A DNA stretch of 64,000 nt from Desulfovibrio gilichinskyi (GTDB lineage: Bacteria > Desulfobacterota > Desulfovibrionia > Desulfovibrionales > Desulfovibrionaceae). Both the position numbers and the translations under genes were made by a program. Below the pieces are notes generated by a model. The model saw only the letters and a list, made by a program, of their open reading frames with translations. It searched no databases and was not told where the DNA came from. Shown here in pieces: positions 1 to 64,000 of the stretch. The DNA is taken from positions 124,001 to 188,000 of the forward strand of contig NZ_FWZU01000002.1 in the NCBI RefSeq assembly GCF_900177375.1. The letters are read 5' to 3'. The stretch's first letter is position 1; every line of letters begins with the position of its first letter.

Positions 1-337
1 GTTGCGGGTTTTCATCACTGAACGGCGAACATCTAAGTAGGGTCGGGAACGTCGTTTTGTGTGCACTTGTAAAATCAAAATAAGATTCAACAAATATTCT
101 TAAGGCATCGAGTCCGTTTTCAGCCTTATCAGCTTTCTGGGTGAAAATGCTCAGCATCTGATCTATCAGAGCCATGCCTGCTTCGAGGAACAGATTGTCT
201 TTATTGCCGAAGTAGTGCGATACCAGTCCCGAGGCTACTCCTGCGTGATCTGCAACCATCTTCAGAGTTGTTCCGGTGAATCCGTGTTTTCCGAATTGTT
301 CCTGTGCGGCAAGGAGTATCCTTTGTTTTTTGGGCAT
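1..337 (-). CDS. TetR/AcrR-family transcriptional regulator, C-terminus cut by window edge
   Basis: The reading frame runs off the left edge, so only about 112 N-terminal residues are visible. They match a TetR N-terminal DNA-binding domain: an ILLAAQEQFGKHGF helix, then TGTTLKMVADHAGVASGLVSHYFGNKDNLF, given here only as the usual helix-turn-helix with the GLVSHYFGNKDNLF recognition-helix end. The family acts as a dimeric ligand-responsive repressor; the ligand-binding half is outside the window. I chose the ATG at 337 because a GGAG lies about 9 bases upstream; an in-frame ATG at 352 is possible but lacks a ribosome site. The target is unknown. The double palindrome at 624-672 lies about 290 bp upstream and could be its operator, which is inference only. 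Confidence 0.85.
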   Translation of the reverse strand, partial: MPKKQRILLAAQEQFGKHGFTGTTLKMVADHAGVASGLVSHYFGNKDNLFLEAGMALIDQMLSIFTQKADKAENGLDALRIFVESYFDFTSAHKTTFPTLLRCSPFSDENPQ

Positions 338-623
338 CTTTGCTAGCTCCATAGCTTTTTAAAGCATGATTGAAGTGAAACTTCGTTGCTGATACAGATA
401 GTTTTAAAAAAAGTCCGCTTTTAATTTTCCTCCTTTTTGTTCGTATTACTTTGCTCCGTAACACAAATGGAATTATAAATAATCCTTATTTTGCGGTCAG
501 CTGTAGATTTTAAGTTAAAAAAGTTGTTAAGCAAAAAAATATTTTGTTCTTATAACAAGCAAAGAATAACTGGGGCCACAAATCTTTGGGAGTGTTTTTA
601 CGTCATGTTCAAGTACGGTAAGT

Positions 624-672
624 TATTATTTTAAAATAGATAAATAAAAGTAACATCTATTTTAAAATAATA
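624..672. promoter_or_regulatory. Perfect 18-bp inverted repeat, candidate double operator
   Basis: Positions 624-641 and 655-672 are exact inverted copies separated by 13 bp. Each arm also contains its own palindrome TATTTTAAAATA, at 627-638 and 658-669. The two palindrome centres are 31 bp apart, about three helical turns. It is AT-only apart from a single G or C per arm, so it would be a weak terminator, and it has no T-tract. A tandem operator for a dimeric regulator is the simplest reading, but the regulator is not known. Confidence 0.5.
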
Positions 673-728
673 GCACATATTTGTCCTGCAAAATAATTAA
701 AAGTTGTCAACAAAATTTTGAATATTGA

Positions 729-757
729 TTGACCAGCCAATTAAGGGATGGTATTAC
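729..757 (+). promoter_or_regulatory. Candidate sigma-70 promoter
   Basis: TTGACC at 729-734 and TATTAC at 752-757 are separated by 17 bp, a good vegetative promoter spacing. It lies just downstream of the double palindrome and would read toward 912-1322 and, further on, the frdCAB operon at 1445. No start site is known. Confidence 0.35.
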
Positions 758-911
758 ATTTATCAATATAAGGAAATGGCTTTAGTCGTTTCAGTTGACA
801 AGCAGTGTTGAGAGTTCTGTGGTTCTGGTTTTTTTATTTCTCTCCGGAAATCGTAGTAAGCAGCTCATGGGTGGGTTTCGTCGAGTCGATTTCTGGGTGG
901 TCGGAGGATAT

Positions 912-1322
912 ATGCCAGTTGGAAGTCAAAACATATTTGCCGTATCAGATTTAGCAAGCTTTAAATCGCGGCAACAAAACGAAATTCAAAATAGCTTCAT
1001 GGCTGTTTTCATTTTCTACTTTCTGTTTGTTTTCTTATTCTTTTCTATCCTGCCTTTTTTTGCCTTTCTAAAAAATATATGTAGATCTTTTTCGCCAAGT
1101 ACGGCTTTATTTAAAAGGTCCTTCTTGCACATCAAATCCAGTTTTCAGCACATCCATTCCAGAAAACCATTCCATTTAATACCTTCACATAACAACCCGA
1201 TCTTTCCGGATCGTTTGTCGCCATCAAATTATGAAATATTCCCATACAGGGAATTATTTATTTTAAACCGGGTTTATTACTCATTGTCTGGAAATAATTT
1301 ACCGTTTTTCCAGAGCATTTGA
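912..1322 (+). CDS. Doubtful small membrane protein (136 aa)
   Basis: An open frame begins with ATG at 912, preceded by GGAGG at 903-907. It encodes a polar N-terminus of about 29 residues, one very hydrophobic Phe-rich segment at roughly residues 30-53, and a Ser/His/Phe-rich remainder with no motif I recognise. The frame can be extended upstream to a TTG at 795. The odd composition of the C-terminal half suggests it may not be coding at all. No annotation-worthy function can be assigned. If it is not real, 353-1444 is a non-coding stretch of about 1.1 kb. Confidence 0.25.
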   Translation: MPVGSQNIFAVSDLASFKSRQQNEIQNSFMAVFIFYFLFVFLFFSILPFFAFLKNICRSFSPSTALFKRSFLHIKSSFQHIHSRKPFHLIPSHNNPIFPDRLSPSNYEIFPYRELFILNRVYYSLSGNNLPFFQSI

Positions 1323-1444
1323 GGGGGTGGCAACGCTATAAGCAGCGAAACTGTTTGTAGTATTTTTGTCACATTTAATCAGGCTGATGAGGTTATGCTG
1401 GTAGTCCATTAATGCGGGAGTATTTCCGTCAAAGGAGGATGATT

Positions 1445-2092
1445 ATGGCTGTGGATGTATCTTCGCACGTAGTGCGGCCTGGAAAACGTGATGCGGTTCT
1501 TGACTGGCTGCAAATGCTCACAGGGGCAGGTCTGGTTCTCTTCATGTGGTGTCACATGCTGCTTGTTTCATCGGTTGTTATTTCTCCGAAACTTATGAAT
1601 GCGATAGCCGGTTTTTTTGAGTCAACCTATATGGTTCAAGTTGGCGGTCCTTTGATTTTCTTAGCTTTTTTGCTACATTTCGTGCTGGCAGCAAGGAAAA
1701 TACCTTTCCGCTCTGACGGTCAGGCCGCCATTTGGCAGCATGCAAGAATGCTTAAGCATCGTGACACATGGCTCTGGGTGGTGCAGGCAGTAACGGCCAT
1801 GATTATTCTTGTCATGGGAGCTATTCATATGTGGGTCGTTTTAAATGACCTTCCCATCACCGCTGCAAAATCAGCCGCTCGTGTATCCGACGGATGGTGG
1901 CTGTTATTCTACCTTGTTCTTCTGCCCTGCGCTGAACTGCACGTCAGTGTCGGCTTTTACCGCATCGGCGTTAAGTGGGGAGTTGTTAAGACGGAAGGAA
2001 GAGCAAAGGCCAAAAAATTTGAATTCCTCCTTTTCTCTATCTTTATGACCATTGGCATTATCACTCTGATCAGGTTCGTAACTTTAATGTAA
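1445..2092 (+). CDS. frdC: Fumarate reductase/succinate dehydrogenase diheme cytochrome b subunit
   Basis: Membrane anchor of quinol:fumarate reductase, carrying two b hemes and the menaquinol site. About five hydrophobic segments are visible in 215 residues. Four histidines, H37, H78, H128 and H166, sit in membrane segments with the spacing of the four heme ligands of Wolinella FrdC. A glutamate two residues before the last ligand (ELH, E164/H166) matches the position of the Wolinella E-pathway glutamate as I recall it. The start at 1445 follows AGGAGG at 1433-1438; in-frame ATGs at 1412 and 1439 have no suitable site. It is first in the order C-A-B, the epsilon/delta-proteobacterial arrangement, 13 bp before frdA. 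Confidence 0.93.
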   Translation: MAVDVSSHVVRPGKRDAVLDWLQMLTGAGLVLFMWCHMLLVSSVVISPKLMNAIAGFFESTYMVQVGGPLIFLAFLLHFVLAARKIPFRSDGQAAIWQHARMLKHRDTWLWVVQAVTAMIILVMGAIHMWVVLNDLPITAAKSAARVSDGWWLLFYLVLLPCAELHVSVGFYRIGVKWGVVKTEGRAKAKKFEFLLFSIFMTIGIITLIRFVTLM

Positions 2093-2105
2093 ACGGGGTT
2101 ATTAA

Positions 2106-3959
2106 ATGCAAACATATTACTCTGATCTCCTCGTAATCGGAGCCGGACTGGCTGGCGAGCGAGTGGCTGTTGAAGCCGCACAGGAAGGTTTTGACGTAAT
2201 CTGCCTTTCCATTGTTCCCGCACGCAGATCCCATTCTTCTGCCGCGCAGGGCGGAATGCAGGCTGCGCTCGGTAACTGTGTTAAAGGGGAAGGCGATAGT
2301 GTTGATGTTCACTTCGGTGATACTGTCCGCGGTTCTGACTGGGGGTGTGACCAGGAAGTTGCAAGGCTTTTCGCGGATGCGGCTCCTATTGAAATGAGAC
2401 GGCTGGCTCATTGGGGTGTGCCTTGGAACAGAGTTGTTCCGGGGAAGTCTTTTTATTTTAAGGGCGGAGAAAAATTTGATAAGGAAGAAAAAGAAGAGAA
2501 GCGCGGCCTGATCACTGCACGCTCATTCGGCGGAACCGCTAAATGGCGGACCTGCTATACTTCTGACGGAACCGGACATGCTGTTATGTGTACCATGGAT
2601 AACAGATGTGCCGAGCTTGGAATTACTGTTTTAGACCGTAAAGAAGCAATCTCACTTATCCATGACGGTGATGTCTGCACCGGAGCTGTTGTCCGCTGTC
2701 TGCGCACCGGAGAACTTGAAGTCTATCTCTCAAAATCTACTGCAATCTGCACAGGCGGTTTCGGTCGTATCTATAAAGCCACTACCAACGCTGTTATCTG
2801 TGACGGCGGCGGGCATATTATCGCTCACGACACAGGCGTTGTCCCTATCGGTAATCCGGAAGCTATCCAGTTTCATCCCACCGGAATTGTCCCGACCGAT
2901 ATTCTGGTGACAGAAGGGTGTCGCGGTGACGGTGGAACACTGCTTGATGTTAATGAAGAAAGATTCATGAACATTTACGAGCCTGAAAAAGCAGAACTTG
3001 CTTCCCGTGATGTTGTCTCCCGCTGGATGACTCATCATATGCGCCAAGGTAAAGGCGTTAAATCTGCTTACGGTGAACATCTCTGGCTGGATATCCGCCA
3101 TCTCGGCGACAAACATATTTCGACTAAGCTTCGCGAAGTTGATGAAATCTGTAAAAACTTCCTTAATGTTGACCCACGCAAACAACTTATTCCTGTCCGT
3201 CCCACTCAGCATTATACAATGGCCGGAGTCCGTACCAATAAAGACGGCGCTGTCTACGGCCTTAAAGGGCTGTTCTCCGCAGGGGAAGCCGCATGCTGGG
3301 ATATGCACGGGTTTAACAGACTCGGTGGTAACTCACTTGCGGAAACAGTTGTAGCAGGCGGTATCATCGGGACTAAAATAGTTGAATTCCTGAAAGGTTA
3401 CGAAACTCAGTTTAAAACGAAAGTTGTTGCTGATGCTGTCCATAAGCAGGAAGAAAGAATCTATAACCTTGCTCACAAAACAAACGGCACCGAGAATGTC
3501 TACAAAGTACGCGGAGAGTTGCAGGAAGCTCTTATGCAGGGTTGCTTTGTATTCAGAAATGATCCGGGCCTTAAGGCCTGCATTGAAACTCTTAAAGGAA
3601 CTCTTGAAAAAGCTCGCAAAGTCGGTCTGGTTTCAAATGGAGTGGGAGCTAATCACGAAATGGGAGCGGCTCTCAAGATTGTCGGTCAGGTCAAACTCGG
3701 CCTTTGTATTGCGCAGGCTGCTTTGGAACGTACTGAAAGCCGTGGATCTCACAATCGTGAAGACTTCACCGAACGTAATGACCGTGACTGGCTTAAAAGA
3801 ACTCTTGCATACTGGCCTGAAGGCAGCGATATGCCTGACCTTAAGTATGAAGAAGTTACTCCCGTGTACGAAATTCCACCGGGAGATCGCGGTTACGGCG
3901 CAGGTAAGATAATCGAGGCTGACAAGGCTGAGATAGAAGCAAAAATGATCAAGAGATAA
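2106..3959 (+). CDS. frdA: Fumarate reductase/succinate dehydrogenase flavoprotein subunit
   Basis: Catalytic FAD subunit that interconverts fumarate and succinate on the membrane-bound FrdCAB complex. The N-terminus has a dinucleotide-binding GAGLAGE motif near residue 12, followed by the covalent-FAD region RSHSSAAQGGMQAAL. Further on are HPTGIVPT, GCRGDGG and RPTQHYTMAG, the substrate-site and flavin-site signatures of the family. The length of 617 aa is normal for the diheme-cytochrome class. It sits between frdC and frdB with short gaps, so one transcript is likely. Whether it runs mainly as fumarate reductase or succinate dehydrogenase cannot be read from sequence; the neighbouring fumarase and malic enzyme fit either malate/fumarate fermentation or succinate oxidation. 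Confidence 0.96.
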   Translation: MQTYYSDLLVIGAGLAGERVAVEAAQEGFDVICLSIVPARRSHSSAAQGGMQAALGNCVKGEGDSVDVHFGDTVRGSDWGCDQEVARLFADAAPIEMRRLAHWGVPWNRVVPGKSFYFKGGEKFDKEEKEEKRGLITARSFGGTAKWRTCYTSDGTGHAVMCTMDNRCAELGITVLDRKEAISLIHDGDVCTGAVVRCLRTGELEVYLSKSTAICTGGFGRIYKATTNAVICDGGGHIIAHDTGVVPIGNPEAIQFHPTGIVPTDILVTEGCRGDGGTLLDVNEERFMNIYEPEKAELASRDVVSRWMTHHMRQGKGVKSAYGEHLWLDIRHLGDKHISTKLREVDEICKNFLNVDPRKQLIPVRPTQHYTMAGVRTNKDGAVYGLKGLFSAGEAACWDMHGFNRLGGNSLAETVVAGGIIGTKIVEFLKGYETQFKTKVVADAVHKQEERIYNLAHKTNGTENVYKVRGELQEALMQGCFVFRNDPGLKACIETLKGTLEKARKVGLVSNGVGANHEMGAALKIVGQVKLGLCIAQAALERTESRGSHNREDFTERNDRDWLKRTLAYWPEGSDMPDLKYEEVTPVYEIPPGDRGYGAGKIIEADKAEIEAKMIKR

Positions 3960-3987
3960 ACTCCTGAAAGTAATCAAGGAACATAAA

Positions 3988-4725
3988 ATGAGCAGAAAAC
4001 TCGAATTCGATATATTCCGCTATAATCCGCAGGATAAGGGTTCCGTTCCGCACATGCAGACTTTTGTTCTGGATGAGACAGAGAACATGACCCTCTTCAT
4101 TGCACTTAACCGTCTGCGTGAGGAACAGGATCCCGGCCTGATCTTCGACTTCTGTTGCCGCGCTGGTATTTGCGGTGCATGTGCCATGGTTGTGAACGGT
4201 CGTCCCGGACTGGCTTGCCAGACAAAGACTATTGATCTTCCGACTCAGATAACTTTGCTGCCGCTTCCGGTTTTTAAACTGATCGGTGACCTTTCAGTTG
4301 ATACCGGAACCTGGTTCAGAGAAATGTATCAGTCCACAGAGTCATGGATTCATACTCATAAAGTATTTGAAGATAATGCTATCGAAGAACGCATGGAAAA
4401 TGATGTTGCCGAACAGATCTATGAACTTGAACGGTGTATCGAGTGCGGTTGTTGTATTTCCGCCTGTGGTACTGCCCGTTTGCGTGACGACTTCCTCGGG
4501 GCGGCCGCTCTTAACCGCGTAGCCCGTTTTGTTGTCGACCCTCGTGACCAGCGTACAGATAGAGATTATTTTGAAATTATCGGAAATGATGAAGGAATCT
4601 TCGGTTGCATGGGGCTGCTTGGCTGTGAAGATGTTTGTCCTAAGAATCTTCCTTTACAGAACCAGTTAGGATTCCTGCGCCGTAAGATGGGTATCACCGC
4701 TATCAAGGAAATATTCAGGAAGTAG
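3988..4725 (+). CDS. frdB: Fumarate reductase/succinate dehydrogenase iron-sulfur subunit
   Basis: Electron-transfer subunit linking the FAD of FrdA to the hemes of FrdC. The N-terminal ferredoxin domain has the [2Fe-2S] ligands in CCRAGICGAC followed by a fourth Cys in GRPGLAC. The C-terminal half holds CIECGCCISAC and CMGLLGCEDVCP, the ligands of the [4Fe-4S] and [3Fe-4S] clusters. The length of 245 aa is standard. Its stop codon touches the start of the fumarase alpha gene, which suggests that the fumarase is translated from the same mRNA. Confidence 0.96.
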   Translation: MSRKLEFDIFRYNPQDKGSVPHMQTFVLDETENMTLFIALNRLREEQDPGLIFDFCCRAGICGACAMVVNGRPGLACQTKTIDLPTQITLLPLPVFKLIGDLSVDTGTWFREMYQSTESWIHTHKVFEDNAIEERMENDVAEQIYELERCIECGCCISACGTARLRDDFLGAAALNRVARFVVDPRDQRTDRDYFEIIGNDEGIFGCMGLLGCEDVCPKNLPLQNQLGFLRRKMGITAIKEIFRK

Positions 4726-5568
4726 ATGATGCGAACTATTAAAGCTGAAACTGTCATTGATGCTGTGGCGAAGATGTGCGTGAGCGCGAATCGCTACTTG
4801 CCGGAAGACGTGCGAAAGCGTTTTGAAGAATGTGCAGCTGCGGAAGATTCTCCGGCTGCAAAAGAAGTCTTCAGGCAGATCAAAGAAAATTGGGAGCTGG
4901 CGGAAAAGTCAGGACTTCCGCTTTGTCAGGACACCGGACTCGCAGTTTACATTGTGGATGTCGGTGAAGATGTCAAAGTTGAAGGAATGACTCTGCGTGA
5001 AGCTATCACAGAAGGAACTCGCAAAGGGTACGAAGAAGGATTTTTAAGGAAATCTTCCTGTGATCCTCTGACCCGCAAAAACACAGGAGATAACACTCCT
5101 GCAATCATTCATTTTGATATTGTCCCCGGTGACAAAATCAAAATCACTTTCATGGCAAAAGGGGGCGGTTCTGAAAATATGAGCCGCGTGACCATGCTTG
5201 CTCCTGCACAAGGGTGGGCCGGAATTAAAAAGTTTGTCATCGAAAGAGTTGCTGAGGCAGGTCCTAATCCATGTCCTCCGACAATGGTAGGCATCGGTGT
5301 CGGCGGAACTTTTGAATACTCCGCGCTTCTGGCTAAGAAATCTCTCATGAGAAAAGTAGGCACGCCCAGCCCAGATCCGGAAATCGCAAAGCTCGAAGCT
5401 GAACTCATGGAAGATCTTAATAAACTTGGAATCGGCCCCATGGGGCTTGGCGGTAAAACGACTGTGTTTGATGTAAAAATCGAAATGCGCCCATGTCATA
5501 TCGCAAGTCTGCCGCTGGCTGTTAATATCCAGTGTCATTCTTCAAGGCATGAGGAGGTGGTACTCTAA
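4726..5568 (+). CDS. Class I fumarate hydratase, alpha subunit
   Basis: One half of a two-subunit oxygen-sensitive [4Fe-4S] fumarase (the FumA/TtdA N-terminal family), which hydrates fumarate to malate. Recognisable blocks are LPLCQDTGLAVY near residue 63, DPLTRKNTGDNTPA, the MAKGGGSENMS block and PNPCPPTMVGIGVGG; the conserved cysteines in these blocks are the likely cluster ligands. The length of 280 aa equals the N-terminal part of single-chain fumarases. ATG at 4726 directly follows the frdB stop; a second ATG at 4729 is equally possible. L(+)-tartrate dehydratase belongs to the same family, but the context with frdCAB and malic enzyme favours fumarase. Confidence 0.92.
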   Translation: MMRTIKAETVIDAVAKMCVSANRYLPEDVRKRFEECAAAEDSPAAKEVFRQIKENWELAEKSGLPLCQDTGLAVYIVDVGEDVKVEGMTLREAITEGTRKGYEEGFLRKSSCDPLTRKNTGDNTPAIIHFDIVPGDKIKITFMAKGGGSENMSRVTMLAPAQGWAGIKKFVIERVAEAGPNPCPPTMVGIGVGGTFEYSALLAKKSLMRKVGTPSPDPEIAKLEAELMEDLNKLGIGPMGLGGKTTVFDVKIEMRPCHIASLPLAVNIQCHSSRHEEVVL

Positions 5569-6122
5569 TGGCCCAGTATTCACTCACCACTCCGCTGACT
5601 GATAAAGATATGGAGCAGCTTAAAGCCGGTGATGTCGTAAAACTTACCGGAACTATTTATACTGCCCGTGACGCCGCTCATAAGAGACTGACGGATCTGC
5701 TTGATAAAGGAGAACCTCTTCCTTTCGACCTGAAAGGTTCAGTTGTTTATTATGTCGGGCCAAGTCCGGCCCCTCCGGGCAGACCGATCGGAGCAGCAGG
5801 ACCTACCACCAGTTATCGCATGGACACTTATGCCCCGCGCCTGCATTGCCTCGGCCAGAAGGCCAGCATCGGTAAGGGGAAAAGGAGCGATGAAGTTAAA
5901 CAGGCTCTTAAAGATAATAAGGCTGTTTATTTCGGAGCAACAGGCGGAGCAGGAGCACTTCTTTCCATGTGCATCAAAGAAGCAAAGGTTATCGCTTTTG
6001 ATGAACTCGGACCGGAAGCGATCCGTGAACTGACCGTTGAAGATTTTCCTTTACTGGTCATCAATGATTGTCATGGGGGAGAACTTTACGCTGTACCGGA
6101 CAGAAAAGCCGCAGGATTATAA
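5568..6122 (+). CDS. Class I fumarate hydratase, beta subunit
   Basis: The second fumarase subunit, 184 aa, corresponding to the C-terminal domain of single-chain class I fumarases. Its start overlaps the alpha stop by one base (TAATG), typical of coupled translation. Conserved features are the VYYVGPSPAPPGRPIG and AAGPTTSYRMD blocks near residues 62-87 and the FGATGGAGALL loop. Together with the alpha subunit it makes malate from fumarate, the step between the reductase encoded upstream and the malic enzyme downstream. Confidence 0.92.
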   Translation: MAQYSLTTPLTDKDMEQLKAGDVVKLTGTIYTARDAAHKRLTDLLDKGEPLPFDLKGSVVYYVGPSPAPPGRPIGAAGPTTSYRMDTYAPRLHCLGQKASIGKGKRSDEVKQALKDNKAVYFGATGGAGALLSMCIKEAKVIAFDELGPEAIRELTVEDFPLLVINDCHGGELYAVPDRKAAGL

Positions 6123-6165
6123 TTATCTGTATGCTTAAAAACAACTGACGAATCAGGAGAAAATT

Positions 6166-7485
6166 ATGGCTCTTTTTACTAAACAGGAAGCTCTGGATTA
6201 TCATTCCAAAGGCAGAAGAGGCAAAATTGAAGTTGTTCCGGTTAAACCCTGTGCAACTCAAAAACATCTATCCATGGCCTACAGCCCCGGCGTTGCCGAA
6301 GCTTGTTTGGAAATAGCTAAAGACAAAGATAAATCCTTTCTCTACACAGGGCGCGGAAATCTTGTAGGAGTTGTTTCAAACGGAACAGCTGTTCTCGGTC
6401 TCGGTAATATCGGCCCTGAAGCCGGAAAACCTGTTATGGAAGGTAAAGGGGTTCTCTTTAAAGTTTTTGCAGACGTGGACGTTTTCGACATTAATCTTAA
6501 TGTCACCGATCCTGATGAACTTTGCGCAATAGTAAAAGCTCTTGAGCCTACTTTCGGCGGCATTAACCTAGAAGATATCAAGGCTCCTGAATGTTTTTAT
6601 ATTGAAGAGAAGCTTAAAAAAGAAATGAATATTCCGGTTTTTCATGATGATCAGCACGGAACCGCGATTATTTCCGGTGCCGGACTTATCAATGCCGCAG
6701 AAATTGCCGGTAAAAAAATCTCCGATATGCGTCTTGTTGTTTCCGGCGCAGGTGCTGCGGCAGTAGCCTGTACTAACTTCTACATGACACTTGGAATTAA
6801 ACGCGAAAACGTTGCTATGTTTGATTCAAGAGGGCACATCAACAAAAGCCGTTCAGGTTTGAATCCTCAGAAGCAGTATTTTGCTACTGACAAAGAGTAC
6901 AAAGATTTAGCTGATGCCATGAAGGGTGCAGATTTATTCCTCGGTCTTTCCGCAAAAGGCATAGTCTCAAAAGATATGGTTAAATCCATGGCTGACTCGC
7001 CGATCATCTTTGCCTGTGCCAACCCTGACCCTGAAATCACTTATACCGATGCTAAGGAAGCAAGACCTGATGCAATCATGGGAACCGGACGTTCTGACTA
7101 CCCTAATCAGGTAAACAATGTTCTCGGCTTCCCGTTTATCTTCAGAGGTGCGCTGGATGTGCGTGCAACCACCATTAATGAAGAAATGAAAATTGCAGCA
7201 GCCAATGCTCTTGCCGCTTTGGCAAAAGAACCGGCTCCGGATTATGTCTGCAAAGCTTACGGTGTGGATAAACTTGAGTTCGGCATTGATTATATCATCC
7301 CGAAACCGCTTGATCTTCGCTTGATCGAGTTTGAATCCGCTGCTGTAGCGCAGGCTGCAATGGACACAGGGGTTGCTCAGATCACACTTGATATCGAAGA
7401 ATACAAGAAAGAACTGCGCGAACGTCTGGCTGCTTCCAGAATTCGCGTCACGGACTTTATCGAATCTTACCATTTGGGAATCTAA
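6166..7485 (+). CDS. Malic enzyme (oxaloacetate-decarboxylating malate dehydrogenase)
   Basis: Oxidatively decarboxylates malate to pyruvate and CO2 with NAD or NADP. It has the [13 protein letters not shown] substrate block near residue 46, the metal-site region [10 protein letters not shown], and a Rossmann motif [12 protein letters not shown] near residue 191. The length of 439 aa is that of the short bacterial form; the phosphotransacetylase-like C-terminal domain of MaeB is absent. A GGAG lies before the ATG. The preference for NAD or NADP cannot be decided by eye. It is the last gene of the apparent frdCAB-fumarase-malic enzyme operon and links that operon to pyruvate oxidation. Confidence 0.94.
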
Positions 7486-7495
7486 CTTGAAAACT

Positions 7496-7525
7496 CCTTT
7501 CCGGCTTCAGGTGAAGCCGGAAAGG
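7496..7525 (+). terminator. Strong hairpin after malic enzyme, no T-tract
   Basis: Positions 7496-7509 and 7512-7525 form a perfect 14-bp inverted repeat with only two central bases. No run of T follows. It could stabilise the 3' end of the operon mRNA or act as a weak terminator. Confidence 0.5.
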
Positions 7526-7601
7526 TCAAATAGGTGATGAGGTCTTTATGTTAGCATCAGCAGTCTGCGTAGAGGGTTAAGCGAAGTGTAATCAAAGTGC
7601 G

Positions 7602-7625
7602 TTGACAATCTGCTTTTAAAGCAGA
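7602..7625 (+). promoter_or_regulatory. TTGACA followed by a 17-bp palindrome before the dicarboxylate carrier
   Basis: TTGACA at 7602-7607 is a consensus -35 hexamer. It is followed at 7609-7625 by TCTGCTTT-T-AAAGCAGA, a perfect 8+1+8 palindrome lying where the promoter spacer would be. No good -10 hexamer is seen at 16-18 bp. Outer partial repeats AGCGAAGTGTAA (from 7580) and TTACATTCGCT (from 7633) flank the site. It may be an operator controlling the carrier gene. Confidence 0.4.
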
Positions 7626-7679
7626 GCACAGGTTACATTCGCTTGTCCGGCAGTCTGCATAAGCGCAAAGTGAGGGACT

Positions 7680-9218
7680 ATGAGCGCTCAAAAGGAAAGT
7701 GGTAAGGGCAGAAAAGTGGGCTTTTTTCTGGGGCCGATTGTATTTGCTTTAATGTTACTTATTCCGGTGCCAAGCGGGATGGAGCCGGGAGCTTGGAAAG
7801 TTGCGGCTGTAACAGCTTTGATGGCAATCTGGTGGATTTCGGAAGCAATTCCTATTCCGGCAACGTCTTTATTACCAATCGCTTTGTTTCCTATTCTTGG
7901 AGTTATGAAGTCTGCCGCAGCATGTGGGCCGTATTCAAATCATCTTATTTATCTATTCATGGGTGGTTTCTTTTTGGCAGTAACGATGGAAAGATGGAAT
8001 TTGCATCGTCGCATAGCCATTCACACAATTAAAGCCGTTGGAACAAGTCCGGGGCGTATGATTCTCGGGTTTATGATTGCTACCGGTTTTCTTTCAATGT
8101 GGGTTTCCAACACTGCTACCGCAATGATGATGGTTCCTATCGGTCTTGCTGTTATTCAGCAGGCAACAGGCTTTGATTCACAAACTCTCAGAGCTTGCCC
8201 CACTTCTGGTCCTGAATCTAACTTTGGTAAATGTTTAATGCTCGGTATCGCCTATGCTGCATCCATGGGTGGTGTCGGTACAATAATCGGAACTCCTCCG
8301 AATACCGTTATGGTCGCTATGGTCGACAAAATGTACGGTGTTCAGATCGGGTTCGGACAGTGGATGGTTTACGGTGTTCCTCTTGCTGTGATCATGATCG
8401 GTGTTTCCTGGTGGATTCTTACTCAGGTTCTCTTTCCCACAAAGGGAATGGAGCTTGCCGGAGGGCAGGATATTATTGATCAGGAAATTGAAAAGCTCGG
8501 ACCTATGAGCAAAGAAGAAAAGTACATAGTAATCGTAGGTTGCATTGTTGCCGCTTTCTGGCTGTCCCGTGGGTTCGTTGCCAAAGCTTCTTTTATTAAG
8601 GAAGTTTGGCCTAACTTTAAGTATATTGCTGATGCAACAATTGGTATTCTCGGTTCATTGGTTCTGTTCGCTATCCCTACTAATTTTAAGAAAGGTGAAT
8701 TCCTGCTTGACTGGAAGACCGCTGTTAAAATTCCATGGGATGTTATTCTGCTCTTCGGTGGTGGTTTAGCTATTGCGAACGGTTTTTCTAAAACCGGACT
8801 TGCTTCTTATATCGCATCCAGACTGACCATGCTTGAAGGTATGACTCTACTTGTTTTTGTCGGGCTGGTTGTTATTATCACAATCTTTTTGACAGAAATA
8901 ACTTCCAACACCGCAACGGCTACCTTGCTTGTACCTATTATGGGTAGTGCTGCAATTGCGATGGGTGTTAACCCGCTGGCAACAATTGTCGGTGCTTGTG
9001 TTGCTGCTTCCTTCGCATTCATGCTCCCGGTTGCAACTCCGCCTAATGCAGTTGTTTTCGGTAGCGGGTGTGTTTCGATCAAACAAATGGCCGCAGCCGG
9101 TTTTTGGTTAAACATATTCGGAGCAATTCTAATCACGTTCTCAGTTGTTTACTTCCTACCGGTAATTTGGGGTGTTGATCTGAATGTACTCCCTTCATGG
9201 GCTGTAATGCCTAAATAA
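7680..9218 (+). CDS. DASS/SLC13-family dicarboxylate transporter
   Basis: Integral membrane protein of 512 aa with about a dozen hydrophobic segments. Two SNT signatures of the divalent-anion:sodium symporter family are visible, SNTATAMMMVPIG near residue 142 and SNTATATLLVPIMG near residue 410, one in each inverted half. Members carry succinate, fumarate, malate or sulfate with sodium. The setting next to fumarate reductase, fumarase and malic enzyme makes C4-dicarboxylates the likely cargo, but sulfate cannot be excluded in a sulfate reducer. It is a single-gene unit between its own candidate promoter region and a strong terminator. Confidence 0.9.
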   Translation: MSAQKESGKGRKVGFFLGPIVFALMLLIPVPSGMEPGAWKVAAVTALMAIWWISEAIPIPATSLLPIALFPILGVMKSAAACGPYSNHLIYLFMGGFFLAVTMERWNLHRRIAIHTIKAVGTSPGRMILGFMIATGFLSMWVSNTATAMMMVPIGLAVIQQATGFDSQTLRACPTSGPESNFGKCLMLGIAYAASMGGVGTIIGTPPNTVMVAMVDKMYGVQIGFGQWMVYGVPLAVIMIGVSWWILTQVLFPTKGMELAGGQDIIDQEIEKLGPMSKEEKYIVIVGCIVAAFWLSRGFVAKASFIKEVWPNFKYIADATIGILGSLVLFAIPTNFKKGEFLLDWKTAVKIPWDVILLFGGGLAIANGFSKTGLASYIASRLTMLEGMTLLVFVGLVVIITIFLTEITSNTATATLLVPIMGSAAIAMGVNPLATIVGACVAASFAFMLPVATPPNAVVFGSGCVSIKQMAAAGFWLNIFGAILITFSVVYFLPVIWGVDLNVLPSWAVMPK

Positions 9219-9230
9219 AACAATCATCTT

Positions 9231-9270
9231 ATTTCCGGGCGATATTTTTATCGCCCGGAAATATTTTTTC
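9231..9270 (+). terminator. Rho-independent terminator after the dicarboxylate carrier
   Basis: Perfect 14-bp stem at 9231-9244 and 9249-9262 with a TTTT loop, followed by a run of six T. Confidence 0.92.
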
Positions 9271-9545
9271 AAAGAAATATTATTTTTATACTTTACTAAA
9301 AGATAAGAGTCGTAGCGGACTAGCGCTGACTAAATTTTATGATTGAAAGAACGAAAATTTTTGACCGAAGCCGGATTTAGGTAGAGCTAAAAATTAATGC
9401 CCCTTCTGCTCTTGCTTATTCGAAGGCGTTTCTTAGCTGAAAAGATTAAGAATATTCGGTCGACAATGTATGACAACTGCATGTTTGTCCGTTTTTTTCC
9501 TGCTACCCGCAAGGCGGGGAAAAAGGATAATTTATCCGTTGTCAT

Positions 9546-9692
9546 GGGAGACTTCAAAATGCCTCGCAAGCATTTTCCCGGCAGTGACGTTACAGTTTGC
9601 CTGCTCATCGCAACAACTGGTTGTAGCACTTACGACTTGGCAGTATGGCGGACCTCATCAGTACCTCCTGCGTTTGCTGTCGGGAAGTCTCC
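9546..9692 (+). ncRNA. Folded RNA upstream of pta, possibly 6S-like
   Basis: The ends pair perfectly: GGAGACTTC at 9547-9555 with GAAGTCTCC at 9684-9692. Immediately inside, CCGGCAG at 9578-9584 pairs with CTGTCGG at 9677-9683, with one wobble. Between these on the 5' side is a hairpin with a 7-bp stem (AAAATGC 9556-9562, GCATTTT 9570-9576). An alternative pairing joins GCAAGC at 9566-9571 to GTTTGC at 9672-9677. An apical hairpin is possible near 9611-9623. The closing stem, the TCGCAAGC segment at 9564-9571 and CCTGCG at 9667-9672 recall 6S RNA, and the roughly 150-nt size is somewhat short for it. A GATAAT at 9526-9531 could be a -10 box. It could instead be a leader of pta, which starts 72 bp downstream. 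The rest of 9271-9764 holds no gene I can support. Confidence 0.45.
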
Positions 9693-9764
9693 TTCTAATA
9701 GAAACGAAAGCATGATATAAAAAACTATTGTGGTATTATTTTATTTCCTAAATCCGGAGAAAAT

Positions 9765-11867
9765 ATGTCGAATTGTCTTTATATAGCGGCTACAGAAGCA
9801 CGCAGCGGAAAGTCTGCTATTGTGCTGGGCGTAATGCAGTTGCTGCTGACCCATGTTCGTAAGGTTGCGATTTTCAGACCTATTATTCATGACGGCTTTG
9901 GCGGCGGGCGTGATCATGATATTGATTTAATTCTGAGCCATTTTAAACTCCCTCAAAAGTATGAAACAACTTACGTCTATACTCAGAGTGAAGCGACAAG
10001 AATGATTAATGACGGAAATAATTCAGTATTAATGGAAAATATTCTTGAAAAGTTCAGAAGTCTCCAAGAAGAATATGATTTTGTGCTTTGTGAAGGGACT
10101 GATTATTTGGGAGCTGAAGCCGCAGTTGAATTTGAAATAAATATGGATGTAGTAGGCAATTTAGGCTGCCCTGTACTTGCTGTGCTTAACGGAATGGAAG
10201 GTCAGGAAGATGAAATATGTGATTTGTCCAGAAGGACATTTGATTTGTTTCAGGAAAAGGGGTTGGACGTTATTGCTGTTATGGTTAACAGGGCCGGCAA
10301 AAAGGTTTCCAGTGATTTGGTTGACAGGATAAAAGCGGGCTTCATCACTGTGAACAAACCTCTGGTATATATTATCCCTGATGATAAACGACTTGCAAAC
10401 CCGACTGTAAATGATGTTGCAAAATGGATGGATTGTAAGGTCCTGTACGGAGCAGACAGACTGGAAACTCCCGTAAATGATTACGTTGTAGCAGCAATGC
10501 ATATTGAGAATTTTTTGAAGTATGTCGGTGAGGGAAGTCTTATTATCACCCCCGGAGACCGCTCCGATATTATTCTTGCAAGCTTGGCGTCGCGCTTGTC
10601 AGATGCCTACCCGAATATATCAGGCATTCTTCTGACAGGCGGTATACATCCGGCAATGACCGTGCATCATCTTATAGAAGGCTGGAAAGGTGTTCCGATA
10701 CCTATCTTAATTGTCCCGGAGCATACATACAAAACTGCGCAGATAGTGCAGGGACTTCACGGAACCATTGATCCTGAAAACAGTGTTAAGGTTCTGTCGG
10801 CACTCGGCCTTTTTGAAACATGTGTAAACTCTCATGAATTGCAACAGAAGCTGGTCTCAACAGTCTCTACAAGAATTACTCCGTTTATGTTTGAACATAC
10901 CCTGCTGCATAAAGCACGTGAGAAAAAACAGCATATAGTTTTGCCTGAAGGTACAAGTGAAAGAATTCTGCATGCTGCTGATATTTTGACGCGTAGGGAT
11001 GTTGTTACACTTACGTTACTCGGTAATGAGGAAGAAATCAGGCAGATTGCATCAAATATTGATATCAATCTTGAGGGCATAAATATTGTCGACCCCGTGA
11101 AGGCAGATTGTTTTGAAAAGTTTGTGGAAGATTATTATGAACTGCGTAAGCACAAGTGCATTATGAAAGAAGATGCCCGTGACCGTATGAGTGATCCTAC
11201 GTATTTCGGGACAATGATGGTCAAGACCGGAATGGCGGGTGGAATGGTTTCCGGATCGGTTACTACAACAGCTCAGACTATCCGTCCTGCTTTTGAATTT
11301 ATAAAAACAAAGCCCGGAGTATCAATAGTTTCCAGTGTTTTTCTAATGTGCCAGAATGATCAGGTTATGGTTTACGGGGATTGCGCAGTAAATCCTAATC
11401 CTGATGCCAGCGAGCTTGCGGAAATTGCAATCAGCTCGGCGGAGACTGCAAGAATCTTCGGTATCGAGCCACGGGTGGCAATGCTTTCGTATTCAACAGG
11501 ATCTTTGAGTAAAGGGAAAGATGTAGATAAAGTGGTGGAAGCGACCAGAATTATTCGCGAGAAAGCACCGGATTTGGCGGTGGAAGGACCGCTTCAATAT
11601 GATGTTGCTGTTGACCCTTACGCTGCAGAGGAGTTTATGCCCGGTAATGCCGTTGCAGGCAAAGCGACTGTTTTGATTTTTCCTGACCTTAATACAGGTA
11701 ACAATACGTATAAGGCTGTTCAAAGGTCTGTGCCTGATTCGGTTGCCATCGGTCCTATACTTCAGGGACTTAAAAAACCGGTTAACGATTTGAGCCGCGG
11801 GTGTCAGGTGCGTGATATTGTCAACACTGTGGCAATTACGGCGATTCAAGCTCAGTCTGAATCTTAA
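9765..11867 (+). CDS. pta: Phosphate acetyltransferase, long form
   Basis: Converts acetyl-CoA and phosphate to acetyl-phosphate, the step before substrate-level ATP synthesis by acetate kinase. The 700-aa protein has the long-form layout: an N-terminal BioD-like P-loop domain (ATEARSGKSAIVLG near residue 9), a DRTGG middle domain around residues 210-320, and the catalytic PTA_PTB domain from about 370 to the end, starting at KKQHIVLPEGTSERIL. The following gene is pyruvate:ferredoxin oxidoreductase, which supplies the acetyl-CoA. No acetate kinase gene is in the window. The start is preceded by CCGGAGAAAAT. Confidence 0.95.
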   Translation: MSNCLYIAATEARSGKSAIVLGVMQLLLTHVRKVAIFRPIIHDGFGGGRDHDIDLILSHFKLPQKYETTYVYTQSEATRMINDGNNSVLMENILEKFRSLQEEYDFVLCEGTDYLGAEAAVEFEINMDVVGNLGCPVLAVLNGMEGQEDEICDLSRRTFDLFQEKGLDVIAVMVNRAGKKVSSDLVDRIKAGFITVNKPLVYIIPDDKRLANPTVNDVAKWMDCKVLYGADRLETPVNDYVVAAMHIENFLKYVGEGSLIITPGDRSDIILASLASRLSDAYPNISGILLTGGIHPAMTVHHLIEGWKGVPIPILIVPEHTYKTAQIVQGLHGTIDPENSVKVLSALGLFETCVNSHELQQKLVSTVSTRITPFMFEHTLLHKAREKKQHIVLPEGTSERILHAADILTRRDVVTLTLLGNEEEIRQIASNIDINLEGINIVDPVKADCFEKFVEDYYELRKHKCIMKEDARDRMSDPTYFGTMMVKTGMAGGMVSGSVTTTAQTIRPAFEFIKTKPGVSIVSSVFLMCQNDQVMVYGDCAVNPNPDASELAEIAISSAETARIFGIEPRVAMLSYSTGSLSKGKDVDKVVEATRIIREKAPDLAVEGPLQYDVAVDPYAAEEFMPGNAVAGKATVLIFPDLNTGNNTYKAVQRSVPDSVAIGPILQGLKKPVNDLSRGCQVRDIVNTVAITAIQAQSES

Positions 11868-11943
11868 TCAGCCAATAATTCAGTATCTTATGTTTAAATT
11901 AATTTTGTTGAATGCCTATTCAATATATAGTTGTAATAAGTCG

Positions 11944-11993
11944 TTAAAGCGTTTATATACAGCTTTAAAGGTACTGTTTGATCAATCGATCAA
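11944..11993 (+). promoter_or_regulatory. Two palindromes in the pyruvate:ferredoxin oxidoreductase upstream region
   Basis: TTAAAGC at 11944-11950 and GCTTTAA at 11962-11968 are exact inverted repeats with 11 bp between, the spacer containing a TATATA. Ten bases further, TTGATC-AATC-GATCAA at 11978-11993 is another inverted repeat; read as TTGAT-N6-ATCAA it has the half-site spacing of Crp-type sites rather than the N4 of Fnr. Both lie 117-166 bp before the start codon. The regulator is unknown. Confidence 0.4.
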
Positions 11994-12025
11994 TGAGGTC
12001 AGCTTCATTTTTGCCGGGATGCTGA

Positions 12026-15658
<3,633 letters not shown>

Positions 15659-15680
15659 TCTCTGTCTCAATATGAATTAA

Positions 15681-15723
15681 AAAGCCCCCGGATTCGTTAA
15701 ATCGAATTCGGGGGCTTTATTTA
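15681..15723 (+). terminator. Rho-independent terminator after por
   Basis: AAAGCCCCCGGATTCG at 15681-15696 pairs with CGAATTCGGGGGCTTT at 15703-15718 with one wobble, followed by a T-rich tail. Confidence 0.92.
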
Positions 15724-15808
15724 CCTGCCTAAACTAGCTTTATGATTTTTATCCGGCATAAAAATCCGCATTTATAATGTTCTTACTTGGTAATTGCAGA
15801 TGGTAAAC

Positions 15809-16423
15809 TTACGCAGATTGCTGTTCGAGGAGAGCCAGCTCGGCTTGAAGGAGGGCCAGGTCAACCTGTTTAGTTTTTAATTCTTCTGCAGCTTTTTCAT
15901 CACTGGATGATTTTGCTCTGAGTTCTTCAATTTCTTCTTCAGCGTCGCTGATTTCATTTTTTTTGTCAGTTATTTCGTCAGAATCAGTTTCGGTTCCCTG
16001 AGCTGCGCCACTTCCCCCGGCACCTCCGGCACTTGCCCCTTTGGCTCCGCCAGAGTTACTCTTTGAACCTTCTGAATTTTCAGAGCCCTGCTGAGCGTCT
16101 CCTTCGCTCTTAGCTCCAGCCCCTTCCGGCTGCACTTCTTTCATGTTTGAAGTGTCTAGACCATTTTTTTGGGCAAAGGCATCCATGGTTCCTTTCAGCT
16201 CATTTTTTTGTTTATCATTGAGTTCTGAAGGGTCCTTTGCTCCGAATTCGTCAAGTTTGGTTTTAAACAGATCCATAGCTTCGGCGGAGATTATAACCGT
16301 GTCGCCAGACTGAGTTTTAGATTTAATAAGTTCTTCGTCGTGTACCTGTTTTTTTTGAATAGCCTGACTCGTGTCCACTGAGCTGCCGGTTATACTCTGA
16401 TCAATCGATGAAATTCCATCCAT
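15809..16423 (-). CDS. Hypothetical acidic protein with low-complexity linker and C-terminal coiled coil
   Basis: A 204-aa soluble protein that I do not recognise. The first 90 residues include GDTVIISAEAMDLF, a motif shape common in flagellar and secretion-linked proteins, but not enough for an assignment. Residues about 100-145 are a Gly/Ser/Ala/Glu low-complexity linker. The last 60 residues are Glu/Lys/Ala/Leu-rich with heptad-like spacing, ending in LALLQAELALLEQQ, a probable coiled coil. There is no signal peptide or membrane segment. AAGGAG precedes the ATG. It is a lone gene, facing por, downstream of the RimK pair but separated from it by a terminator. Confidence 0.8.
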   Translation of the reverse strand: MDGISSIDQSITGSSVDTSQAIQKKQVHDEELIKSKTQSGDTVIISAEAMDLFKTKLDEFGAKDPSELNDKQKNELKGTMDAFAQKNGLDTSNMKEVQPEGAGAKSEGDAQQGSENSEGSKSNSGGAKGASAGGAGGSGAAQGTETDSDEITDKKNEISDAEEEIEELRAKSSSDEKAAEELKTKQVDLALLQAELALLEQQSA

Positions 16424-16510
16424 AGCATTCTCCTTTTTTGAAGTTAAAGCCGTCTAGATGAATTAAGTAAGCAAGATATTGACCAAGTTATATTAAGTTA
16501 TATTAAGAAT

Positions 16511-16540
16511 AAAAAAGCCGCCTAAAGTGGCGGCTTAAAA
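16511..16540 (-). terminator. Rho-independent terminator of the rimK operon
   Basis: On the minus strand GCCGCC and GGCGGC (plus positions 16517-16522 and 16529-16534) form the stem, extended by AA/TT, with T-runs on the minus strand after it. The A-run on the other side makes it usable in both directions. Confidence 0.85.
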
Positions 16541-16558
16541 AAAATATGAAGTCTGCGG

Positions 16559-17464
16559 CTAACCGCGGCCTTTAGTTTTTGTTTTGCCGTGCTTGGCATT
16601 TTTTTCAATAAAAGCGATCAATTTCCCGGCCACGTCTTTGCCGGTTGTTTTTTCAATTCCTTCAAGCCCCGGTGAGGAATTTACTTCCATAACAACCGGA
16701 CCGTGTTTTGAACGGAGTATATCAACACCGCAAAATCCCAGTCCCATAATTTTAGCACTGCGGACGGCTGTTGAACGTTCTTCAGGGGTAATGGTTATAA
16801 GTGAAGCTGTTCCGCCCTGATGCAGGTTGGATCTAAAGTCTCCTTCGCGTCCCTGCCGTTTCATGGAGGCAATAACCTTATCACCGATGACCAGACAGCG
16901 GATGTCAGAACCGGATGCTTCAGCAATAAACTCCTGAACTAAAATATTGGCATTAAGTCCTTTGAAAGCTTCTATTATACTTGCCGCTGTATTCTTTGTT
17001 TCTGCTAAAACGACTCCTTTCCCCTGAGTTCCTTCCAGCAGTTTGATAACAAGCGGAGCACCCCCGACGACATTGATGAGGTCTTCAGTGTATTTTGTGG
17101 AATGGGCAAAAGCTGTTACAGGAAGGCCTATTCCTTTTCTTGCTAAAAGTTGCAAGCTTCTAAGCTTATCACGCGAGCGGGTGATGGATACGGATTCATT
17201 TACGCAATATACGCCCATCATTTCAAACTGGCGGACGACTGCGCAGCCGTAAAAAGTAATTGATGCACCGATGCGCGGAATTATTGCGTCAAACCCTTCA
17301 AGTGCTTCACCTTTGTAAAGAATACTCGGGTTGTGAGAAGTTATATTCATGTAGCAACGCAAGGGATTGATTACCTGTACTTCGTGGCCACGCTCTTCGC
17401 AGGCGCGGACCATGGAGGAAGTAGAGTAAAGTTCTTTTCTGCGTGAAAGAATGCCTATTTTCAT
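16559..17464 (-). CDS. rimK: RimK-family ATP-grasp alpha-L-glutamate ligase
   Basis: ATP-grasp ligase that adds glutamate residues to a carboxylate; E. coli RimK modifies the C-terminus of ribosomal protein S6. The 301-aa chain starts with [15 protein letters not shown], has the ATP-grasp nucleotide block [15 protein letters not shown] near residue 140, and ends with the metal/ATP signature [21 protein letters not shown] near residue 250. The final tail is Lys/Gly-rich. It follows the protease-like gene with only one base between them, so the two are one operon. The exact acceptor is inferred from the family only. Confidence 0.92.
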
Positions 17465-17465
17465 A

Positions 17466-17954
17466 TCAATCTCCGGAAATTAAAATCTTTTTATGGACAG
17501 CAGCTAAATCTTTTCCCAAAACATAGGAACGTTTGGGATCTACTACTAATTTTTGCGCCATGGCAGTGCGGCCCAGAAGCATTCTGAACTTCATGGTATC
17601 GCGATTGGTTAATGTGACTTCTACTTCCCAAGTAAGTTGGCCCATCGTCAACGGCGTCATAATTACAGTTCTTTTTTCCACTCCGCCGCCGGAATTAGTT
17701 ACGCGACGGGTATCTACGACAGGGGCTTCGCAGAACAGTTCTATATCTTTTCTTCCCTGCGCAGGGTGAATGCCGAAACGAATCCAGCGTTTACCGTCAC
17801 GCTCGAAAAATTCTTGCTGAAAAGAGTGCAGGCAGGATGTTTTTGCACCTGTGTCAACTTTAGCCTTAATTGCGGGAATTCCAAGTTCAGGGAAACAGGC
17901 CCACTCCCGCCAGCCGATGATTGTTCGGCCGTACACTGTGTCCGGTCGCTTCAC
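17466..17954 (-). CDS. RimK-associated retropepsin-like zinc/aspartic protease (RimB type)
   Basis: A 162-aa protein of the family often annotated ATP-dependent zinc protease. The motif [13 protein letters not shown] near residue 31 has the DTG of retropepsin-like aspartic proteases. The family is regularly linked to RimK and is thought to trim or reverse glutamate tails; here the adjacency with rimK is exact. The start is GTG at 17954 with AGGAG six bases upstream. The divergent region to 18232 contains no other gene I can support. Confidence 0.88.
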
Positions 17955-18232
17955 TCTGTGCTCCTAGGTTATCATTTAAGCGCAAAATCAATGAAGAATG
18001 GACATCTTATCAAGATTAGACGTATTGCGGCAAATAGTATTAACGGCTCTCTGAAAATCAGAGCGAGGAAGTGGATAAATGTCGCCGCATTTAAATGCAA
18101 GGAAAAAAGATATATTAAAAATGCGGATGAATATAATTTCTTATTTTATCTTTAGCAGTGAAAGAAAACCTTCCTTGATAAAAAAACAGTTTCAGGCAAG
18201 AACAGCCACACGCGTAGCAAAGGAGGGGGCGT

Positions 18233-18925
18233 TTGACCATTATAACATTTAATTCGTTACTGGATGAAAAAATAGCAGATACTGCCGCTCAGATGAAAAG
18301 GGTGTTGCGTGAGCATGATCCTCTAAAAATTGCGGTAGCATGGACCGGCGGAAAAGATTCCACAGTCGTTCTTGCCATATGGCGTGAAGTTTTGAAGGCT
18401 GAAGGAATCTTGACACCTCTATGCTTTTCAATTGACACAGGGGTTAAGTTTCCAGAGGTAATGTCATTCAGGGATAATCTTGCCGAGGATTGGAATATCG
18501 ATTTAAAAGTGATTCGCCCTGAAGTTGATATAAAAGCATATCCTATCGCAAAAGATACGGTTTCCTGCTGTCGGGATTTAAAAATTATTCCGCTTCAAAA
18601 AGCTCTGGCAAAAGAAAGCATTGAGGTCTTAATCACCGGAATCAGACGTGATGAACACCCGAGCAGGGCTGCCAGAGAACCTCTTGAACATCGCGAAAAT
18701 CCTGATCACACCGTATTTAATCCAATCCTTGAGTGGACAGAAATGGATATATGGTCATTTATAACTATGCATGAAATTCCTCATTGTGAACTTTACGATA
18801 AAGGATATAGATCGCTGGGATGTCAGCCCTGCACTGTTCTGGGAGAAGGTGAAGGGGAGCGGCAGGGGCGAAATAAAGATAAAGAAAAGAATCTGGAACT
18901 GTTAACTTCGCTTGGATATTTTTAA
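18233..18925 (+). CDS. CysH-like PP-loop protein with four cysteines (APS/PAPS reductase family)
   Basis: Member of the PAPS reductase/PP-loop ATPase superfamily, 230 aa. It has the nucleotide loop AWTGGKDSTVVLA near residue 36, the SIDTGVKFPEV strand near residue 66, and two cysteine pairs, CC at 112-113 and CQPC at 197-200. In assimilatory APS reductases the same CC...CxxC set binds a [4Fe-4S] cluster. The C-terminal ECGLH catalytic tail of CysH is missing, so reductase activity is doubtful; a cluster-dependent sulfotransfer or tRNA/DNA thiolation-like role is possible. The start is TTG at 18233 behind AGGAGGGGG at 18221-18229. Its stop overlaps the start of the UDG-like gene by one base. 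Confidence 0.85.
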   Translation: MTIITFNSLLDEKIADTAAQMKRVLREHDPLKIAVAWTGGKDSTVVLAIWREVLKAEGILTPLCFSIDTGVKFPEVMSFRDNLAEDWNIDLKVIRPEVDIKAYPIAKDTVSCCRDLKIIPLQKALAKESIEVLITGIRRDEHPSRAAREPLEHRENPDHTVFNPILEWTEMDIWSFITMHEIPHCELYDKGYRSLGCQPCTVLGEGEGERQGRNKDKEKNLELLTSLGYF

Positions 18926-19635
18926 TGAAAATAAATTTTTGTAATACTACTTATATAATAGATAGTTCGTGGGATAATTTTTTTACAGCAGATAGATTGG
19001 CGCAACTGGATAAAATCGGTGCAGCAATAGGAACTGATTTTACTCCGCCGGCTGATAAAGTTTTGCGGTTTTCACAAGTTGACCTTGCACGTGTACGAGT
19101 AGTCATTCTGGGACAAGATCCATACCCGCAATCAGGCGTGGCAACAGGGCGATCATTTGAGGTCGGTAATATCAAACGCTGGTCGGATTTGAAACGGAAC
19201 GCTTCACTGGTTAATATGCTTAAGTTGTTGCATAAAAATTATATCGGAGCATCTGACATTGCTGCAATCAGCAAAGTTCGTGAAGATATAGACGAAGGAA
19301 GCTTTCCCGTTCTGCCGCCGACGGAACTTTTCAGTCATTTTGAAAAGCAGGGTGTTTTGATGCTGAATGCTGCCTTTACCTGCAAAATTGATAATTCGGG
19401 TAGTCACACAGATGTCTGGAAATCATTTTCGCAAGACTTGCTCAGGTTTATTGCAGAAAATAACCCGCAAATTAAATGGTTCCTCTGGGGAAAAGATGCG
19501 CAGGAGTTCTGTGCATTTATTTCTGATTCAAAAAAGTTTAAAAGTTATCACCCGCGTTTGTTTGACCAAAAAGAAGGTTCTTTTTTAAAAGAAAACCACT
19601 TTGCGAAATGCCCGGAAATTAATTGGGTTGAATAA
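18925..19635 (+). CDS. Divergent uracil-DNA glycosylase-superfamily protein
   Basis: Base-excision enzyme superfamily member, 236 aa. Motif A reads ILGQDPYPQSGVATGRSF from residue 61, keeping the catalytic Asp65 of the family-1 GQDPYH signature but with Pro in place of the His. VLMLNAAFT corresponds to the LLLN strand, and YHPRLFD near the C-terminus keeps the His-Pro of HPSPLS. So it looks catalytically plausible but is not an ordinary Ung. It overlaps the CysH-like gene by one base (TAATG), so the pair is co-translated. Substrate unknown; uracil or another damaged or modified base is possible. Confidence 0.85.
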   Translation: MKINFCNTTYIIDSSWDNFFTADRLAQLDKIGAAIGTDFTPPADKVLRFSQVDLARVRVVILGQDPYPQSGVATGRSFEVGNIKRWSDLKRNASLVNMLKLLHKNYIGASDIAAISKVREDIDEGSFPVLPPTELFSHFEKQGVLMLNAAFTCKIDNSGSHTDVWKSFSQDLLRFIAENNPQIKWFLWGKDAQEFCAFISDSKKFKSYHPRLFDQKEGSFLKENHFAKCPEINWVE

Positions 19636-19680
19636 TATAATTAAAAAATCAGTTTCTTTTTTAAATACCCATTCCACAAC

Positions 19681-19800
19681 TAAAAAGTTTTGGGATTCTT
19701 AAACCCTTTTCCCAAAAGGGTTTAAGCCGGCCGAGGCTATTATTTCTTTATTGCCGCTATGGTTGGCTCCGAGGCTGATATATATTATGGTTTCGCTCAC
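19681..19800. repeat. Intergenic hairpin element, possibly a dispersed repeat
   Basis: TTAAACCCTTTT at 19699-19710 and AAAAGGGTTTAA at 19714-19725 form a perfect 12-bp stem with a CCC loop, followed by GCCGGCCGAGGC and later a second CCGAGGCT near 19770. From memory, similar hairpins of TTTGGGATTCTTAAACCC type followed by GCCG-rich sequence recur between genes of Desulfovibrio. Only one copy is in the window, so its repeat status is inference. No T-tract follows on either strand. Confidence 0.4.
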
Positions 19801-19842
19801 GCATTTTTGTTAATCGCGATAATTGAATAAATCAGGTGAAAA

Positions 19843-20919
19843 ATGATCAATAGAAAAAAGACTCGTGAACTGTTTATAGGGAATGTAGGAATCGGCGGCG
19901 ACAACCCTATCAGGGTTCAGTCCATGTGTAATACCGATACCCGTGACGTGCTTGCTACCGGAATGCAGATTAATGCTCTGGCTGAGGCCGGATGTGAGAT
20001 TGTGCGCGTTGCTGTGCCCGATGAAGCTGCGGCTGCGGCTCTGGCTCCGCTTTGCAAAAATTCTCCGGTTCCTTTGATTGCAGATATTCACTTTGACTAC
20101 CGCCTTGCCCTTGCTGCAATTGACGCAGGAATTAACGGGTTGCGCATTAATCCGGGCAATATCGGCGGAGAAAAGAAAGTTGACGCAGTTGTTTCAGCTG
20201 CAAAAGAGCGTAAAATCCCGATTCGTATCGGTGTAAACGGCGGTTCACTGGACAAGGGACTGCTTGCCAAGTATGGCGGACCCACACCGGAAGCAATGGT
20301 GGAAAGTGCACTGGAACATGTGGCTCTTCTCGAGAAAAGAAATTTCCATGATATTAAAATTTCACTGAAATCATCTTCAGTTTTAAATACTATTGCTGCG
20401 TATAAACTCCTTTCTGAAAAAGTTGATTATCCACAGCATGTTGGAATTACCGAAGCAGGAACTCTTGTTCGCGGCGCGGTGAAGTCCGCAGTCGGGCTCG
20501 GTATTTTGTTCTGGGAAGGTCTGGGAGACACCATGCGTGTTTCACTTACTCATGACCCAGTTGCCGAAGTTGGTGTTGCATGGGAGATTCTGCGCTCTCT
20601 GGGACTTCGTGAAAGAGGACCTGAAATTGTGTCCTGTCCTACCTGCGGAAGAACCGAAATCGCGCTTATTGAACTTGCGGAGCAGGTTGAAGAAAATCTG
20701 CGCGGGGTTAAAGAAGTTTTCACGGTTGCTGTTATGGGCTGCGTAGTCAACGGACCGGGGGAAGCAAGAGAAGCTGATATCGGAATTGCCGGAGGCCGTG
20801 ACCTCGGCATAATTTTCAGAAAAGGTGAAGTTGTCCGCAAAATTCATGGTTCAGATAATCTTCTGCCGGAATTTATGAAAGAGATCGAATTATTTTTGGA
20901 AGAAAAAAGAGGAAAATAA
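19843..20919 (+). CDS. ispG: 4-hydroxy-3-methylbut-2-enyl-diphosphate synthase
   Basis: Makes HMBPP from MEcPP in the non-mevalonate isoprenoid pathway, using a [4Fe-4S] cluster. The 358-aa protein opens with RELFIGNVGIGGDNPIRVQS, has DIHFDYRLALAAI and the GLRINPGNIG strand of the TIM barrel, and ends with the cluster domain: SCPTCGR near residue 265 and MGCVVNGPGEA near residue 303. The length is that of the short bacterial form. It touches proS directly, and dxs and ispA of the same pathway are within 8 kb. Confidence 0.96.
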   Translation: MINRKKTRELFIGNVGIGGDNPIRVQSMCNTDTRDVLATGMQINALAEAGCEIVRVAVPDEAAAAALAPLCKNSPVPLIADIHFDYRLALAAIDAGINGLRINPGNIGGEKKVDAVVSAAKERKIPIRIGVNGGSLDKGLLAKYGGPTPEAMVESALEHVALLEKRNFHDIKISLKSSSVLNTIAAYKLLSEKVDYPQHVGITEAGTLVRGAVKSAVGLGILFWEGLGDTMRVSLTHDPVAEVGVAWEILRSLGLRERGPEIVSCPTCGRTEIALIELAEQVEENLRGVKEVFTVAVMGCVVNGPGEAREADIGIAGGRDLGIIFRKGEVVRKIHGSDNLLPEFMKEIELFLEEKRGK

Positions 20920-22662
20920 ATGCGTTTAAGCCGTTATTACATACCGACATTAAAAGAAGATCCTTCCGATGCGGAAGTTGTTTCACATAAACTTCTCATG
21001 CGCGCCGGAATGATCCGCAAAGTTACCAGCGGAATCTATAATTACCTGCCACTAGGACTGAAGTCTTTGAACAAGGTTGCAAATATAGTTCGCGAAGAAA
21101 TGAACCGTGCCTACGCGCTTGAAGTGCTTATGCCTATGGTTCAGCCCGGAGATTTGTGGAGAGAGTCGGGCCGCTGGGATTTTTATGGCAAAGAACTGCT
21201 CAGAGTCAGCGATCGTCATGGCCGTGACTATTGCCTCGGACCTACGCACGAAGAAGTCGTAACTGACCTTGTTCGCGGTGAAGTTAAATCATATAAGCAG
21301 CTTCCGATTAATCTGTATCAGATTCAGACTAAATTTCGTGATGAAATCCGTCCTCGTTTCGGTCTGATGCGCGGCCGTGAATTTGTTATGAAAGACGGTT
21401 ATTCCTTTGATAAGGATGAAGCCGGAGCAGAAGAATCTTACCGCTTGATGTTTGAAGCCTATAAAAAAGTATTTTCACGCATTGGACTTCGTTTCCGCCC
21501 TGTTCAGGCTGACTCAGGTGCTATCGGCGGCGATTTTTCACATGAATTTCATGTTCTTGCTGACACAGGTGAAGACACAATTGCTGTTTGTCAGAACGAA
21601 ACTTGCGGATATGCTGCCAACCTCGAAAAAGCGAAAGTTAATGCACCCGCAGGCGAATGCGCATGCAAAGCTGAGTGTCCTGCAATTGAAGAAGTTGCAA
21701 CTCCCGGCAAACACACTGTTGAAGAAGTCTGTGCATTCCTTGAAATTTCTGCTGATAAGCTGATCAAAACTCTGCTGTTTAAAGTTGACGGGGAGCCCGT
21801 TGCGGCCCTGGTTCGCGGCGACCGTGAAGTCAACGATGTTAAGCTTAGAAATATGATGGGCGGCAACGAAATAGAATTTGCGCTTGAAGATGAAGTGAAA
21901 GAATGGACAGGTGCTCCTGTCGGATTTGCCGGACCAGTCGGGCTGAAAGTTAAACGTATTTTTGCAGATCACGAACTTTGCGCTTCAACCGACTGGGTTG
22001 CAGGTGCAAATAAAGCTGATACCCATATCAAGCACCTTTCTCTTGGCCGCGATTGTAAAATTGAAAAATTTGCTGACCTTCGCGTAATCACAGAGAGTGA
22101 TCCCTGCCCTGACTGCGGTGGCAAAATTGAGTTCACTAAGGGCATTGAGGTCGGTCATGTTTTCAAACTCGGGGAGAAGTATTCCAAAAAACTGGAAGCT
22201 ACTTTTCTTGATGAAAACGGTAAAAGCAAACCGATGGTCATGGGCTGCTACGGTATCGGCGTTTCCCGCATTGTTGCTTCTGCAATTGAGCAGAATAATG
22301 ATGAAAGCGGAGCTATTTTCCCTCCTTCCATCGCACCGTTTGAAGTCTGCATGATTTCTCTCGGAGGTAAAGATGAAGCTGTGAACGAAAAAGCCGCGGA
22401 ACTTTATGAAAAGCTTATGGAAATGGGCATTGATGTCGCTTATGATGACCGCGCTGAAAGACCGGGCGTAAAATTCGCTGAGGCTGATCTCATCGGTTAT
22501 CCGATGCAGCTGGTTCTTGGCGGTAAAGGTCTCAAGAGCGGCATTATTGAAGCTAAGAACCGCAAAACAGGCGAAAAAATAGAGCTTCCGCTGGAAGGAT
22601 TCGCAGAGGCATTCACTTCGTGGCGCGCAGAAATATGGCAGTCATGGGGTCTTTCTTTATAG
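20920..22662 (+). CDS. proS: Prolyl-tRNA synthetase, bacterial type
   Basis: Class II aminoacyl-tRNA synthetase charging tRNA-Pro. The 580-aa chain has the motif 2 region [21 protein letters not shown] around residues 138-158, a YbaK-like editing insertion from roughly residue 230 to 400, motif 3 in [11 protein letters not shown] near residue 440, and a C-terminal anticodon-binding domain. The insertion marks the bacterial rather than archaeal/eukaryotic form. A short cysteine-rich stretch (CNETCGY-like, CACKAEC) precedes the editing part. Its ATG immediately follows the ispG stop. Confidence 0.96.
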
Positions 22663-22673
22663 TTAAAAAAAAT

Positions 22674-22703
22674 CTCCCCGCTAAAAGCTGTTTTGGCGGG
22701 GAG
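22674..22703 (+). terminator. Hairpin after proS that overlaps the upstream start of xseA
   Basis: CTCCCCGC at 22674-22681 pairs with GCGGGGAG at 22696-22703, extended inward by AAAA/TTTT around a GCTG loop. A T-run appears only about 10 bases later. The right arm would be the ribosome site for an ATG at 22706, so the hairpin could also hide that start. Confidence 0.55.
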
Positions 22704-22765
22704 TTATGCGGAAGGTTTTTTTAAAAAAAGGTCCTTCTCTGATAGCCGAAGGCCAATTCCTCAAT

Positions 22766-24169
22766 ATGAGAATATTTTCAGTCAGTGATATTACCCGCGC
22801 CGTTAAGGACGTTTTGGAGGCCGAGTTCCCCTTTATATGGGTTAAAGGACAGGTCACTAATCTGGCACGCCCGGCATCCGGTCATGTTTATTTTACGCTG
22901 ACTGACGGCGACGCGGGGTTGTCCGTAGTCTGGTTCAAAGGCAACCAGCGAGGTGCGTCAGGTGAAAGGGCTGAAGGAGTCACTGGCGATACTGCTGAGA
23001 AAATCAATCCTCTGACAGGCGAAGTTGAGTCCGGGGAAACTATTAAGCTTGAGGACGGCATGGAGATTCTCTGCGCCGGACACATGAATGTTTATCCGCC
23101 GCGCGGGGCATATCAGCTTATTGCAGAACTGATTCAGGAACATGGAGTCGGTGATTTAAGGCTTGCTTTTGAGGCCATGAAGCGCAAACTGGCGGACAAA
23201 GGTTATTTCTCTGAAGATCGCAAGATGGAGATTCCCCGTTCGCCTTCAAAAGTAGCTGTTGTAACGGCTCCTTCAGGCGCGGCTATAATGGATTTTCTGC
23301 GCATAGCGCAGGGCCGTGGAACCGGGGCCGAGATCAGGATTTATCCTACGCTGGTTCAAGGAGATAAAGCTCCTGTCCAGATTGCTAAAGCCATTGATAA
23401 GGTCTGCGAAGATGGCTGGGCTGAGGTTTTGGTGCTGATTCGCGGTGGCGGTTCACTTGAAGATTTGTGGGCGTTTAATACTGAATCTGTTGCGGACGCG
23501 CTTTTCAGATCGACAGTTCCGGTTGTCTGCGGAGTCGGGCATGAAGTTGATATTTCAATTGCCGACTATGTTGCGGATAAAAGGGTTGCAACTCCCAGCC
23601 ACGCCGCTCAGGAACTCTGGCCAAGGCGTGAAACCCTTATGCAGAGCGTTGATGAGCTGGAAAGCAAATTGGTTCGCAGTTATAAAAATTTTCTTGAAGT
23701 CAGAAATTCCAGACTTGAAACTTTGCGAAAAGGGCTGACATGGCTTTCACCTTCGCAAAAAATTGATAGACTTCTCAGTTCCTTCAGTGATGAAAATCTC
23801 AGACTGAAAAGAGCTGCCGATCTTTTTACAGATCGCAAATCTTCAGAGCTTGAGGCTCTGATATATAGACTTACCGGCGTACTTGATGAAAGACATTTTG
23901 AAAGTATTGATAGAGAAATATCACATCTTTACGCAATGCTTGAAAGAAACGGAAAGATCTTTATGGATAATAAGTTTTCTGAATTTGACAATATGGCTAA
24001 TTCCTTGCGAATGCTTGATCCTGAAATGCCTCTTGAACGCGGGTACAGTCTTGTTACAGTTGAAAAGAGCGGAACATTTTTGCGAAGCCCGGATGAAGTC
24101 ATGAATGGTGACGGGCTGCGTGTTAGAGTTAAATCCGGAGAAATTCGGGCAAAGGTTGTAGGCAAATGA
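22766..24169 (+). CDS. xseA: Exodeoxyribonuclease VII large subunit
   Basis: Large subunit of the single-strand exonuclease VII. The N-terminal OB-fold begins RIFSVSDITRAVKDVLE and contains IWVKGQVTN and SGHVYFTLTD; the catalytic domain follows with VVTAPSGAAIMDFL, a RGGGSLEDLWAFN block and GVGHEVDISIADYVAD, then a long helical C-terminal region. An acidic insertion of about 35 residues (residues 60-95) splits the OB-fold near VVWFKGN. I chose ATG 22766 because the family N-terminus begins there; ATG 22706 is in frame and adds 20 unconserved residues, with its ribosome site inside the preceding hairpin. The stop overlaps the start of the next gene (ATGA). Confidence 0.92.
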   Translation: MRIFSVSDITRAVKDVLEAEFPFIWVKGQVTNLARPASGHVYFTLTDGDAGLSVVWFKGNQRGASGERAEGVTGDTAEKINPLTGEVESGETIKLEDGMEILCAGHMNVYPPRGAYQLIAELIQEHGVGDLRLAFEAMKRKLADKGYFSEDRKMEIPRSPSKVAVVTAPSGAAIMDFLRIAQGRGTGAEIRIYPTLVQGDKAPVQIAKAIDKVCEDGWAEVLVLIRGGGSLEDLWAFNTESVADALFRSTVPVVCGVGHEVDISIADYVADKRVATPSHAAQELWPRRETLMQSVDELESKLVRSYKNFLEVRNSRLETLRKGLTWLSPSQKIDRLLSSFSDENLRLKRAADLFTDRKSSELEALIYRLTGVLDERHFESIDREISHLYAMLERNGKIFMDNKFSEFDNMANSLRMLDPEMPLERGYSLVTVEKSGTFLRSPDEVMNGDGLRVRVKSGEIRAKVVGK

Positions 24170-25086
24170 GAATTTTAGAGATTCAATTGAAAAGTTCCAT
24201 GAAGTATATGAAAGTTTTTACCCTTGTAATCGTCTGCTGTTTATTTTTTGCGTCGTCAGCATTCGCGGCTGTTTCCTTGGCTTATCCCCAGAAAGCAGGA
24301 CTTGGTGAACCTTTTCTGGTCAGAATAACTTCTGATACAAATTTGGATTCTGCTTCGGTAAATTGGCTCGGAGCGGCGGTCCATCCGGAAATTGAAAATT
24401 GGAAAGGAAAGTATGTAGCCCTTGTAATGCTTGGAACAGATGTCCTTAATGATAAAGCAGGTAAGAAAAATCTGACTATAAAAGTTGTTGAGAATGGAAA
24501 AGAACGTAGTTTTAAACGGAAGATTAAAATTTATAATAAGAAATATAAAGTGCAGCGGCTGACTCTTCCAGAAAAAATGGTAACTCCGCCCAAAGAAGTT
24601 CTTGAACGTATCAGGCACGATAGCGTAGAAGTTAAAGCTGCAAAAGAGACTCAGTCTGCCAAAAAAATGTGGGCTGTTCCTTTTATTAAACCGACAAAAG
24701 GTGCTGAATCAAGCCCTTACGGGGCTAGGCGGATTTTAAACGGTATCCCAAAGAATCCTCATCGCGGACTCGATTTCAGAGGGACGAAAGGAACGGATGT
24801 CTGCGCAATGGCGGATGGGAAAGTTATTCTTGTTAAAAATCACTACTATGCAGGTAATTGTATCTACCTTGATCATGGTAACGGGGTTGTTACGATGTAT
24901 TTCCATCTTTCGCAATTCGATGTTAAGGAAGGCGACATGGTTGTACGCGGGCAGACTATCGGGCGTATCGGAGCAACCGGAAGAGTAACCGGACCACATT
25001 TGCATATGAGTGCAAGTGTACAGGGAAAACTGGTTGATCCAAGCTTTCTGCTTGAAAAAAATACTGATAAGCTGCTCGGTCTTTAG
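24166..25086 (+). CDS. M23-family metallopeptidase, secreted
   Basis: Probable periplasmic LytM-type peptidoglycan endopeptidase of 306 aa. A hydrophobic signal segment occupies about residues 14-35 and ends in ASSAFA. The catalytic domain is C-terminal: HRGLDFRGTKGTDV supplies the HxxxD zinc ligands near residue 203, and GPHLHMS supplies the HLH ligands near residue 285, so the metal site looks complete. The middle part is an Ig-like region typical of such peptidases. The start overlaps the xseA stop; an internal ATG at 24199 would give a shorter signal peptide. It lies inside the xseA-xseB pair, as seen in related genomes by recollection. Confidence 0.9.
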   Translation: MRILEIQLKSSMKYMKVFTLVIVCCLFFASSAFAAVSLAYPQKAGLGEPFLVRITSDTNLDSASVNWLGAAVHPEIENWKGKYVALVMLGTDVLNDKAGKKNLTIKVVENGKERSFKRKIKIYNKKYKVQRLTLPEKMVTPPKEVLERIRHDSVEVKAAKETQSAKKMWAVPFIKPTKGAESSPYGARRILNGIPKNPHRGLDFRGTKGTDVCAMADGKVILVKNHYYAGNCIYLDHGNGVVTMYFHLSQFDVKEGDMVVRGQTIGRIGATGRVTGPHLHMSASVQGKLVDPSFLLEKNTDKLLGL

Positions 25087-25122
25087 AACGCAGACAGATG
25101 AATAACTATATGAAATAATTAT

Positions 25123-25365
25123 ATGAAAGATAATAAAAATTTTGAAGAAAGACTGGAGCGTTTGAAAGCAATTGTCGCAGGTCTTGAACAGGGTGATCTC
25201 CCCCTTGAAGAGGGCGTTGCTCTTTTTAAAGAAGGACAGTCGCTTGCTAAAAAATGTGCGGATCAGCTCCAGAAAGCCGCGAATGAAGTTAAAATTGTTG
25301 GTGACGGGTTAATTAAAGATTTTGAAGCTAAAGTTGAAAATGAGGATATGACTGATGACAATTAA
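25123..25365 (+). CDS. xseB: Exodeoxyribonuclease VII small subunit
   Basis: Small partner of XseA, 80 aa, with the family signature FEERLERLKAIVAGLEQGDLPLEE split over residues 5-28 and a second helix with LFKEGQSLAKKCADQL. Several copies bind one XseA. It overlaps the ispA start by 11 bp, so the two are co-translated; xseB-ispA-dxs is a widespread proteobacterial order. Confidence 0.93.
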   Translation: MKDNKNFEERLERLKAIVAGLEQGDLPLEEGVALFKEGQSLAKKCADQLQKAANEVKIVGDGLIKDFEAKVENEDMTDDN

Positions 25366-26245
25366 AGAAAAACTTGCAGTACATGCTGCAGAAGTTGAGC
25401 AATATCTCGCAGAGTGTCTTAAAGGTCGCGGCATACCTTATGGTCTGCTTGAATCAATGGATTACAGCCTTCTTGCAGGCGGTAAACGGCTTCGCCCTGT
25501 GCTGGCACTTGTGTGGGCGCAGATGCTTGGAGCGCAGAAAGAAGCGGTTATGCCTTTTGCCGCAAGCCTTGAGCTTATCCATACCTATTCTTTAATCCAT
25601 GATGATCTACCTGCAATGGATAACGATGATTTAAGACGCGGCAAGCCTTCCAATCATAAAAAATTTGATGAAGCCACAGCAATTCTTGCCGGAGACGGAC
25701 TGCTTACAGAAGCTTTCGGTCTTATGACACAGGCAAAAGCTCCGGCAGAAGTTGTAGTAGAAGCTATCAGCCTCGCGGCTTATTCTGCAGGAGCTTGCGG
25801 AATGGTCGGCGGTCAGGCTGTTGATATGAGCTATACAGGACGCGATGGCGTAACTCTTGACGAACTTAAAGTTATGCACGCAATGAAAACCGGGGCTTTG
25901 ATTCTTGCCGCCTGCAAGTCAGGAGCTATTCTGGCCAGAGGAGTCGGCGCAACTGATGATGATGTCAGACGGGCAGAAGAGTATGGCCGTTTGATCGGCG
26001 TTGCATTCCAGATTGTAGATGATGTTCTTGATGTTGTGGGCGATGAAGCTTCCCTTGGAAAACCTGTAGGAAGTGACGAAGAACAGGGCAAATCGACTTA
26101 CCCCTGTCTTATCGGACTTGAAGAAAGTAAAGAGCTTGCACGTAAATATGTGGATGAAGCAGTGGAACTTCTTTCCCCGTATTCCGGTGCAGAAGCTGAT
26201 TTATTGTCAGAGCTTGCGCAATATATAGTTGATAGAGTTTATTAA
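25355..26245 (+). CDS. ispA: Farnesyl/geranylgeranyl diphosphate synthase
   Basis: Trans-isoprenyl diphosphate synthase of 296 aa that extends DMAPP with IPP to C15 or C20. The first aspartate-rich motif is DDLPAMDNDDLRRG near residue 86 and the second is QIVDDVLDVVGD near residue 226. The two residues inserted between the aspartates of the first motif are the bacterial type II FPP synthase pattern. Chain length cannot be fixed by eye. It overlaps xseB and precedes dxs, so it forms part of the isoprenoid/exonuclease VII operon. Confidence 0.93.
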   Translation: MTIKEKLAVHAAEVEQYLAECLKGRGIPYGLLESMDYSLLAGGKRLRPVLALVWAQMLGAQKEAVMPFAASLELIHTYSLIHDDLPAMDNDDLRRGKPSNHKKFDEATAILAGDGLLTEAFGLMTQAKAPAEVVVEAISLAAYSAGACGMVGGQAVDMSYTGRDGVTLDELKVMHAMKTGALILAACKSGAILARGVGATDDDVRRAEEYGRLIGVAFQIVDDVLDVVGDEASLGKPVGSDEEQGKSTYPCLIGLEESKELARKYVDEAVELLSPYSGAEADLLSELAQYIVDRVY

Positions 26246-26380
26246 TCACTGATTTTTTATTCTAAGTGCGGTGGCGTTTTTTGTTTTAGGCGGTTAACAC
26301 TGTTAAGTGGTCTTTGAGATTACAGGTGAATATTGGCCTATGTTTTTGAGTAGTATAACCCGGTGCGAGGTTCGGGGAAT

Positions 26381-28300
26381 ATGAGCAGTTCTGAAAAGTC
26401 ATGTAAATGCGGGGAGTATCCCCTGCTTAAAAGTATAAAGAATCCTGTACAGGTTCAGTCTCTTGGAAAAGAAGAGCTGGTTCAGCTTGCTGACGAACTT
26501 AGACAGTGTATTATAAATACCGTTTCCAAGAGTGGCGGGCATCTTGCTCCTTCTCTTGGTGTAATTGAGTTAACCATCGCACTTTTTAAGTGTTTTGATT
26601 TTGATACTGATCGTATCGTCTGGGACGTCGGCCATCAGGCTTATGCTCATAAAATTTTGACCGGGCGTTATGAACAGTTTCATACGTTACGCCATAAAGA
26701 CGGCATCAGCGGTTTTCCGCGCATGTCGGAAAGTCACTATGACCATTTCGGCGTAGGTCATTCAAGTACGTCTATTTCTGCCGTTCTAGGGATGGCTGTT
26801 GCTAATGACCTTGACGGCGGCGGCCGCAATTGTGTTGCTGTTATTGGTGACGGATCAATGACTGCCGGGCAGGCTTTCGAAGGTCTTAATCAGGCCGGAG
26901 GAATGAAGCGCAAGATGGTTGTCGTTTTAAACGATAATGAAATGTCTATTTCCGCTAATGTCGGAGCGTTATCTTCATTTTTAAGTCGTAAGTTGTCTCA
27001 TCCTGTTTTGACCAGATTCAAAAGAGATTTTGAAAGTCTTTTGAAGCAGATACCTAAAATAGGTGATGACCTTGCTATGTACGCAAGGCGCGGCGAAGAT
27101 TCGTTTAAAAGTTTCTTTACTCCGGGAATGCTTTTTGAGGCACTTGATTTTACCTACCTTGGACCGATTGACGGGCATAACACTGCTGATCTTATTGAAG
27201 TTTTCGAGCAGGTTAAAAAACTTGATACTCCAGTGCTGGTCCATGTCCTGACTAAGAAAGGCAAAGGGTACACACCGGCTGAAGAAAATCCGACACATTT
27301 TCACGGTGTCGGCAGTTTTGAGCCTGAAACAGGTATGGCCGCCAAATTTAAAGGCGGGCTGCCTTCATATACTGAAATTTTCGGTAAAACTCTCTGCCAG
27401 CTTGCAGCAAAAGATGACAAAATTATGGCCATCACCGCTGCGATGCCGGAAGGAACCGGAACCGATTGTTTCAGAGAAACTTATCCTGATAGATTTGTCG
27501 ATGTAGGTATATGCGAACAGCATGCCGTAACTTTTGCCGCAGGACTTGCAACCATGGGGTATAAGCCGGCTGTTGCAATTTATTCGACATTCTTCCAGAG
27601 AGCGTACGATCAGATAGTACATGACGTTTGTCTGCAAAATTTGAATGTTAACTTTTTCTTAGATCGCGGAGGACTCGTCGGCGCTGACGGTGCAACGCAT
27701 CACGGCGTATTTGATATGTCTTTTATGCGCCATATTCCAAACCTCATCTACATGGCTCCTAAAGATGAAGCTGAGCTTGCACGTATGGTTGCGACCGCTT
27801 TTAATTTTAACGGCCCCGCAGCGGTCCGTTACCCACGCGGAGTTGGAATCGGGGCAATAATGGACAAAGAACCTTCTTTGCTTGAAATAGGTGAAGGGGA
27901 GCTTCTTCGTGATGGATTTGACGGAGTAATCATTACTCTGGGGTCCAGAGTCTGGCCTGCCGTTGAAGCTGTCGAAGAGCTTGATGACGAGTATGGAGTC
28001 TCCATTGCTATTTTTAACACTCGCTTTTTAAAGCCGCTGCCTGAAAAACAGCTTCTGGAATTGGCTTCCCGCTTTAAACGGATAGTCATTGTTGAAGAAA
28101 ATGCTAAAGCCGGTGGTTTCAGTTCAGCTGTTGTCGAGTTTTTTGTTGATCAAGACGTGCTTGACGGGCATCACATTAAACGTCTTGGTATTCCTGATCA
28201 ATTTATTGAGCACGGAACACAGAAAGAACTCCGTGAAGAAATCGGTATTGATAAAAACGGAATGAAGAATGCGATGCTTGAACTACTTGATAAAAAATAG
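26381..28300 (+). CDS. dxs: 1-deoxy-D-xylulose-5-phosphate synthase
   Basis: TPP enzyme condensing pyruvate and glyceraldehyde-3-phosphate, the first step of the non-mevalonate pathway. The protein has SGGHLAPSLGVIELT and WDVGHQAYAHKILTGR in the N-terminal part, the TPP motif GDGSMTAGQAFEGLN near residue 150, and a transketolase central domain with DVGICEQHAVTFAAGLA and the DRGGLVGADGATHHG block. ATG at 26381 is preferred; a GTG at 26363 in frame adds six residues. The start region has no strong ribosome site. A gap of 135 bp separates it from ispA. Confidence 0.96.
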   Translation: MSSSEKSCKCGEYPLLKSIKNPVQVQSLGKEELVQLADELRQCIINTVSKSGGHLAPSLGVIELTIALFKCFDFDTDRIVWDVGHQAYAHKILTGRYEQFHTLRHKDGISGFPRMSESHYDHFGVGHSSTSISAVLGMAVANDLDGGGRNCVAVIGDGSMTAGQAFEGLNQAGGMKRKMVVVLNDNEMSISANVGALSSFLSRKLSHPVLTRFKRDFESLLKQIPKIGDDLAMYARRGEDSFKSFFTPGMLFEALDFTYLGPIDGHNTADLIEVFEQVKKLDTPVLVHVLTKKGKGYTPAEENPTHFHGVGSFEPETGMAAKFKGGLPSYTEIFGKTLCQLAAKDDKIMAITAAMPEGTGTDCFRETYPDRFVDVGICEQHAVTFAAGLATMGYKPAVAIYSTFFQRAYDQIVHDVCLQNLNVNFFLDRGGLVGADGATHHGVFDMSFMRHIPNLIYMAPKDEAELARMVATAFNFNGPAAVRYPRGVGIGAIMDKEPSLLEIGEGELLRDGFDGVIITLGSRVWPAVEAVEELDDEYGVSIAIFNTRFLKPLPEKQLLELASRFKRIVIVEENAKAGGFSSAVVEFFVDQDVLDGHHIKRLGIPDQFIEHGTQKELREEIGIDKNGMKNAMLELLDKK

Positions 28301-28317
28301 TTTTTGCTGAAAGAATA

Positions 28318-28352
28318 AAAAAACCTGCCGGAGAGATCCGACAGGTTTTTTT
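28318..28352. terminator. Bidirectional rho-independent terminator after dxs
   Basis: AAACCTGCCGG at 28321-28331 pairs with CCGACAGGTTT at 28338-28348 with one mismatch; A-run on the left and T-run on the right serve both dxs and the convergent gene. Confidence 0.88.
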
Positions 28353-28368
28353 GTGCCTAATTTTATTT

Positions 28369-28893
28369 CTAATTCACTATCAGCAGTACATTACCGGTGT
28401 CAGCGGTAATTCCGTCAGGTGCATTTTCCCCGAAAGTCTGTAGCACTAGATTCGCATCAACAATAACTCCCTGCTCAAGCAAGCTGGCACCGACTTCTTT
28501 AGCAATAAGGTTGAAGAGCTTCACTTTCAGCAAAATCTCTCCTTCACCCACATCTTCGGTGTTTTTTGCGCTGATTTCACTGCGAAAAGGGCTTATTGGA
28601 GTATCGCGGCCCATTGCCATACCCGCAACGCCGGGCAAGGCCCCTGAAAGTGATAATATATCGCCATCTTTAACTTTGACGATATCGATATTATCCGCAG
28701 GGCAATTGTTAAGAAAAACAGTTCTGATTCTGCTTTCTATATATTCAGGTAAAAAGCCGGTACCTGCTAGGAGAAATTCTCTTATGCTCATTCCGGCAAT
28801 TCCGCGCACGCCGACTCCTTTTTGAAGAAGCATTACAATACCTATTGTTCCGGCTGCGACTGTTACAGATTTTAAATTTTCGTACATGCTCAC
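28369..28893 (-). CDS. Conserved-looking hypothetical protein, 174 aa
   Basis: I do not recognise this protein. It has no convincing signal peptide; an N-terminal segment at about residues 9-35 is mildly hydrophobic and Gly-rich (TIGIVMLLQKGVGVRGIAG). The sequence then reads as a mixed alpha/beta soluble fold, with FLNNCPADNIDIVKVKDGD in the middle and a C-terminal strand ending TGNVLLIVN. Codon use and composition look like the neighbours, and the start has a GGGGTGAG just upstream, so I take it as a real gene. It is a single-gene unit ending at the terminator shared with dxs. Confidence 0.75.
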   Translation of the reverse strand: MSMYENLKSVTVAAGTIGIVMLLQKGVGVRGIAGMSIREFLLAGTGFLPEYIESRIRTVFLNNCPADNIDIVKVKDGDILSLSGALPGVAGMAMGRDTPISPFRSEISAKNTEDVGEGEILLKVKLFNLIAKEVGASLLEQGVIVDANLVLQTFGENAPDGITADTGNVLLIVN

Positions 28894-29026
28894 CCCGTAT
28901 CGGTTTTATTCGTTGTCGTGGGTATTATGCTTTTTATGATATAATATGCTGTTTTATTTGATTTTTAAATAATGGACCTAACAAGGTGTCTTGTCAAATA
29001 TGGGAACAAGAAAGATACGCGGATAT

Positions 29027-29104
29027 AAAAAAGGCCCATCTGAATGGAATAAATTCTGTGACCGATTTGAGCACTTAAGAATTTATTATTCAGATGAACC
29101 TTTT
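29027..29104 (-). terminator. Long structured terminator of the acyl-CoA ligase gene
   Basis: On the minus strand three stem blocks pair in succession: AAAAGG with CCTTTT, CATCTGAAT with ATTCAGATG, and ATAAATTCT with AGAATTTAT, separated by small internal loops and closed by a loop of about 20 bases. A T-run follows CC on the minus strand. Much larger than an ordinary terminator. The remainder of 28894-29133 shows no supported gene. Confidence 0.75.
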
Positions 29105-29133
29105 ACAGTTTATAAAATATTGAGCAAAAATAT

Positions 29134-30813
29134 CTATTTATTTTTATTCATTTCCTCTTCACGTAAAGCACGTCTAAGTACTTTACCTACCATTGTTTTC
29201 GGCAGCTCTTTACGGAATTCAACCTGTCTTGGTACTTTATATCCTGCAAGTTTTTCACGGCAATAGGCAATTATCTCTGTGCGATCCATCGATTGCCCTT
29301 CTTTAAGTACAATATATATTTTAACAACTTCACCACGGGTCTTGTGCGGTAAGCCTACTGTTACAGCTTCCTGAATTTTAGGATGTTCGTATAATACTTC
29401 ATCCACCTCACGCGGGTAAATATTGTAACCGCTGGAAATGATCATATCTTTTTTGCGGTCCACTATATAAAAATATCCTTCCTCATCCATATAAGCGATA
29501 TCTCCGGTGTAAAGCCAGCCGTTGCGTATTGCTCCGGCAGTTTCATCGGGTTTGTTGTAGTACCCTTTCATGACCTGAGGACCGCGAACAATCAGTTCTC
29601 CCATTTTTCCAGGAGCCAAGGGAATGCTTCCCACTTCCATATCTACAATTGCGGCATCTGTTCCAGGGACAGGGACACCGATTGATCCCGGCTTTTTCTT
29701 TCCGTCAAGCGGGTTGAGATGCGTTACAGGGGAGGCTTCCGTCAGTCCGAACCCTTCAACAATGGTTGCACCGAAAACGGAATCAAACTGCTTAATCGCT
29801 TCAACAGGCATAGGGGAGGACCCTGAAATGCAATATTTAATCGACGCAATATCAAATTTAGCTAATTCTTTTTGCTGGAGCAGAGAGATATATAAAGACG
29901 GTGCGCCGGGGAAAAGAGTCGGCTTAAGTTTATGCATTGCCTTAAGAACATCAAGCGGCACATAGCGGGGAAATGGAACCATAGTGGCTCCAAGTGATGT
30001 AGAATAATTGAGACAGACAGTAAGGCCATATATATGAAAATAGGGGAGAATTCCAAGTACTACCTCTTGCTGTCTTCCCAGTTTATGAAGCATAGCATGA
30101 AACTGCTGAATATTGGCCCCGAGGTTTGCATGTGTGATTTTGCACCCCTTGGAAAGTCCTGTTGTTCCTCCTGTATACTGGAGCAGGGCTGTATCTTCAA
30201 GCGGGCGTATATTCGGGGCTGAATATGTTTCTTTGCCTTCAATCAGATTCTTCCATTTTAGGACGGAAGAATCGTTATATGGAATTTTAGGCGTGTTTTT
30301 ATCTTTCAGTCTTCTGAGCTCATATAAGTGCTTGAGTGGGAATTTTAGAGCGTCTGAAATTTTGGTGATAAAATATTTTTGGACAGGAAGTTTGTCACGC
30401 AGTTTAAGCAGCTTGGGCCAAAGCATGTCCAGAGTAATGATAAATTTTGCACCTGAATCATTTAACTGATGGACTATTTCAGTTTCCATATAAAGCGGGT
30501 TTGTCATTGTGACAACGCCGCCTGCTTTGAGTATGGCCCAGTAAGAAATAATCATCTGCGGTGTGTTCGGAAGCATTAAAGCGACTCTGTCGCCTGTTTC
30601 GATTCCGTTTTTGCGCAGATTCGCCGCCATTACTTCCGCATAGCTTTTCAGCTTTTCATACGTAATTGACCAGTTCTGAAATTCAATGGCTTTTCGCTTA
30701 GGCCATTTTTCAGCAGTTCTATCCAGATATTCAAAAAGAGGGCAGTAATTGAAATCCAGATTTTTGGGTACTTCCGGATCGTAATGATCAAGCCATGGGC
30801 GAATAGGTTCCAC
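29134..30813 (-). CDS. Long-chain fatty acid--CoA ligase (AMP-binding)
   Basis: Activates a fatty acid to acyl-AMP and then acyl-CoA at the cytoplasmic membrane face. The 559-aa chain has the P-loop signature LQYTGGTTGLSKGC near residue 212, the GFGLTEASPVTHLN block near 355, and YTGDIAYMDEEGYFYIVDRKKD near 430, with VGKVLRRALR at the C-terminus where the catalytic lysine of the family lies. The start is GTG at 30813 with AAGG upstream. FadD-like by size and motifs; chain-length preference is unknown. It is a single-gene unit. Confidence 0.93.
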   Translation of the reverse strand: MEPIRPWLDHYDPEVPKNLDFNYCPLFEYLDRTAEKWPKRKAIEFQNWSITYEKLKSYAEVMAANLRKNGIETGDRVALMLPNTPQMIISYWAILKAGGVVTMTNPLYMETEIVHQLNDSGAKFIITLDMLWPKLLKLRDKLPVQKYFITKISDALKFPLKHLYELRRLKDKNTPKIPYNDSSVLKWKNLIEGKETYSAPNIRPLEDTALLQYTGGTTGLSKGCKITHANLGANIQQFHAMLHKLGRQQEVVLGILPYFHIYGLTVCLNYSTSLGATMVPFPRYVPLDVLKAMHKLKPTLFPGAPSLYISLLQQKELAKFDIASIKYCISGSSPMPVEAIKQFDSVFGATIVEGFGLTEASPVTHLNPLDGKKKPGSIGVPVPGTDAAIVDMEVGSIPLAPGKMGELIVRGPQVMKGYYNKPDETAGAIRNGWLYTGDIAYMDEEGYFYIVDRKKDMIISSGYNIYPREVDEVLYEHPKIQEAVTVGLPHKTRGEVVKIYIVLKEGQSMDRTEIIAYCREKLAGYKVPRQVEFRKELPKTMVGKVLRRALREEEMNKNK

Positions 30814-30926
30814 TCAACACCTTCCGATTATTCAATATTAATCTGATACCCTCAAATTAAGGGCAGGTCTTAGCTGCAGGGAGGCGCGAGTATAATGATC
30901 AGTTTAAGTTCTGGCAAGTATGTATA

Positions 30927-31565
30927 TTAATTGCGTGTTGCCGTGGTAAAAATGGAAAGAATGTAATCTGTTAAATTCTTATTTGCTCCCTGCCCGCACT
31001 CTGAAAAAGGGCATCCTAATACAAAAGGGACTTCTAGTGGTCTTGGAGTGCCATGATAAACAACGATGTCACGCTGATCTTCATCGGCTTTTATGAGAAC
31101 CTGCGTGGTTATAAAGCAAGAATCCGGTCCACTTTTAATTCTCTGTATCTCTGGGGACCATTCACTGACAATAACAGGGTAATCATCAAAAAAAGGCCAG
31201 TCTCCGCCATCATCAACTGCAAAACCTACAGTCTCAGAACTTTCCGCTACAGCCTGTTTAGGAGAAATACTGCCGATCCTGGCTTCAATCAGATAATCAA
31301 CGTTACCGTCCGGATTATAATGGTATCCTAATCCTTGCAGCGCAGATATTATGTTTTGCTCCATGGGAACAATTCCGGATTCAAGCCTTTGAACGCTGCC
31401 GTCATTGTTTAGCTGAAATAAAACAACTTTGACATTGAACGACCCTGATTTAGGGTTGAATATCGTCATTGGAACAGCAGGTTTAACTTCATGGCTTGCA
31501 CAACCTGCCAGCGTCAGCAAAAATATGAATGTAATTAATTTTACAATTGCAGATTCTTTAAGCAT
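30927..31565 (-). CDS. Putative outer-membrane or periplasmic lipoprotein, 212 aa
   Basis: The N-terminus has a lysine, a hydrophobic stretch and the lipobox LTLAGC, with Cys22 as the likely lipidated residue. The mature part is a mixed sequence with DYLIEARIGSISPKQAV and ends in FTTATRN. A DUF4136-like fold is possible from the shape but I cannot confirm it. GAGGA precedes the ATG. The gene stands alone between the acyl-CoA ligase and the divergent cheV. Confidence 0.8.
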   Translation of the reverse strand: MLKESAIVKLITFIFLLTLAGCASHEVKPAVPMTIFNPKSGSFNVKVVLFQLNNDGSVQRLESGIVPMEQNIISALQGLGYHYNPDGNVDYLIEARIGSISPKQAVAESSETVGFAVDDGGDWPFFDDYPVIVSEWSPEIQRIKSGPDSCFITTQVLIKADEDQRDIVVYHGTPRPLEVPFVLGCPFSECGQGANKNLTDYILSIFTTATRN

Positions 31566-31718
31566 AGTATCCTCAGTTTTTATATAAAATTATTGCTAAG
31601 AGCTTTCTTATACCATTAAGGTGAATGGGGCAAACATATAGCAAAAGTCTGCGGTGAATTTTAATGGTCCAGATCAGCCATTCTTGGTTAAACGTGATGA
31701 TCTGAATCTGTAATATAT

Positions 31719-31738
31719 GCTCAGTTTAGAAATTGAGC
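31719..31738 (+). promoter_or_regulatory. Small hairpin just before the cheV ribosome site
   Basis: GCTCA at 31719-31723 pairs with TGAGC at 31734-31738, with inner TTT/AAA. The GGGGG ribosome site follows directly at 31739. It could affect translation of cheV, but it is short. Confidence 0.25.
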
Positions 31739-31748
31739 GGGGGATTTT

Positions 31749-32711
31749 ATGAGCGGGAAGGATATACTGCTGGATACGGGGACAAATGAGTTTGAAATAA
31801 TTGAATTTTATATTGATGAAGCAAAAGCTGATGTCAATGATAAGGATTATTTCGGAATAAATGTTGCCAAAGTTTTGGAAGTTGTTGAGGCCCCGAAGGG
31901 ACTGGAAGCAGCTGAAGGAGCTCCTCATCCGAGTTATCTGGGAACAATGTCTCTGCGTGATATAATTCTACCGGTGATTGATTTATCGGTGTGGCTGGGG
32001 ATTGAACGTAAGGAATCAGAATTTCAATTAATTATTGTGACTGAGATTAATTCTGTCATTACCGGTTTTCTTGTCAGCGGAGTGACCCAGATTCACAGGA
32101 TAGGGTGGACTGACTTAAAGACGCCGAGTAAATATATCGCTGATATGGGCTCAAACTGCATCACAGGGACAATAGATTTGAATGATCGTTTTGTCTTAAT
32201 GATAGATCTTGAAAAAATTCTTGGTGAGCTTGATCCGAGTATGGCTGAAAATCTGGAAGGAGGAGGTTTGTCGGCTCCTGAAAAGTGGTCAGCACTTATT
32301 GTAGATGATTCCGCCTCTGTCCGGACCCTGCTTAACAAAAATTTCGAAGCAGCCAACTTTGATGTTAAACTTTTTACCAATGGCCTTGAAGCGTGGGAAG
32401 GATTGCTTGCCATGCGCAATGAAGCAAAGAATAGCGGAAAATCGATTACTGACATGCTTGATGTTATTGTTTCTGATATAGAGATGCCGCAAATGGATGG
32501 CTATACGCTTACCCGTCAGATCAAGGAAGATTCTGAATTATCAAAGCTTCCTGTAATTTTGTTTTCTTCGCTGATAACCAAGGGGCTTTATCATAAGGGC
32601 GAGAAAGTTAAGGCAGATGATCAGGTTACAAAGCCGGAATTCGGCGCGCTTACAGGGCGGGCTATTGCGCAGATAGAAAAATATAGAGCAAAACGTGCGG
32701 AAGTTCTGTAA
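31749..32711 (+). CDS. cheV: Chemotaxis coupling protein CheV (CheW + receiver)
   Basis: Couples chemoreceptors to CheA and can be phosphorylated for adaptation. The 320-aa protein has an N-terminal CheW-like domain of roughly residues 20-165 (VAKVLEVVEAP and RDIILPVIDLSVWLGI) and a C-terminal receiver domain from about residue 178 (SALIVDDSASVRTLL). The phosphoacceptor aspartate lies in VIVSDIEMPQMDG near residue 243, and the conserved Lys is in TKPEF. No other chemotaxis gene is near, so it works with a system encoded elsewhere. Confidence 0.93.
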   Translation: MSGKDILLDTGTNEFEIIEFYIDEAKADVNDKDYFGINVAKVLEVVEAPKGLEAAEGAPHPSYLGTMSLRDIILPVIDLSVWLGIERKESEFQLIIVTEINSVITGFLVSGVTQIHRIGWTDLKTPSKYIADMGSNCITGTIDLNDRFVLMIDLEKILGELDPSMAENLEGGGLSAPEKWSALIVDDSASVRTLLNKNFEAANFDVKLFTNGLEAWEGLLAMRNEAKNSGKSITDMLDVIVSDIEMPQMDGYTLTRQIKEDSELSKLPVILFSSLITKGLYHKGEKVKADDQVTKPEFGALTGRAIAQIEKYRAKRAEVL

Positions 32712-32725
32712 TAACAAGATAATAC

Positions 32726-32765
32726 AGAGCCCCTGTCGGTGATTCCGGCAGGGGCTTTAAATATT
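32726..32765 (+). terminator. Rho-independent terminator after cheV
   Basis: AGCCCCTGTCGG at 32728-32739 pairs with CCGGCAGGGGCT at 32745-32756 with one wobble, followed by a T/A-rich tail. Confidence 0.85.
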
Positions 32766-32773
32766 TATGCGGA

Positions 32774-33052
32774 TTATTTTTTGCGCCAGCCTCGTTCTTT
32801 CATACATTTCTCAAAAATATTAGCCTGCGAGTAGTTCTCGGAAAATTCGGCTTCATATGTTGTCGGCTCCGGTGGAGCGTCGTCAGTTTCTGCTCCGATT
32901 GGGTCAATTTCAGCTGACTGCTGTCCACAGAAAGCTTTATCCTTTGCGAGGATCTCATTTCGCTGGGCAGGGTCAACCAGATTTGGATTCTGCCATTTAG
33001 AACATCCTCCGATAATCAGCAGTGCAGCTATAACAGTCAAAATTTTTTTCAT
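32774..33052 (-). CDS. Small putative lipoprotein, 92 aa
   Basis: The sequence starts MKKILTVIAALLIIGGCSKW, a lipoprotein signal with the lipobox ending at Cys17. The mature part of about 75 residues is acidic and Pro/Glu-rich, with two further cysteines that could form a disulfide, and ends KCMKERGWRKK. This tail resembles small lipoproteins found across proteobacteria, but I cannot name a family. It lies 16 bp after gpsA on the same strand and may be co-transcribed. Confidence 0.78.
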   Translation of the reverse strand: MKKILTVIAALLIIGGCSKWQNPNLVDPAQRNEILAKDKAFCGQQSAEIDPIGAETDDAPPEPTTYEAEFSENYSQANIFEKCMKERGWRKK

Positions 33053-33068
33053 AGTTAACTCCGTTTCT

Positions 33069-34058
33069 TTATTCCGGTTTAAGGTCGCGTTCCATCAGGT
33101 CACAAACTGCTTTATCAGGGTCTTTGTCTTTGTACAGTATTTTGTAGACTTGTTCGGTAATCGGCATTTCAACGCCTAACTTTTTAGCTAGAGTATGAAC
33201 AGATTCTGCTGTTTTAACTCCTTCGGCGACCATTCTCATTTTAAGGATTTCAGAAAGCTTAAGACCTTGTCCCAGTTTTAAGCCGACTTGTCGGTTGCGG
33301 GAAAGATCTCCGGTGCAGGTGAGTATGAGATCTCCGAGTCCGGACAGTCCCATGAACGTTGCGGGATTTGCTCCCATTGCAACGCCGAGTCTGCTCATTT
33401 CGGTAATACCTCGAGTTATGAGAGCTGCTCTGGCATTGTTTCCGAAATTCAGACCGTCAGCTATTCCGGCGGCTATGGCCATAACATTTTTTATGGCACC
33501 GCCCAGCTCAACACCTCGGAAATCTGGATTGGTGTATACTCTTAAATAATTATTGGCAAAGAAAGCCTGAACTTCTTTTCCAAGCTCTTCATCTTCGCAT
33601 CCCAAAACTATGGAAGTGGGTTTTTGCGCGCTTAATTCATAAGCAAAGGTCGGCCCTGAAAGGTGTCCGTATCTTGGGTTTAGTCCTTCAAGAGCTTCCT
33701 CAATGACTTGAGACATAGGTGCGCCTGAATTCAGTTCAATTCCCTTGCTGGCGCAGATTATTGCAGGATTTTTAGGAAAGAGGTGCTTGAGACTGATCAA
33801 AGATGAGCGCATGAACTGGCTTGGAACAACAAGAATAAAATATTCTGCTCCGTCCATGACTTTTGCAGGATCGCAGTCACATTTGAGTTTTTTTGAAAGG
33901 TCACAATTCGGTAAGTATATTGTATTGCGGCCAGTTTTTTTTATCTCATCAATCAGTTCCGCACTTCTGCCCCAGAGGCTCGCGTCATGATTATTCCGGG
34001 CAAGCGTGTTTGCTAAAGCGGTACCCCACGCTCCGGCACCAATAACAGCAATCTTCAT
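33069..34058 (-). CDS. gpsA: Glycerol-3-phosphate dehydrogenase [NAD(P)+]
   Basis: Makes sn-glycerol-3-phosphate from dihydroxyacetone phosphate for phospholipids. The 329-aa protein has the N-terminal nucleotide motif VIGAGAWGTALAN, the PSQFMRSSL and CASKGIE strands, the GGAIKNVMAIAAGIADGL catalytic-lysine block near residue 185, and GLSGLGDLILTCTGDLSRNR, the family signature. A GAAGGAG ribosome site precedes the ATG. The small lipoprotein follows it. Confidence 0.96.
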   Translation of the reverse strand: MKIAVIGAGAWGTALANTLARNNHDASLWGRSAELIDEIKKTGRNTIYLPNCDLSKKLKCDCDPAKVMDGAEYFILVVPSQFMRSSLISLKHLFPKNPAIICASKGIELNSGAPMSQVIEEALEGLNPRYGHLSGPTFAYELSAQKPTSIVLGCEDEELGKEVQAFFANNYLRVYTNPDFRGVELGGAIKNVMAIAAGIADGLNFGNNARAALITRGITEMSRLGVAMGANPATFMGLSGLGDLILTCTGDLSRNRQVGLKLGQGLKLSEILKMRMVAEGVKTAESVHTLAKKLGVEMPITEQVYKILYKDKDPDKAVCDLMERDLKPE

Positions 34059-34285
34059 ATTTACTCCTTCAAAACAAAATATTGGAATTCCTCAAAAAAG
34101 GTTTCATCTCTTTTGCGGATATTATTTACATACACTTAACCGGAGTAATGTACGCATACTAAGTGATTATGGCAACCCGCATCACCGCAAGAAGAGCTTA
34201 TCTGAATAGTATAAGCTTTACTTTATCTCTTTTAGTGTATAGAATAACTTGTATTTATAAATAGCTTAAATTGCAGGAGATTGTC

Positions 34286-34477
34286 ATGAACGATACTGTT
34301 AAAGCTGAATGTCCTTACTGTTCCTTTAATGGGCCGCACCATTTATATAAAGCCATAACTCATGTTATAGTTTTAAACTCATGCAGCACACATGACGGGC
34401 AGAGTCCTACGGCTGACTCGGATGTGTATATATGCGGAAATTCTCTGTGCGGGAAACCTTTTAATGTTAAAAAGTAG
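34286..34477 (+). CDS. Small zinc-ribbon protein, 63 aa
   Basis: The protein has CPYC at residues 8-11 and a second pair CGNSLC near residues 51-56, a likely four-cysteine zinc-binding ribbon. Between them are SFNGPHHLYKAITHVIVLN and CSTHDGQS, which include extra Cys and His. ATG at 34286 follows AGGAG; a TTG at 34271 is possible. I do not recognise a named family. The membrane protein begins three bases after the stop, so they are probably translated together. Confidence 0.7.
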   Translation: MNDTVKAECPYCSFNGPHHLYKAITHVIVLNSCSTHDGQSPTADSDVYICGNSLCGKPFNVKK

Positions 34478-34480
34478 ATT

Positions 34481-34906
34481 ATGCTTGAATCTGAGCTTGA
34501 AATTAAAAAAGGTGTGCCGTTAACGCCGGATCAGCAGCAAAGGTTTGAAAAGCTCGAGCAGGGTAAATATGGTGTGGCAGCGCACCTTCAAACTTATTCA
34601 GCTATATTATCTGCAACAAATATAGCCATGCTGGGATTGATTAATACTTTTACCTCAGCCGGAACAGGGTTTCAAAGTTACTGTTTTTATGGATCTGTTT
34701 TGGGGTATATTATTTCTTTGCTCATCTGCCTGTATGCCTTGTATCCAAGGTATGCAGCAGTTCCCATGTCTGAGATCAAACTTGAGATAATAAATGAAAA
34801 TAAAGAAATTGCGCGAGCAAATAAGTGGCTTAAAGAGGCTTTCTTTATTTGTCTTATAGCGATTGCTTTATCGGTCCTGACAATCCTAAACAGTATTTTT
34901 TGTTAA
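34481..34906 (+). CDS. Three-transmembrane small protein, SLATT/PycTM-like in layout
   Basis: A 141-aa protein with a polar N-terminus of about 38 residues, two close membrane segments around residues 42-60 and 70-88 ending in CLYALYPR, a charged helical stretch with EIINENKEIARANKWLKE, and a third membrane segment at about 118-139. This two-plus-one order with a polar helix between resembles the SLATT and PycTM effector domains of bacterial nucleotide-signalling defence, but the protein is shorter and no cyclase or nucleotidyltransferase is adjacent. The only neighbour in the unit is the zinc-ribbon gene. Without a ribosome site of its own it probably depends on that gene's translation. Confidence 0.7.
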   Translation: MLESELEIKKGVPLTPDQQQRFEKLEQGKYGVAAHLQTYSAILSATNIAMLGLINTFTSAGTGFQSYCFYGSVLGYIISLLICLYALYPRYAAVPMSEIKLEIINENKEIARANKWLKEAFFICLIAIALSVLTILNSIFC

Positions 34907-34921
34907 TAGCCTTTAATCAGC

Positions 34922-34950
34922 AAAAAGAGGGTGCATTGCACCCTCCTTGT
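34922..34950. terminator. Terminator between the 3-TM gene and haoA
   Basis: GAGGGTGCA at 34927-34935 and TGCACCCTC at 34937-34945 form a palindromic stem. The minus strand has TTTTT after it, so it terminates the haoCA operon; it can also serve the convergent plus-strand gene. Confidence 0.75.
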
Positions 34951-34978
34951 TAGAGATTGTTTGCCGAATTTAAACAGA

Positions 34979-36337
34979 TCAGAGAGGCCCTGTGCTCATC
35001 ACATGCGACAGATCTTCGATCTTTCCAGTCTTGATTCGGTATTCATAAATCTTCTGCATATCTTTGTAGACTTGGAATACTTGGAAGAAACCATGCCAAT
35101 GGGCATAGTCCGGTCCATTCATCGCTGCGCCTTGGCGTGCGCGTCTGCCGCAATGGTGCCAGAGGTAGTACATCAGCTCCTGAAATCCGTCGTTCCAAGG
35201 ATCATCAATCAGCAACAGATTCTTTTCAGCTAGTTCTTTTTGCATCTTCGTCGCGCCGTCCCAATAGGTGTTGTAAAGATCTACAGCATCATCAAGGGTT
35301 TTGCGTTGGACATTTGTGTGAGTCGTGCCGTGGCAGTTGACACATACCTGACGCATAAGTTCATCACCTTTTTCGCCGTCTCCGCGTTCTCCGCTGCGGA
35401 TGACGCTCTTCTGGTGCATCAAATCCCACTTGAGGCGTTCATTGATGTTATGAGTGGTACTCAGTTCGCCGATTCCGCTCATATGGCAGACTGCGCAGGT
35501 AGGGGCTTCATAGTCGCCCGGCTGCCACGCGTCAGGAGCACTGTCCCATCTCCAGTCTTCACCATGTGCGGCGTAACGTTGACCGTGCTTACTTTCCTGA
35601 TAAATTTCAATATCCGGATGGTCCGGTCCCAGATGACAACTGGCGCAAGCTTCCGGCTTCCGGGCTTCCTCGATGGAGAATTTGTGTCTGGTATGGCACA
35701 CAGTACAAGTACCGATTGATCCATCGGGATAACGTGTTCCTACGCCGCCCGGCCAAGTGTTTTTGATAGGTTTGTTGTCCGGTCCAAGTTCAACCTGAGT
35801 CCCGTGACACATCTGGCAGCCGGCTGAACGTGAAGCCGTGCTTTGAGGTGCATCGTCTTTTACTCCGATAAACTGTGCGCCTTCATAGTAATACATCAGT
35901 TTTATAAATTTTTTGTTGTCGATGACCGGATTTCCGGCAAGCTTGGCATGTCCGCTTTTCAGGAACTGATCGACTTCCTGTGGGTGGCAGCGGGAACATG
36001 TTTTAGAAGAGACCATCGGGGAAATAAAAATTTTAGTTCCTTTAAGCCCTTCGCATTGACTTGCCATTGGTGATGTTTTTTCAACAACATGACAATCATA
36101 ACAGGATACTGTGGCGTGAGCCATTTTCCCTGATTTCCAATCATCAACAATTCCGGGAGTTTTCTTGGCATGACATTCAATACAATTTGTAGCGTCTTTA
36201 GAAAACCCTCTTTTAACCACCAGCTCTTTAGGAGCAAGGTTTGGAAAAGGAGCCGTAGTTTGTGCAGCATAAGCAACTGCAACCGACAGTGTTATGACCA
36301 TCCCGGCTATCACTAATTTAATTACCTGCTTTAACAT
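34979..36337 (-). CDS. haoA: Octaheme cytochrome of the hydroxylamine oxidoreductase family
   Basis: Periplasmic multiheme protein with exactly eight CxxCH sites: CIECH, CYDCH, CSRCH, CQMCH, CTVCH, CASCH, CAVCH and CVNCH. A signal peptide ([20 protein letters not shown]) starts the chain. The spacing and the C-terminal [19 protein letters not shown] and [15 protein letters not shown] block are HAO-family features. In epsilon-proteobacteria such proteins with a membrane tetraheme partner reduce hydroxylamine or nitrite to ammonium rather than oxidise hydroxylamine. I infer the same here. Whether the crosslinking tyrosine of true HAO is present needs an alignment. The start is ATG 36337 after a GGGGGGA site; a TTG at 36349 is also open. 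Confidence 0.9.
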
Positions 36338-36355
36338 GATTCCCCCCAATTAAAA

Positions 36356-36925
36356 TCATAAGTCCTTTTCAAAGAACTTGTTAGCCATTTCAATCATGTC
36401 TTTGTGACCGACATGAGGGTGGCAACTTGCGCATTTCTTATCCGTCTGTCCGTACAGATAAGCCCGATGGGCGAGAAGAGCTCCAGGTTTAACACCTCTT
36501 GGTTCCAGCTTAATGTGGCAATGCCTGCATGCGCTGTCGTAGGTGAATTTCAGCCTGTTCTTCTCGGCATTTTCGGCCCAGTCGAACTCTGAAGGGTTGA
36601 ACGTGAAGTTATGGATTACGTCACTTGTTCCGGTGATTGCTTTGGTGGTCAGATATTCAAGAAAGTTTCCATGCGGCAAATGACAATCTACACATTGGGC
36701 CGCAAAGCCCTGCGGATTTTCTCCTCCGTGTATAGACTGCTGCCAAGCCGCTCTGAAAGGTTTCATTCCATGACAAGTTTGACAGAAAACATCTGTATTT
36801 GTCGTATCTATCATAAACCCAGATGCAAGCACCGTAACAACTGCTACCAAAAGTCCCGTTGCAACTCCCCAACGCCATCTTCGACTGAAACCGCTCCCCC
36901 CTTTGGGTTTAGGGTTTTTCGGCAT
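36356..36925 (-). CDS. haoC: NapC/NrfH-family tetraheme cytochrome, membrane quinol dehydrogenase partner of HaoA
   Basis: A 189-aa membrane-anchored cytochrome. A basic N-terminus (SRRWRWG) leads into one membrane segment at about residues 18-40, followed by four CxxCH sites: CQTCH, CVDCH, CRHCH and CASCH. The family takes electrons from menaquinol and passes them to a periplasmic multiheme reductase. It is directly upstream of haoA, as in epsilon-proteobacterial haoCA modules, and no NrfA is present. Together with the menaquinone genes in the window this gives an electron path from menaquinol to a nitrogen oxide. Confidence 0.9.
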   Translation of the reverse strand: MPKNPKPKGGSGFSRRWRWGVATGLLVAVVTVLASGFMIDTTNTDVFCQTCHGMKPFRAAWQQSIHGGENPQGFAAQCVDCHLPHGNFLEYLTTKAITGTSDVIHNFTFNPSEFDWAENAEKNRLKFTYDSACRHCHIKLEPRGVKPGALLAHRAYLYGQTDKKCASCHPHVGHKDMIEMANKFFEKDL

Positions 36926-37051
36926 TTTTCAGTCACCTCCATGTTGTTAGGATTTGTCTCTTAACTTACTGATTTATTATCTGTTTTTTTGAACACCTCC
37001 TTAAAAAAAATTAATAGTTCTATAAATATCTCATCATTAGAAAATTGTGTC

Positions 37052-37065
37052 TATGACTTAAGTCA
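37052..37065. promoter_or_regulatory. Fnr/Dnr-like palindrome between haoCA and ahbB
   Basis: TATGACTTAAGTCAA contains the perfect 12-bp palindrome TGACTTAAGTCA at 37054-37065. It fits the TTGAC-N4-GTCAA pattern of Crp/Fnr-family sites with one base off at the left. It lies 135 bp before the haoC start codon and about 170 bp before ahbB, so it could serve either divergent unit. The surrounding 36926-37232 holds no gene I can support. Confidence 0.4.
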
Positions 37066-37232
37066 AAAGATTTGGATGTATGAAAAAAAGTGGAGTGTGG
37101 AATTTTTGAGCCTATACAAACTGCTCATGGTAATTAATTGTGTTTCAACCCTTGAGCATGAAGCAATATGCAGGTATCACCTTTTTATAAAAACGAACCC
37201 GGTCTGAGTCAGGCCGCAGTCAAGGATGGGAT

Positions 37233-37727
37233 ATGGCTATAAAATTTACTGAGATTGAAGAAAACATTTTGGCACTTGCAGGTGGAACTCTTTCCGAAAG
37301 TGCCACTCCTTATGCTGATATAGCTGAGAAAGTCGGGACTGATGAAAATACAGTTATCGAATTGCTGACTCGTCTTAAAGATGAAAAAATAATTCGCCGT
37401 TTCGGTGCCACTCTAAGGCATCAAAAAGCTGGATACGGGGCTAACGCAATGGTTGCGTGGCGTGTGGAAGCTGATCAGAATCCTGAGAAAATCGGCGAAC
37501 AGATGGCGAAAAGACCGGAAATCAGCCATTGTTATCTGCGTAGTGTTTTCCCTGAGTGGCCTTACAATTTATACACTATGATTCACGGCAAAGGTCTTGA
37601 TGATTGTAAAAAAGTAGTAAGTGAACTGATGGCGGAAACAGGCATCACCGATCATTGTATCTTGAAAAGTTTGAAAGAACTCAAAAAAACCTCAATGAAA
37701 TATTTTGAGTTCAAAAAGAGCTCTTAA
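37233..37727 (+). CDS. ahbB: Siroheme decarboxylase subunit, AhbB-like (Lrp/AsnC fold)
   Basis: Subunit of the AhbA/AhbB siroheme decarboxylase, which makes didecarboxysiroheme in the alternative heme route used by sulfate reducers. The 164-aa protein has an Lrp-type N-terminal helix-turn-helix and a RAM-like ferredoxin-fold C-terminus. The block IIRRFGATLRHQKAGYGANA at about residues 52-71 is what I recall for AhbB rather than AhbA. Such genes are often annotated as transcription regulators; the nearby hemL supports the heme role. AhbA, AhbC and AhbD are not in the window. AAGGATGG precedes the ATG. Confidence 0.8.
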   Translation: MAIKFTEIEENILALAGGTLSESATPYADIAEKVGTDENTVIELLTRLKDEKIIRRFGATLRHQKAGYGANAMVAWRVEADQNPEKIGEQMAKRPEISHCYLRSVFPEWPYNLYTMIHGKGLDDCKKVVSELMAETGITDHCILKSLKELKKTSMKYFEFKKSS

Positions 37728-37809
37728 TTACTGTTAGAAAATATTTTTAAGTTCATTTAAAAATAGTGTTATACCTCAATGCTTAAAATTATAGATAGGA
37801 GTGTCTTTT

Positions 37810-39078
37810 ATGGCTTCATCTTCTGATCTTTTTAAACACGCGCAGGAAGTTCTACCCGGCGGTGTTAACAGCCCTGTCAGAGCTTGCAAGAGCGTCGGCT
37901 GTGATCCTCTTTTCATAGAAAAAGCAGACGGCAGTCGTATGTGGTCTGTCGACGGGCAGGAGCTCATCGATTACGTAATGAGTTGGGGCCCGATGATGCT
38001 CGGTCATGGGTATCAGCCTATTAAAGACGCTGCACATAAAGCCGTGGATATGGGCGCAAGTTATGGCGCACCGTGTCCTGATGAGATAACTCTTGCGGAA
38101 GAAATTATTAAAATGATTCCATCTATTGAGATGGTCCGTATGGTTAATTCCGGAACCGAAGCAACCATGAGTGCTCTGCGTCTTGCACGTGGCATAACCG
38201 GGAGAGATAAAGTCCTTAAATTCGAAGGATGTTATCACGGGCACAGTGATTGTTTTCTCGCCAGTGCCGGATCAGGACTCGCAACTTTTTCTATTCCCGG
38301 AACCCCCGGTGTTCCAGAAGGCACAGTTAAAGATACTTTGCTTGCTCCATACAATGATTTAGCCGCAGTTAGAGCCGTTTTTGAAAAAGAAGGCAAAAAC
38401 ATTGCTGCTATTATTGTAGAACCTGTTGCCGGAAACATGGGACTCGTCCTCCCTGCTGAAGGATTTTTACAGGGACTTCGCGATATTTGCGACGAGTACG
38501 GTGCACTTTTAATTTTCGATGAAGTGATCACCGGATTCAGAGTCTCCGCCGGCGGAGTACAGAAGCGTTTCGGAGTTGAAGCAGATCTGACTACTTTGGG
38601 TAAGATTATCGGTGGCGGTTTCCCCGTAGGAGCATACGGAGGAAAGAGTAAATTTATGAACCGTATTTCCCCTTGCGGTGACGTTTATCAGGCTGGAACT
38701 CTTTCCGGTAATCCTGTTGCCATGGCAGCAGGTATTGCTACTCTTCGTGCTTTACAGAAGCAGGACTACGAAGCTCTCGAAGCTCGCACGCTTAAGCTTG
38801 CACAGGATCTTAAAGCCGCACTCGAAGTGAACGGATTCAAAATGACTTTGAATCATATTGCCTCGATTTTTACCTTGTTCTTTACTGACAAGCCGGTAAC
38901 TGATTTTGCGTCTGCAAAGACTGGCGATGCTGATATTTATTCTGCTTTTTATCGCCATATGCGTGCAAAAGGTATTAACCTTGCTCCTTCAGCGTTTGAA
39001 TGTACTTTCACTTCTTTCGCGCACAGCGAAGCTGATTACGAAGCTACTCTTGAAGCTGTTAAAAGCTTTAAAGGTTAA
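37810..39078 (+). CDS. hemL: Glutamate-1-semialdehyde 2,1-aminomutase
   Basis: PLP enzyme that converts glutamate-1-semialdehyde to 5-aminolevulinate, the start of tetrapyrrole synthesis. It begins with [19 protein letters not shown], has [18 protein letters not shown] and [10 protein letters not shown] in the PLP site, [12 protein letters not shown], and the PLP lysine in [17 protein letters not shown] near residue 262. The length of 422 aa is typical. ATG at 37810 follows AGGAG at 37797-37801; a GTG at 37801 is in frame. The heme and cobalamin genes around it share its product. Confidence 0.97.
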
Positions 39079-39098
39079 TTTATTAAGAACTCTTTGAT

Positions 39099-39160
39099 GT
39101 CCAGAGTGGGAAATTTTTGTAAGAAGTTTCCCACTCTGGACTCCCCTTTCAAACTTTTTT
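39099..39160 (+). terminator. Terminator after hemL
   Basis: A perfect 15-bp inverted repeat, 39099-39113 with 39127-39141, loop of 13 bases. The T-run comes only about 15 bases further on, near 39154-39160. Confidence 0.7.
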
Positions 39161-39270
39161 TAGTAAGTTTTTACCTCTGCTAGTTTTAACCGAAGTTTCT
39201 TGCGCCTTGGTTGATGTTTCTATATGTTTCAAGGTAGTGAACTCAATAATCAAGGCTGGTTTTACGCGCC

Positions 39271-40542
39271 ATGTTGAAAAAAATATTAAATATGGTTTTG
39301 CTGCTTTTATGTCTGCTGACGATTCCGTCCGTTGCGGGTACAGCTAATAGTGCGGTGCGTTCCGGCCAGAATTCATCTGCTCCTTCCCCTTTTTCTTTTT
39401 CCGGAAGTTCCGGTTCTTATAAACTCGGTGATTCTGTTTTTAGCCTAAGCGCGCCAGGAGCTTTGACAGATGATCCGGACGACCAGAATAGTGATCCCAA
39501 ACTTCATAACACTGAATTCTCCTACAAAATTGACAACAAAGTTAGCGCGACTGTTTTGTCTACAAACTACCTTCTTGATAAAGAACTTGTTGAATTTGGC
39601 GGAAAATATAAATGGCTTGGCATGGATGATCGATGGGCCGGAGTTGCGGATATAACAGGATCAAGTAACTTTTTACAGCTCTCCACGTCCCATGCGTTTT
39701 TGCTGAGTGATGACACTGGCGAAGGGCTTGGTCTCATGCGTTTTTCCCTTGCGTATCTTGAAAAAGAGATAAAACAGGATTTTGATTTTAGCGGAACACA
39801 GAAATACCGTATGCCTCAGTATAATATCGGCGCAAAATATGAAAAAGAGTTTGAACCGATTGAAGATTTTTATAGCGTGTTTGAAGGAAGCTACAATTAT
39901 TACTATGCTGACGGGGCAAGTCTGATCCCGGAGAAAGCAATGGCTGCTGCAGATACGACCACTGCTTTTGTAGGATTCGGAGGCGGTAGCCAGCATGTCG
40001 CCAAGATACGGAATAATTTCGGCAATGATTGGTTCAAAGTCTCTGGCGGACTTGGTATTGAATATACGCAGTTTAATTCCGTGTCGGATGTTGATCTGGG
40101 GCGCGAAGATGTAGCCCGTCTGACCACAGAACTTGGCGGAACTGTTAATGTTCTTGACTGGTTGCAACTGGATAGCGGCTGGAAATGGTCCGATATGCAG
40201 TCCGTCTATCGCGGTGGAATTAATGCTGATGCCGGACCTGCTGTAGTCGCATTCAAGGCGAAAAAAGTTGAGAATCGTTTTGCTGTAGATGATGAAAGGC
40301 TTGCTTTAGAACTTAATTTCCCTCTCTGGGATATAGTTTCATTTTTCAAAGGAGATTTGAATCAGGCGTTCCGCGGGGATCATAAAAAGTTGAATTTTAG
40401 TGATAATCTTAAATTCTCCGCTGAGAATCCCGCTCCTGTAAGGTTCAGCAGTGCTATGACTGATGCAGGTAGAGTTGAAGGCAGTGCTGATAAAGTTATC
40501 AAAGTTCACCGTTTTAAAGAGCGGAGTATTGCCGGTAACTAG
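39271..40542 (+). CDS. Putative secreted/outer-membrane beta-barrel-like protein
   Basis: A 423-aa protein with a signal peptide (hydrophobic run LNMVLLLLCLLTIPSVAG) and a Ser/Pro/Gly-rich segment to about residue 55. The rest alternates hydrophobic and polar residues in many short strands (for example YNIGAKYEKEF, YSVFEGSYNYYYAD, FKVSGGLGIEYTQF, LQLDSGWKWSDMQ), as in outer-membrane barrels. The last residue is not the usual aromatic and a tail of about 60 residues is not strand-like. I do not recognise a family. It has no clear ribosome site, so the exact start is uncertain. It is between hemL and cbiG but has no visible link to tetrapyrroles. Confidence 0.75.
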   Translation: MLKKILNMVLLLLCLLTIPSVAGTANSAVRSGQNSSAPSPFSFSGSSGSYKLGDSVFSLSAPGALTDDPDDQNSDPKLHNTEFSYKIDNKVSATVLSTNYLLDKELVEFGGKYKWLGMDDRWAGVADITGSSNFLQLSTSHAFLLSDDTGEGLGLMRFSLAYLEKEIKQDFDFSGTQKYRMPQYNIGAKYEKEFEPIEDFYSVFEGSYNYYYADGASLIPEKAMAAADTTTAFVGFGGGSQHVAKIRNNFGNDWFKVSGGLGIEYTQFNSVSDVDLGREDVARLTTELGGTVNVLDWLQLDSGWKWSDMQSVYRGGINADAGPAVVAFKAKKVENRFAVDDERLALELNFPLWDIVSFFKGDLNQAFRGDHKKLNFSDNLKFSAENPAPVRFSSAMTDAGRVEGSADKVIKVHRFKERSIAGN

Positions 40543-40629
40543 CTGAGGCCGGTCTGTCTGTAGTCTTTTCGAATCTGCCATGTTCTCTTCTCCTTTGCTT
40601 TGTTTATCTTTTTTCCGTATTTACTTCTT

Positions 40630-41673
40630 ATGAGCAATTCTAAAACAGCTATTTATTCCCTCACTGCAAAAGGTGCAGACCTTGCGCGTAAAATTGCGTT
40701 TGCAACAGGCTCGGTTTCATACGTCCTAGAGCGTTATGCTGAAGAAAGTGATATACCGTTCACTGGATTCACGTCTCTCATTTCAGATACTTTTTCTGCT
40801 TATGAATCACATATTTTTATTATGGCTTCGGGTATTGTTGTTCGGGCGATAGCTCCGCATTTAAAATCAAAGGATACCGACCCCGCTGTAGTTGTACTTG
40901 ATCAGGAAGGGCGATTTGCAATTTCGCTTGTTTCCGGTCATTTAGGCGGTGCTAATGAGCTTGCCCGTATGGTTGCAGGTCAGATCGGAGCGACTGCTGT
41001 TATTACAACCGCTACGGATTGTGCCGGGGTTCCTTCAATCGATATGCTTGCACGTGCCAGCGGGTTGGTAATCGGTGATACAGGCTCAATTAAGCATGTA
41101 AATTCGGCTTTGCTTGATGGTGATAAAGTAGGGGTATATGACCCTGAAATATTTCTGAATATAGACGGGCTAAGTGAGTTTTTTTATAAAGTTGATAACG
41201 TTGCAGATCTTGATGAATTGCGATGCGGTGTCTGCATTGATTGGCGCATTCACGATTTGCCTGAAAACGTGCTGAAACTTTATCCGAAGTGTTTACGGCT
41301 CGGAGTAGGATGTCGCAGAGGCGTGCCGGCTGAAGAGATTAATGCGCTGGTAACGGATGTTCTGGCGGATCATGGAATTGCTCTGCAATCAATTGTTTCA
41401 CTTGGAACTATAGATGCGAAAAATGATGAAGTAGGAATGCTTGAATTTGCACGGCAGAAGAACTTGAAAATAAATTTTTTCAGTGCAGATGAATTAGAAG
41501 AAATTAAAGGAACCACTCCTTCGGGACTGGTGATGAAACATATGGGAGTTGGCAGTGTATGCGAAGCAGCAGCAATGAAACAGTCCGGGGGGGACAATCT
41601 GATTGTCCCGAAGAAAAAAAGTGCACGGGTGACAATGTCTCTGGCCAAGGATGTGCGGGTAAAGGGTGTTTAA
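40630..41673 (+). CDS. cbiG: Cobalt-precorrin 5A hydrolase
   Basis: Anaerobic cobalamin pathway enzyme that opens the ring delta-lactone of cobalt-precorrin-5A and releases acetaldehyde. The 347-aa chain has the CbiG central core (HIFIMASGIVVRAIAPHL and SLVSGHLGGANELARMVA at about residues 55-115, TTATDCAGVPSIDMLA) and the C-terminal CbiG domain (LGVGCRRGVPAEEINALV near residue 218, VSLGTIDAKNDEVGM). ATG at 40630 gives the expected N-terminus; a TTG at 40600 is open upstream. No strong ribosome site is seen. Its last 115 bases overlap cobJ in another frame. Confidence 0.92.
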   Translation: MSNSKTAIYSLTAKGADLARKIAFATGSVSYVLERYAEESDIPFTGFTSLISDTFSAYESHIFIMASGIVVRAIAPHLKSKDTDPAVVVLDQEGRFAISLVSGHLGGANELARMVAGQIGATAVITTATDCAGVPSIDMLARASGLVIGDTGSIKHVNSALLDGDKVGVYDPEIFLNIDGLSEFFYKVDNVADLDELRCGVCIDWRIHDLPENVLKLYPKCLRLGVGCRRGVPAEEINALVTDVLADHGIALQSIVSLGTIDAKNDEVGMLEFARQKNLKINFFSADELEEIKGTTPSGLVMKHMGVGSVCEAAAMKQSGGDNLIVPKKKSARVTMSLAKDVRVKGV

Positions 41674-42413
41674 AAATAGTCGGCCTCGGCCCCGGTGATG
41701 AATGTTTAATGTCGCCGCATGCACGTGAAGCTATCCATCTGGCTGACGTTGTGGTAGGGTACACAGGCTATATAAAATTAATTGCTCCGGATTTGCTTGA
41801 GGGTAAAGATGTTTTATCCACAGGTATGATGGCGGAAGTTGAGAGATGTCGTAGGGCTGTTGATGAAGCCGTGGCCGGAAGAAATGTTGCAATGGTTTGC
41901 AGCGGCGATCCCGGCATCTATGCCATGGCCGGGCTTGTTATGGAACTTTTGGAAACACACGATTTTTTCAGTGATATCTGTTTTGAAGTTATCCCGGGTA
42001 TTCCGGCTTTCGCTGCTGCGGCAGCTTTGCTAGGAGCCCCGCTTATGCACGATTTTGCCTCTGTCAGTTTAAGTGATCTGCTTACGCCTTGGGATAAGAT
42101 TGAAAAACGGATCAGGTGTGCGGCTGATGCCGACTTTGTAATCGCAATTTATAATCCCCGTTCTAAAAAAAGAGCCGGACATTTAATTGATGCTATAAAT
42201 ATTATAAAGTTATTCAGACGCGGATCAACACCTGTCGGGATTGTAAACAGGGCTTATCGTGAAGGCCAAAAGGTTCAATTAGTGACTCTTGATACCGTGA
42301 ATGAACAGGATGTTGATATGCAAACTGTTTTGATTATTGGTAATTCTTCAACTAGAGAAGTTGCCGGTAAAATGCTGACCCCGCGCGGTTATGCCGGAAA
42401 GTACGACATATAA
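41559..42413 (+). CDS. cobJ: Precorrin-3B C17-methyltransferase (CobJ/CbiH)
   Basis: SAM-dependent methyltransferase that methylates C17 with ring contraction. The family-like sequence begins at KIVGLGPGDECLMSPHA (residue 38 onward), with VVGYTGYIKL, GRNVAMVCSGDPGIYAMAG and EVIPGIPAFAAAAALLGAPL following. The first 36 residues, cysteine-rich and unlike the family, are read in the 115-bp overlap with the end of cbiG. There is no ATG, GTG or TTG nearer the conserved start, so the ATG at 41559 (GGGAG 10 bases upstream) must be used, or the product arises by a frameshift from cbiG. A run of seven G lies at 41587-41593 in the overlap. Confidence 0.9.
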   Translation: MRSSSNETVRGGQSDCPEEKKCTGDNVSGQGCAGKGCLKIVGLGPGDECLMSPHAREAIHLADVVVGYTGYIKLIAPDLLEGKDVLSTGMMAEVERCRRAVDEAVAGRNVAMVCSGDPGIYAMAGLVMELLETHDFFSDICFEVIPGIPAFAAAAALLGAPLMHDFASVSLSDLLTPWDKIEKRIRCAADADFVIAIYNPRSKKRAGHLIDAINIIKLFRRGSTPVGIVNRAYREGQKVQLVTLDTVNEQDVDMQTVLIIGNSSTREVAGKMLTPRGYAGKYDI

Positions 42414-42471
42414 TAATTCTAAAAAGTTTTTTATTTAATAGCAGTTAATGGATTGTTTTTATTGAGTGTGC

Positions 42472-42499
42472 TTGACATGGTTTTTTTTCTAAATTAAAT
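42472..42499 (+). promoter_or_regulatory. Candidate promoter of cytochrome c3
   Basis: TTGACA at 42472-42477, then 16 bases including a run of eight T, then TTAAAT at 42494-42499. It lies about 50 bp before the cytochrome start codon, in a 138-bp gap after cobJ. Confidence 0.5.
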
Positions 42500-42551
42500 C
42501 TCCAAGAAGACTGTAATTAGGTTAACGTTATTTTAATGGAGGAAAATTAGG

Positions 42552-42953
42552 ATGAAAAAGACCTTATTGATTTGTATGGTTACAGCTGCATTGGTATGTG
42601 CGTTTGCACTTCCATCTTTGTATGCTGTAGACGCTCCCGGCGATTTGGTTATTAAAGCGCCTGCCGGCACTAAGATGACCAAAGAACCTGTTAATTTCTC
42701 ACACAAAGGACATGCTGCTCTTGACTGTAAAAAGTGTCATCACAAATGGGATGGTGCCGGTGCAATTAAGAAATGTGATTCTGAAGGATGTCATATCGAC
42801 ACAAGCAAAGAAGGTAAGAGTGCTCCAACTTCTTACTACTCCGCTTTTCATGGTAAAGCAGATAACAGCTGCGTAGGCTGTCATAAAGCTATGAAGAAAG
42901 ATAAAGCTAAGACTGGTCCTACCAAATGTAGCGATTGTCATCCTAAGAAGTAA
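42552..42953 (+). CDS. Tetraheme class III cytochrome c3, periplasmic
   Basis: Periplasmic electron carrier between hydrogenases/formate dehydrogenases and membrane complexes in Desulfovibrio. The 133-aa precursor has a signal peptide ending near SLYA. Heme sites are CKKCHH, CDSEGCH (CX4CH), CVGCH and CSDCH. The histidines of VNFSHKGH and YYSAFH correspond to distal ligands. The fourth site is CX2CH, where the D. vulgaris type I protein has CX4CH as I recall it. It comes after the cbiG-cobJ genes as I recall from D. vulgaris, and has its own promoter and terminator. Confidence 0.94.
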   Translation: MKKTLLICMVTAALVCAFALPSLYAVDAPGDLVIKAPAGTKMTKEPVNFSHKGHAALDCKKCHHKWDGAGAIKKCDSEGCHIDTSKEGKSAPTSYYSAFHGKADNSCVGCHKAMKKDKAKTGPTKCSDCHPKK

Positions 42954-42973
42954 GTCTTCTTGATTTTGTAATG

Positions 42974-42999
42974 AAAGGGGGCTTGCGAGCCCCCTTTTT
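42974..42999 (+). terminator. Rho-independent terminator after cytochrome c3
   Basis: GGGGGCT at 42977-42983 pairs with AGCCCCC at 42988-42994 with a TGCG loop, then TTTTT. Confidence 0.92.
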
Positions 43000-43021
43000 A
43001 AATTTTCACAGAGGGTAAGCT

Positions 43022-45118
43022 ATGACCCCGGATTCACCGGATAAGCAGGCAAAGGAAGAGGTTCTTGACCTTAATGATATTGCGGAAGAAATTGTCACGG
43101 ACGATGCTTCTGGAGTTCATGATGTAGATGCAAGTTTTGAGCAGGAACTCGAAGACCTTTTTTCCGAAGATCTGGAGCTTGAAGAGCCCGCTGTCGGTAA
43201 AATCGAAGAAGATTCAGAGGATGATGATCTTCTTGTTCTCGATGATGTTGTCGAAGATGGCGAAGACGTGCTTGAACTTGATGATGTTGTCGAAGATGGC
43301 GAAGACGTTCTCGATCTCGATGATGTTGTCGAAGAGGGTGAAGACGTTCTCGATCTTGATGATGTTGTCGAAGAGAACGAAGACGTACTTGATCTTGATG
43401 ATGTTTTAAATGAAGCTGGAGAATTGGAATCTGCCGATTCTGATTCTGATACAGATGCAATGTTGGAAAATTTTGATCTTGGCGAAGAATCACTTATGGC
43501 TGCCGAAGGTGATTTCGCTGAAGGTGAGGTTGATGCTGAGGGATTAGATAATATTATCGACGGACTTGGCGGTGACAGCACTGTCGCCGCTGACGACAAA
43601 GACGATATTGATAATTTATTTGACGGCGACACAGATGTCGCAGCCCTTGATCAACTGCTGCAAGATTCCGGTGATGATAACGAAACTGATGAACTGGATG
43701 ATCTGCTCGGTGAAGTTTCAGATGATGTGGATCTTTCCGGACTCGGCGAAGATGTCCTTGCAGATGAAGATATCGAAAGTCTGCTGTCTGACGATGCAGA
43801 TCTTGAAGAGCTTTCGGAAGAAGGACTCGATCCTTTAGAAGCTGATGAACATGACGCTGTAAACGGGCCGGTTGAAGCTTCTGAAACCACTGAAGTGCCA
43901 GAAGTTGAGATAGCAGAAGATTCAGAAGCCGAAGAGACTGCAACTCTTGAAGATTCAGAAACTGAAGACGCTTCAGAGCTCAGTGAAGAAATTTTAGGAG
44001 ATGTCTTTCTTGATGATGATCTTGACTCAATTCTTGAAGAAAAAAATGCAGATTTGGATGAACCCTCTGATGCAGATGCCGTCGATCTTGATAAAGATAT
44101 GGACGTATCAGAACTTAATAAGCTTAATGAATTAGATGATAGTGATGATATCCAGCTTGATGATGACGATATTGATTTAGGTGAATTACTTGAAGATGTT
44201 GAAATAGATCTATCTGATCTTGATGAAGATGATATTTTGCCGGTTGATGAGTCCGGAGCGATTGTGACAGTTGCGGCTGTAAATGAGCTGGCTGATAAAA
44301 TTGATTCGTTTGATTCAGAATTAGCTAAACTTAAAGATCTTATTGACTCTACTGCGGCCGGATACACAGAAGCAAATCTTGAAGAAAAAGCGGTGCTGGC
44401 TGAAAAGCGGGCTGAAGACCTTGAGGTCGCTCTTGCCGAGTCTTCTGAAAGAATTATTGCTCTTGAAGAAAAAGCAGTGCTGGCTGAAAAGCGGGCTGAG
44501 GACCTTGAGGTCGCTCTTGCTCAGTCTTCTGAAAGAATTATTGCTCTTGAAGAAAAAACTGTTCAGATTGGTTCACTTGAGGACACTGTTTCATCTTTGA
44601 TGGCTTCAATTCAGGGACTTGAAGAACGGCTGTCCAGTGGAGAGATTGAGTCTGTTGTCGGACAGAGATTAAGCGAAACACTGAAGGCTGATTCTCCGAC
44701 AGTTGCTGCCGTTGCGGTTGCTGCCGCTGACGAAATCCAGGAACGAGTCGAGGAATGGGTTCAGACCGGAATGCTCGATATTAAGGCTGATGTCGCTGAG
44801 AAAATTACAGCTTTAGAAGAAAAACTTAATGCCGAGCCTGATATGGCGGAACTTGTAAGTAAAGAGCTTGAAAAAGAACTTGATCCTGAGTCTACCTCCT
44901 TCTATCGCATCAAGAGTCGACTCACAGAAGATATTGAGGATTATTTAACTCCGCGCTTGATTGAAAAAATAGAAGAGATGAAAGGTGATGTCGAAGACAA
45001 TTTCAAATCTACTATTGATGAAATTCTTGCTGAAAAGCTCGAAAGATCAGTCCCTGCTGAAGCAGCGCGGATTATCAGAGAAGAGATTGCGGCTCTTGCC
45101 CGCGATTTTGACGAATAG
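43022..45118 (+). CDS. Very acidic repeat protein with coiled-coil C-terminus, unknown function
   Basis: A 698-aa protein without signal peptide or membrane segment. About residues 1-420 are Asp/Glu-rich; residues 73-126 hold about four copies of a 13-residue unit LDDVVEDGEDVLE, matching a 39-bp DNA repeat. After a neutral stretch, residues 454-509 hold two 28-residue copies of EKAVLAEKRAEDLEVALAxS, four heptads each, so a parallel coiled coil is likely. The end (residues 590-698) is helical with long charged runs. It resembles no enzyme; a scaffold, polar organiser or cation-binding role is possible. GAGGGT precedes the ATG. A single-gene unit closed by terminators at 45147 and 45286. Confidence 0.85.
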   Translation: MTPDSPDKQAKEEVLDLNDIAEEIVTDDASGVHDVDASFEQELEDLFSEDLELEEPAVGKIEEDSEDDDLLVLDDVVEDGEDVLELDDVVEDGEDVLDLDDVVEEGEDVLDLDDVVEENEDVLDLDDVLNEAGELESADSDSDTDAMLENFDLGEESLMAAEGDFAEGEVDAEGLDNIIDGLGGDSTVAADDKDDIDNLFDGDTDVAALDQLLQDSGDDNETDELDDLLGEVSDDVDLSGLGEDVLADEDIESLLSDDADLEELSEEGLDPLEADEHDAVNGPVEASETTEVPEVEIAEDSEAEETATLEDSETEDASELSEEILGDVFLDDDLDSILEEKNADLDEPSDADAVDLDKDMDVSELNKLNELDDSDDIQLDDDDIDLGELLEDVEIDLSDLDEDDILPVDESGAIVTVAAVNELADKIDSFDSELAKLKDLIDSTAAGYTEANLEEKAVLAEKRAEDLEVALAESSERIIALEEKAVLAEKRAEDLEVALAQSSERIIALEEKTVQIGSLEDTVSSLMASIQGLEERLSSGEIESVVGQRLSETLKADSPTVAAVAVAAADEIQERVEEWVQTGMLDIKADVAEKITALEEKLNAEPDMAELVSKELEKELDPESTSFYRIKSRLTEDIEDYLTPRLIEKIEEMKGDVEDNFKSTIDEILAEKLERSVPAEAARIIREEIAALARDFDE
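43239..43394 (+). repeat. 39-bp tandem repeat inside the acidic protein gene
   Basis: Four tandem units of about 39 bp, each coding LDDVVEDGEDVLE or a near variant, followed by a partial unit LDDVLNEAGE. The units are nearly identical in DNA, e.g. GATGATGTTGTCGAAGA, so they are recent or homogenised. Confidence 0.85.
44381..44548 (+). repeat. 84-bp tandem repeat coding for four-heptad coiled-coil units
   Basis: Two near-identical 84-bp copies start at 44381 and 44465; a third partial copy begins at 44549. Each codes 28 residues, exactly four heptads. Confidence 0.85.
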
Positions 45119-45146
45119 AAATTATAAAAAAATCAGATTAATTGAC

Positions 45147-45180
45147 GGTCCGCTGGAGTAATCTTCCAGCGGACCTCTTT
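45147..45180 (+). terminator. Terminator after the acidic protein gene
   Basis: GGTCCGCTGGA at 45147-45157 pairs perfectly with TCCAGCGGACC at 45165-45175, followed by TCTTT. Confidence 0.85.
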
Positions 45181-45285
45181 GATTTATATGGCTTTAATTA
45201 TTGAGGTTTAACCTATATTCCACCGCCGTCCTGTTCCTATTTGTGTATTAATATGCGGGTCGACTAAATAGGGGTCTCATGTTAA

Positions 45286-45322
45286 AGAGCCTCTCAAAAG
45301 AGAGGGGCTTTTAAGTTTTTTT
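45286..45322 (+). terminator. Second terminator-like hairpin before menG
   Basis: AGCCTCTC at 45288-45295 and GAGAGGGGCT at 45300-45309 form a stem with a small bulge, followed by T-rich sequence from 45310. About 105 bp of unannotated sequence separates it from the first terminator, enough for a small RNA, but no promoter is clear there. Confidence 0.5.
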
Positions 45323-45328
45323 CTTTTT

Positions 45329-45387
45329 ACCCGCCCGGTAGCCCTGCCTGTGGAGGTCGTGGCCATTTCCCCCCGGGCGGGGTTTTT
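45329..45387 (+). promoter_or_regulatory. Structured leader with terminator-like hairpin before the small ORF/menG
   Basis: ACCCGCCCGG at 45329-45338 can pair with CCGGGCGGGGT at 45373-45383, leaving a GC-rich inner region of about 34 bases, and a run of five T (45383-45387) follows. The ribosome site AAGGAGG of the next ORF is only about 10 bases further on. This layout looks like transcription attenuation or a small riboswitch. I do not recognise a known class. Confidence 0.4.
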
Positions 45388-45409
45388 CAGCGTAAGAAGG
45401 AGGCATATT

Positions 45410-45592
45410 ATGGATAAAATTGAGAAGCAGGCTTTGCAGGTAACTAAAGAGATCATAGTGAAATTTATTGAAGTGGGAAGAATTTCTCCTTCTAATTTCT
45501 CTGAGACTTTCAGTTCTATCTATGCCGATGTTATCGCGTCTGTCAGGGCTCAGCAGATCAAAGAGGAAGACGTCCGTGGAGAATCTGAGTAG
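45410..45592 (+). CDS. Small conserved-looking protein before menG, 60 aa
   Basis: Starts at ATG 45410 behind AAGGAGG. It is a short soluble helical protein with VTKEIIVKFIEVGRISPSNF and a second helix IYADVIASVRAQQIKEED. I recall similar short proteins in Desulfovibrio, annotated as hypothetical, with the same GRISPSNF motif. Function unknown. Its TAG is followed immediately by the menG ATG, so it is translated in the same unit and controlled by the structured leader just upstream. Confidence 0.75.
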   Translation: MDKIEKQALQVTKEIIVKFIEVGRISPSNFSETFSSIYADVIASVRAQQIKEEDVRGESE

Positions 45593-46327
45593 ATGCAGGG
45601 TCAGACTCATCAGGAGCACGGTAAAAAAGTTGCGGCCATGTTTGGACGCATTGCCGGGTGGTACGATTTTCTGAATCACGCTTTGAGCGCAGGGCAGGAC
45701 ATATACTGGCGATACAGACTGGTTAAACTGGTCCGTCCCGCTAAAAACGGTTTGGTCCTTGATCTCGCTGCCGGAACTCTTGATGTTTCTGTGGAGCTTG
45801 TAAAACAGTATCCGGACATCAAAGTTCTCGCTATGGATTTTGCGTTTCCCATGCTCGCCTGTGGCAAATCTAAGAAATTAGAAGGCAAATATGAGAGTAC
45901 AAGAGGAAATCAAATTGCCGCCGTGCAGGCTGACGGAAAGAAACTTCCTCTTCCTGATTCATGTCTTGACGGAGCAACTATAGCATTTGGAATTCGTAAT
46001 ATTCTTCCACGCGAAGAAGCATATAAAGAAATTTTGCGCACACTGAAACCCGGTGCAAGATTTTGCATTCTTGAATTCGGTTCAGGACGTAAACGCATAT
46101 GGAAAGGGTTCTACAATTTTTATTTGAACAGAATTCTGCCGCTCCTAGGAAAGATCGTCTCCGGAGATTCTGGAGCGTATACCTATTTGGCAGATACAAT
46201 CCGTTCTTTTCCTGATGAGAGAACTTTAGGCACAGAACTTCGTAACTCCGGTTTTGACAGAGTTATGTTTGTCCCGCTGCTTTCAGGCATCGTGTATATC
46301 CACGTTGCTGAAAAACCGGCAGATTAG
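45593..46327 (+). CDS. menG: Demethylmenaquinone/ubiquinone C-methyltransferase family protein
   Basis: SAM-dependent methyltransferase for the last step of menaquinone synthesis. It has the UbiE/MenG opening KVAAMFGRIAGWYDFLNHALS, the SAM motif LDLAAGTLDVS near residue 57, the block FGIRNILPREEAYKE and the C-terminal VSGDSGAYTYLADTI. The SAM motif reads AAGT where the family usually has GGT or GTG. The start abuts the stop of the small ORF. With mqnB and the polyprenyl synthase nearby it points to the futalosine menaquinone route, the quinone used by the fumarate reductase. Confidence 0.92.
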   Translation: MQGQTHQEHGKKVAAMFGRIAGWYDFLNHALSAGQDIYWRYRLVKLVRPAKNGLVLDLAAGTLDVSVELVKQYPDIKVLAMDFAFPMLACGKSKKLEGKYESTRGNQIAAVQADGKKLPLPDSCLDGATIAFGIRNILPREEAYKEILRTLKPGARFCILEFGSGRKRIWKGFYNFYLNRILPLLGKIVSGDSGAYTYLADTIRSFPDERTLGTELRNSGFDRVMFVPLLSGIVYIHVAEKPAD

Positions 46328-46346
46328 AACCGCCTAAGCAGAGTAG

Positions 46347-46589
46347 TTAAAGTCCTACGAGAGATTGACCGAAAGAGATAAGCAACAAGCCGAAGATCAT
46401 TGCGATAAGGCCGAGAATGCGTAATTGTCTCGGTCCTCTTTCGATAATAGAGATTAGAATTCTGGGCATACGCTCAGAAAACAAAAAATATGGTATTCCT
46501 TCAAGAATGAAGGCCAAGCCTAGGGCTGATAGCAGAAAAGACCAGTCGATATTCATAATAGCTGCAGTTTTATATGGGCTGTCAGACAT
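46347..46589 (-). CDS. DUF2065 small inner-membrane protein
   Basis: An 80-aa protein with two membrane segments, about residues 18-38 and 58-78, and the DUF2065 look: LSALGLAFILEGIPYFLFSE, then PRQLRILGLIAMIFGLLL. Function of the family is unknown. The ATG at 46589 has GAGGGG six bases upstream. It faces menG and is divergent from the UDP-sugar dehydrogenase. Confidence 0.88.
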   Translation of the reverse strand: MSDSPYKTAAIMNIDWSFLLSALGLAFILEGIPYFLFSERMPRILISIIERGPRQLRILGLIAMIFGLLLISFGQSLVGL

Positions 46590-46694
46590 TGTCTACCCCT
46601 CTTCAGGTAGTTTGTTGATAAATTTTTAGTTATATGGTGATAAAAAAATTGTCGGTATCCGGCTTTCCGGAAAAACATTAAAGGATATAACGTC

Positions 46695-48005
46695 ATGATT
46701 AAATTTGAAGATATTAAAAATAAAAAAAGTTATGTAGCAGTTGTAGGTCTCGGTTATGTAGGTCTGCCGCTGGCTGTAGCTCTCGGAAAACATTTTAATG
46801 TTCTTGGAGTTGATATTTCCGAAAAGCGTGTAGGCGAACTGCGTGACGGTTACGACCGCACTGCGGAAGTTCTTGAAAAAGACTTTCATAATTTTGTAGA
46901 ATTCAGCAGTAATCCTGAAGATCTTAAAAAAGCAGGAATTATTATTATCGCTGTTCCTACACCGATTGACGCAGCTCGTAATCCTGACCTCCGTCCGGTT
47001 GTAGGCGCATCCACCATGGTTGGTAAGCATATGTCAGAGGGAACAATTGTTGTTTATGAATCAACAGTTTATCCCGGACTCACAGAAGACATCTGCATTC
47101 CTATCCTCGCTGAACAATCCGGTCTTGAATATCACAAGCAGTTCGGCGTCGGATATTCACCTGAAAGAATTAATCCGGGTGACAGAGAACATACTTTGCA
47201 GACAATTGTTAAAGTTGTCTCCGGAAGTTCTGAAGATGTCGCTGAAATTTTAGATAAACTTTATTCAACTGTTGTTACCGCAGGAACTCACAGGGCTTCA
47301 TGTATTAAAGTTGCCGAGGCTGCAAAAGTCATTGAAAACACTCAGCGTGATCTTAACATCGCACTTATGAATGAACTCTCCATGATTTTTGATCGTCTGG
47401 GTATTGATACTTTAGATGTTCTTGAAGCTGCCGGAACTAAATGGAACTTTCTTCCGTTCCGTCCGGGCTTAGTCGGCGGTCATTGTATCGGAGTCGATCC
47501 CTATTATCTTACCACTAAGGCAGAAGCTATCGGACATCATCCGCAGGTTATTCTTGCCGGACGTAAAATCAACGACTCTGTCGGTAAATTTATTGCTGAC
47601 ACAACTGTTAAGCAGATGATCGACGGCGACAGTAAAGTTAAAAATGCTAAAGTCGGTATCCTCGGTCTTACTTTCAAAGAAAATGTTCCTGATCTGCGTA
47701 ACACCAAAGTTGTTGACGTTGTTGACGAATTGCTTTCTTTCGGTGTGAAAGTTCTGGTTCACGATCCTTATGCTGATCCGAATGAAGCAATCGAAGAATA
47801 TGGACTTAAAACCGTTCCTTTTTCTGAATTTAAGGACCTTGATGCTCTTATTCTTGCTGTTTCGCATAAAGAATATCGCAGCCTGAGTTTTGACGAAATT
47901 AAGAGCTGGTTTAGAGAGCCTGAAAATGCACTGATCATTGACGTAAAATGCTTTTTTGATCGGGATGAGCTGGCTAAGGCTGGAATCAGATCCTGGAGAC
48001 TCTAG
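46695..48005 (+). CDS. Nucleotide-sugar dehydrogenase (UDP-N-acetyl-hexosamine type, TviB/WbpA-like)
   Basis: Oxidises a UDP-sugar such as UDP-GlcNAc or UDP-GalNAc to the uronic acid for surface polysaccharide. The 436-aa protein has the NAD motif VVGLGYVGLPLAVALG near residue 17, the YESTVYPGLTEDI block, KVAEAAKVIENTQRDLNIAL, and the active-site Cys in GGHCIGVDPYYLT near residue 259. The C-terminal third is the UDP-binding domain. No other polysaccharide gene is adjacent, so the product is unknown. Confidence 0.93.
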   Translation: MIKFEDIKNKKSYVAVVGLGYVGLPLAVALGKHFNVLGVDISEKRVGELRDGYDRTAEVLEKDFHNFVEFSSNPEDLKKAGIIIIAVPTPIDAARNPDLRPVVGASTMVGKHMSEGTIVVYESTVYPGLTEDICIPILAEQSGLEYHKQFGVGYSPERINPGDREHTLQTIVKVVSGSSEDVAEILDKLYSTVVTAGTHRASCIKVAEAAKVIENTQRDLNIALMNELSMIFDRLGIDTLDVLEAAGTKWNFLPFRPGLVGGHCIGVDPYYLTTKAEAIGHHPQVILAGRKINDSVGKFIADTTVKQMIDGDSKVKNAKVGILGLTFKENVPDLRNTKVVDVVDELLSFGVKVLVHDPYADPNEAIEEYGLKTVPFSEFKDLDALILAVSHKEYRSLSFDEIKSWFREPENALIIDVKCFFDRDELAKAGIRSWRL

Positions 48006-48010
48006 AATCG

Positions 48011-48718
48011 GTGAAAGATATTCTTTTTGTCACTGCGACTGTAAAGGAGATGAAAGCCGCCCTCGGAGGCGTATGCGAACTGCCTGATCTCAGGCAGGGT
48101 GTTGCAGTTCCTTTTGATTTCAGTGGTCAATCAGGTTTATTACTGGTTACCGGTATCGGGATTATTAATTCATCTTTTGCTTTGGGACAGACTCTTGCAA
48201 AATATGAAATAGGGATTGTTGTTCTTGCCGGAATAGCAGGTACTTTCAATCCTGATCGGTTTCCAGTCGGTTCAGCATGCATCGTAAAGACGGAAATATG
48301 GCCGGAATACGGGCTCAAAAATGGAAAAGAAATAGATCCGAAAGGACTTGGTTTCAGCCTCGCTGAAATAAACGGTATCCAGATATGGGACCGGATTGAG
48401 CTCAACTGCGGAAATAGTTTTAGAAAGTCAGTGCTTGACCGATTTGCAAAACTGCCCGAAGCTGTTTCTTTAACAGTGAGCGGAGTTACCGCAACGGAAG
48501 ATGAGGCCTTGCGGCTCAAAACTGAGTTTAAGGCGGATATAGAAAATATGGAAGGTTTTGCCACTGCGTATGGATGTGCTCTTTCGGGGGTTCCTGTATG
48601 TCAGGTGCGGACTGTATCGAACCTTGTGGGGTCAAGGGATCGTAAAGATTGGGATTTGAAGGGAGCATTGGCGGAACTTGGCCGAATCTGTTCTCCTCTG
48701 GTTAAGAAAACATCCTGA
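48011..48718 (+). CDS. mqnB: Futalosine hydrolase
   Basis: Cleaves futalosine to dehypoxanthinyl futalosine and hypoxanthine in the alternative menaquinone pathway. The 235-aa nucleoside phosphorylase-like fold has VTATVKEMKAAL at the start, the GIGIINSSFALGQ strand, VVLAGIAGTFN, and the purine-site DIENMEGFATAYGCALSGVP. The start is GTG at 48011, five bases after the dehydrogenase stop; the ribosome site is weak. The next gene is a polyprenyl diphosphate synthase for the menaquinone side chain. Confidence 0.9.
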   Translation: MKDILFVTATVKEMKAALGGVCELPDLRQGVAVPFDFSGQSGLLLVTGIGIINSSFALGQTLAKYEIGIVVLAGIAGTFNPDRFPVGSACIVKTEIWPEYGLKNGKEIDPKGLGFSLAEINGIQIWDRIELNCGNSFRKSVLDRFAKLPEAVSLTVSGVTATEDEALRLKTEFKADIENMEGFATAYGCALSGVPVCQVRTVSNLVGSRDRKDWDLKGALAELGRICSPLVKKTS

Positions 48719-48766
48719 TTTTTTGATCTGTTCTTCCCACTCACAACTGGGATAATTCATACGCGG

Positions 48767-49735
48767 ATGACTGAGTTATTAGCCTATTTTAAGCAAGAGT
48801 TGCCTAAGATAAACGGTTTTTTGGATGAAGAAACCGATAAGCTTGAGGGATTGGTAAAAGGGGTTGCGAAGCATGTACTGCTTGCTCCCGGTAAACGGAT
48901 ACGTCCGATTCTCACCATACTTTCTGCACGTAGTCTGGGATATTCAAAAGAAGATATTTATCCTTTAGCCAGCGCGCTTGAGCTGCTGCATGCTGCAACT
49001 TTGCTTCACGACGACATACTTGATGATGCTGATTTAAGAAGAGGAGTTACTGCTTCACATCTTGTTTTCGGTACTACAGAAACAATCCTTGCCGGGGATG
49101 TACTTCTTGCTCTCGCCAATTTAATAGGGGCTGATTACGGTAAATCACGTATAAGTTCTATTCTGGCCTCAGCGATTATGTCTACTGCTGACGGAGAAAT
49201 TCGCGAAATAGCACATATTTCAGAACCGAAAGTCGACCGCGCTGTATATATGGATATTATTATAGGAAAGACAGCAAGGCTTATTGAAGCTTCATGTCGG
49301 ATTGGTGCCTCCGTTGCCTCTGACAGCGCGGAACTTGAAGATGCGCTGGGAAATTTCGGCCTCAACATGGGTATAGCCTTTCAGCTGGTTGACGATGCCC
49401 TTGATTATGAATCTCCAGTAGGAGATACCGGTAAGCCTGAAGGCGGCGATTTGAAAGAGGGAAAGATCACTTTACCTTTAATTTTTTATCTTGAGATGTT
49501 AGATGGTAAAGAGGCTGAATTGCTGCTCTCTGAAATTAAAAATAGAACCCTTACAGATGCAAAACGTGATGAGGTTCTTGAAAGTATTCGGGCGCAAGGT
49601 TTAGGCACAAAGACCAGGGAATCAGCAGCCGCTTACATTGAAAAGGCTAAAGATTGTCTGACTCCACTGTCTGACAGTGTTGAACGGCGCATTCTTAAAC
49701 AGGCAGCAGATTTTGTACTGACCCGTAGCAAGTAG
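48767..49735 (+). CDS. Long-chain polyprenyl diphosphate synthase
   Basis: Makes the long isoprenoid tail of menaquinone. The 322-aa protein has the first aspartate-rich motif LLHDDILDDADLRRG near residue 82 and the second QLVDDALDYES near residue 208, with the single DDXXD spacing of octaprenyl/heptaprenyl synthases. The N-terminus contains PGKRIRPILTILSA. Close to mqnB and menG; it differs from the IspA-like synthase at 25355, which makes shorter chains. Confidence 0.93.
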   Translation: MTELLAYFKQELPKINGFLDEETDKLEGLVKGVAKHVLLAPGKRIRPILTILSARSLGYSKEDIYPLASALELLHAATLLHDDILDDADLRRGVTASHLVFGTTETILAGDVLLALANLIGADYGKSRISSILASAIMSTADGEIREIAHISEPKVDRAVYMDIIIGKTARLIEASCRIGASVASDSAELEDALGNFGLNMGIAFQLVDDALDYESPVGDTGKPEGGDLKEGKITLPLIFYLEMLDGKEAELLLSEIKNRTLTDAKRDEVLESIRAQGLGTKTRESAAAYIEKAKDCLTPLSDSVERRILKQAADFVLTRSK

Positions 49736-49764
49736 GTGTAGCTTAAATACAGGAGTTGCTGCTT

Positions 49765-52257
49765 ATGAGTCTGGATGAGATTCTTGAATCACCACGATTG
49801 ATGATGAAGTTGAGTTTTCCTCCGGTTATGCTTCAACTTATGGAGGAAGCCAGCAAGGCTGAACCTGATTTTTCTGTGCTCGGGAAAATCATCAGTATGG
49901 ATCCTGCGCTTTCGGCTACTATTTTGAATCTTGTCAATTCTCCTTTCTATGGTTTGTCGCAGGAAATTTATGACCTTAAGCGTGCTGCGGTAGTTCTTGG
50001 AACCAAAGAACTGCTGAATCTTGCGGTTACTGTTTCTTTTCAGCAACATATTAAGACAAAACTTGAAAAGCAGAATTACAAGATCTACAGCGATTGGATG
50101 CTGACAGTGTGGGGAGCTGTTTCTGCTCAGCTTATTGCTTCAAGAATTTGTCCTGAATATGCCGATAAAATTTACCTTTGCAGCCTGCTTAAAGATATTT
50201 CGCTACTCTTTCTTAAGTTCGCAGCTCCTGATGAAATTCCGGAGATGCCGCGAAATGATGCAGTTATAATGTCATATCCAGGACAGGCGGAGGCGGAAAA
50301 TAAAATTTGGGGCATGACCCACGGGGCACTTACTCAGCTTTTGTTTTCGCGCTGGAAACTTAAGGCGCTTGAATGTCCGTCTATTTTGCATCACCATTCG
50401 CTGGAAGAGCTGGATTCTTTTGACTTGCCTACTCAGGCATTAATTTTAGGCACTAAGTGGGCGGAAATGGAGCTTGGAAATAATTCTGCTCCGTTTAATG
50501 TCCTGCAGTTTGAGCTTAAACTGCAAAATTCGTTGGATTTGGATGAAGAATCAATTGAAGAATTCAGAAATATTTGCCGGACTAAATTTCAATCCATGCT
50601 CAGCACTTTGGGTATTGAGCAGAGTGACAGCAGGGATCATTTCTATAATCATTCAATAAAAACACTCCAATCCAGCTACCTTATGAGTTTAGAGCTGCTT
50701 ACAGCAGAAGGCGGGGTGGATTCAATCCCACGGATAATAGCTCGCCATGTAAAGCTTAACTGGGATGTAAGTAAGTGGGAGATTGCTCTTAAGTCACCTG
50801 ATTTTGATAAGTATTACCTGTACAAAGCGGATGAATCCGGGCTGGAAAGAATTGCCGCTCAGGTTGATAAAGAACTACTCAAATGGTCTGTTCGCATGGA
50901 AGGGATAGAAATTTCAAGTCATGATGTTTCTCTTGGTGAGTTCAGGTATGTTGGGTCGGGCCTTTCCAGAAGAGAGACAGAGGATTTAAAGTTATATTTC
51001 AGGTTTATCGGCCAGGCTTATGAGCATTACAGCCTCAGGTTACATTTGCTGGAAGGGCGCGCCTTAACTCTTGAAACTCTTCCTCTCGGTATTGCCCGTT
51101 TAGATATTCAAGGACAAGTCCTTGATATGAACGATGAAATGAGGAAAATATTGGGAGGAGCTGCGGTCTCCGGGACGAAGAATTTCAGAGAATTATTTGA
51201 TATGCTGGTTGGCCCAGGCTTTGGCAAGGAATGGAGTAAATTTATTTCAGATGATTCCATAATTTCTTTTAATAAAATACTTTGCGCCAGACTCAGAACT
51301 GGTGGAGTTCCGCGCGATGCTTGTCTTTATATATCAGCATATAAGCAGAAAAGAGGTGAAGACTGGCTGATTTCCGCGATAATGGAAGATATTCGCGGAA
51401 TATCTGAAACTCAAGTTCAAGCTCTGAAGCAAAAGGATTTTCTGGAAGGGATCATTGATTCCATGAGTGATGTTGTTTTTACCGTCGATGCCAGAGGCAA
51501 CATCCACTACGTTTCATCACGTTATTCAAAAATTTTTTTAGGCCGTAATATCTTTGATATAGCTACTCCATCCGGTACTTTTACAGGGCTCTGGGGGCCG
51601 GAATTATTTGAACATCCTAAGTCGGTTGTGGAAGTTTTGATGAAAAGGACGGATTCGGCAGGTTTGCCGTTTGAACTTGTTATCAGTAAGCTTGAAGGCG
51701 CGGGTGAAAAATATCTTATTGTTGCCCGTGATATGACTGCGATCAGAAGACTTGAGGCTAAACTCAAAAAGCAGGCTATTTTTGATGGACTGACAGAGTT
51801 GTACAATCATACTCAGTTCAATACGATGCTTGCACGTGAAATAACACGCAGTAAGAGAACCGGAAGGCCCATCGGCATATTGTTTTTTGATCTGGACGGG
51901 TTCAAAAAAGTTAATGATACGGAAGGGCATCAGGCCGGAGATCAGGTATTAAAAAGTGTTGCTAAAATTTTAAAGGAAGAACTTCGTGCCGGAATGGATT
52001 TTCCATGCCGCTACGGCGGGGATGAATTCGGTATAATTATTACAGAAGTCAGACCTGAATCCCTTGAAATGATAGGGAATAGAATTCGGGTAAAAATAGA
52101 AACTAAATTTTCCGGGAGAGTTACCATCAGCGGCGGTATGACCGTTTATGAAGATGGCGATTCTCATGTCAGCATGCTGAAACGGGCTGACACAGCTGCA
52201 TATGAAGCCAAGGATTTAGGCGGAAATTTGTTGAAGTGGTCGAAAAAAGAATCTTGA
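49765..52257 (+). CDS. HDOD-PAS-GGDEF signalling protein
   Basis: A cytoplasmic sensor/diguanylate cyclase of 830 aa. An N-terminal HDOD domain covers about residues 15-210 (DPALSATILNLVNSPFYGLS). A middle region to about 430 has no motif I know. Two PAS-like stretches follow: about 435-540 and about 560-640 (VVFTVDARGNIHYVS). The C-terminal GGDEF domain has the signature CRYGGDEFGIIITE near residue 755, an intact GGDEF active site for making c-di-GMP. No EAL domain. Start ATG 49765 follows AGGAG; a TTG at 49756 is in frame. No obvious partner gene nearby. Confidence 0.9.
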   Translation: MSLDEILESPRLMMKLSFPPVMLQLMEEASKAEPDFSVLGKIISMDPALSATILNLVNSPFYGLSQEIYDLKRAAVVLGTKELLNLAVTVSFQQHIKTKLEKQNYKIYSDWMLTVWGAVSAQLIASRICPEYADKIYLCSLLKDISLLFLKFAAPDEIPEMPRNDAVIMSYPGQAEAENKIWGMTHGALTQLLFSRWKLKALECPSILHHHSLEELDSFDLPTQALILGTKWAEMELGNNSAPFNVLQFELKLQNSLDLDEESIEEFRNICRTKFQSMLSTLGIEQSDSRDHFYNHSIKTLQSSYLMSLELLTAEGGVDSIPRIIARHVKLNWDVSKWEIALKSPDFDKYYLYKADESGLERIAAQVDKELLKWSVRMEGIEISSHDVSLGEFRYVGSGLSRRETEDLKLYFRFIGQAYEHYSLRLHLLEGRALTLETLPLGIARLDIQGQVLDMNDEMRKILGGAAVSGTKNFRELFDMLVGPGFGKEWSKFISDDSIISFNKILCARLRTGGVPRDACLYISAYKQKRGEDWLISAIMEDIRGISETQVQALKQKDFLEGIIDSMSDVVFTVDARGNIHYVSSRYSKIFLGRNIFDIATPSGTFTGLWGPELFEHPKSVVEVLMKRTDSAGLPFELVISKLEGAGEKYLIVARDMTAIRRLEAKLKKQAIFDGLTELYNHTQFNTMLAREITRSKRTGRPIGILFFDLDGFKKVNDTEGHQAGDQVLKSVAKILKEELRAGMDFPCRYGGDEFGIIITEVRPESLEMIGNRIRVKIETKFSGRVTISGGMTVYEDGDSHVSMLKRADTAAYEAKDLGGNLLKWSKKES

Positions 52258-52304
52258 GCATTCAGCTTCAGACTTCATTATTTATATTAAACAAGGAGAT
52301 AACC

Positions 52305-55283
52305 ATGCTCTGGCGGGTTGAGGTTGGTCTTAAAAAGAATGTCCGGGATGTTCACGGGAATAAAGTTTCCCGTAAAATCCGGGAAGAGCTTGGCATAGAA
52401 GCCGGTGAAGTCCGGACCATTAAAGTATATACTGTTGAAGGTCTTGAAAAAGCCGATATTGAGAAGGTTTTGGAACTTGGAGTGTTGCACGATCCAGTGC
52501 TGCATACTCCGTCCCTTACACCGCTTGCAGCAGACTTTGCCTGGAATCTTGAAGTTGGATTCCGTCCCGGCGTAACTGATAACGAAGGACGGACTGCAAA
52601 AGAATCTTTGGTTTTGGTTCTAAAACCTGAAGATTCCGCAAAGGTGAAAGTTTACACCTCTACACAGTACATCTTCACAGAGAAGCTTCCGAAAGAGCAG
52701 ATTGCATCAATAGCAAAAGATCTTTTAGCTAATGAACTCATTCAGCGTTATGAAATTCGTTCGGCTGAAGAATGGGAGAAATCTCCTGGTTTCGAAGCTA
52801 AAGCGGCACAGGTTACCGGTAAAGCCAGTGAAGAGGTTGCTGTAATTGATCTGCTTGCAATGAGTGATGATGAAATGATGGCGTTCAGCCGTGCAAATAC
52901 GCTTGCTATGAGTATTGAAGAATTTCATTGCATCCGCGATTATTACTCTGATCCTGAAGTCATTGCAGAACGTGAAAAAATGGGAATCGGCGCGAATCCC
53001 ACAGATGCAGAGCTTGAAGCCCTTGCACAGACATGGTCAGAGCACTGCAAACACAAAATTTTCAGTTCTAAAATTGAATATGAAAACAAAGAGACCGGAG
53101 TTTCTTCCACCGTAGACAGTCTCTATAAAACCTGCATTCAGAATACCACCAAGGAAATCCGTAAAGAAAAAGGCGACGACGATTTTTGTCTGTCTGTTTT
53201 CAAGGATAATGCCGGGGTTATCAAATTTAATGATAAGCTGAATGTTTGCGTTAAGATGGAAACTCATAACAGTCCTTCCGCTCTTGACCCTTACGGCGGA
53301 GCTCTTACCGGAATCGTCGGTGTTAACCGCGATCCTATGGGAACCGGACTGGGTGCAAACCTGCTTTGTAATACCGATGTTTTCTGTTTTGCTTCCCCTT
53401 TTCATGAAGGAGAGCTTCCTCCGCGTCTACTTCATCCTCGCAGAGTCCTTGAAGGCGTTCGCGAAGGTGTTGAGCACGGTGGTAATAAATCCGGTGTGCC
53501 TACTGTTAACGGCTCTATTGTTTTCGATGAAAGATATCTTGGTAAACCTCTTGTTTATTGCGGTACTGTCGGAACGATGCCTGTTAAAGTAGCCGGACGC
53601 TTGAGTCATGAAAAGAAAGCTCAGGTCGGCGATATTATCGTTATGACCGGTGGTCGTATCGGTAAAGACGGAATTCACGGCGCAACTTTCTCTTCCGAAG
53701 AATTGCACGAAGGTTCGCCTGCAACTGCCGTTCAGATCGGTGACCCTATCACTCAGCGTAAGATGTATGATTGTCTCATGCGCGCCCGTGATACCGGACT
53801 ATACAACGCTATTACTGATAACGGAGCAGGCGGTCTGTCATCTTCCGTCGGTGAAATGGCCGAAGATACAGGCGGTTGCGATCTCGATCTCGCTAAGGCT
53901 CCGCTTAAATATGACGGTCTTAAACCTTGGGAAATTCTTGTTTCCGAAGCTCAGGAACGTATGACTTTGGCTGTTCCTCCTGAAAAGCTGGATGAGTTCA
54001 TGGCTCTTGCAAAGGAAATGGATGTTGAAGCAACTGCGCTCGGAACATACACCGACAGCGGTATCTACAATATCAGATACGGCGATAAACATGTTGCCGC
54101 TTTGCGTATGGACTTCCTGCATGACGGTGTTCCTCAGATGAAGCTTAAAGCTGTCTGGGACCGCCCGGTTGTTGAATTCAAAGGTGAGCCTGAAGTCGCA
54201 GACCACACTGCCTTGCTTAAAGATATGCTCGGCAGACTCAATATATGCAGTAAAGAATATGTTATCCGCCAATATGATCATGAGGTTCAGGGACGCAGTG
54301 TCGTCAAACCTCTGGTTGGTGAGAAACAGGACGGTCCGGCTGATGCCGGTGTACTGAGACCTGATCTTGATTCTGACAAGGGACTTGTCGTCTCTCACGG
54401 AATCTGCCCTAAATTCAGCGACCTCGATACATATTGGATGATGGCTAACGCCATTGATGAAGCTATCAGAAATGCTGTAGCTGTCGGCGGAGATATTCAT
54501 CACATGGCCGGAGTTGACAACTTCTGCTGGTGTGACCCCGTTCAGTCTGAAACAACACCTGACGGACATTACAAACTTGCTCAGCTGGTCAGAGCCAATC
54601 AGGCTCTTTCCCACTTCAGCCGTGCATTCGGAGTACCTTGTATCTCCGGTAAAGATTCAATGAAAAATGACTATAAAGGCGGAGGCGTGAAAATCTCTAT
54701 TCCTCCGACGGTCCTTTTTTCAGCAATCGGAATTGTACCTGATGTGAATAAGTGCGTTACCTCAGATTTCAAGAATCCCGGTGACTTTGTATATGTTCTC
54801 GGTATGACCAGAAACGAACTCGGCGGCTCCGAAGTTTCATCACAGCTTGGATTTATTCATCCGTCTGTTCCGCATGTTGAAGCTCTTACCGCTCTTAAAC
54901 GTTATGAAACAGTTCAGGAAGCTATGAATCAGGGACTTATTTCAGCCTGTCATGACCTCTCTGACGGCGGGCTCGGAGTTGCGCTGGCAGAGATGTCAAT
55001 CGGCGGCAGAATCGGCTTAGAAGCTGACCTCTGTTCTGTTCCGCGCGAATACGGCATGAGCACTCTGGCTATTCTTTACAGTGAATCAGCAAGTAGATTT
55101 GTTGTAACTGTATCGCCTGATAAAGCTCAGAAGTTTGAAGCTTTGTTCGAAGGACAGATCTTTGCACGTATCGGTATGACAACCGGCCTCAATACCTTCG
55201 GCCTTGCAGAGGGAACAACCGGAATTGTCAGAAGCAAAATTGAACTTCTTGCTGATGCTTTTAAAGGCACACTCGACTGGTAG
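52305..55283 (+). CDS. purL: Phosphoribosylformylglycinamidine synthase, PurS-PurS-PurL fusion
   Basis: Purine-pathway enzyme converting FGAR to FGAM. The 993-aa chain has two PurS-like segments at the N-terminus (residues about 3-65, WRVEVGLKKNVRDVHG; and about 82-150, WNLEVGFRPGVTDNEG), then the PurL core with the linker block QTWSEHCKHK and METHNSPSALDPYGGA, and the second half DNAGVIKFND-like and ISACHDLSDGGLGVALAEM. There is no glutaminase domain, so a separate PurQ is needed. ATG 52305 follows AAGGAG; the open frame extends upstream over the end of the GGDEF gene to 52236. Single-gene unit with a strong terminator. Confidence 0.94.
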   Translation: MLWRVEVGLKKNVRDVHGNKVSRKIREELGIEAGEVRTIKVYTVEGLEKADIEKVLELGVLHDPVLHTPSLTPLAADFAWNLEVGFRPGVTDNEGRTAKESLVLVLKPEDSAKVKVYTSTQYIFTEKLPKEQIASIAKDLLANELIQRYEIRSAEEWEKSPGFEAKAAQVTGKASEEVAVIDLLAMSDDEMMAFSRANTLAMSIEEFHCIRDYYSDPEVIAEREKMGIGANPTDAELEALAQTWSEHCKHKIFSSKIEYENKETGVSSTVDSLYKTCIQNTTKEIRKEKGDDDFCLSVFKDNAGVIKFNDKLNVCVKMETHNSPSALDPYGGALTGIVGVNRDPMGTGLGANLLCNTDVFCFASPFHEGELPPRLLHPRRVLEGVREGVEHGGNKSGVPTVNGSIVFDERYLGKPLVYCGTVGTMPVKVAGRLSHEKKAQVGDIIVMTGGRIGKDGIHGATFSSEELHEGSPATAVQIGDPITQRKMYDCLMRARDTGLYNAITDNGAGGLSSSVGEMAEDTGGCDLDLAKAPLKYDGLKPWEILVSEAQERMTLAVPPEKLDEFMALAKEMDVEATALGTYTDSGIYNIRYGDKHVAALRMDFLHDGVPQMKLKAVWDRPVVEFKGEPEVADHTALLKDMLGRLNICSKEYVIRQYDHEVQGRSVVKPLVGEKQDGPADAGVLRPDLDSDKGLVVSHGICPKFSDLDTYWMMANAIDEAIRNAVAVGGDIHHMAGVDNFCWCDPVQSETTPDGHYKLAQLVRANQALSHFSRAFGVPCISGKDSMKNDYKGGGVKISIPPTVLFSAIGIVPDVNKCVTSDFKNPGDFVYVLGMTRNELGGSEVSSQLGFIHPSVPHVEALTALKRYETVQEAMNQGLISACHDLSDGGLGVALAEMSIGGRIGLEADLCSVPREYGMSTLAILYSESASRFVVTVSPDKAQKFEALFEGQIFARIGMTTGLNTFGLAEGTTGIVRSKIELLADAFKGTLDW

Positions 55284-55306
55284 ATTCTGCTTAATATTGC
55301 TTTTAA

Positions 55307-55347
55307 AAGTGCCGCATCGGTTAATTCCGGTGCGGCACTTTTTTGTT
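55307..55347 (+). terminator. Rho-independent terminator after purL
   Basis: The 16-bp stem 55307-55322 with 55329-55344, loop TTAATT, one wobble, and a run of T. Confidence 0.93.
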
Positions 55348-55398
55348 TTTCTGAAAAAACTTCAAATTGTAACTCAATTGTAGATCACTTAAATCGTC

Positions 55399-55468
55399 AC
55401 CTCCATATATGAATACCCAGCAATAAACGAAAATAGCTAATTGATACAATTAAGCTGGGTATCAGGAG
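55399..55468 (+). promoter_or_regulatory. Hairpin leader before the PHP-glycosyltransferase gene
   Basis: ATACCCAGC at 55413-55421 pairs with GCTGGGTAT at 55454-55462, with an inner TAATTG-ATA-CAATTA at 55438-55452. The ribosome site AGGAGG follows directly at 55464. A complementary CACCTCC at 55399-55405, just before the hairpin, could pair with the ribosome site in an alternative fold. This would make a translational switch, but it is not proven. Confidence 0.35.
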
Positions 55469-55477
55469 GATGCTGCT

Positions 55478-57910
55478 ATGAGCGGTTCAAATGTCAGGAT
55501 AGACCTGCATGTTCATTCTAAATATTCAACAAGACCGTCGCAATGGCTTTTGCAAAAGCTCGGGTGTCCTGAAAGTTTTACTGAGCCTCTTAAAATTTAT
55601 GAAAGAGCCTTAGACCGATCCATGAATATGGTAACTATTACGGATCATAATACCATAAACGGGAGTCTTGAAATTGCTCATTTGGATAATGCTTTTATCA
55701 GTGAAGAAATTACGACATATTTTCCTGAAGATAGATGTAAGCTTCATGTTTTGGCTTACGACATTACAGAAACACATCATCTTGAATTTCAAAAAATTAG
55801 AGAAAATGTTTTTGATCTAGTCAAATATTTACGTGAGCAGAATATTGTTCATGTTCTTGCGCACCCTCTGTTTGCGGTAAACGAACGGCTAACTGTTGAG
55901 AACTTTGAAAAAGCTCTGTTGATGTTCAATGTGCTGGAGCTGAACGGAACCCGCGATGAATTACAAAACACTGCTCTGAAAACCATTACAGAAAATTTGA
56001 CCCCGCAGAAGATTCTACAGCTTTCGGATAAATATTCAATTGAGCCTTATGGTGACAGGCCGTGGGTGAAACATTTAACCGGAGGATCTGATGATCATTC
56101 CGGACTGAATATTGCCAGAGTCTATACTGAAATTCTGGAAGCAGATAATCTGCAGGAGATGCTCAACGCTGTGTCTGAGGGACGCACTATTATTCAGGGT
56201 AATCCTGCAACTCCGCACACTATGGCCCATAATCTTTATGGAATAGCATACCAGTTTTATAAAAGTCAGTTTAATATTGATGACTTTAAACGGTCGGCAG
56301 ATTGTTTTCAGTTTATAGATAATGCACTTGATCCGGGTGAAAAAGAAGACCCGACTCTTTTAAATAAACTTCAGAGTTTTATATATAGACGTAAGTCTCG
56401 CAAATACTTCGAAACATCTGATTCTGTGCAGGCCGCCTTGCTCAGGGAAGCAAATAAGATTGTAGCGAATGACCGCAGGGCACAAAAAGTTTGCAGCGGC
56501 TTGAAAACTAAACCTGAAGAGCTGGAAGAAGAATGGTTTCGTTTTGTAGGTAATGCAACGGATAAAGTTCTTTCCGGTCTTGGTGATAAGATAGTAAAAA
56601 GTGCACTCGGCGCAAACATATTTGATATTTTCCATACTGTAGGTGCTGCCGGATCACTTTATGCTCTGCTGTCACCGTACTTTCTGTCATATGGATTGTT
56701 TGCAAGAGAACAGGATTTTGCAAGGAAATGTCTGGTTGCATTTAAACAAAAAGATCCACTTGGGAGTGAAACAAAAATCGCCCACTTTACAGACACTTTC
56801 AGTGAAGTGAACGGGGTTGCCCTCACCTTGCAAAATCAGCTTGATGTCGCTCGCAAGCACCATAAAAAATTGACGGTTATATCATGTGGCTGTGCAGGTA
56901 TAACAGATCAGGTCGCCAGTTTTGCCCCTGCCGGTCAATTTGACTTTCCAGAATATCCGGAACTGTCTTTCACTTATCCACCGTTTTTAAGAATGTTATC
57001 ACATTGTCTGGAAAAGAATTATAACCTGCTCCATTTGGCCACACCCGGGCCTGTCGGGCTGGCGGGGCTGGCCATTGCCAAGCTCTTGAAACTTCCGGTT
57101 CATGGTACTTATCACACTTCTTTTCCGCAATATGTAAGGGCCTTCACAGATGACACCGGACTTGAAGATATGGCCTGGAAGTTTATGATCTGGTTTTATA
57201 ATCAGCTTGATACTGTTTTTGTCCCTTCCGAAGCAACCGGAGATGAGTTGATCGAAAAGGGCGTCAGTGCGGATAAAATTAAGATATATCCGCGCGGAGT
57301 TGATATAGGGCGTTTTACTCCTGAGAAAAGAAACGGCTTTTTCAGTGGTAAGTTTAAAGTGAAGGAAGCTGTGAAACTTCTCTATGTGGGCAGAGTTTCG
57401 CTGGAAAAAAATCTTGATGTACTGACTGAAGCTTTTAAAACCATTTCTCCGATCCGTCCGGAACTTCATCTTGTTATAGTCGGTGACGGTCCATACCTTG
57501 CTGAAATGCGAAATGAGTTATCCGGTTGTCCTGTAACTTTTACAGGATATTTAGACGGGGATGACCTTGCACAGGCTTATGCCAGTTCTGATGTATTCGT
57601 ATTTCCCTCTGCAACAGATACTTTCGGTAATGTTGTTCTGGAGGCTCAGGCTTCGGGGCTTCCTGTCATCGTGACTAATTTCGGTGGCCCCTGTGAAAAT
57701 TTAATTGTGGATAAAACAGGACTTATCGTTGATGCCGGTAATCCTGACGCGCTTGCCAGAGCTATTTTGAGGCTGGCGGATCATCCTGAACTTTTACAGT
57801 ACATGAAGCGCAGCGCGCGAACATATACCGAGAACAGATCGTTCGACAGTGAGTTCTTAAAAACGTGGACAATGTACGAGGAGCACTCAAAGGTTGAAGC
57901 TGTCCATTAG
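55478..57910 (+). CDS. Fusion protein: N-terminal PHP phosphoesterase domain and C-terminal GT4 glycosyltransferase
   Basis: An 810-aa two-part protein. The N-terminal part (about 5-230) has the PHP metal-site signatures IDLHVHSKYSTRP, ITDHNTINGSL, HVLAHPLFAV and GGSDDHSGL, in the right order. A middle region (about 235-425) is helical. The C-terminal part (about 430-805) is a GT4 glycosyltransferase: KIAHFTDTFSEVNGVALTLQ, LLHLATPGPVGLAGLAIAK, KIYPRGVDIGRF, LLYVGRVSLEKNLDVL, and the EX7E region VFPSATDTFGNVVLEAQASG. The GT domain resembles mannosyl/glucosyl-diacylglycerol transferases. The substrate is unknown. AGGAGG precedes the ATG. Confidence 0.9.
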   Translation: MSGSNVRIDLHVHSKYSTRPSQWLLQKLGCPESFTEPLKIYERALDRSMNMVTITDHNTINGSLEIAHLDNAFISEEITTYFPEDRCKLHVLAYDITETHHLEFQKIRENVFDLVKYLREQNIVHVLAHPLFAVNERLTVENFEKALLMFNVLELNGTRDELQNTALKTITENLTPQKILQLSDKYSIEPYGDRPWVKHLTGGSDDHSGLNIARVYTEILEADNLQEMLNAVSEGRTIIQGNPATPHTMAHNLYGIAYQFYKSQFNIDDFKRSADCFQFIDNALDPGEKEDPTLLNKLQSFIYRRKSRKYFETSDSVQAALLREANKIVANDRRAQKVCSGLKTKPEELEEEWFRFVGNATDKVLSGLGDKIVKSALGANIFDIFHTVGAAGSLYALLSPYFLSYGLFAREQDFARKCLVAFKQKDPLGSETKIAHFTDTFSEVNGVALTLQNQLDVARKHHKKLTVISCGCAGITDQVASFAPAGQFDFPEYPELSFTYPPFLRMLSHCLEKNYNLLHLATPGPVGLAGLAIAKLLKLPVHGTYHTSFPQYVRAFTDDTGLEDMAWKFMIWFYNQLDTVFVPSEATGDELIEKGVSADKIKIYPRGVDIGRFTPEKRNGFFSGKFKVKEAVKLLYVGRVSLEKNLDVLTEAFKTISPIRPELHLVIVGDGPYLAEMRNELSGCPVTFTGYLDGDDLAQAYASSDVFVFPSATDTFGNVVLEAQASGLPVIVTNFGGPCENLIVDKTGLIVDAGNPDALARAILRLADHPELLQYMKRSARTYTENRSFDSEFLKTWTMYEEHSKVEAVH

Positions 57911-57930
57911 TTTTCAATTATATTTTAGGC

Positions 57931-57967
57931 AAAAAAAGCCCCGGAAGCAGATGCTTCCGGGGCTTTA
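57931..57967. terminator. Bidirectional terminator between the fusion gene and groEL
   Basis: Perfect 14- to 15-bp stem: AAGCCCCGGAAGCA at 57936-57949 with TGCTTCCGGGGCTT at 57952-57965; A-run left and T-run right serve both convergent genes. Confidence 0.93.
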
Positions 57968-57993
57968 ATATTTATAACCGAAGTTAAAGACTC

Positions 57994-59580
<1,587 letters not shown>

Positions 59581-59640
59581 TTAAAGATCCTCCTGAGAGA
59601 AATTCGTTTTGATTATATATAGAGAGGCGTTAACTGAAAA

Positions 59641-59913
59641 TTATTCAACAACTGCGAGAATTTCTTCTTCGCGCATAATGATGAAATCTTCACCATCAAT
59701 AGAAAGTTCGTTGCCTGCATATTTAGCGAAGAGCACAACGTCACCTTCTTTAACGGACATAGGAGCTTTGTCTTTACCGGGACCGGCTGCAGCAACAACA
59801 CCCTTCATAGGTTTTTCTTTGGCGGAATCGGGAATGATAATGCCACCGGCTGTTTTCTGTTCACTTTCCAGACGTTTAATGAGTACGCGATCCTGCAATG
59901 GTTTGAGAGTCAT
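59641..59913 (-). CDS. groES: 10-kDa co-chaperonin GroES
   Basis: The 90-aa lid of the GroEL chamber, starting [18 protein letters not shown], with the mobile loop [16 protein letters not shown] and C-terminal strand. GGAGG lies before the ATG. First gene of groESL, transcribed from a leader of about 135 bp with three hairpins. No CIRCE element is seen, so control is probably by a sigma factor, an HrcA-free route or the leader itself. Confidence 0.97.
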
Positions 59914-59959
59914 GTTTCCTCCTGAACTAAATAAAGTATTGGTTAATAATCAGTTAATA

Positions 59960-60048
59960 ATCCGCGTGGTTGTGGCGGATCTTTCTTTAAATTTAAGTCT
60001 GACAGCCCATTAATGACGGCAGGTCAGACCACTTCGTGCTGGTGAAGT
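59960..60048 (-). promoter_or_regulatory. Three-hairpin groES leader
   Basis: In the region transcribed before groES three inverted repeats follow each other: ACTTC/GAAGT (60031-60035 with 60044-60048), GTCTGAC/GTCAGAC (59997-60003 with 60023-60029), and ATCCGC/GCGGAT (59960-59965 with 59975-59980). All stems are perfect, and none has a T-tract. Such a structured leader could act as an RNA thermometer or stability element. The ribosome site is not inside a stem, which weakens the thermometer reading. Confidence 0.4.
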
Positions 60049-60054
60049 TGAACT

Positions 60055-60082
60055 AAATTAAGACAGCAGAAGAATAAGTCAA
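60055..60082 (-). promoter_or_regulatory. Candidate groESL promoter
   Basis: On the minus strand TTGACT (plus 60077-60082) and TAATTT (plus 60055-60060) are 16 bp apart. Transcription would start near 60048 and give the hairpin leader. The rest of 60083-60422 contains no supported gene; it holds AT-rich sequence and the HU upstream region with another TTGACA near 60196. Confidence 0.4.
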
Positions 60083-60422
60083 CACCGTATAATGAAAAAA
60101 AACAGTATTATGGAATTTGATTTTGTTTTCCAGCCAAAGAAGTGATGAAATATGATCTATGAAGTGAAAAAGTATCGAAATTATACTGTTCCACTTGACA
60201 ATAGGTGTCCATCCCCTGTAGTTCGCCACGTCCAGCCCAAGAGGTTTAAGAATGTTTTGTTTTTTATATAAAGCGTTGTCCTTATCATTCTGATAAAGGT
60301 AATACCTAATTAGCTGTAAATTGAAATGACCCTATGGCTTTTTGTCATTTAATGATGTAATGGCCCTTTTGGGGTACGGATAAATCGCCTTAGCGCGGTT
60401 CAAAAAAATGAAGGAGTTTACT

Positions 60423-60695
60423 ATGAGTAAGACTGTTCTTGTTAAGAAGTTCCGGGATAAATTAGACATGAGTGCAAAAGACGCTTCTGCTGCAATCGAC
60501 GGCGTTCTCGGCGCTATTGAAGAAGGCCTTAAAGAAGAAGGTAATGTAACTCTCACAGGATTCGGTACATTTAAGACCGTTGAGCGTTCAGCCCGTACAG
60601 GCCGCAATCCTCAGACTGGACAGGCCATTGAAATCCCCGCTTCACGCGGAGTAAAATTTGCTCCCGGAAAATTTCTTAAGGATGCAGTTAAATAA
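60423..60695 (+). CDS. HU-family DNA-binding protein
   Basis: Histone-like protein of 90 aa. It has the HU dimer core (TGFGTFKTVERSARTGRNPQTG) here split at residues 46-67, and the DNA-binding arm GRNPQTGQAIEIPASRGVKF. ATG at 60423 follows AAGGAG; an upstream ATG at 60408 is in frame. Could be HU-alpha/beta or IHF-like; the sequence pattern fits HU. Its own strong terminator follows. Confidence 0.95.
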   Translation: MSKTVLVKKFRDKLDMSAKDASAAIDGVLGAIEEGLKEEGNVTLTGFGTFKTVERSARTGRNPQTGQAIEIPASRGVKFAPGKFLKDAVK

Positions 60696-60717
60696 GATAG
60701 TTATATATTTACTGTTT

Positions 60718-60755
60718 AAGCCGCTTCCGGAAATTTCGGAAGCGGCTTTTTTTTT
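60718..60755 (+). terminator. Rho-independent terminator after HU
   Basis: AAGCCGCTTCCG at 60718-60729 pairs with CGGAAGCGGCTT at 60737-60748, then nine T. Confidence 0.95.
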
Positions 60756-60902
60756 GAAACGGCGATTTATTTTCTTTTTCAAAATTTGATTATCTGTATT
60801 TGAGTTTTTATTAATATCTGGGGTGTTAAATTCTGGTTGCGGGAATTTTCGACAAGATCTAAGCGTATTCTTATTTAATTGTTATTTACGGAGTAATATA
60901 AA

Positions 60903-62273
60903 ATGCTTTCTCGGTGGAATCAGCCTTTCGGCTACAAAGATGTTTTGAAAATCAGCTTGCCGCTTGCCGTAAGTATGGCCTCAACCACACTTATGCAGAT
61001 AACTGACAGGATCTTCCTAGGCCGGTATTCTGTAGAAGCAATTGCCGCCGCGCTTCCAGCCGGGATTCTCGCATTTTTATTCATATCTTTTTTTATGGGT
61101 GTTGCCAGTTATATTAACGTTTTTATCGCCCAATATACCGGGGCCGCGCGACCTGATAAAGTAGCAACCAGCCTCTGGCAGGGGATATATTTTTCTTTAA
61201 TCGCATGGTCAGTTCTAGTTGTCCTTGGACATTTTCTAACACCGTTACTTGTTCTCGGCGGTCATCCGCCAGACGTACTTGTGCTGGAAACGCAGTATTT
61301 TAGAATTTTGATGTTCGGAGCCGGCTTGCCGGTGCTTGATACCGCACTCTCCAGTTTTTACTCCGGTCGCGGTTTAACCAGAACTGTTATGCTCGTAAAT
61401 ATGTTTGGCGCACTGGTTAATATACCGCTGGATTATGCTCTGATCAATGGATTCTGGATATTCCCTGAAATGGGCATAAGGGGGGCCGCAATAGCAACCG
61501 TTGTATCATGGTGCGTAGTGATAGGACTTTATTGCCCACTGATTTTTAATAGTAAGAATGAAAAAAAATACGGGATTATAAGTAATTTTAAATTTGCTCC
61601 CGATCTTTTTCGCCGATTTATCAGGTTTGGAATATCAAACGGAATGCAATTTTTTCTGGATATATTTGCTGTAACCTTTTTTGTGTATATGGTCGGCAGA
61701 CTTGGAACTATTATCCTCGCGGCCAGTAATATTGCATTATCAATTGATGGTATTTCATTTTTTCCTGCATATGGAATTTCCGTTGGAGTCAGCACTCTTG
61801 TCGGGCAGGCATTAGGACAGAATCGCCCGGATTATGCGAAAAGAGCTACAACTTGCGCTTTTCATATTACATGCGTCTGGATGGGGTTTATGGGACTTAT
61901 TTATTTTTTGATGCCCGATACTCTTATCAGTTTGTTCCGTCCGCATGAAATAAGTGATGCCCAGTTTGCTGAAGTTCTGGTGCACGGTAGAGTTTTTCTG
62001 CTGTTTATGGTGGCATACATCTTATTTGACGGGCTTGTACTTGTTTACTCAGGGGCGCTCAAAGGAGCAGGAGACGTTGTCTTTGTCATGAAGGCTGTAG
62101 GTTTCTTCTGTGTAATGCTGATGGTTATACCTTGCTACCTCGGCGTTGAGGTCTTTAATGCCGGACCTAATTTTCTATGGACAATTTTTACTGCCTATGT
62201 GGTTGTGCTCAGCTTGGTATTTTATACCCGCTTCAAAGGCGGAAAGTGGCAACGCATGAGGGTTATAGAATAG
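60903..62273 (+). CDS. MATE-family efflux transporter
   Basis: Inner-membrane exporter of 456 aa with about twelve hydrophobic segments in two halves. It opens with FGYKDVLKISLPLAVSMAST and has MQITDRIFLGRYSVEAIAAA, the family start, and GISVGVSTLVGQALGQNRPD in the second half. MATE proteins move drugs or metabolites against sodium or protons. Cargo unknown. A single gene between HU and the convergent cbiM. Confidence 0.92.
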   Translation: MLSRWNQPFGYKDVLKISLPLAVSMASTTLMQITDRIFLGRYSVEAIAAALPAGILAFLFISFFMGVASYINVFIAQYTGAARPDKVATSLWQGIYFSLIAWSVLVVLGHFLTPLLVLGGHPPDVLVLETQYFRILMFGAGLPVLDTALSSFYSGRGLTRTVMLVNMFGALVNIPLDYALINGFWIFPEMGIRGAAIATVVSWCVVIGLYCPLIFNSKNEKKYGIISNFKFAPDLFRRFIRFGISNGMQFFLDIFAVTFFVYMVGRLGTIILAASNIALSIDGISFFPAYGISVGVSTLVGQALGQNRPDYAKRATTCAFHITCVWMGFMGLIYFLMPDTLISLFRPHEISDAQFAEVLVHGRVFLLFMVAYILFDGLVLVYSGALKGAGDVVFVMKAVGFFCVMLMVIPCYLGVEVFNAGPNFLWTIFTAYVVVLSLVFYTRFKGGKWQRMRVIE

Positions 62274-62300
62274 TATAATTAAGTTTCAGGTGAAAATGCA

Positions 62301-62340
62301 AAAAAGGGCATAAGAGGAATTCCTCTTATGCCCTTTTTTT
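62301..62340. terminator. Bidirectional terminator between MATE and cbiM
   Basis: A nearly complete palindrome: AAAAAGGGCATAAGAGGA at 62301-62318 mirrors its complement at 62321-62338, with A-run left and T-run right. Confidence 0.95.
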
Positions 62341-62364
62341 ATGAAGGTATTGCGAGTGTATCTG

Positions 62365-62976
62365 CTAAGCCTGTTCCTGAGTGATCATCAGCATTTCAGG
62401 CCGTACTTTATATATGAAGCTGTAAGTAAACAGGCAGATAAATCCTTCGATAATCATAATCGGAATATGTGCATAGATTATAATCTGAGCCGCTCCGATG
62501 AAACTGTCATCAGTGAAGGATAATGCAAATGAAGTTAAGACAGCTGAAAGACCTATTGAAAGTGCTCCGCACATGAAAGAGCCGATGCCCATGCTTCTGC
62601 CGCCTCTAGTTAGCATTGAGCGGAACAGGTAGTGGCAGAGAACCGCAGGCAAGGCCATTGTCGCGGTATTTACTCCGATTACTGTAAGTCCGCCGTACTG
62701 AAAAAGGATCGCTTGCAATAGCAGTCCTATAAATATCGCAGGAAAAGCGGCCCACCCCAGAACCAGTCCGATGAGACCGTTTAAAATGAGATGTGCGCTT
62801 GAAGGTCCGATAGGAATATGAACGAGTGATGCAACAAAGAAAACAGAAGAAAGGAGAGCAACTGTAACTAATTTCTCTGAATCCATTTTTTTGAGCCCGA
62901 TAACTAATCCCACGGCGGTCACCGCAGCACCTGTAGCAAGCACAGGAATCGAGAGGACTCCCTCTGAAATATGCAT
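62365..62976 (-). CDS. cbiM: CbiM-type cobalt/nickel ECF transporter S-component
   Basis: Membrane protein of 203 aa with the CbiM/NikM start MHISEGVLSIPVL, whose N-terminal His is the metal ligand of the family, and HIPIGPSSAHLILNGLIG in the core. About six membrane segments. Transport normally needs CbiN, CbiQ and CbiO, but none is adjacent; the gene is alone, so partners must be elsewhere or the protein acts alone. The cobalamin genes cbiG and cobJ in the window favour cobalt, but nickel is possible. Confidence 0.92.
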   Translation of the reverse strand: MHISEGVLSIPVLATGAAVTAVGLVIGLKKMDSEKLVTVALLSSVFFVASLVHIPIGPSSAHLILNGLIGLVLGWAAFPAIFIGLLLQAILFQYGGLTVIGVNTATMALPAVLCHYLFRSMLTRGGRSMGIGSFMCGALSIGLSAVLTSFALSFTDDSFIGAAQIIIYAHIPIMIIEGFICLFTYSFIYKVRPEMLMITQEQA

Positions 62977-63051
62977 GATTCAAATCCTTATTTACTTCGT
63001 GTTTAATTAAACAGAAGCAGTGGTCCTGAAAATTAAATAACAACTCAGTAT

Positions 63052-63079
63052 GTGTATACGTTTTTTAAAATTATGACAC
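63052..63079 (-). promoter_or_regulatory. Imperfect NikR-like inverted repeat before cbiM
   Basis: GTGTATA at 63052-63058 and TATGACAC at 63072-63079 face each other across 13 bases. Delta-proteobacterial NikR sites are GTGTTAC-N13/14-GTAACAC as I recall, so the match is partial. It lies about 80-100 bp before the cbiM start. The rest of 62977-63219 is AT-rich and holds no gene I can see; no cobalamin riboswitch box was found. Confidence 0.3.
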
Positions 63080-63219
63080 ACGGTTTTTAGTGTCAAGTTG
63101 TTTTAAAATATAGAAGTTAATTATAGTCTAATTTTATTTAAATAACACCATAGAATCATTGAACGACTGTTCACTATTGACTAATTGCGGCATAGAAAAA
63201 AAATTCTAGAGGTGGAATT

Positions 63220-63588
63220 ATGGGGCGGTTTAAATCAATCATACTTATTAGTTTGTGCTTACTTTCATGCTGGACAAGTAAGTTGTCAGCAAATGCAGAT
63301 GATATACTTATTGCTGATTGTTCAACTAAGGTTTTGACAAATCAAAAAGATAATTCTCAAGTCGCATTCAAAGGTTCTGTGGATACAGATTTGGTTCCGG
63401 TTACTACGGATGGTAAAGAATTGTATGGTTCTTTAGGAGACACTACACTAGAAGTACTGAAATTTTATTACCCCCGGTCTTCAGGTCCGGGAGGGTGTGT
63501 TATGAACCCTACTGCAGGTTTCGGTATAGATTGGGCTCTGCTTGCCATTATAATTTTAATGGGATTTCTGCGGTCTCGCATGCGATGA
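63220..63588 (+). CDS. Small secreted protein with C-terminal sorting tail
   Basis: A 122-aa protein with an N-terminal signal peptide (IILISLCLLSCWTSKLSANA) and an ordinary polar region of about 70 residues with two short cysteine-poor strands. The end has PGGCVMNP, then a membrane segment (DWALLAIIILMGFL) and the basic tail RSRMR. Signal peptide plus Cys motif, TM helix and Arg cluster is the tripartite CTERM layout; the GGCVMxP form is closest to the JDVT-CTERM type as I recall, which is processed by an intramembrane protease not in this window. Function of the core unknown. A GAGGTGG ribosome site precedes the ATG. Confidence 0.75.
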   Translation: MGRFKSIILISLCLLSCWTSKLSANADDILIADCSTKVLTNQKDNSQVAFKGSVDTDLVPVTTDGKELYGSLGDTTLEVLKFYYPRSSGPGGCVMNPTAGFGIDWALLAIIILMGFLRSRMR

Positions 63589-63615
63589 GTTCTCATTCAT
63601 ATTCGAGTTTACGTT

Positions 63616-63646
63616 AAGCAGCCTGAGTTCTCAGGCTGCTTTCTTT
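63616..63646 (+). terminator. Terminator after the CTERM-tailed protein gene
   Basis: AAGCAGCCTGAG at 63616-63627 pairs with CTCAGGCTGCTT at 63630-63641, followed by TCTTTT. Confidence 0.85.
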
Positions 63647-63717
63647 TATGAAAAAACTTTATGCAAATTAATATCCAGTGGTTCGTAAGTTGCAATAAGA
63701 TGCAGAGGAGGAAAAAA

Positions 63718-63891
63718 ATGCGCAAAGTTAGATTGTCAGAAAAAACCATTCCTATTTTGTTTGATATTGTAGTCTATGGCGGCTTTGTGGCGTTTTTGCT
63801 CGCCAGTTACGTAACATTTCAAACTTTTTTAGAACGATTCTCAGGTCCTGCCCAGAAAATTATCGGTGTTTTGCACAAGTTTTTAGCTTGA
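63718..63891 (+). CDS. Single-pass small membrane protein, 57 aa
   Basis: ATG at 63718 with AGGAGG about 6 bases upstream; the frame can be extended to 63661. The protein is basic at the start (MRKVRLSEK), with one membrane segment around residues 12-34 and an amphipathic end ERFSGPAQKIIGVLHKFL. I recognise no family. It lies downstream of the CTERM-protein terminator and is closed by its own terminator. Confidence 0.65.
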   Translation: MRKVRLSEKTIPILFDIVVYGGFVAFLLASYVTFQTFLERFSGPAQKIIGVLHKFLA

Positions 63892-63910
63892 GTAGCATTA
63901 TTGATTATGA

Positions 63911-63951
63911 AAAAAAATCTCCTTTGTCTAAATGGCAAAGGAGATTTTTTT
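63911..63951 (+). terminator. Terminator after the 57-aa protein gene
   Basis: A perfect 16-bp stem, 63911-63926 with 63936-63951, A-run on the left and T-run on the right. Confidence 0.93.
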
Positions 63952-64000
63952 GTGAGTGGCCAGCTTACAATTTATACATTACACAAAGGTTGACTTAGAC

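Follow-up and report, generated by a model that had tools for sequence, protein, structure and literature searches.

A gene for 122 amino acids (aa) in Desulfovibrio gilichinskyi raises the question of whether so small a protein is sorted through its C-terminus, and by which protease. The gene lies in a window of 64,000 nucleotides, the whole stretch of DNA that was analysed. The first-pass annotation of this window described the product as having a signal peptide, a short core, a Cys-containing motif, a membrane helix, and a basic end, and all of these are present as described, the signal peptide as judged by eye.

A complete gene beside cbiM

The ORF at 63220-63588 on the plus strand is real, which confirms the first-pass observation. 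It starts with ATG, and AGGTGG ends 4 nt upstream. The features are as follows.

63210..63215, plus strand: AGGTGG, likely ribosome-binding site (read from the sequence)
63220..63588, plus strand: complete gene for the tail-bearing protein of 122 aa (ORF call; full-length homolog in genome G149 at 58% identity)
63220..63297, plus strand: signal-peptide-like segment, residues 1-26, likely cut at ANA/DD, holding the near-lipobox LLSC (Cys17) (inspection; conservation in the homolog)
63298..63483, plus strand: core, residues 27-88 (family scans; structure model; homolog alignment)
63484..63525, plus strand: tail signature GPGGCVMNPTAGFG, residues 89-102 (tail alignment; leave-out profile)
63496-63498, plus strand: codon of the invariant Cys93 in the tail signature
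63526..63570, plus strand: tail membrane helix, residues 103-117 (sequence; helix 103-121 in the structure model)
63571..63585, plus strand: basic C-terminus RSRMR (sequence)
63616..63641, plus strand: intrinsic-terminator-like hairpin 3' of the gene (terminator scan)
63718-63891: 57-aa ORF downstream of the gene

The gene is divergent from cbiM (62365-62976, minus strand), which encodes a cobalt transporter (303 bits with the family profile versus a cut-off of 173). Two terminator-like sites were observed in 62900-64000 versus 0.6 in shuffled sequences, and the promoter scan gave 2 sites versus 3.8 in shuffles. An Rfam search of 62300-64000 at gathering thresholds yielded no match. The 57-aa ORF has no clear family (best 13.3 bits); each of the 16 genus loci examined has it close to cbiM, at an identity of 36% or more, and G007 has two copies.

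The signal segment has a positive n-region, a hydrophobic stretch at residues 7-17, and ANA/DD at residues 24-28, of which A24, N25, A26, and D27 are identical in the homolog. Since LSLCLLSC is nearly or fully kept in both homologs, with S11 to C17 identical, the protein might be anchored N-terminally as a classical lipoprotein via Cys17, alone or besides the tail. We regard this as quite improbable, because the well-placed, conserved ANA/D site follows and a Cys at -4 presumably falls outside the PROSITE lipobox pattern. Cys34 is present in both homologs, as is LLSC. The core of ~62 residues matched no family above cut-off in profile scans. The structure model, made from an alignment of 2 sequences, had a mean pLDDT of 48, with residues 20-96 below 50, and this low pLDDT precluded a fold comparison.

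A JDVT-like cysteine tail

The tail of the protein reads SSGPGGC(93)VMNPTAGFGIDWALLAIIILMGFLRSRMR and is laid out as GPGGCVMNPTAGFG, IDWALLAIIILMGFL, and RSRMR. We aligned 18 of 21 extracted tails, including those of the target, its homolog, and G032; the near-duplicate L020 and the divergent L034 and L003 were left out, and the extraction pattern had missed the hit loci L012 and L029. Cys, Asn, Pro, Gly, Trp, and Leu were invariant in this alignment, and the consensus was GCVFNPAAGFGLEWLLL...RSRFK. The 16 tails besides those of the target and its homolog belong to open frames that are 445 to 1232 aa long. A profile built from these 16 proteins gave the target 57.7 bits, and the runner-up among 1041 frames of at least 30 aa in the window reached 7.3 bits. 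The E-value of 1.1e-16 (Z set manually to 4000) is a measure of consistency and no independent test, because the 16 tails had been gathered by similarity to the target; the independent support for the tail is its link to the protease MrtJ. Tail matches on frames of at most 160 aa made up 6 of 71 rows. Two of these were the target and its homolog; among the other four, L163 and L166 lie at contig ends, and L164 and L165 are broken-looking or start without a signal peptide.

The sole NCBIfam match of the target was JDVT-CTERM (NF033191; 13.8 bits, E 0.042, profile positions 2-23 of 35), and its homolog scored 16.3 bits with this model. Since 13.8 bits is below the cut-off of 27, the protein is a JDVT-like variant and no formal JDVT-CTERM member, so that the JDVT-like label of the first-pass annotation is right and membership would claim more than the score allows. 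None of the seven tail proteins scanned reached the JDVT-CTERM cut-off of 27 (best 24.3), and annotation therefore misses this tail variant. The MYXO-CTERM and GlyGly-CTERM models gave no match to the target in the NCBIfam search at E up to 10, where the HMMER filters drop most matches above ~0.1.

The genome was searched with the tail profile, and paralogous tails, which the first-pass annotation had proposed to look for, were found. C5:118743 scored 83.8 bits, the target 74.5, C2:474312 19.7, and C2:487049 15.8; C4:428270 gave 12.0 bits with the JDVT model. The last three each combine a GC motif with a helix and a basic end, and an xDPxxLG stretch, common ahead of these tails, also occurs in C2:474312 and C4:428270. 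It is plausible from these traits that all three weak candidates are tail proteins. The gene of the strong tail, adjacent to a PglB-like gene (C5, L068:16757-18863), is split over two frames here and is a single frame of 747 aa in G149; decay, phase variation, or an assembly error may account for the split. Broken-looking tail genes were also seen in G149 (C4), G023 (C64), and G117 (C2).

Further afield, an epsilonproteobacterial MAG (L116:2751-9968) encodes two GC[ST]YNPHNK-tailed proteins near an MrtJ-like gene, and these tails have a C-x-x-N-P-like spacing, as does the target tail.

The matching protease MrtJ and its co-occurrence with the tail

A search of the genome with the MrtJ model NF033192 detected one protein above cut-off, C5:110470 (83.5 bits versus 75), and a second CPBP protein at 35.7 bits. 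The first-pass annotation had staked its reading on a matching protease or paralogous tails in the genome, and both exist. MrtJ was the best model for C5:110470 when it was scanned as a protein (82.8 bits); Mrt_core NF040914 (50.1 bits, cut-off 100) and MrtS (48.0 bits, cut-off 130) stayed below their cut-offs. Across an alignment of 23 MrtJ-type sequences from the family, of which three score below the MrtJ cut-off, the Glu/Glu/Arg of EExxxR, His111, and His147 and Asn151 of HxxxN were invariant, and C5:110470 carries EExxxR, the His, and HxxxN. Its nearest MrtJ among the named loci is that of Desulfovibrio sp. UBA2564 (77% identity). A contig search with the MrtJ alignment returned 20 loci; the same kind of search with the 122-aa protein returned no relative.

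Among 199 genomes of the family, the tail (E up to 1e-3) was found in 22, and 21 of these encode a MrtJ scoring at least 67 bits; seven further genomes have MrtJ at this level without this tail. In 348 genomes of the class, which include many of the 199, the tail occurred in 29. MrtJ (E up to 1e-10) accompanied it in 28 of these, in 27 above the curated cut-off (the MrtJ of G024, at 70.1 bits, is under it), and was present in 20 of the 319 genomes without the tail. Fisher's test for co-occurrence gave 2.9e-27 by genome and 1.1e-4 by genus (MrtJ in 9/10 genera with the tail versus 11/49 others), and the genus-level figure is the safer one because related genomes are not independent. The tail of G032 (L072; 62.4 bits) is the exception: this genome yielded neither a MrtJ (E up to 1e-5) nor an Mrt_core match (E up to 1), for which another protease or an assembly gap may be responsible. 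Three genomes having MrtJ without this tail carry classical GGCTIG- or GGCTVG-type ends beside MrtJ (L041, L063, L065).

MrtJ lies in a secretion and glycosylation gene cluster

The gene order around MrtJ in this genome (C5, L068:9235-18863) is GT9-type glycosyltransferase, MrtJ, GspD, GspE-like ATPase, PglB/STT3-like oligosaccharyltransferase, and tail protein. The type II secretin GspD (TIGR02517) scored 413.6 bits, above cut-off, and the GspE-like ATPase (TIGR02533) 569.4 bits, below the cut-off of 630.25. The oligosaccharyltransferase matched Pfam STT3 and the STT3-PglB core above cut-off and was far below it with NCBIfam PglB. The cluster was read fully in three genomes, this one, G149, and the MAG Desulfovibrio sp. 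UBA2564, with the same order; it was noted at L068, L071, and L113. GspD directly adjoins MrtJ in 16 of 17 genus genomes, and PglB adjoins MrtJ in the remaining one, G093. In all of the 17 but G117 and G093, thus in 15, a tail protein lies at a distance of ~8 kb from MrtJ. Outside the genus, the linkage of MrtJ to these genes is not general: when the sequence flanking the other MrtJ loci checked (~1.5 kb, and as much as 10 kb in named genomes) was searched by tblastn, GspD was found at one further locus (L039) and a PglB-like gene at one (L058). In a Desulfonatronospira MAG, a T2SSF gene is directly followed by MrtJ, and downstream of MrtJ are T2SSM and two genes whose products carry N-methylation motifs of the pseudopilin type.

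Since the genome encodes the expected protease, beside secretion and protein-glycosylation genes, the sorting tail on the 122-aa protein is very probably genuine. The gene order suggests that glycosylation, tail cutting, and type II export are coupled. The most interesting part lies outside the window: in this genus, MrtJ is linked both to a PglB-like enzyme and to type II secretion. Desulfovibrio PglB enzymes accept a minimal N-X-T, according to an excerpt of PMC4894442. The N-X-S/T count was above the shuffle mean in 13/13 tail proteins, namely 12 of the genus (L139-L150, incomplete frames of ~538 aa) and L113:15356-17452; it was reached by at most 18 of 1000 shuffles in seven of them and by 37 to 230 in six. 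No enrichment was seen in three tail proteins encoded beside cbiM or in two further proteins from the C5 region, and the 122-aa protein has no N-X-S/T site.

As a tentative and rather unlikely extension, the cluster in this genus would couple PglB-like N-glycosylation, the cutting of cysteine tails by MrtJ, and passage across the outer membrane by way of its own GspD and GspE-like ATPase, and the 122-aa protein would be its smallest natural cargo, consisting of little more than a signal peptide and a tail and yielding a short, lipid-anchored, freely evolving surface peptide.

Selection on the tail and the history of the cbiM site

A single full-length homolog was found among the genomes searched, that of G149, which is also 122 aa long, shares 58% identity, and has the same cbiM neighbourhood; 2 of the 17 genomes of the genus, this one and G149, thus carry the full-length protein. 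Between these two genomes, the neighbours CbiM and MATE share 94-95% identity. By two methods, dN/dS was 0.14-0.16 for the tail, 0.36-0.56 for the signal segment, and 0.66-0.71 for the core, all rough values because the segments are short and come from one sequence pair; those of cbiM, mrtJ, MATE, and gspD were 0.05-0.11. By these values, selection preserves the tail but hardly the core.

The tail being the most conserved part bears on another explanation, by which the protein is an ordinary small inner-membrane protein that stays unprocessed. Its two hydrophobic segments and tiny core would suit such a protein, but the tail also matches those of large proteins, down to the invariant Cys, Asn, and Pro, and co-occurs with the protease, so that we consider this explanation very improbable.

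The main rival starts from the other tail genes at this site. The cbiM region was fetched at length for 16 of the 17 genus genomes (G199 was left out), and five of them have tail genes by cbiM, two small and three of 496-505 aa (G007, G105, G193). Two of the three large proteins gave NHL or lactonase matches just above cut-off. The one of G007 was modelled with a beta-propeller part, for which the best PDB match by E-value was 1l0q, the YVTN propeller of a surface-layer protein from an archaeon. In G157, G172, and G074, the gene is absent at the cbiM site, with a flank offset of ~440-510 bases and no trace by tblastn.

These large neighbours raise the possibility of a shrinking remnant: the 122-aa protein would descend from a large tail protein near cbiM that lost most of its core, its signal peptide and tail becoming fused in frame with little function left. 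The G007 gene is placed divergently upstream of cbiM like the target, but there a copy of the 57-aa ORF separates the two genes. The core is almost free of constraint, and tail genes look broken elsewhere (C5 of this genome and the contigs named above in G149, G117, and G023). There is also weak resemblance at the core start (SANADDILIAD versus SAYAEDLYIAD, E 0.74) and at the core end (DTTLEVLK versus DPTLGVIK), the latter merely the edge of the tail match. Several results speak against a remnant. When the core was aligned to the three large proteins, 96 to 895 of 1000 shuffles were equally good, by which a leftover propeller blade was rejected. The two homologs have the same length of 122 aa and, at a dS of about 0.55, neither an indel nor a stop; under neutrality, the chance of a stop-free frame is 0.048 for the whole and 0.18 for just the core. 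Purifying selection also acts on the tail. Descent from a large protein by deletion is only possible, because the small core shows nothing significantly like the large proteins. Overall we judge the remnant explanation somewhat unlikely. It is compatible with processing by MrtJ, since a remnant may still be sorted.

A probable small substrate of the MrtJ system

The first-pass reading, a protein with a Cys tail whose protease is encoded in the same genome, is supported in substance, and we consider it likely that the MrtJ sorting system of this bacterium takes the 122-aa protein as a small substrate, including the following route. The protein would be exported by Sec and parked in the inner membrane by its tail helix, with the basic end inside. 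Cys93 would then be lipidated, and MrtJ, an intramembrane glutamic protease, would cut just after it. The resulting lipid-anchored peptide (about residues 27-93, ~67 residues) may be displayed on the outer surface via the type II system whose GspD and GspE-like ATPase adjoin MrtJ. Lipidation, cut site, and surface display are inferred by analogy with the proposed MrtX/TraA model (excerpts of PMC11980579). The core is, at a guess, a short, fast-evolving surface peptide. The tail identity, the matching protease, the other tail proteins, the co-occurrence, and the gene linkage form the sequence basis of this reading. We counted against it the sub-cut-off JDVT score, G032, the few genomes with the full-length protein, the split gene of the other strong tail, the weakness of the remaining tails, the lack of a domain above cut-off or a confident fold in the core, and the sub-cut-off GspE-like score.

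Among the literature matches listed, the sole experimental study of Cys-tail sorting by Rce1-like proteases is that of MrtX in Myxococcus (PMC11980579), so that the Desulfovibrio system would represent a second lineage. Such C-terminal sorting in Desulfovibrio was not described among the matches listed, and no literature was found joining Desulfovibrio, type II secretion, and the oligosaccharyltransferase PglB. Because the protease gene lies beside genes for a secretin, a secretion-ATPase-like, and an oligosaccharyltransferase-like protein, the proposed coupling between tail cutting and type II export is directly testable. The 122-aa protein would be a convenient minimal substrate, ~13 kDa before and ~7 kDa after the predicted processing by residue count, and its tail could help to show the route of such proteins to the cell surface.

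Comparison with known sorting systems

A 2024 in-silico paper reportedly treats the MYXO-, JDVT-, Synerg-, and CGP-CTERM tails. The system described here resembles JDVT-CTERM/MrtJ (NF033191/NF033192) in its tripartite tail with an invariant Cys, a helix, and a basic end, and in the cognate MrtJ encoded above cut-off in the same genome. It differs in that the target tail is below cut-off and has the signature GC[VA]xNPxAGFGLEW. According to excerpts of PMC11980579, MrtJ and a single target form a two-gene arrangement in beta- and gammaproteobacteria, whereas many genomes here encode several tail proteins, and MrtJ stands beside GspD, ahead of the GspE-like and PglB-like genes.

GlyGly-CTERM proteins, the substrates of rhombosortase, share the Gly-rich motif, helix, and basic end, and are described as exported by type II secretion (PMC11980579). 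The tail analysed here is distinguished from them by its invariant Cys, a partner protease of the Rce1/CPBP kind, and the lack of a match to their model.

The MYXO-CTERM/myxosortase system has been studied experimentally, and in the same excerpts the TraA tail is processed by MrtX in E. coli, the cut requires the cysteines of the motif, MYXO-CTERM proteins depend on type II secretion, and lipidation by an Lgt-like enzyme is a prediction of the authors (PMC11980579). The target differs from this system in having no match to the MYXO-CTERM model and in being a predicted substrate of 122 aa without a known domain, and the protease of this genome scored 28 bits with MrtX (cut-off 180). Both systems nevertheless combine a Cys tail, a CPBP-type glutamic protease, and a link to type II secretion, as known for TraA of Myxococcus xanthus.
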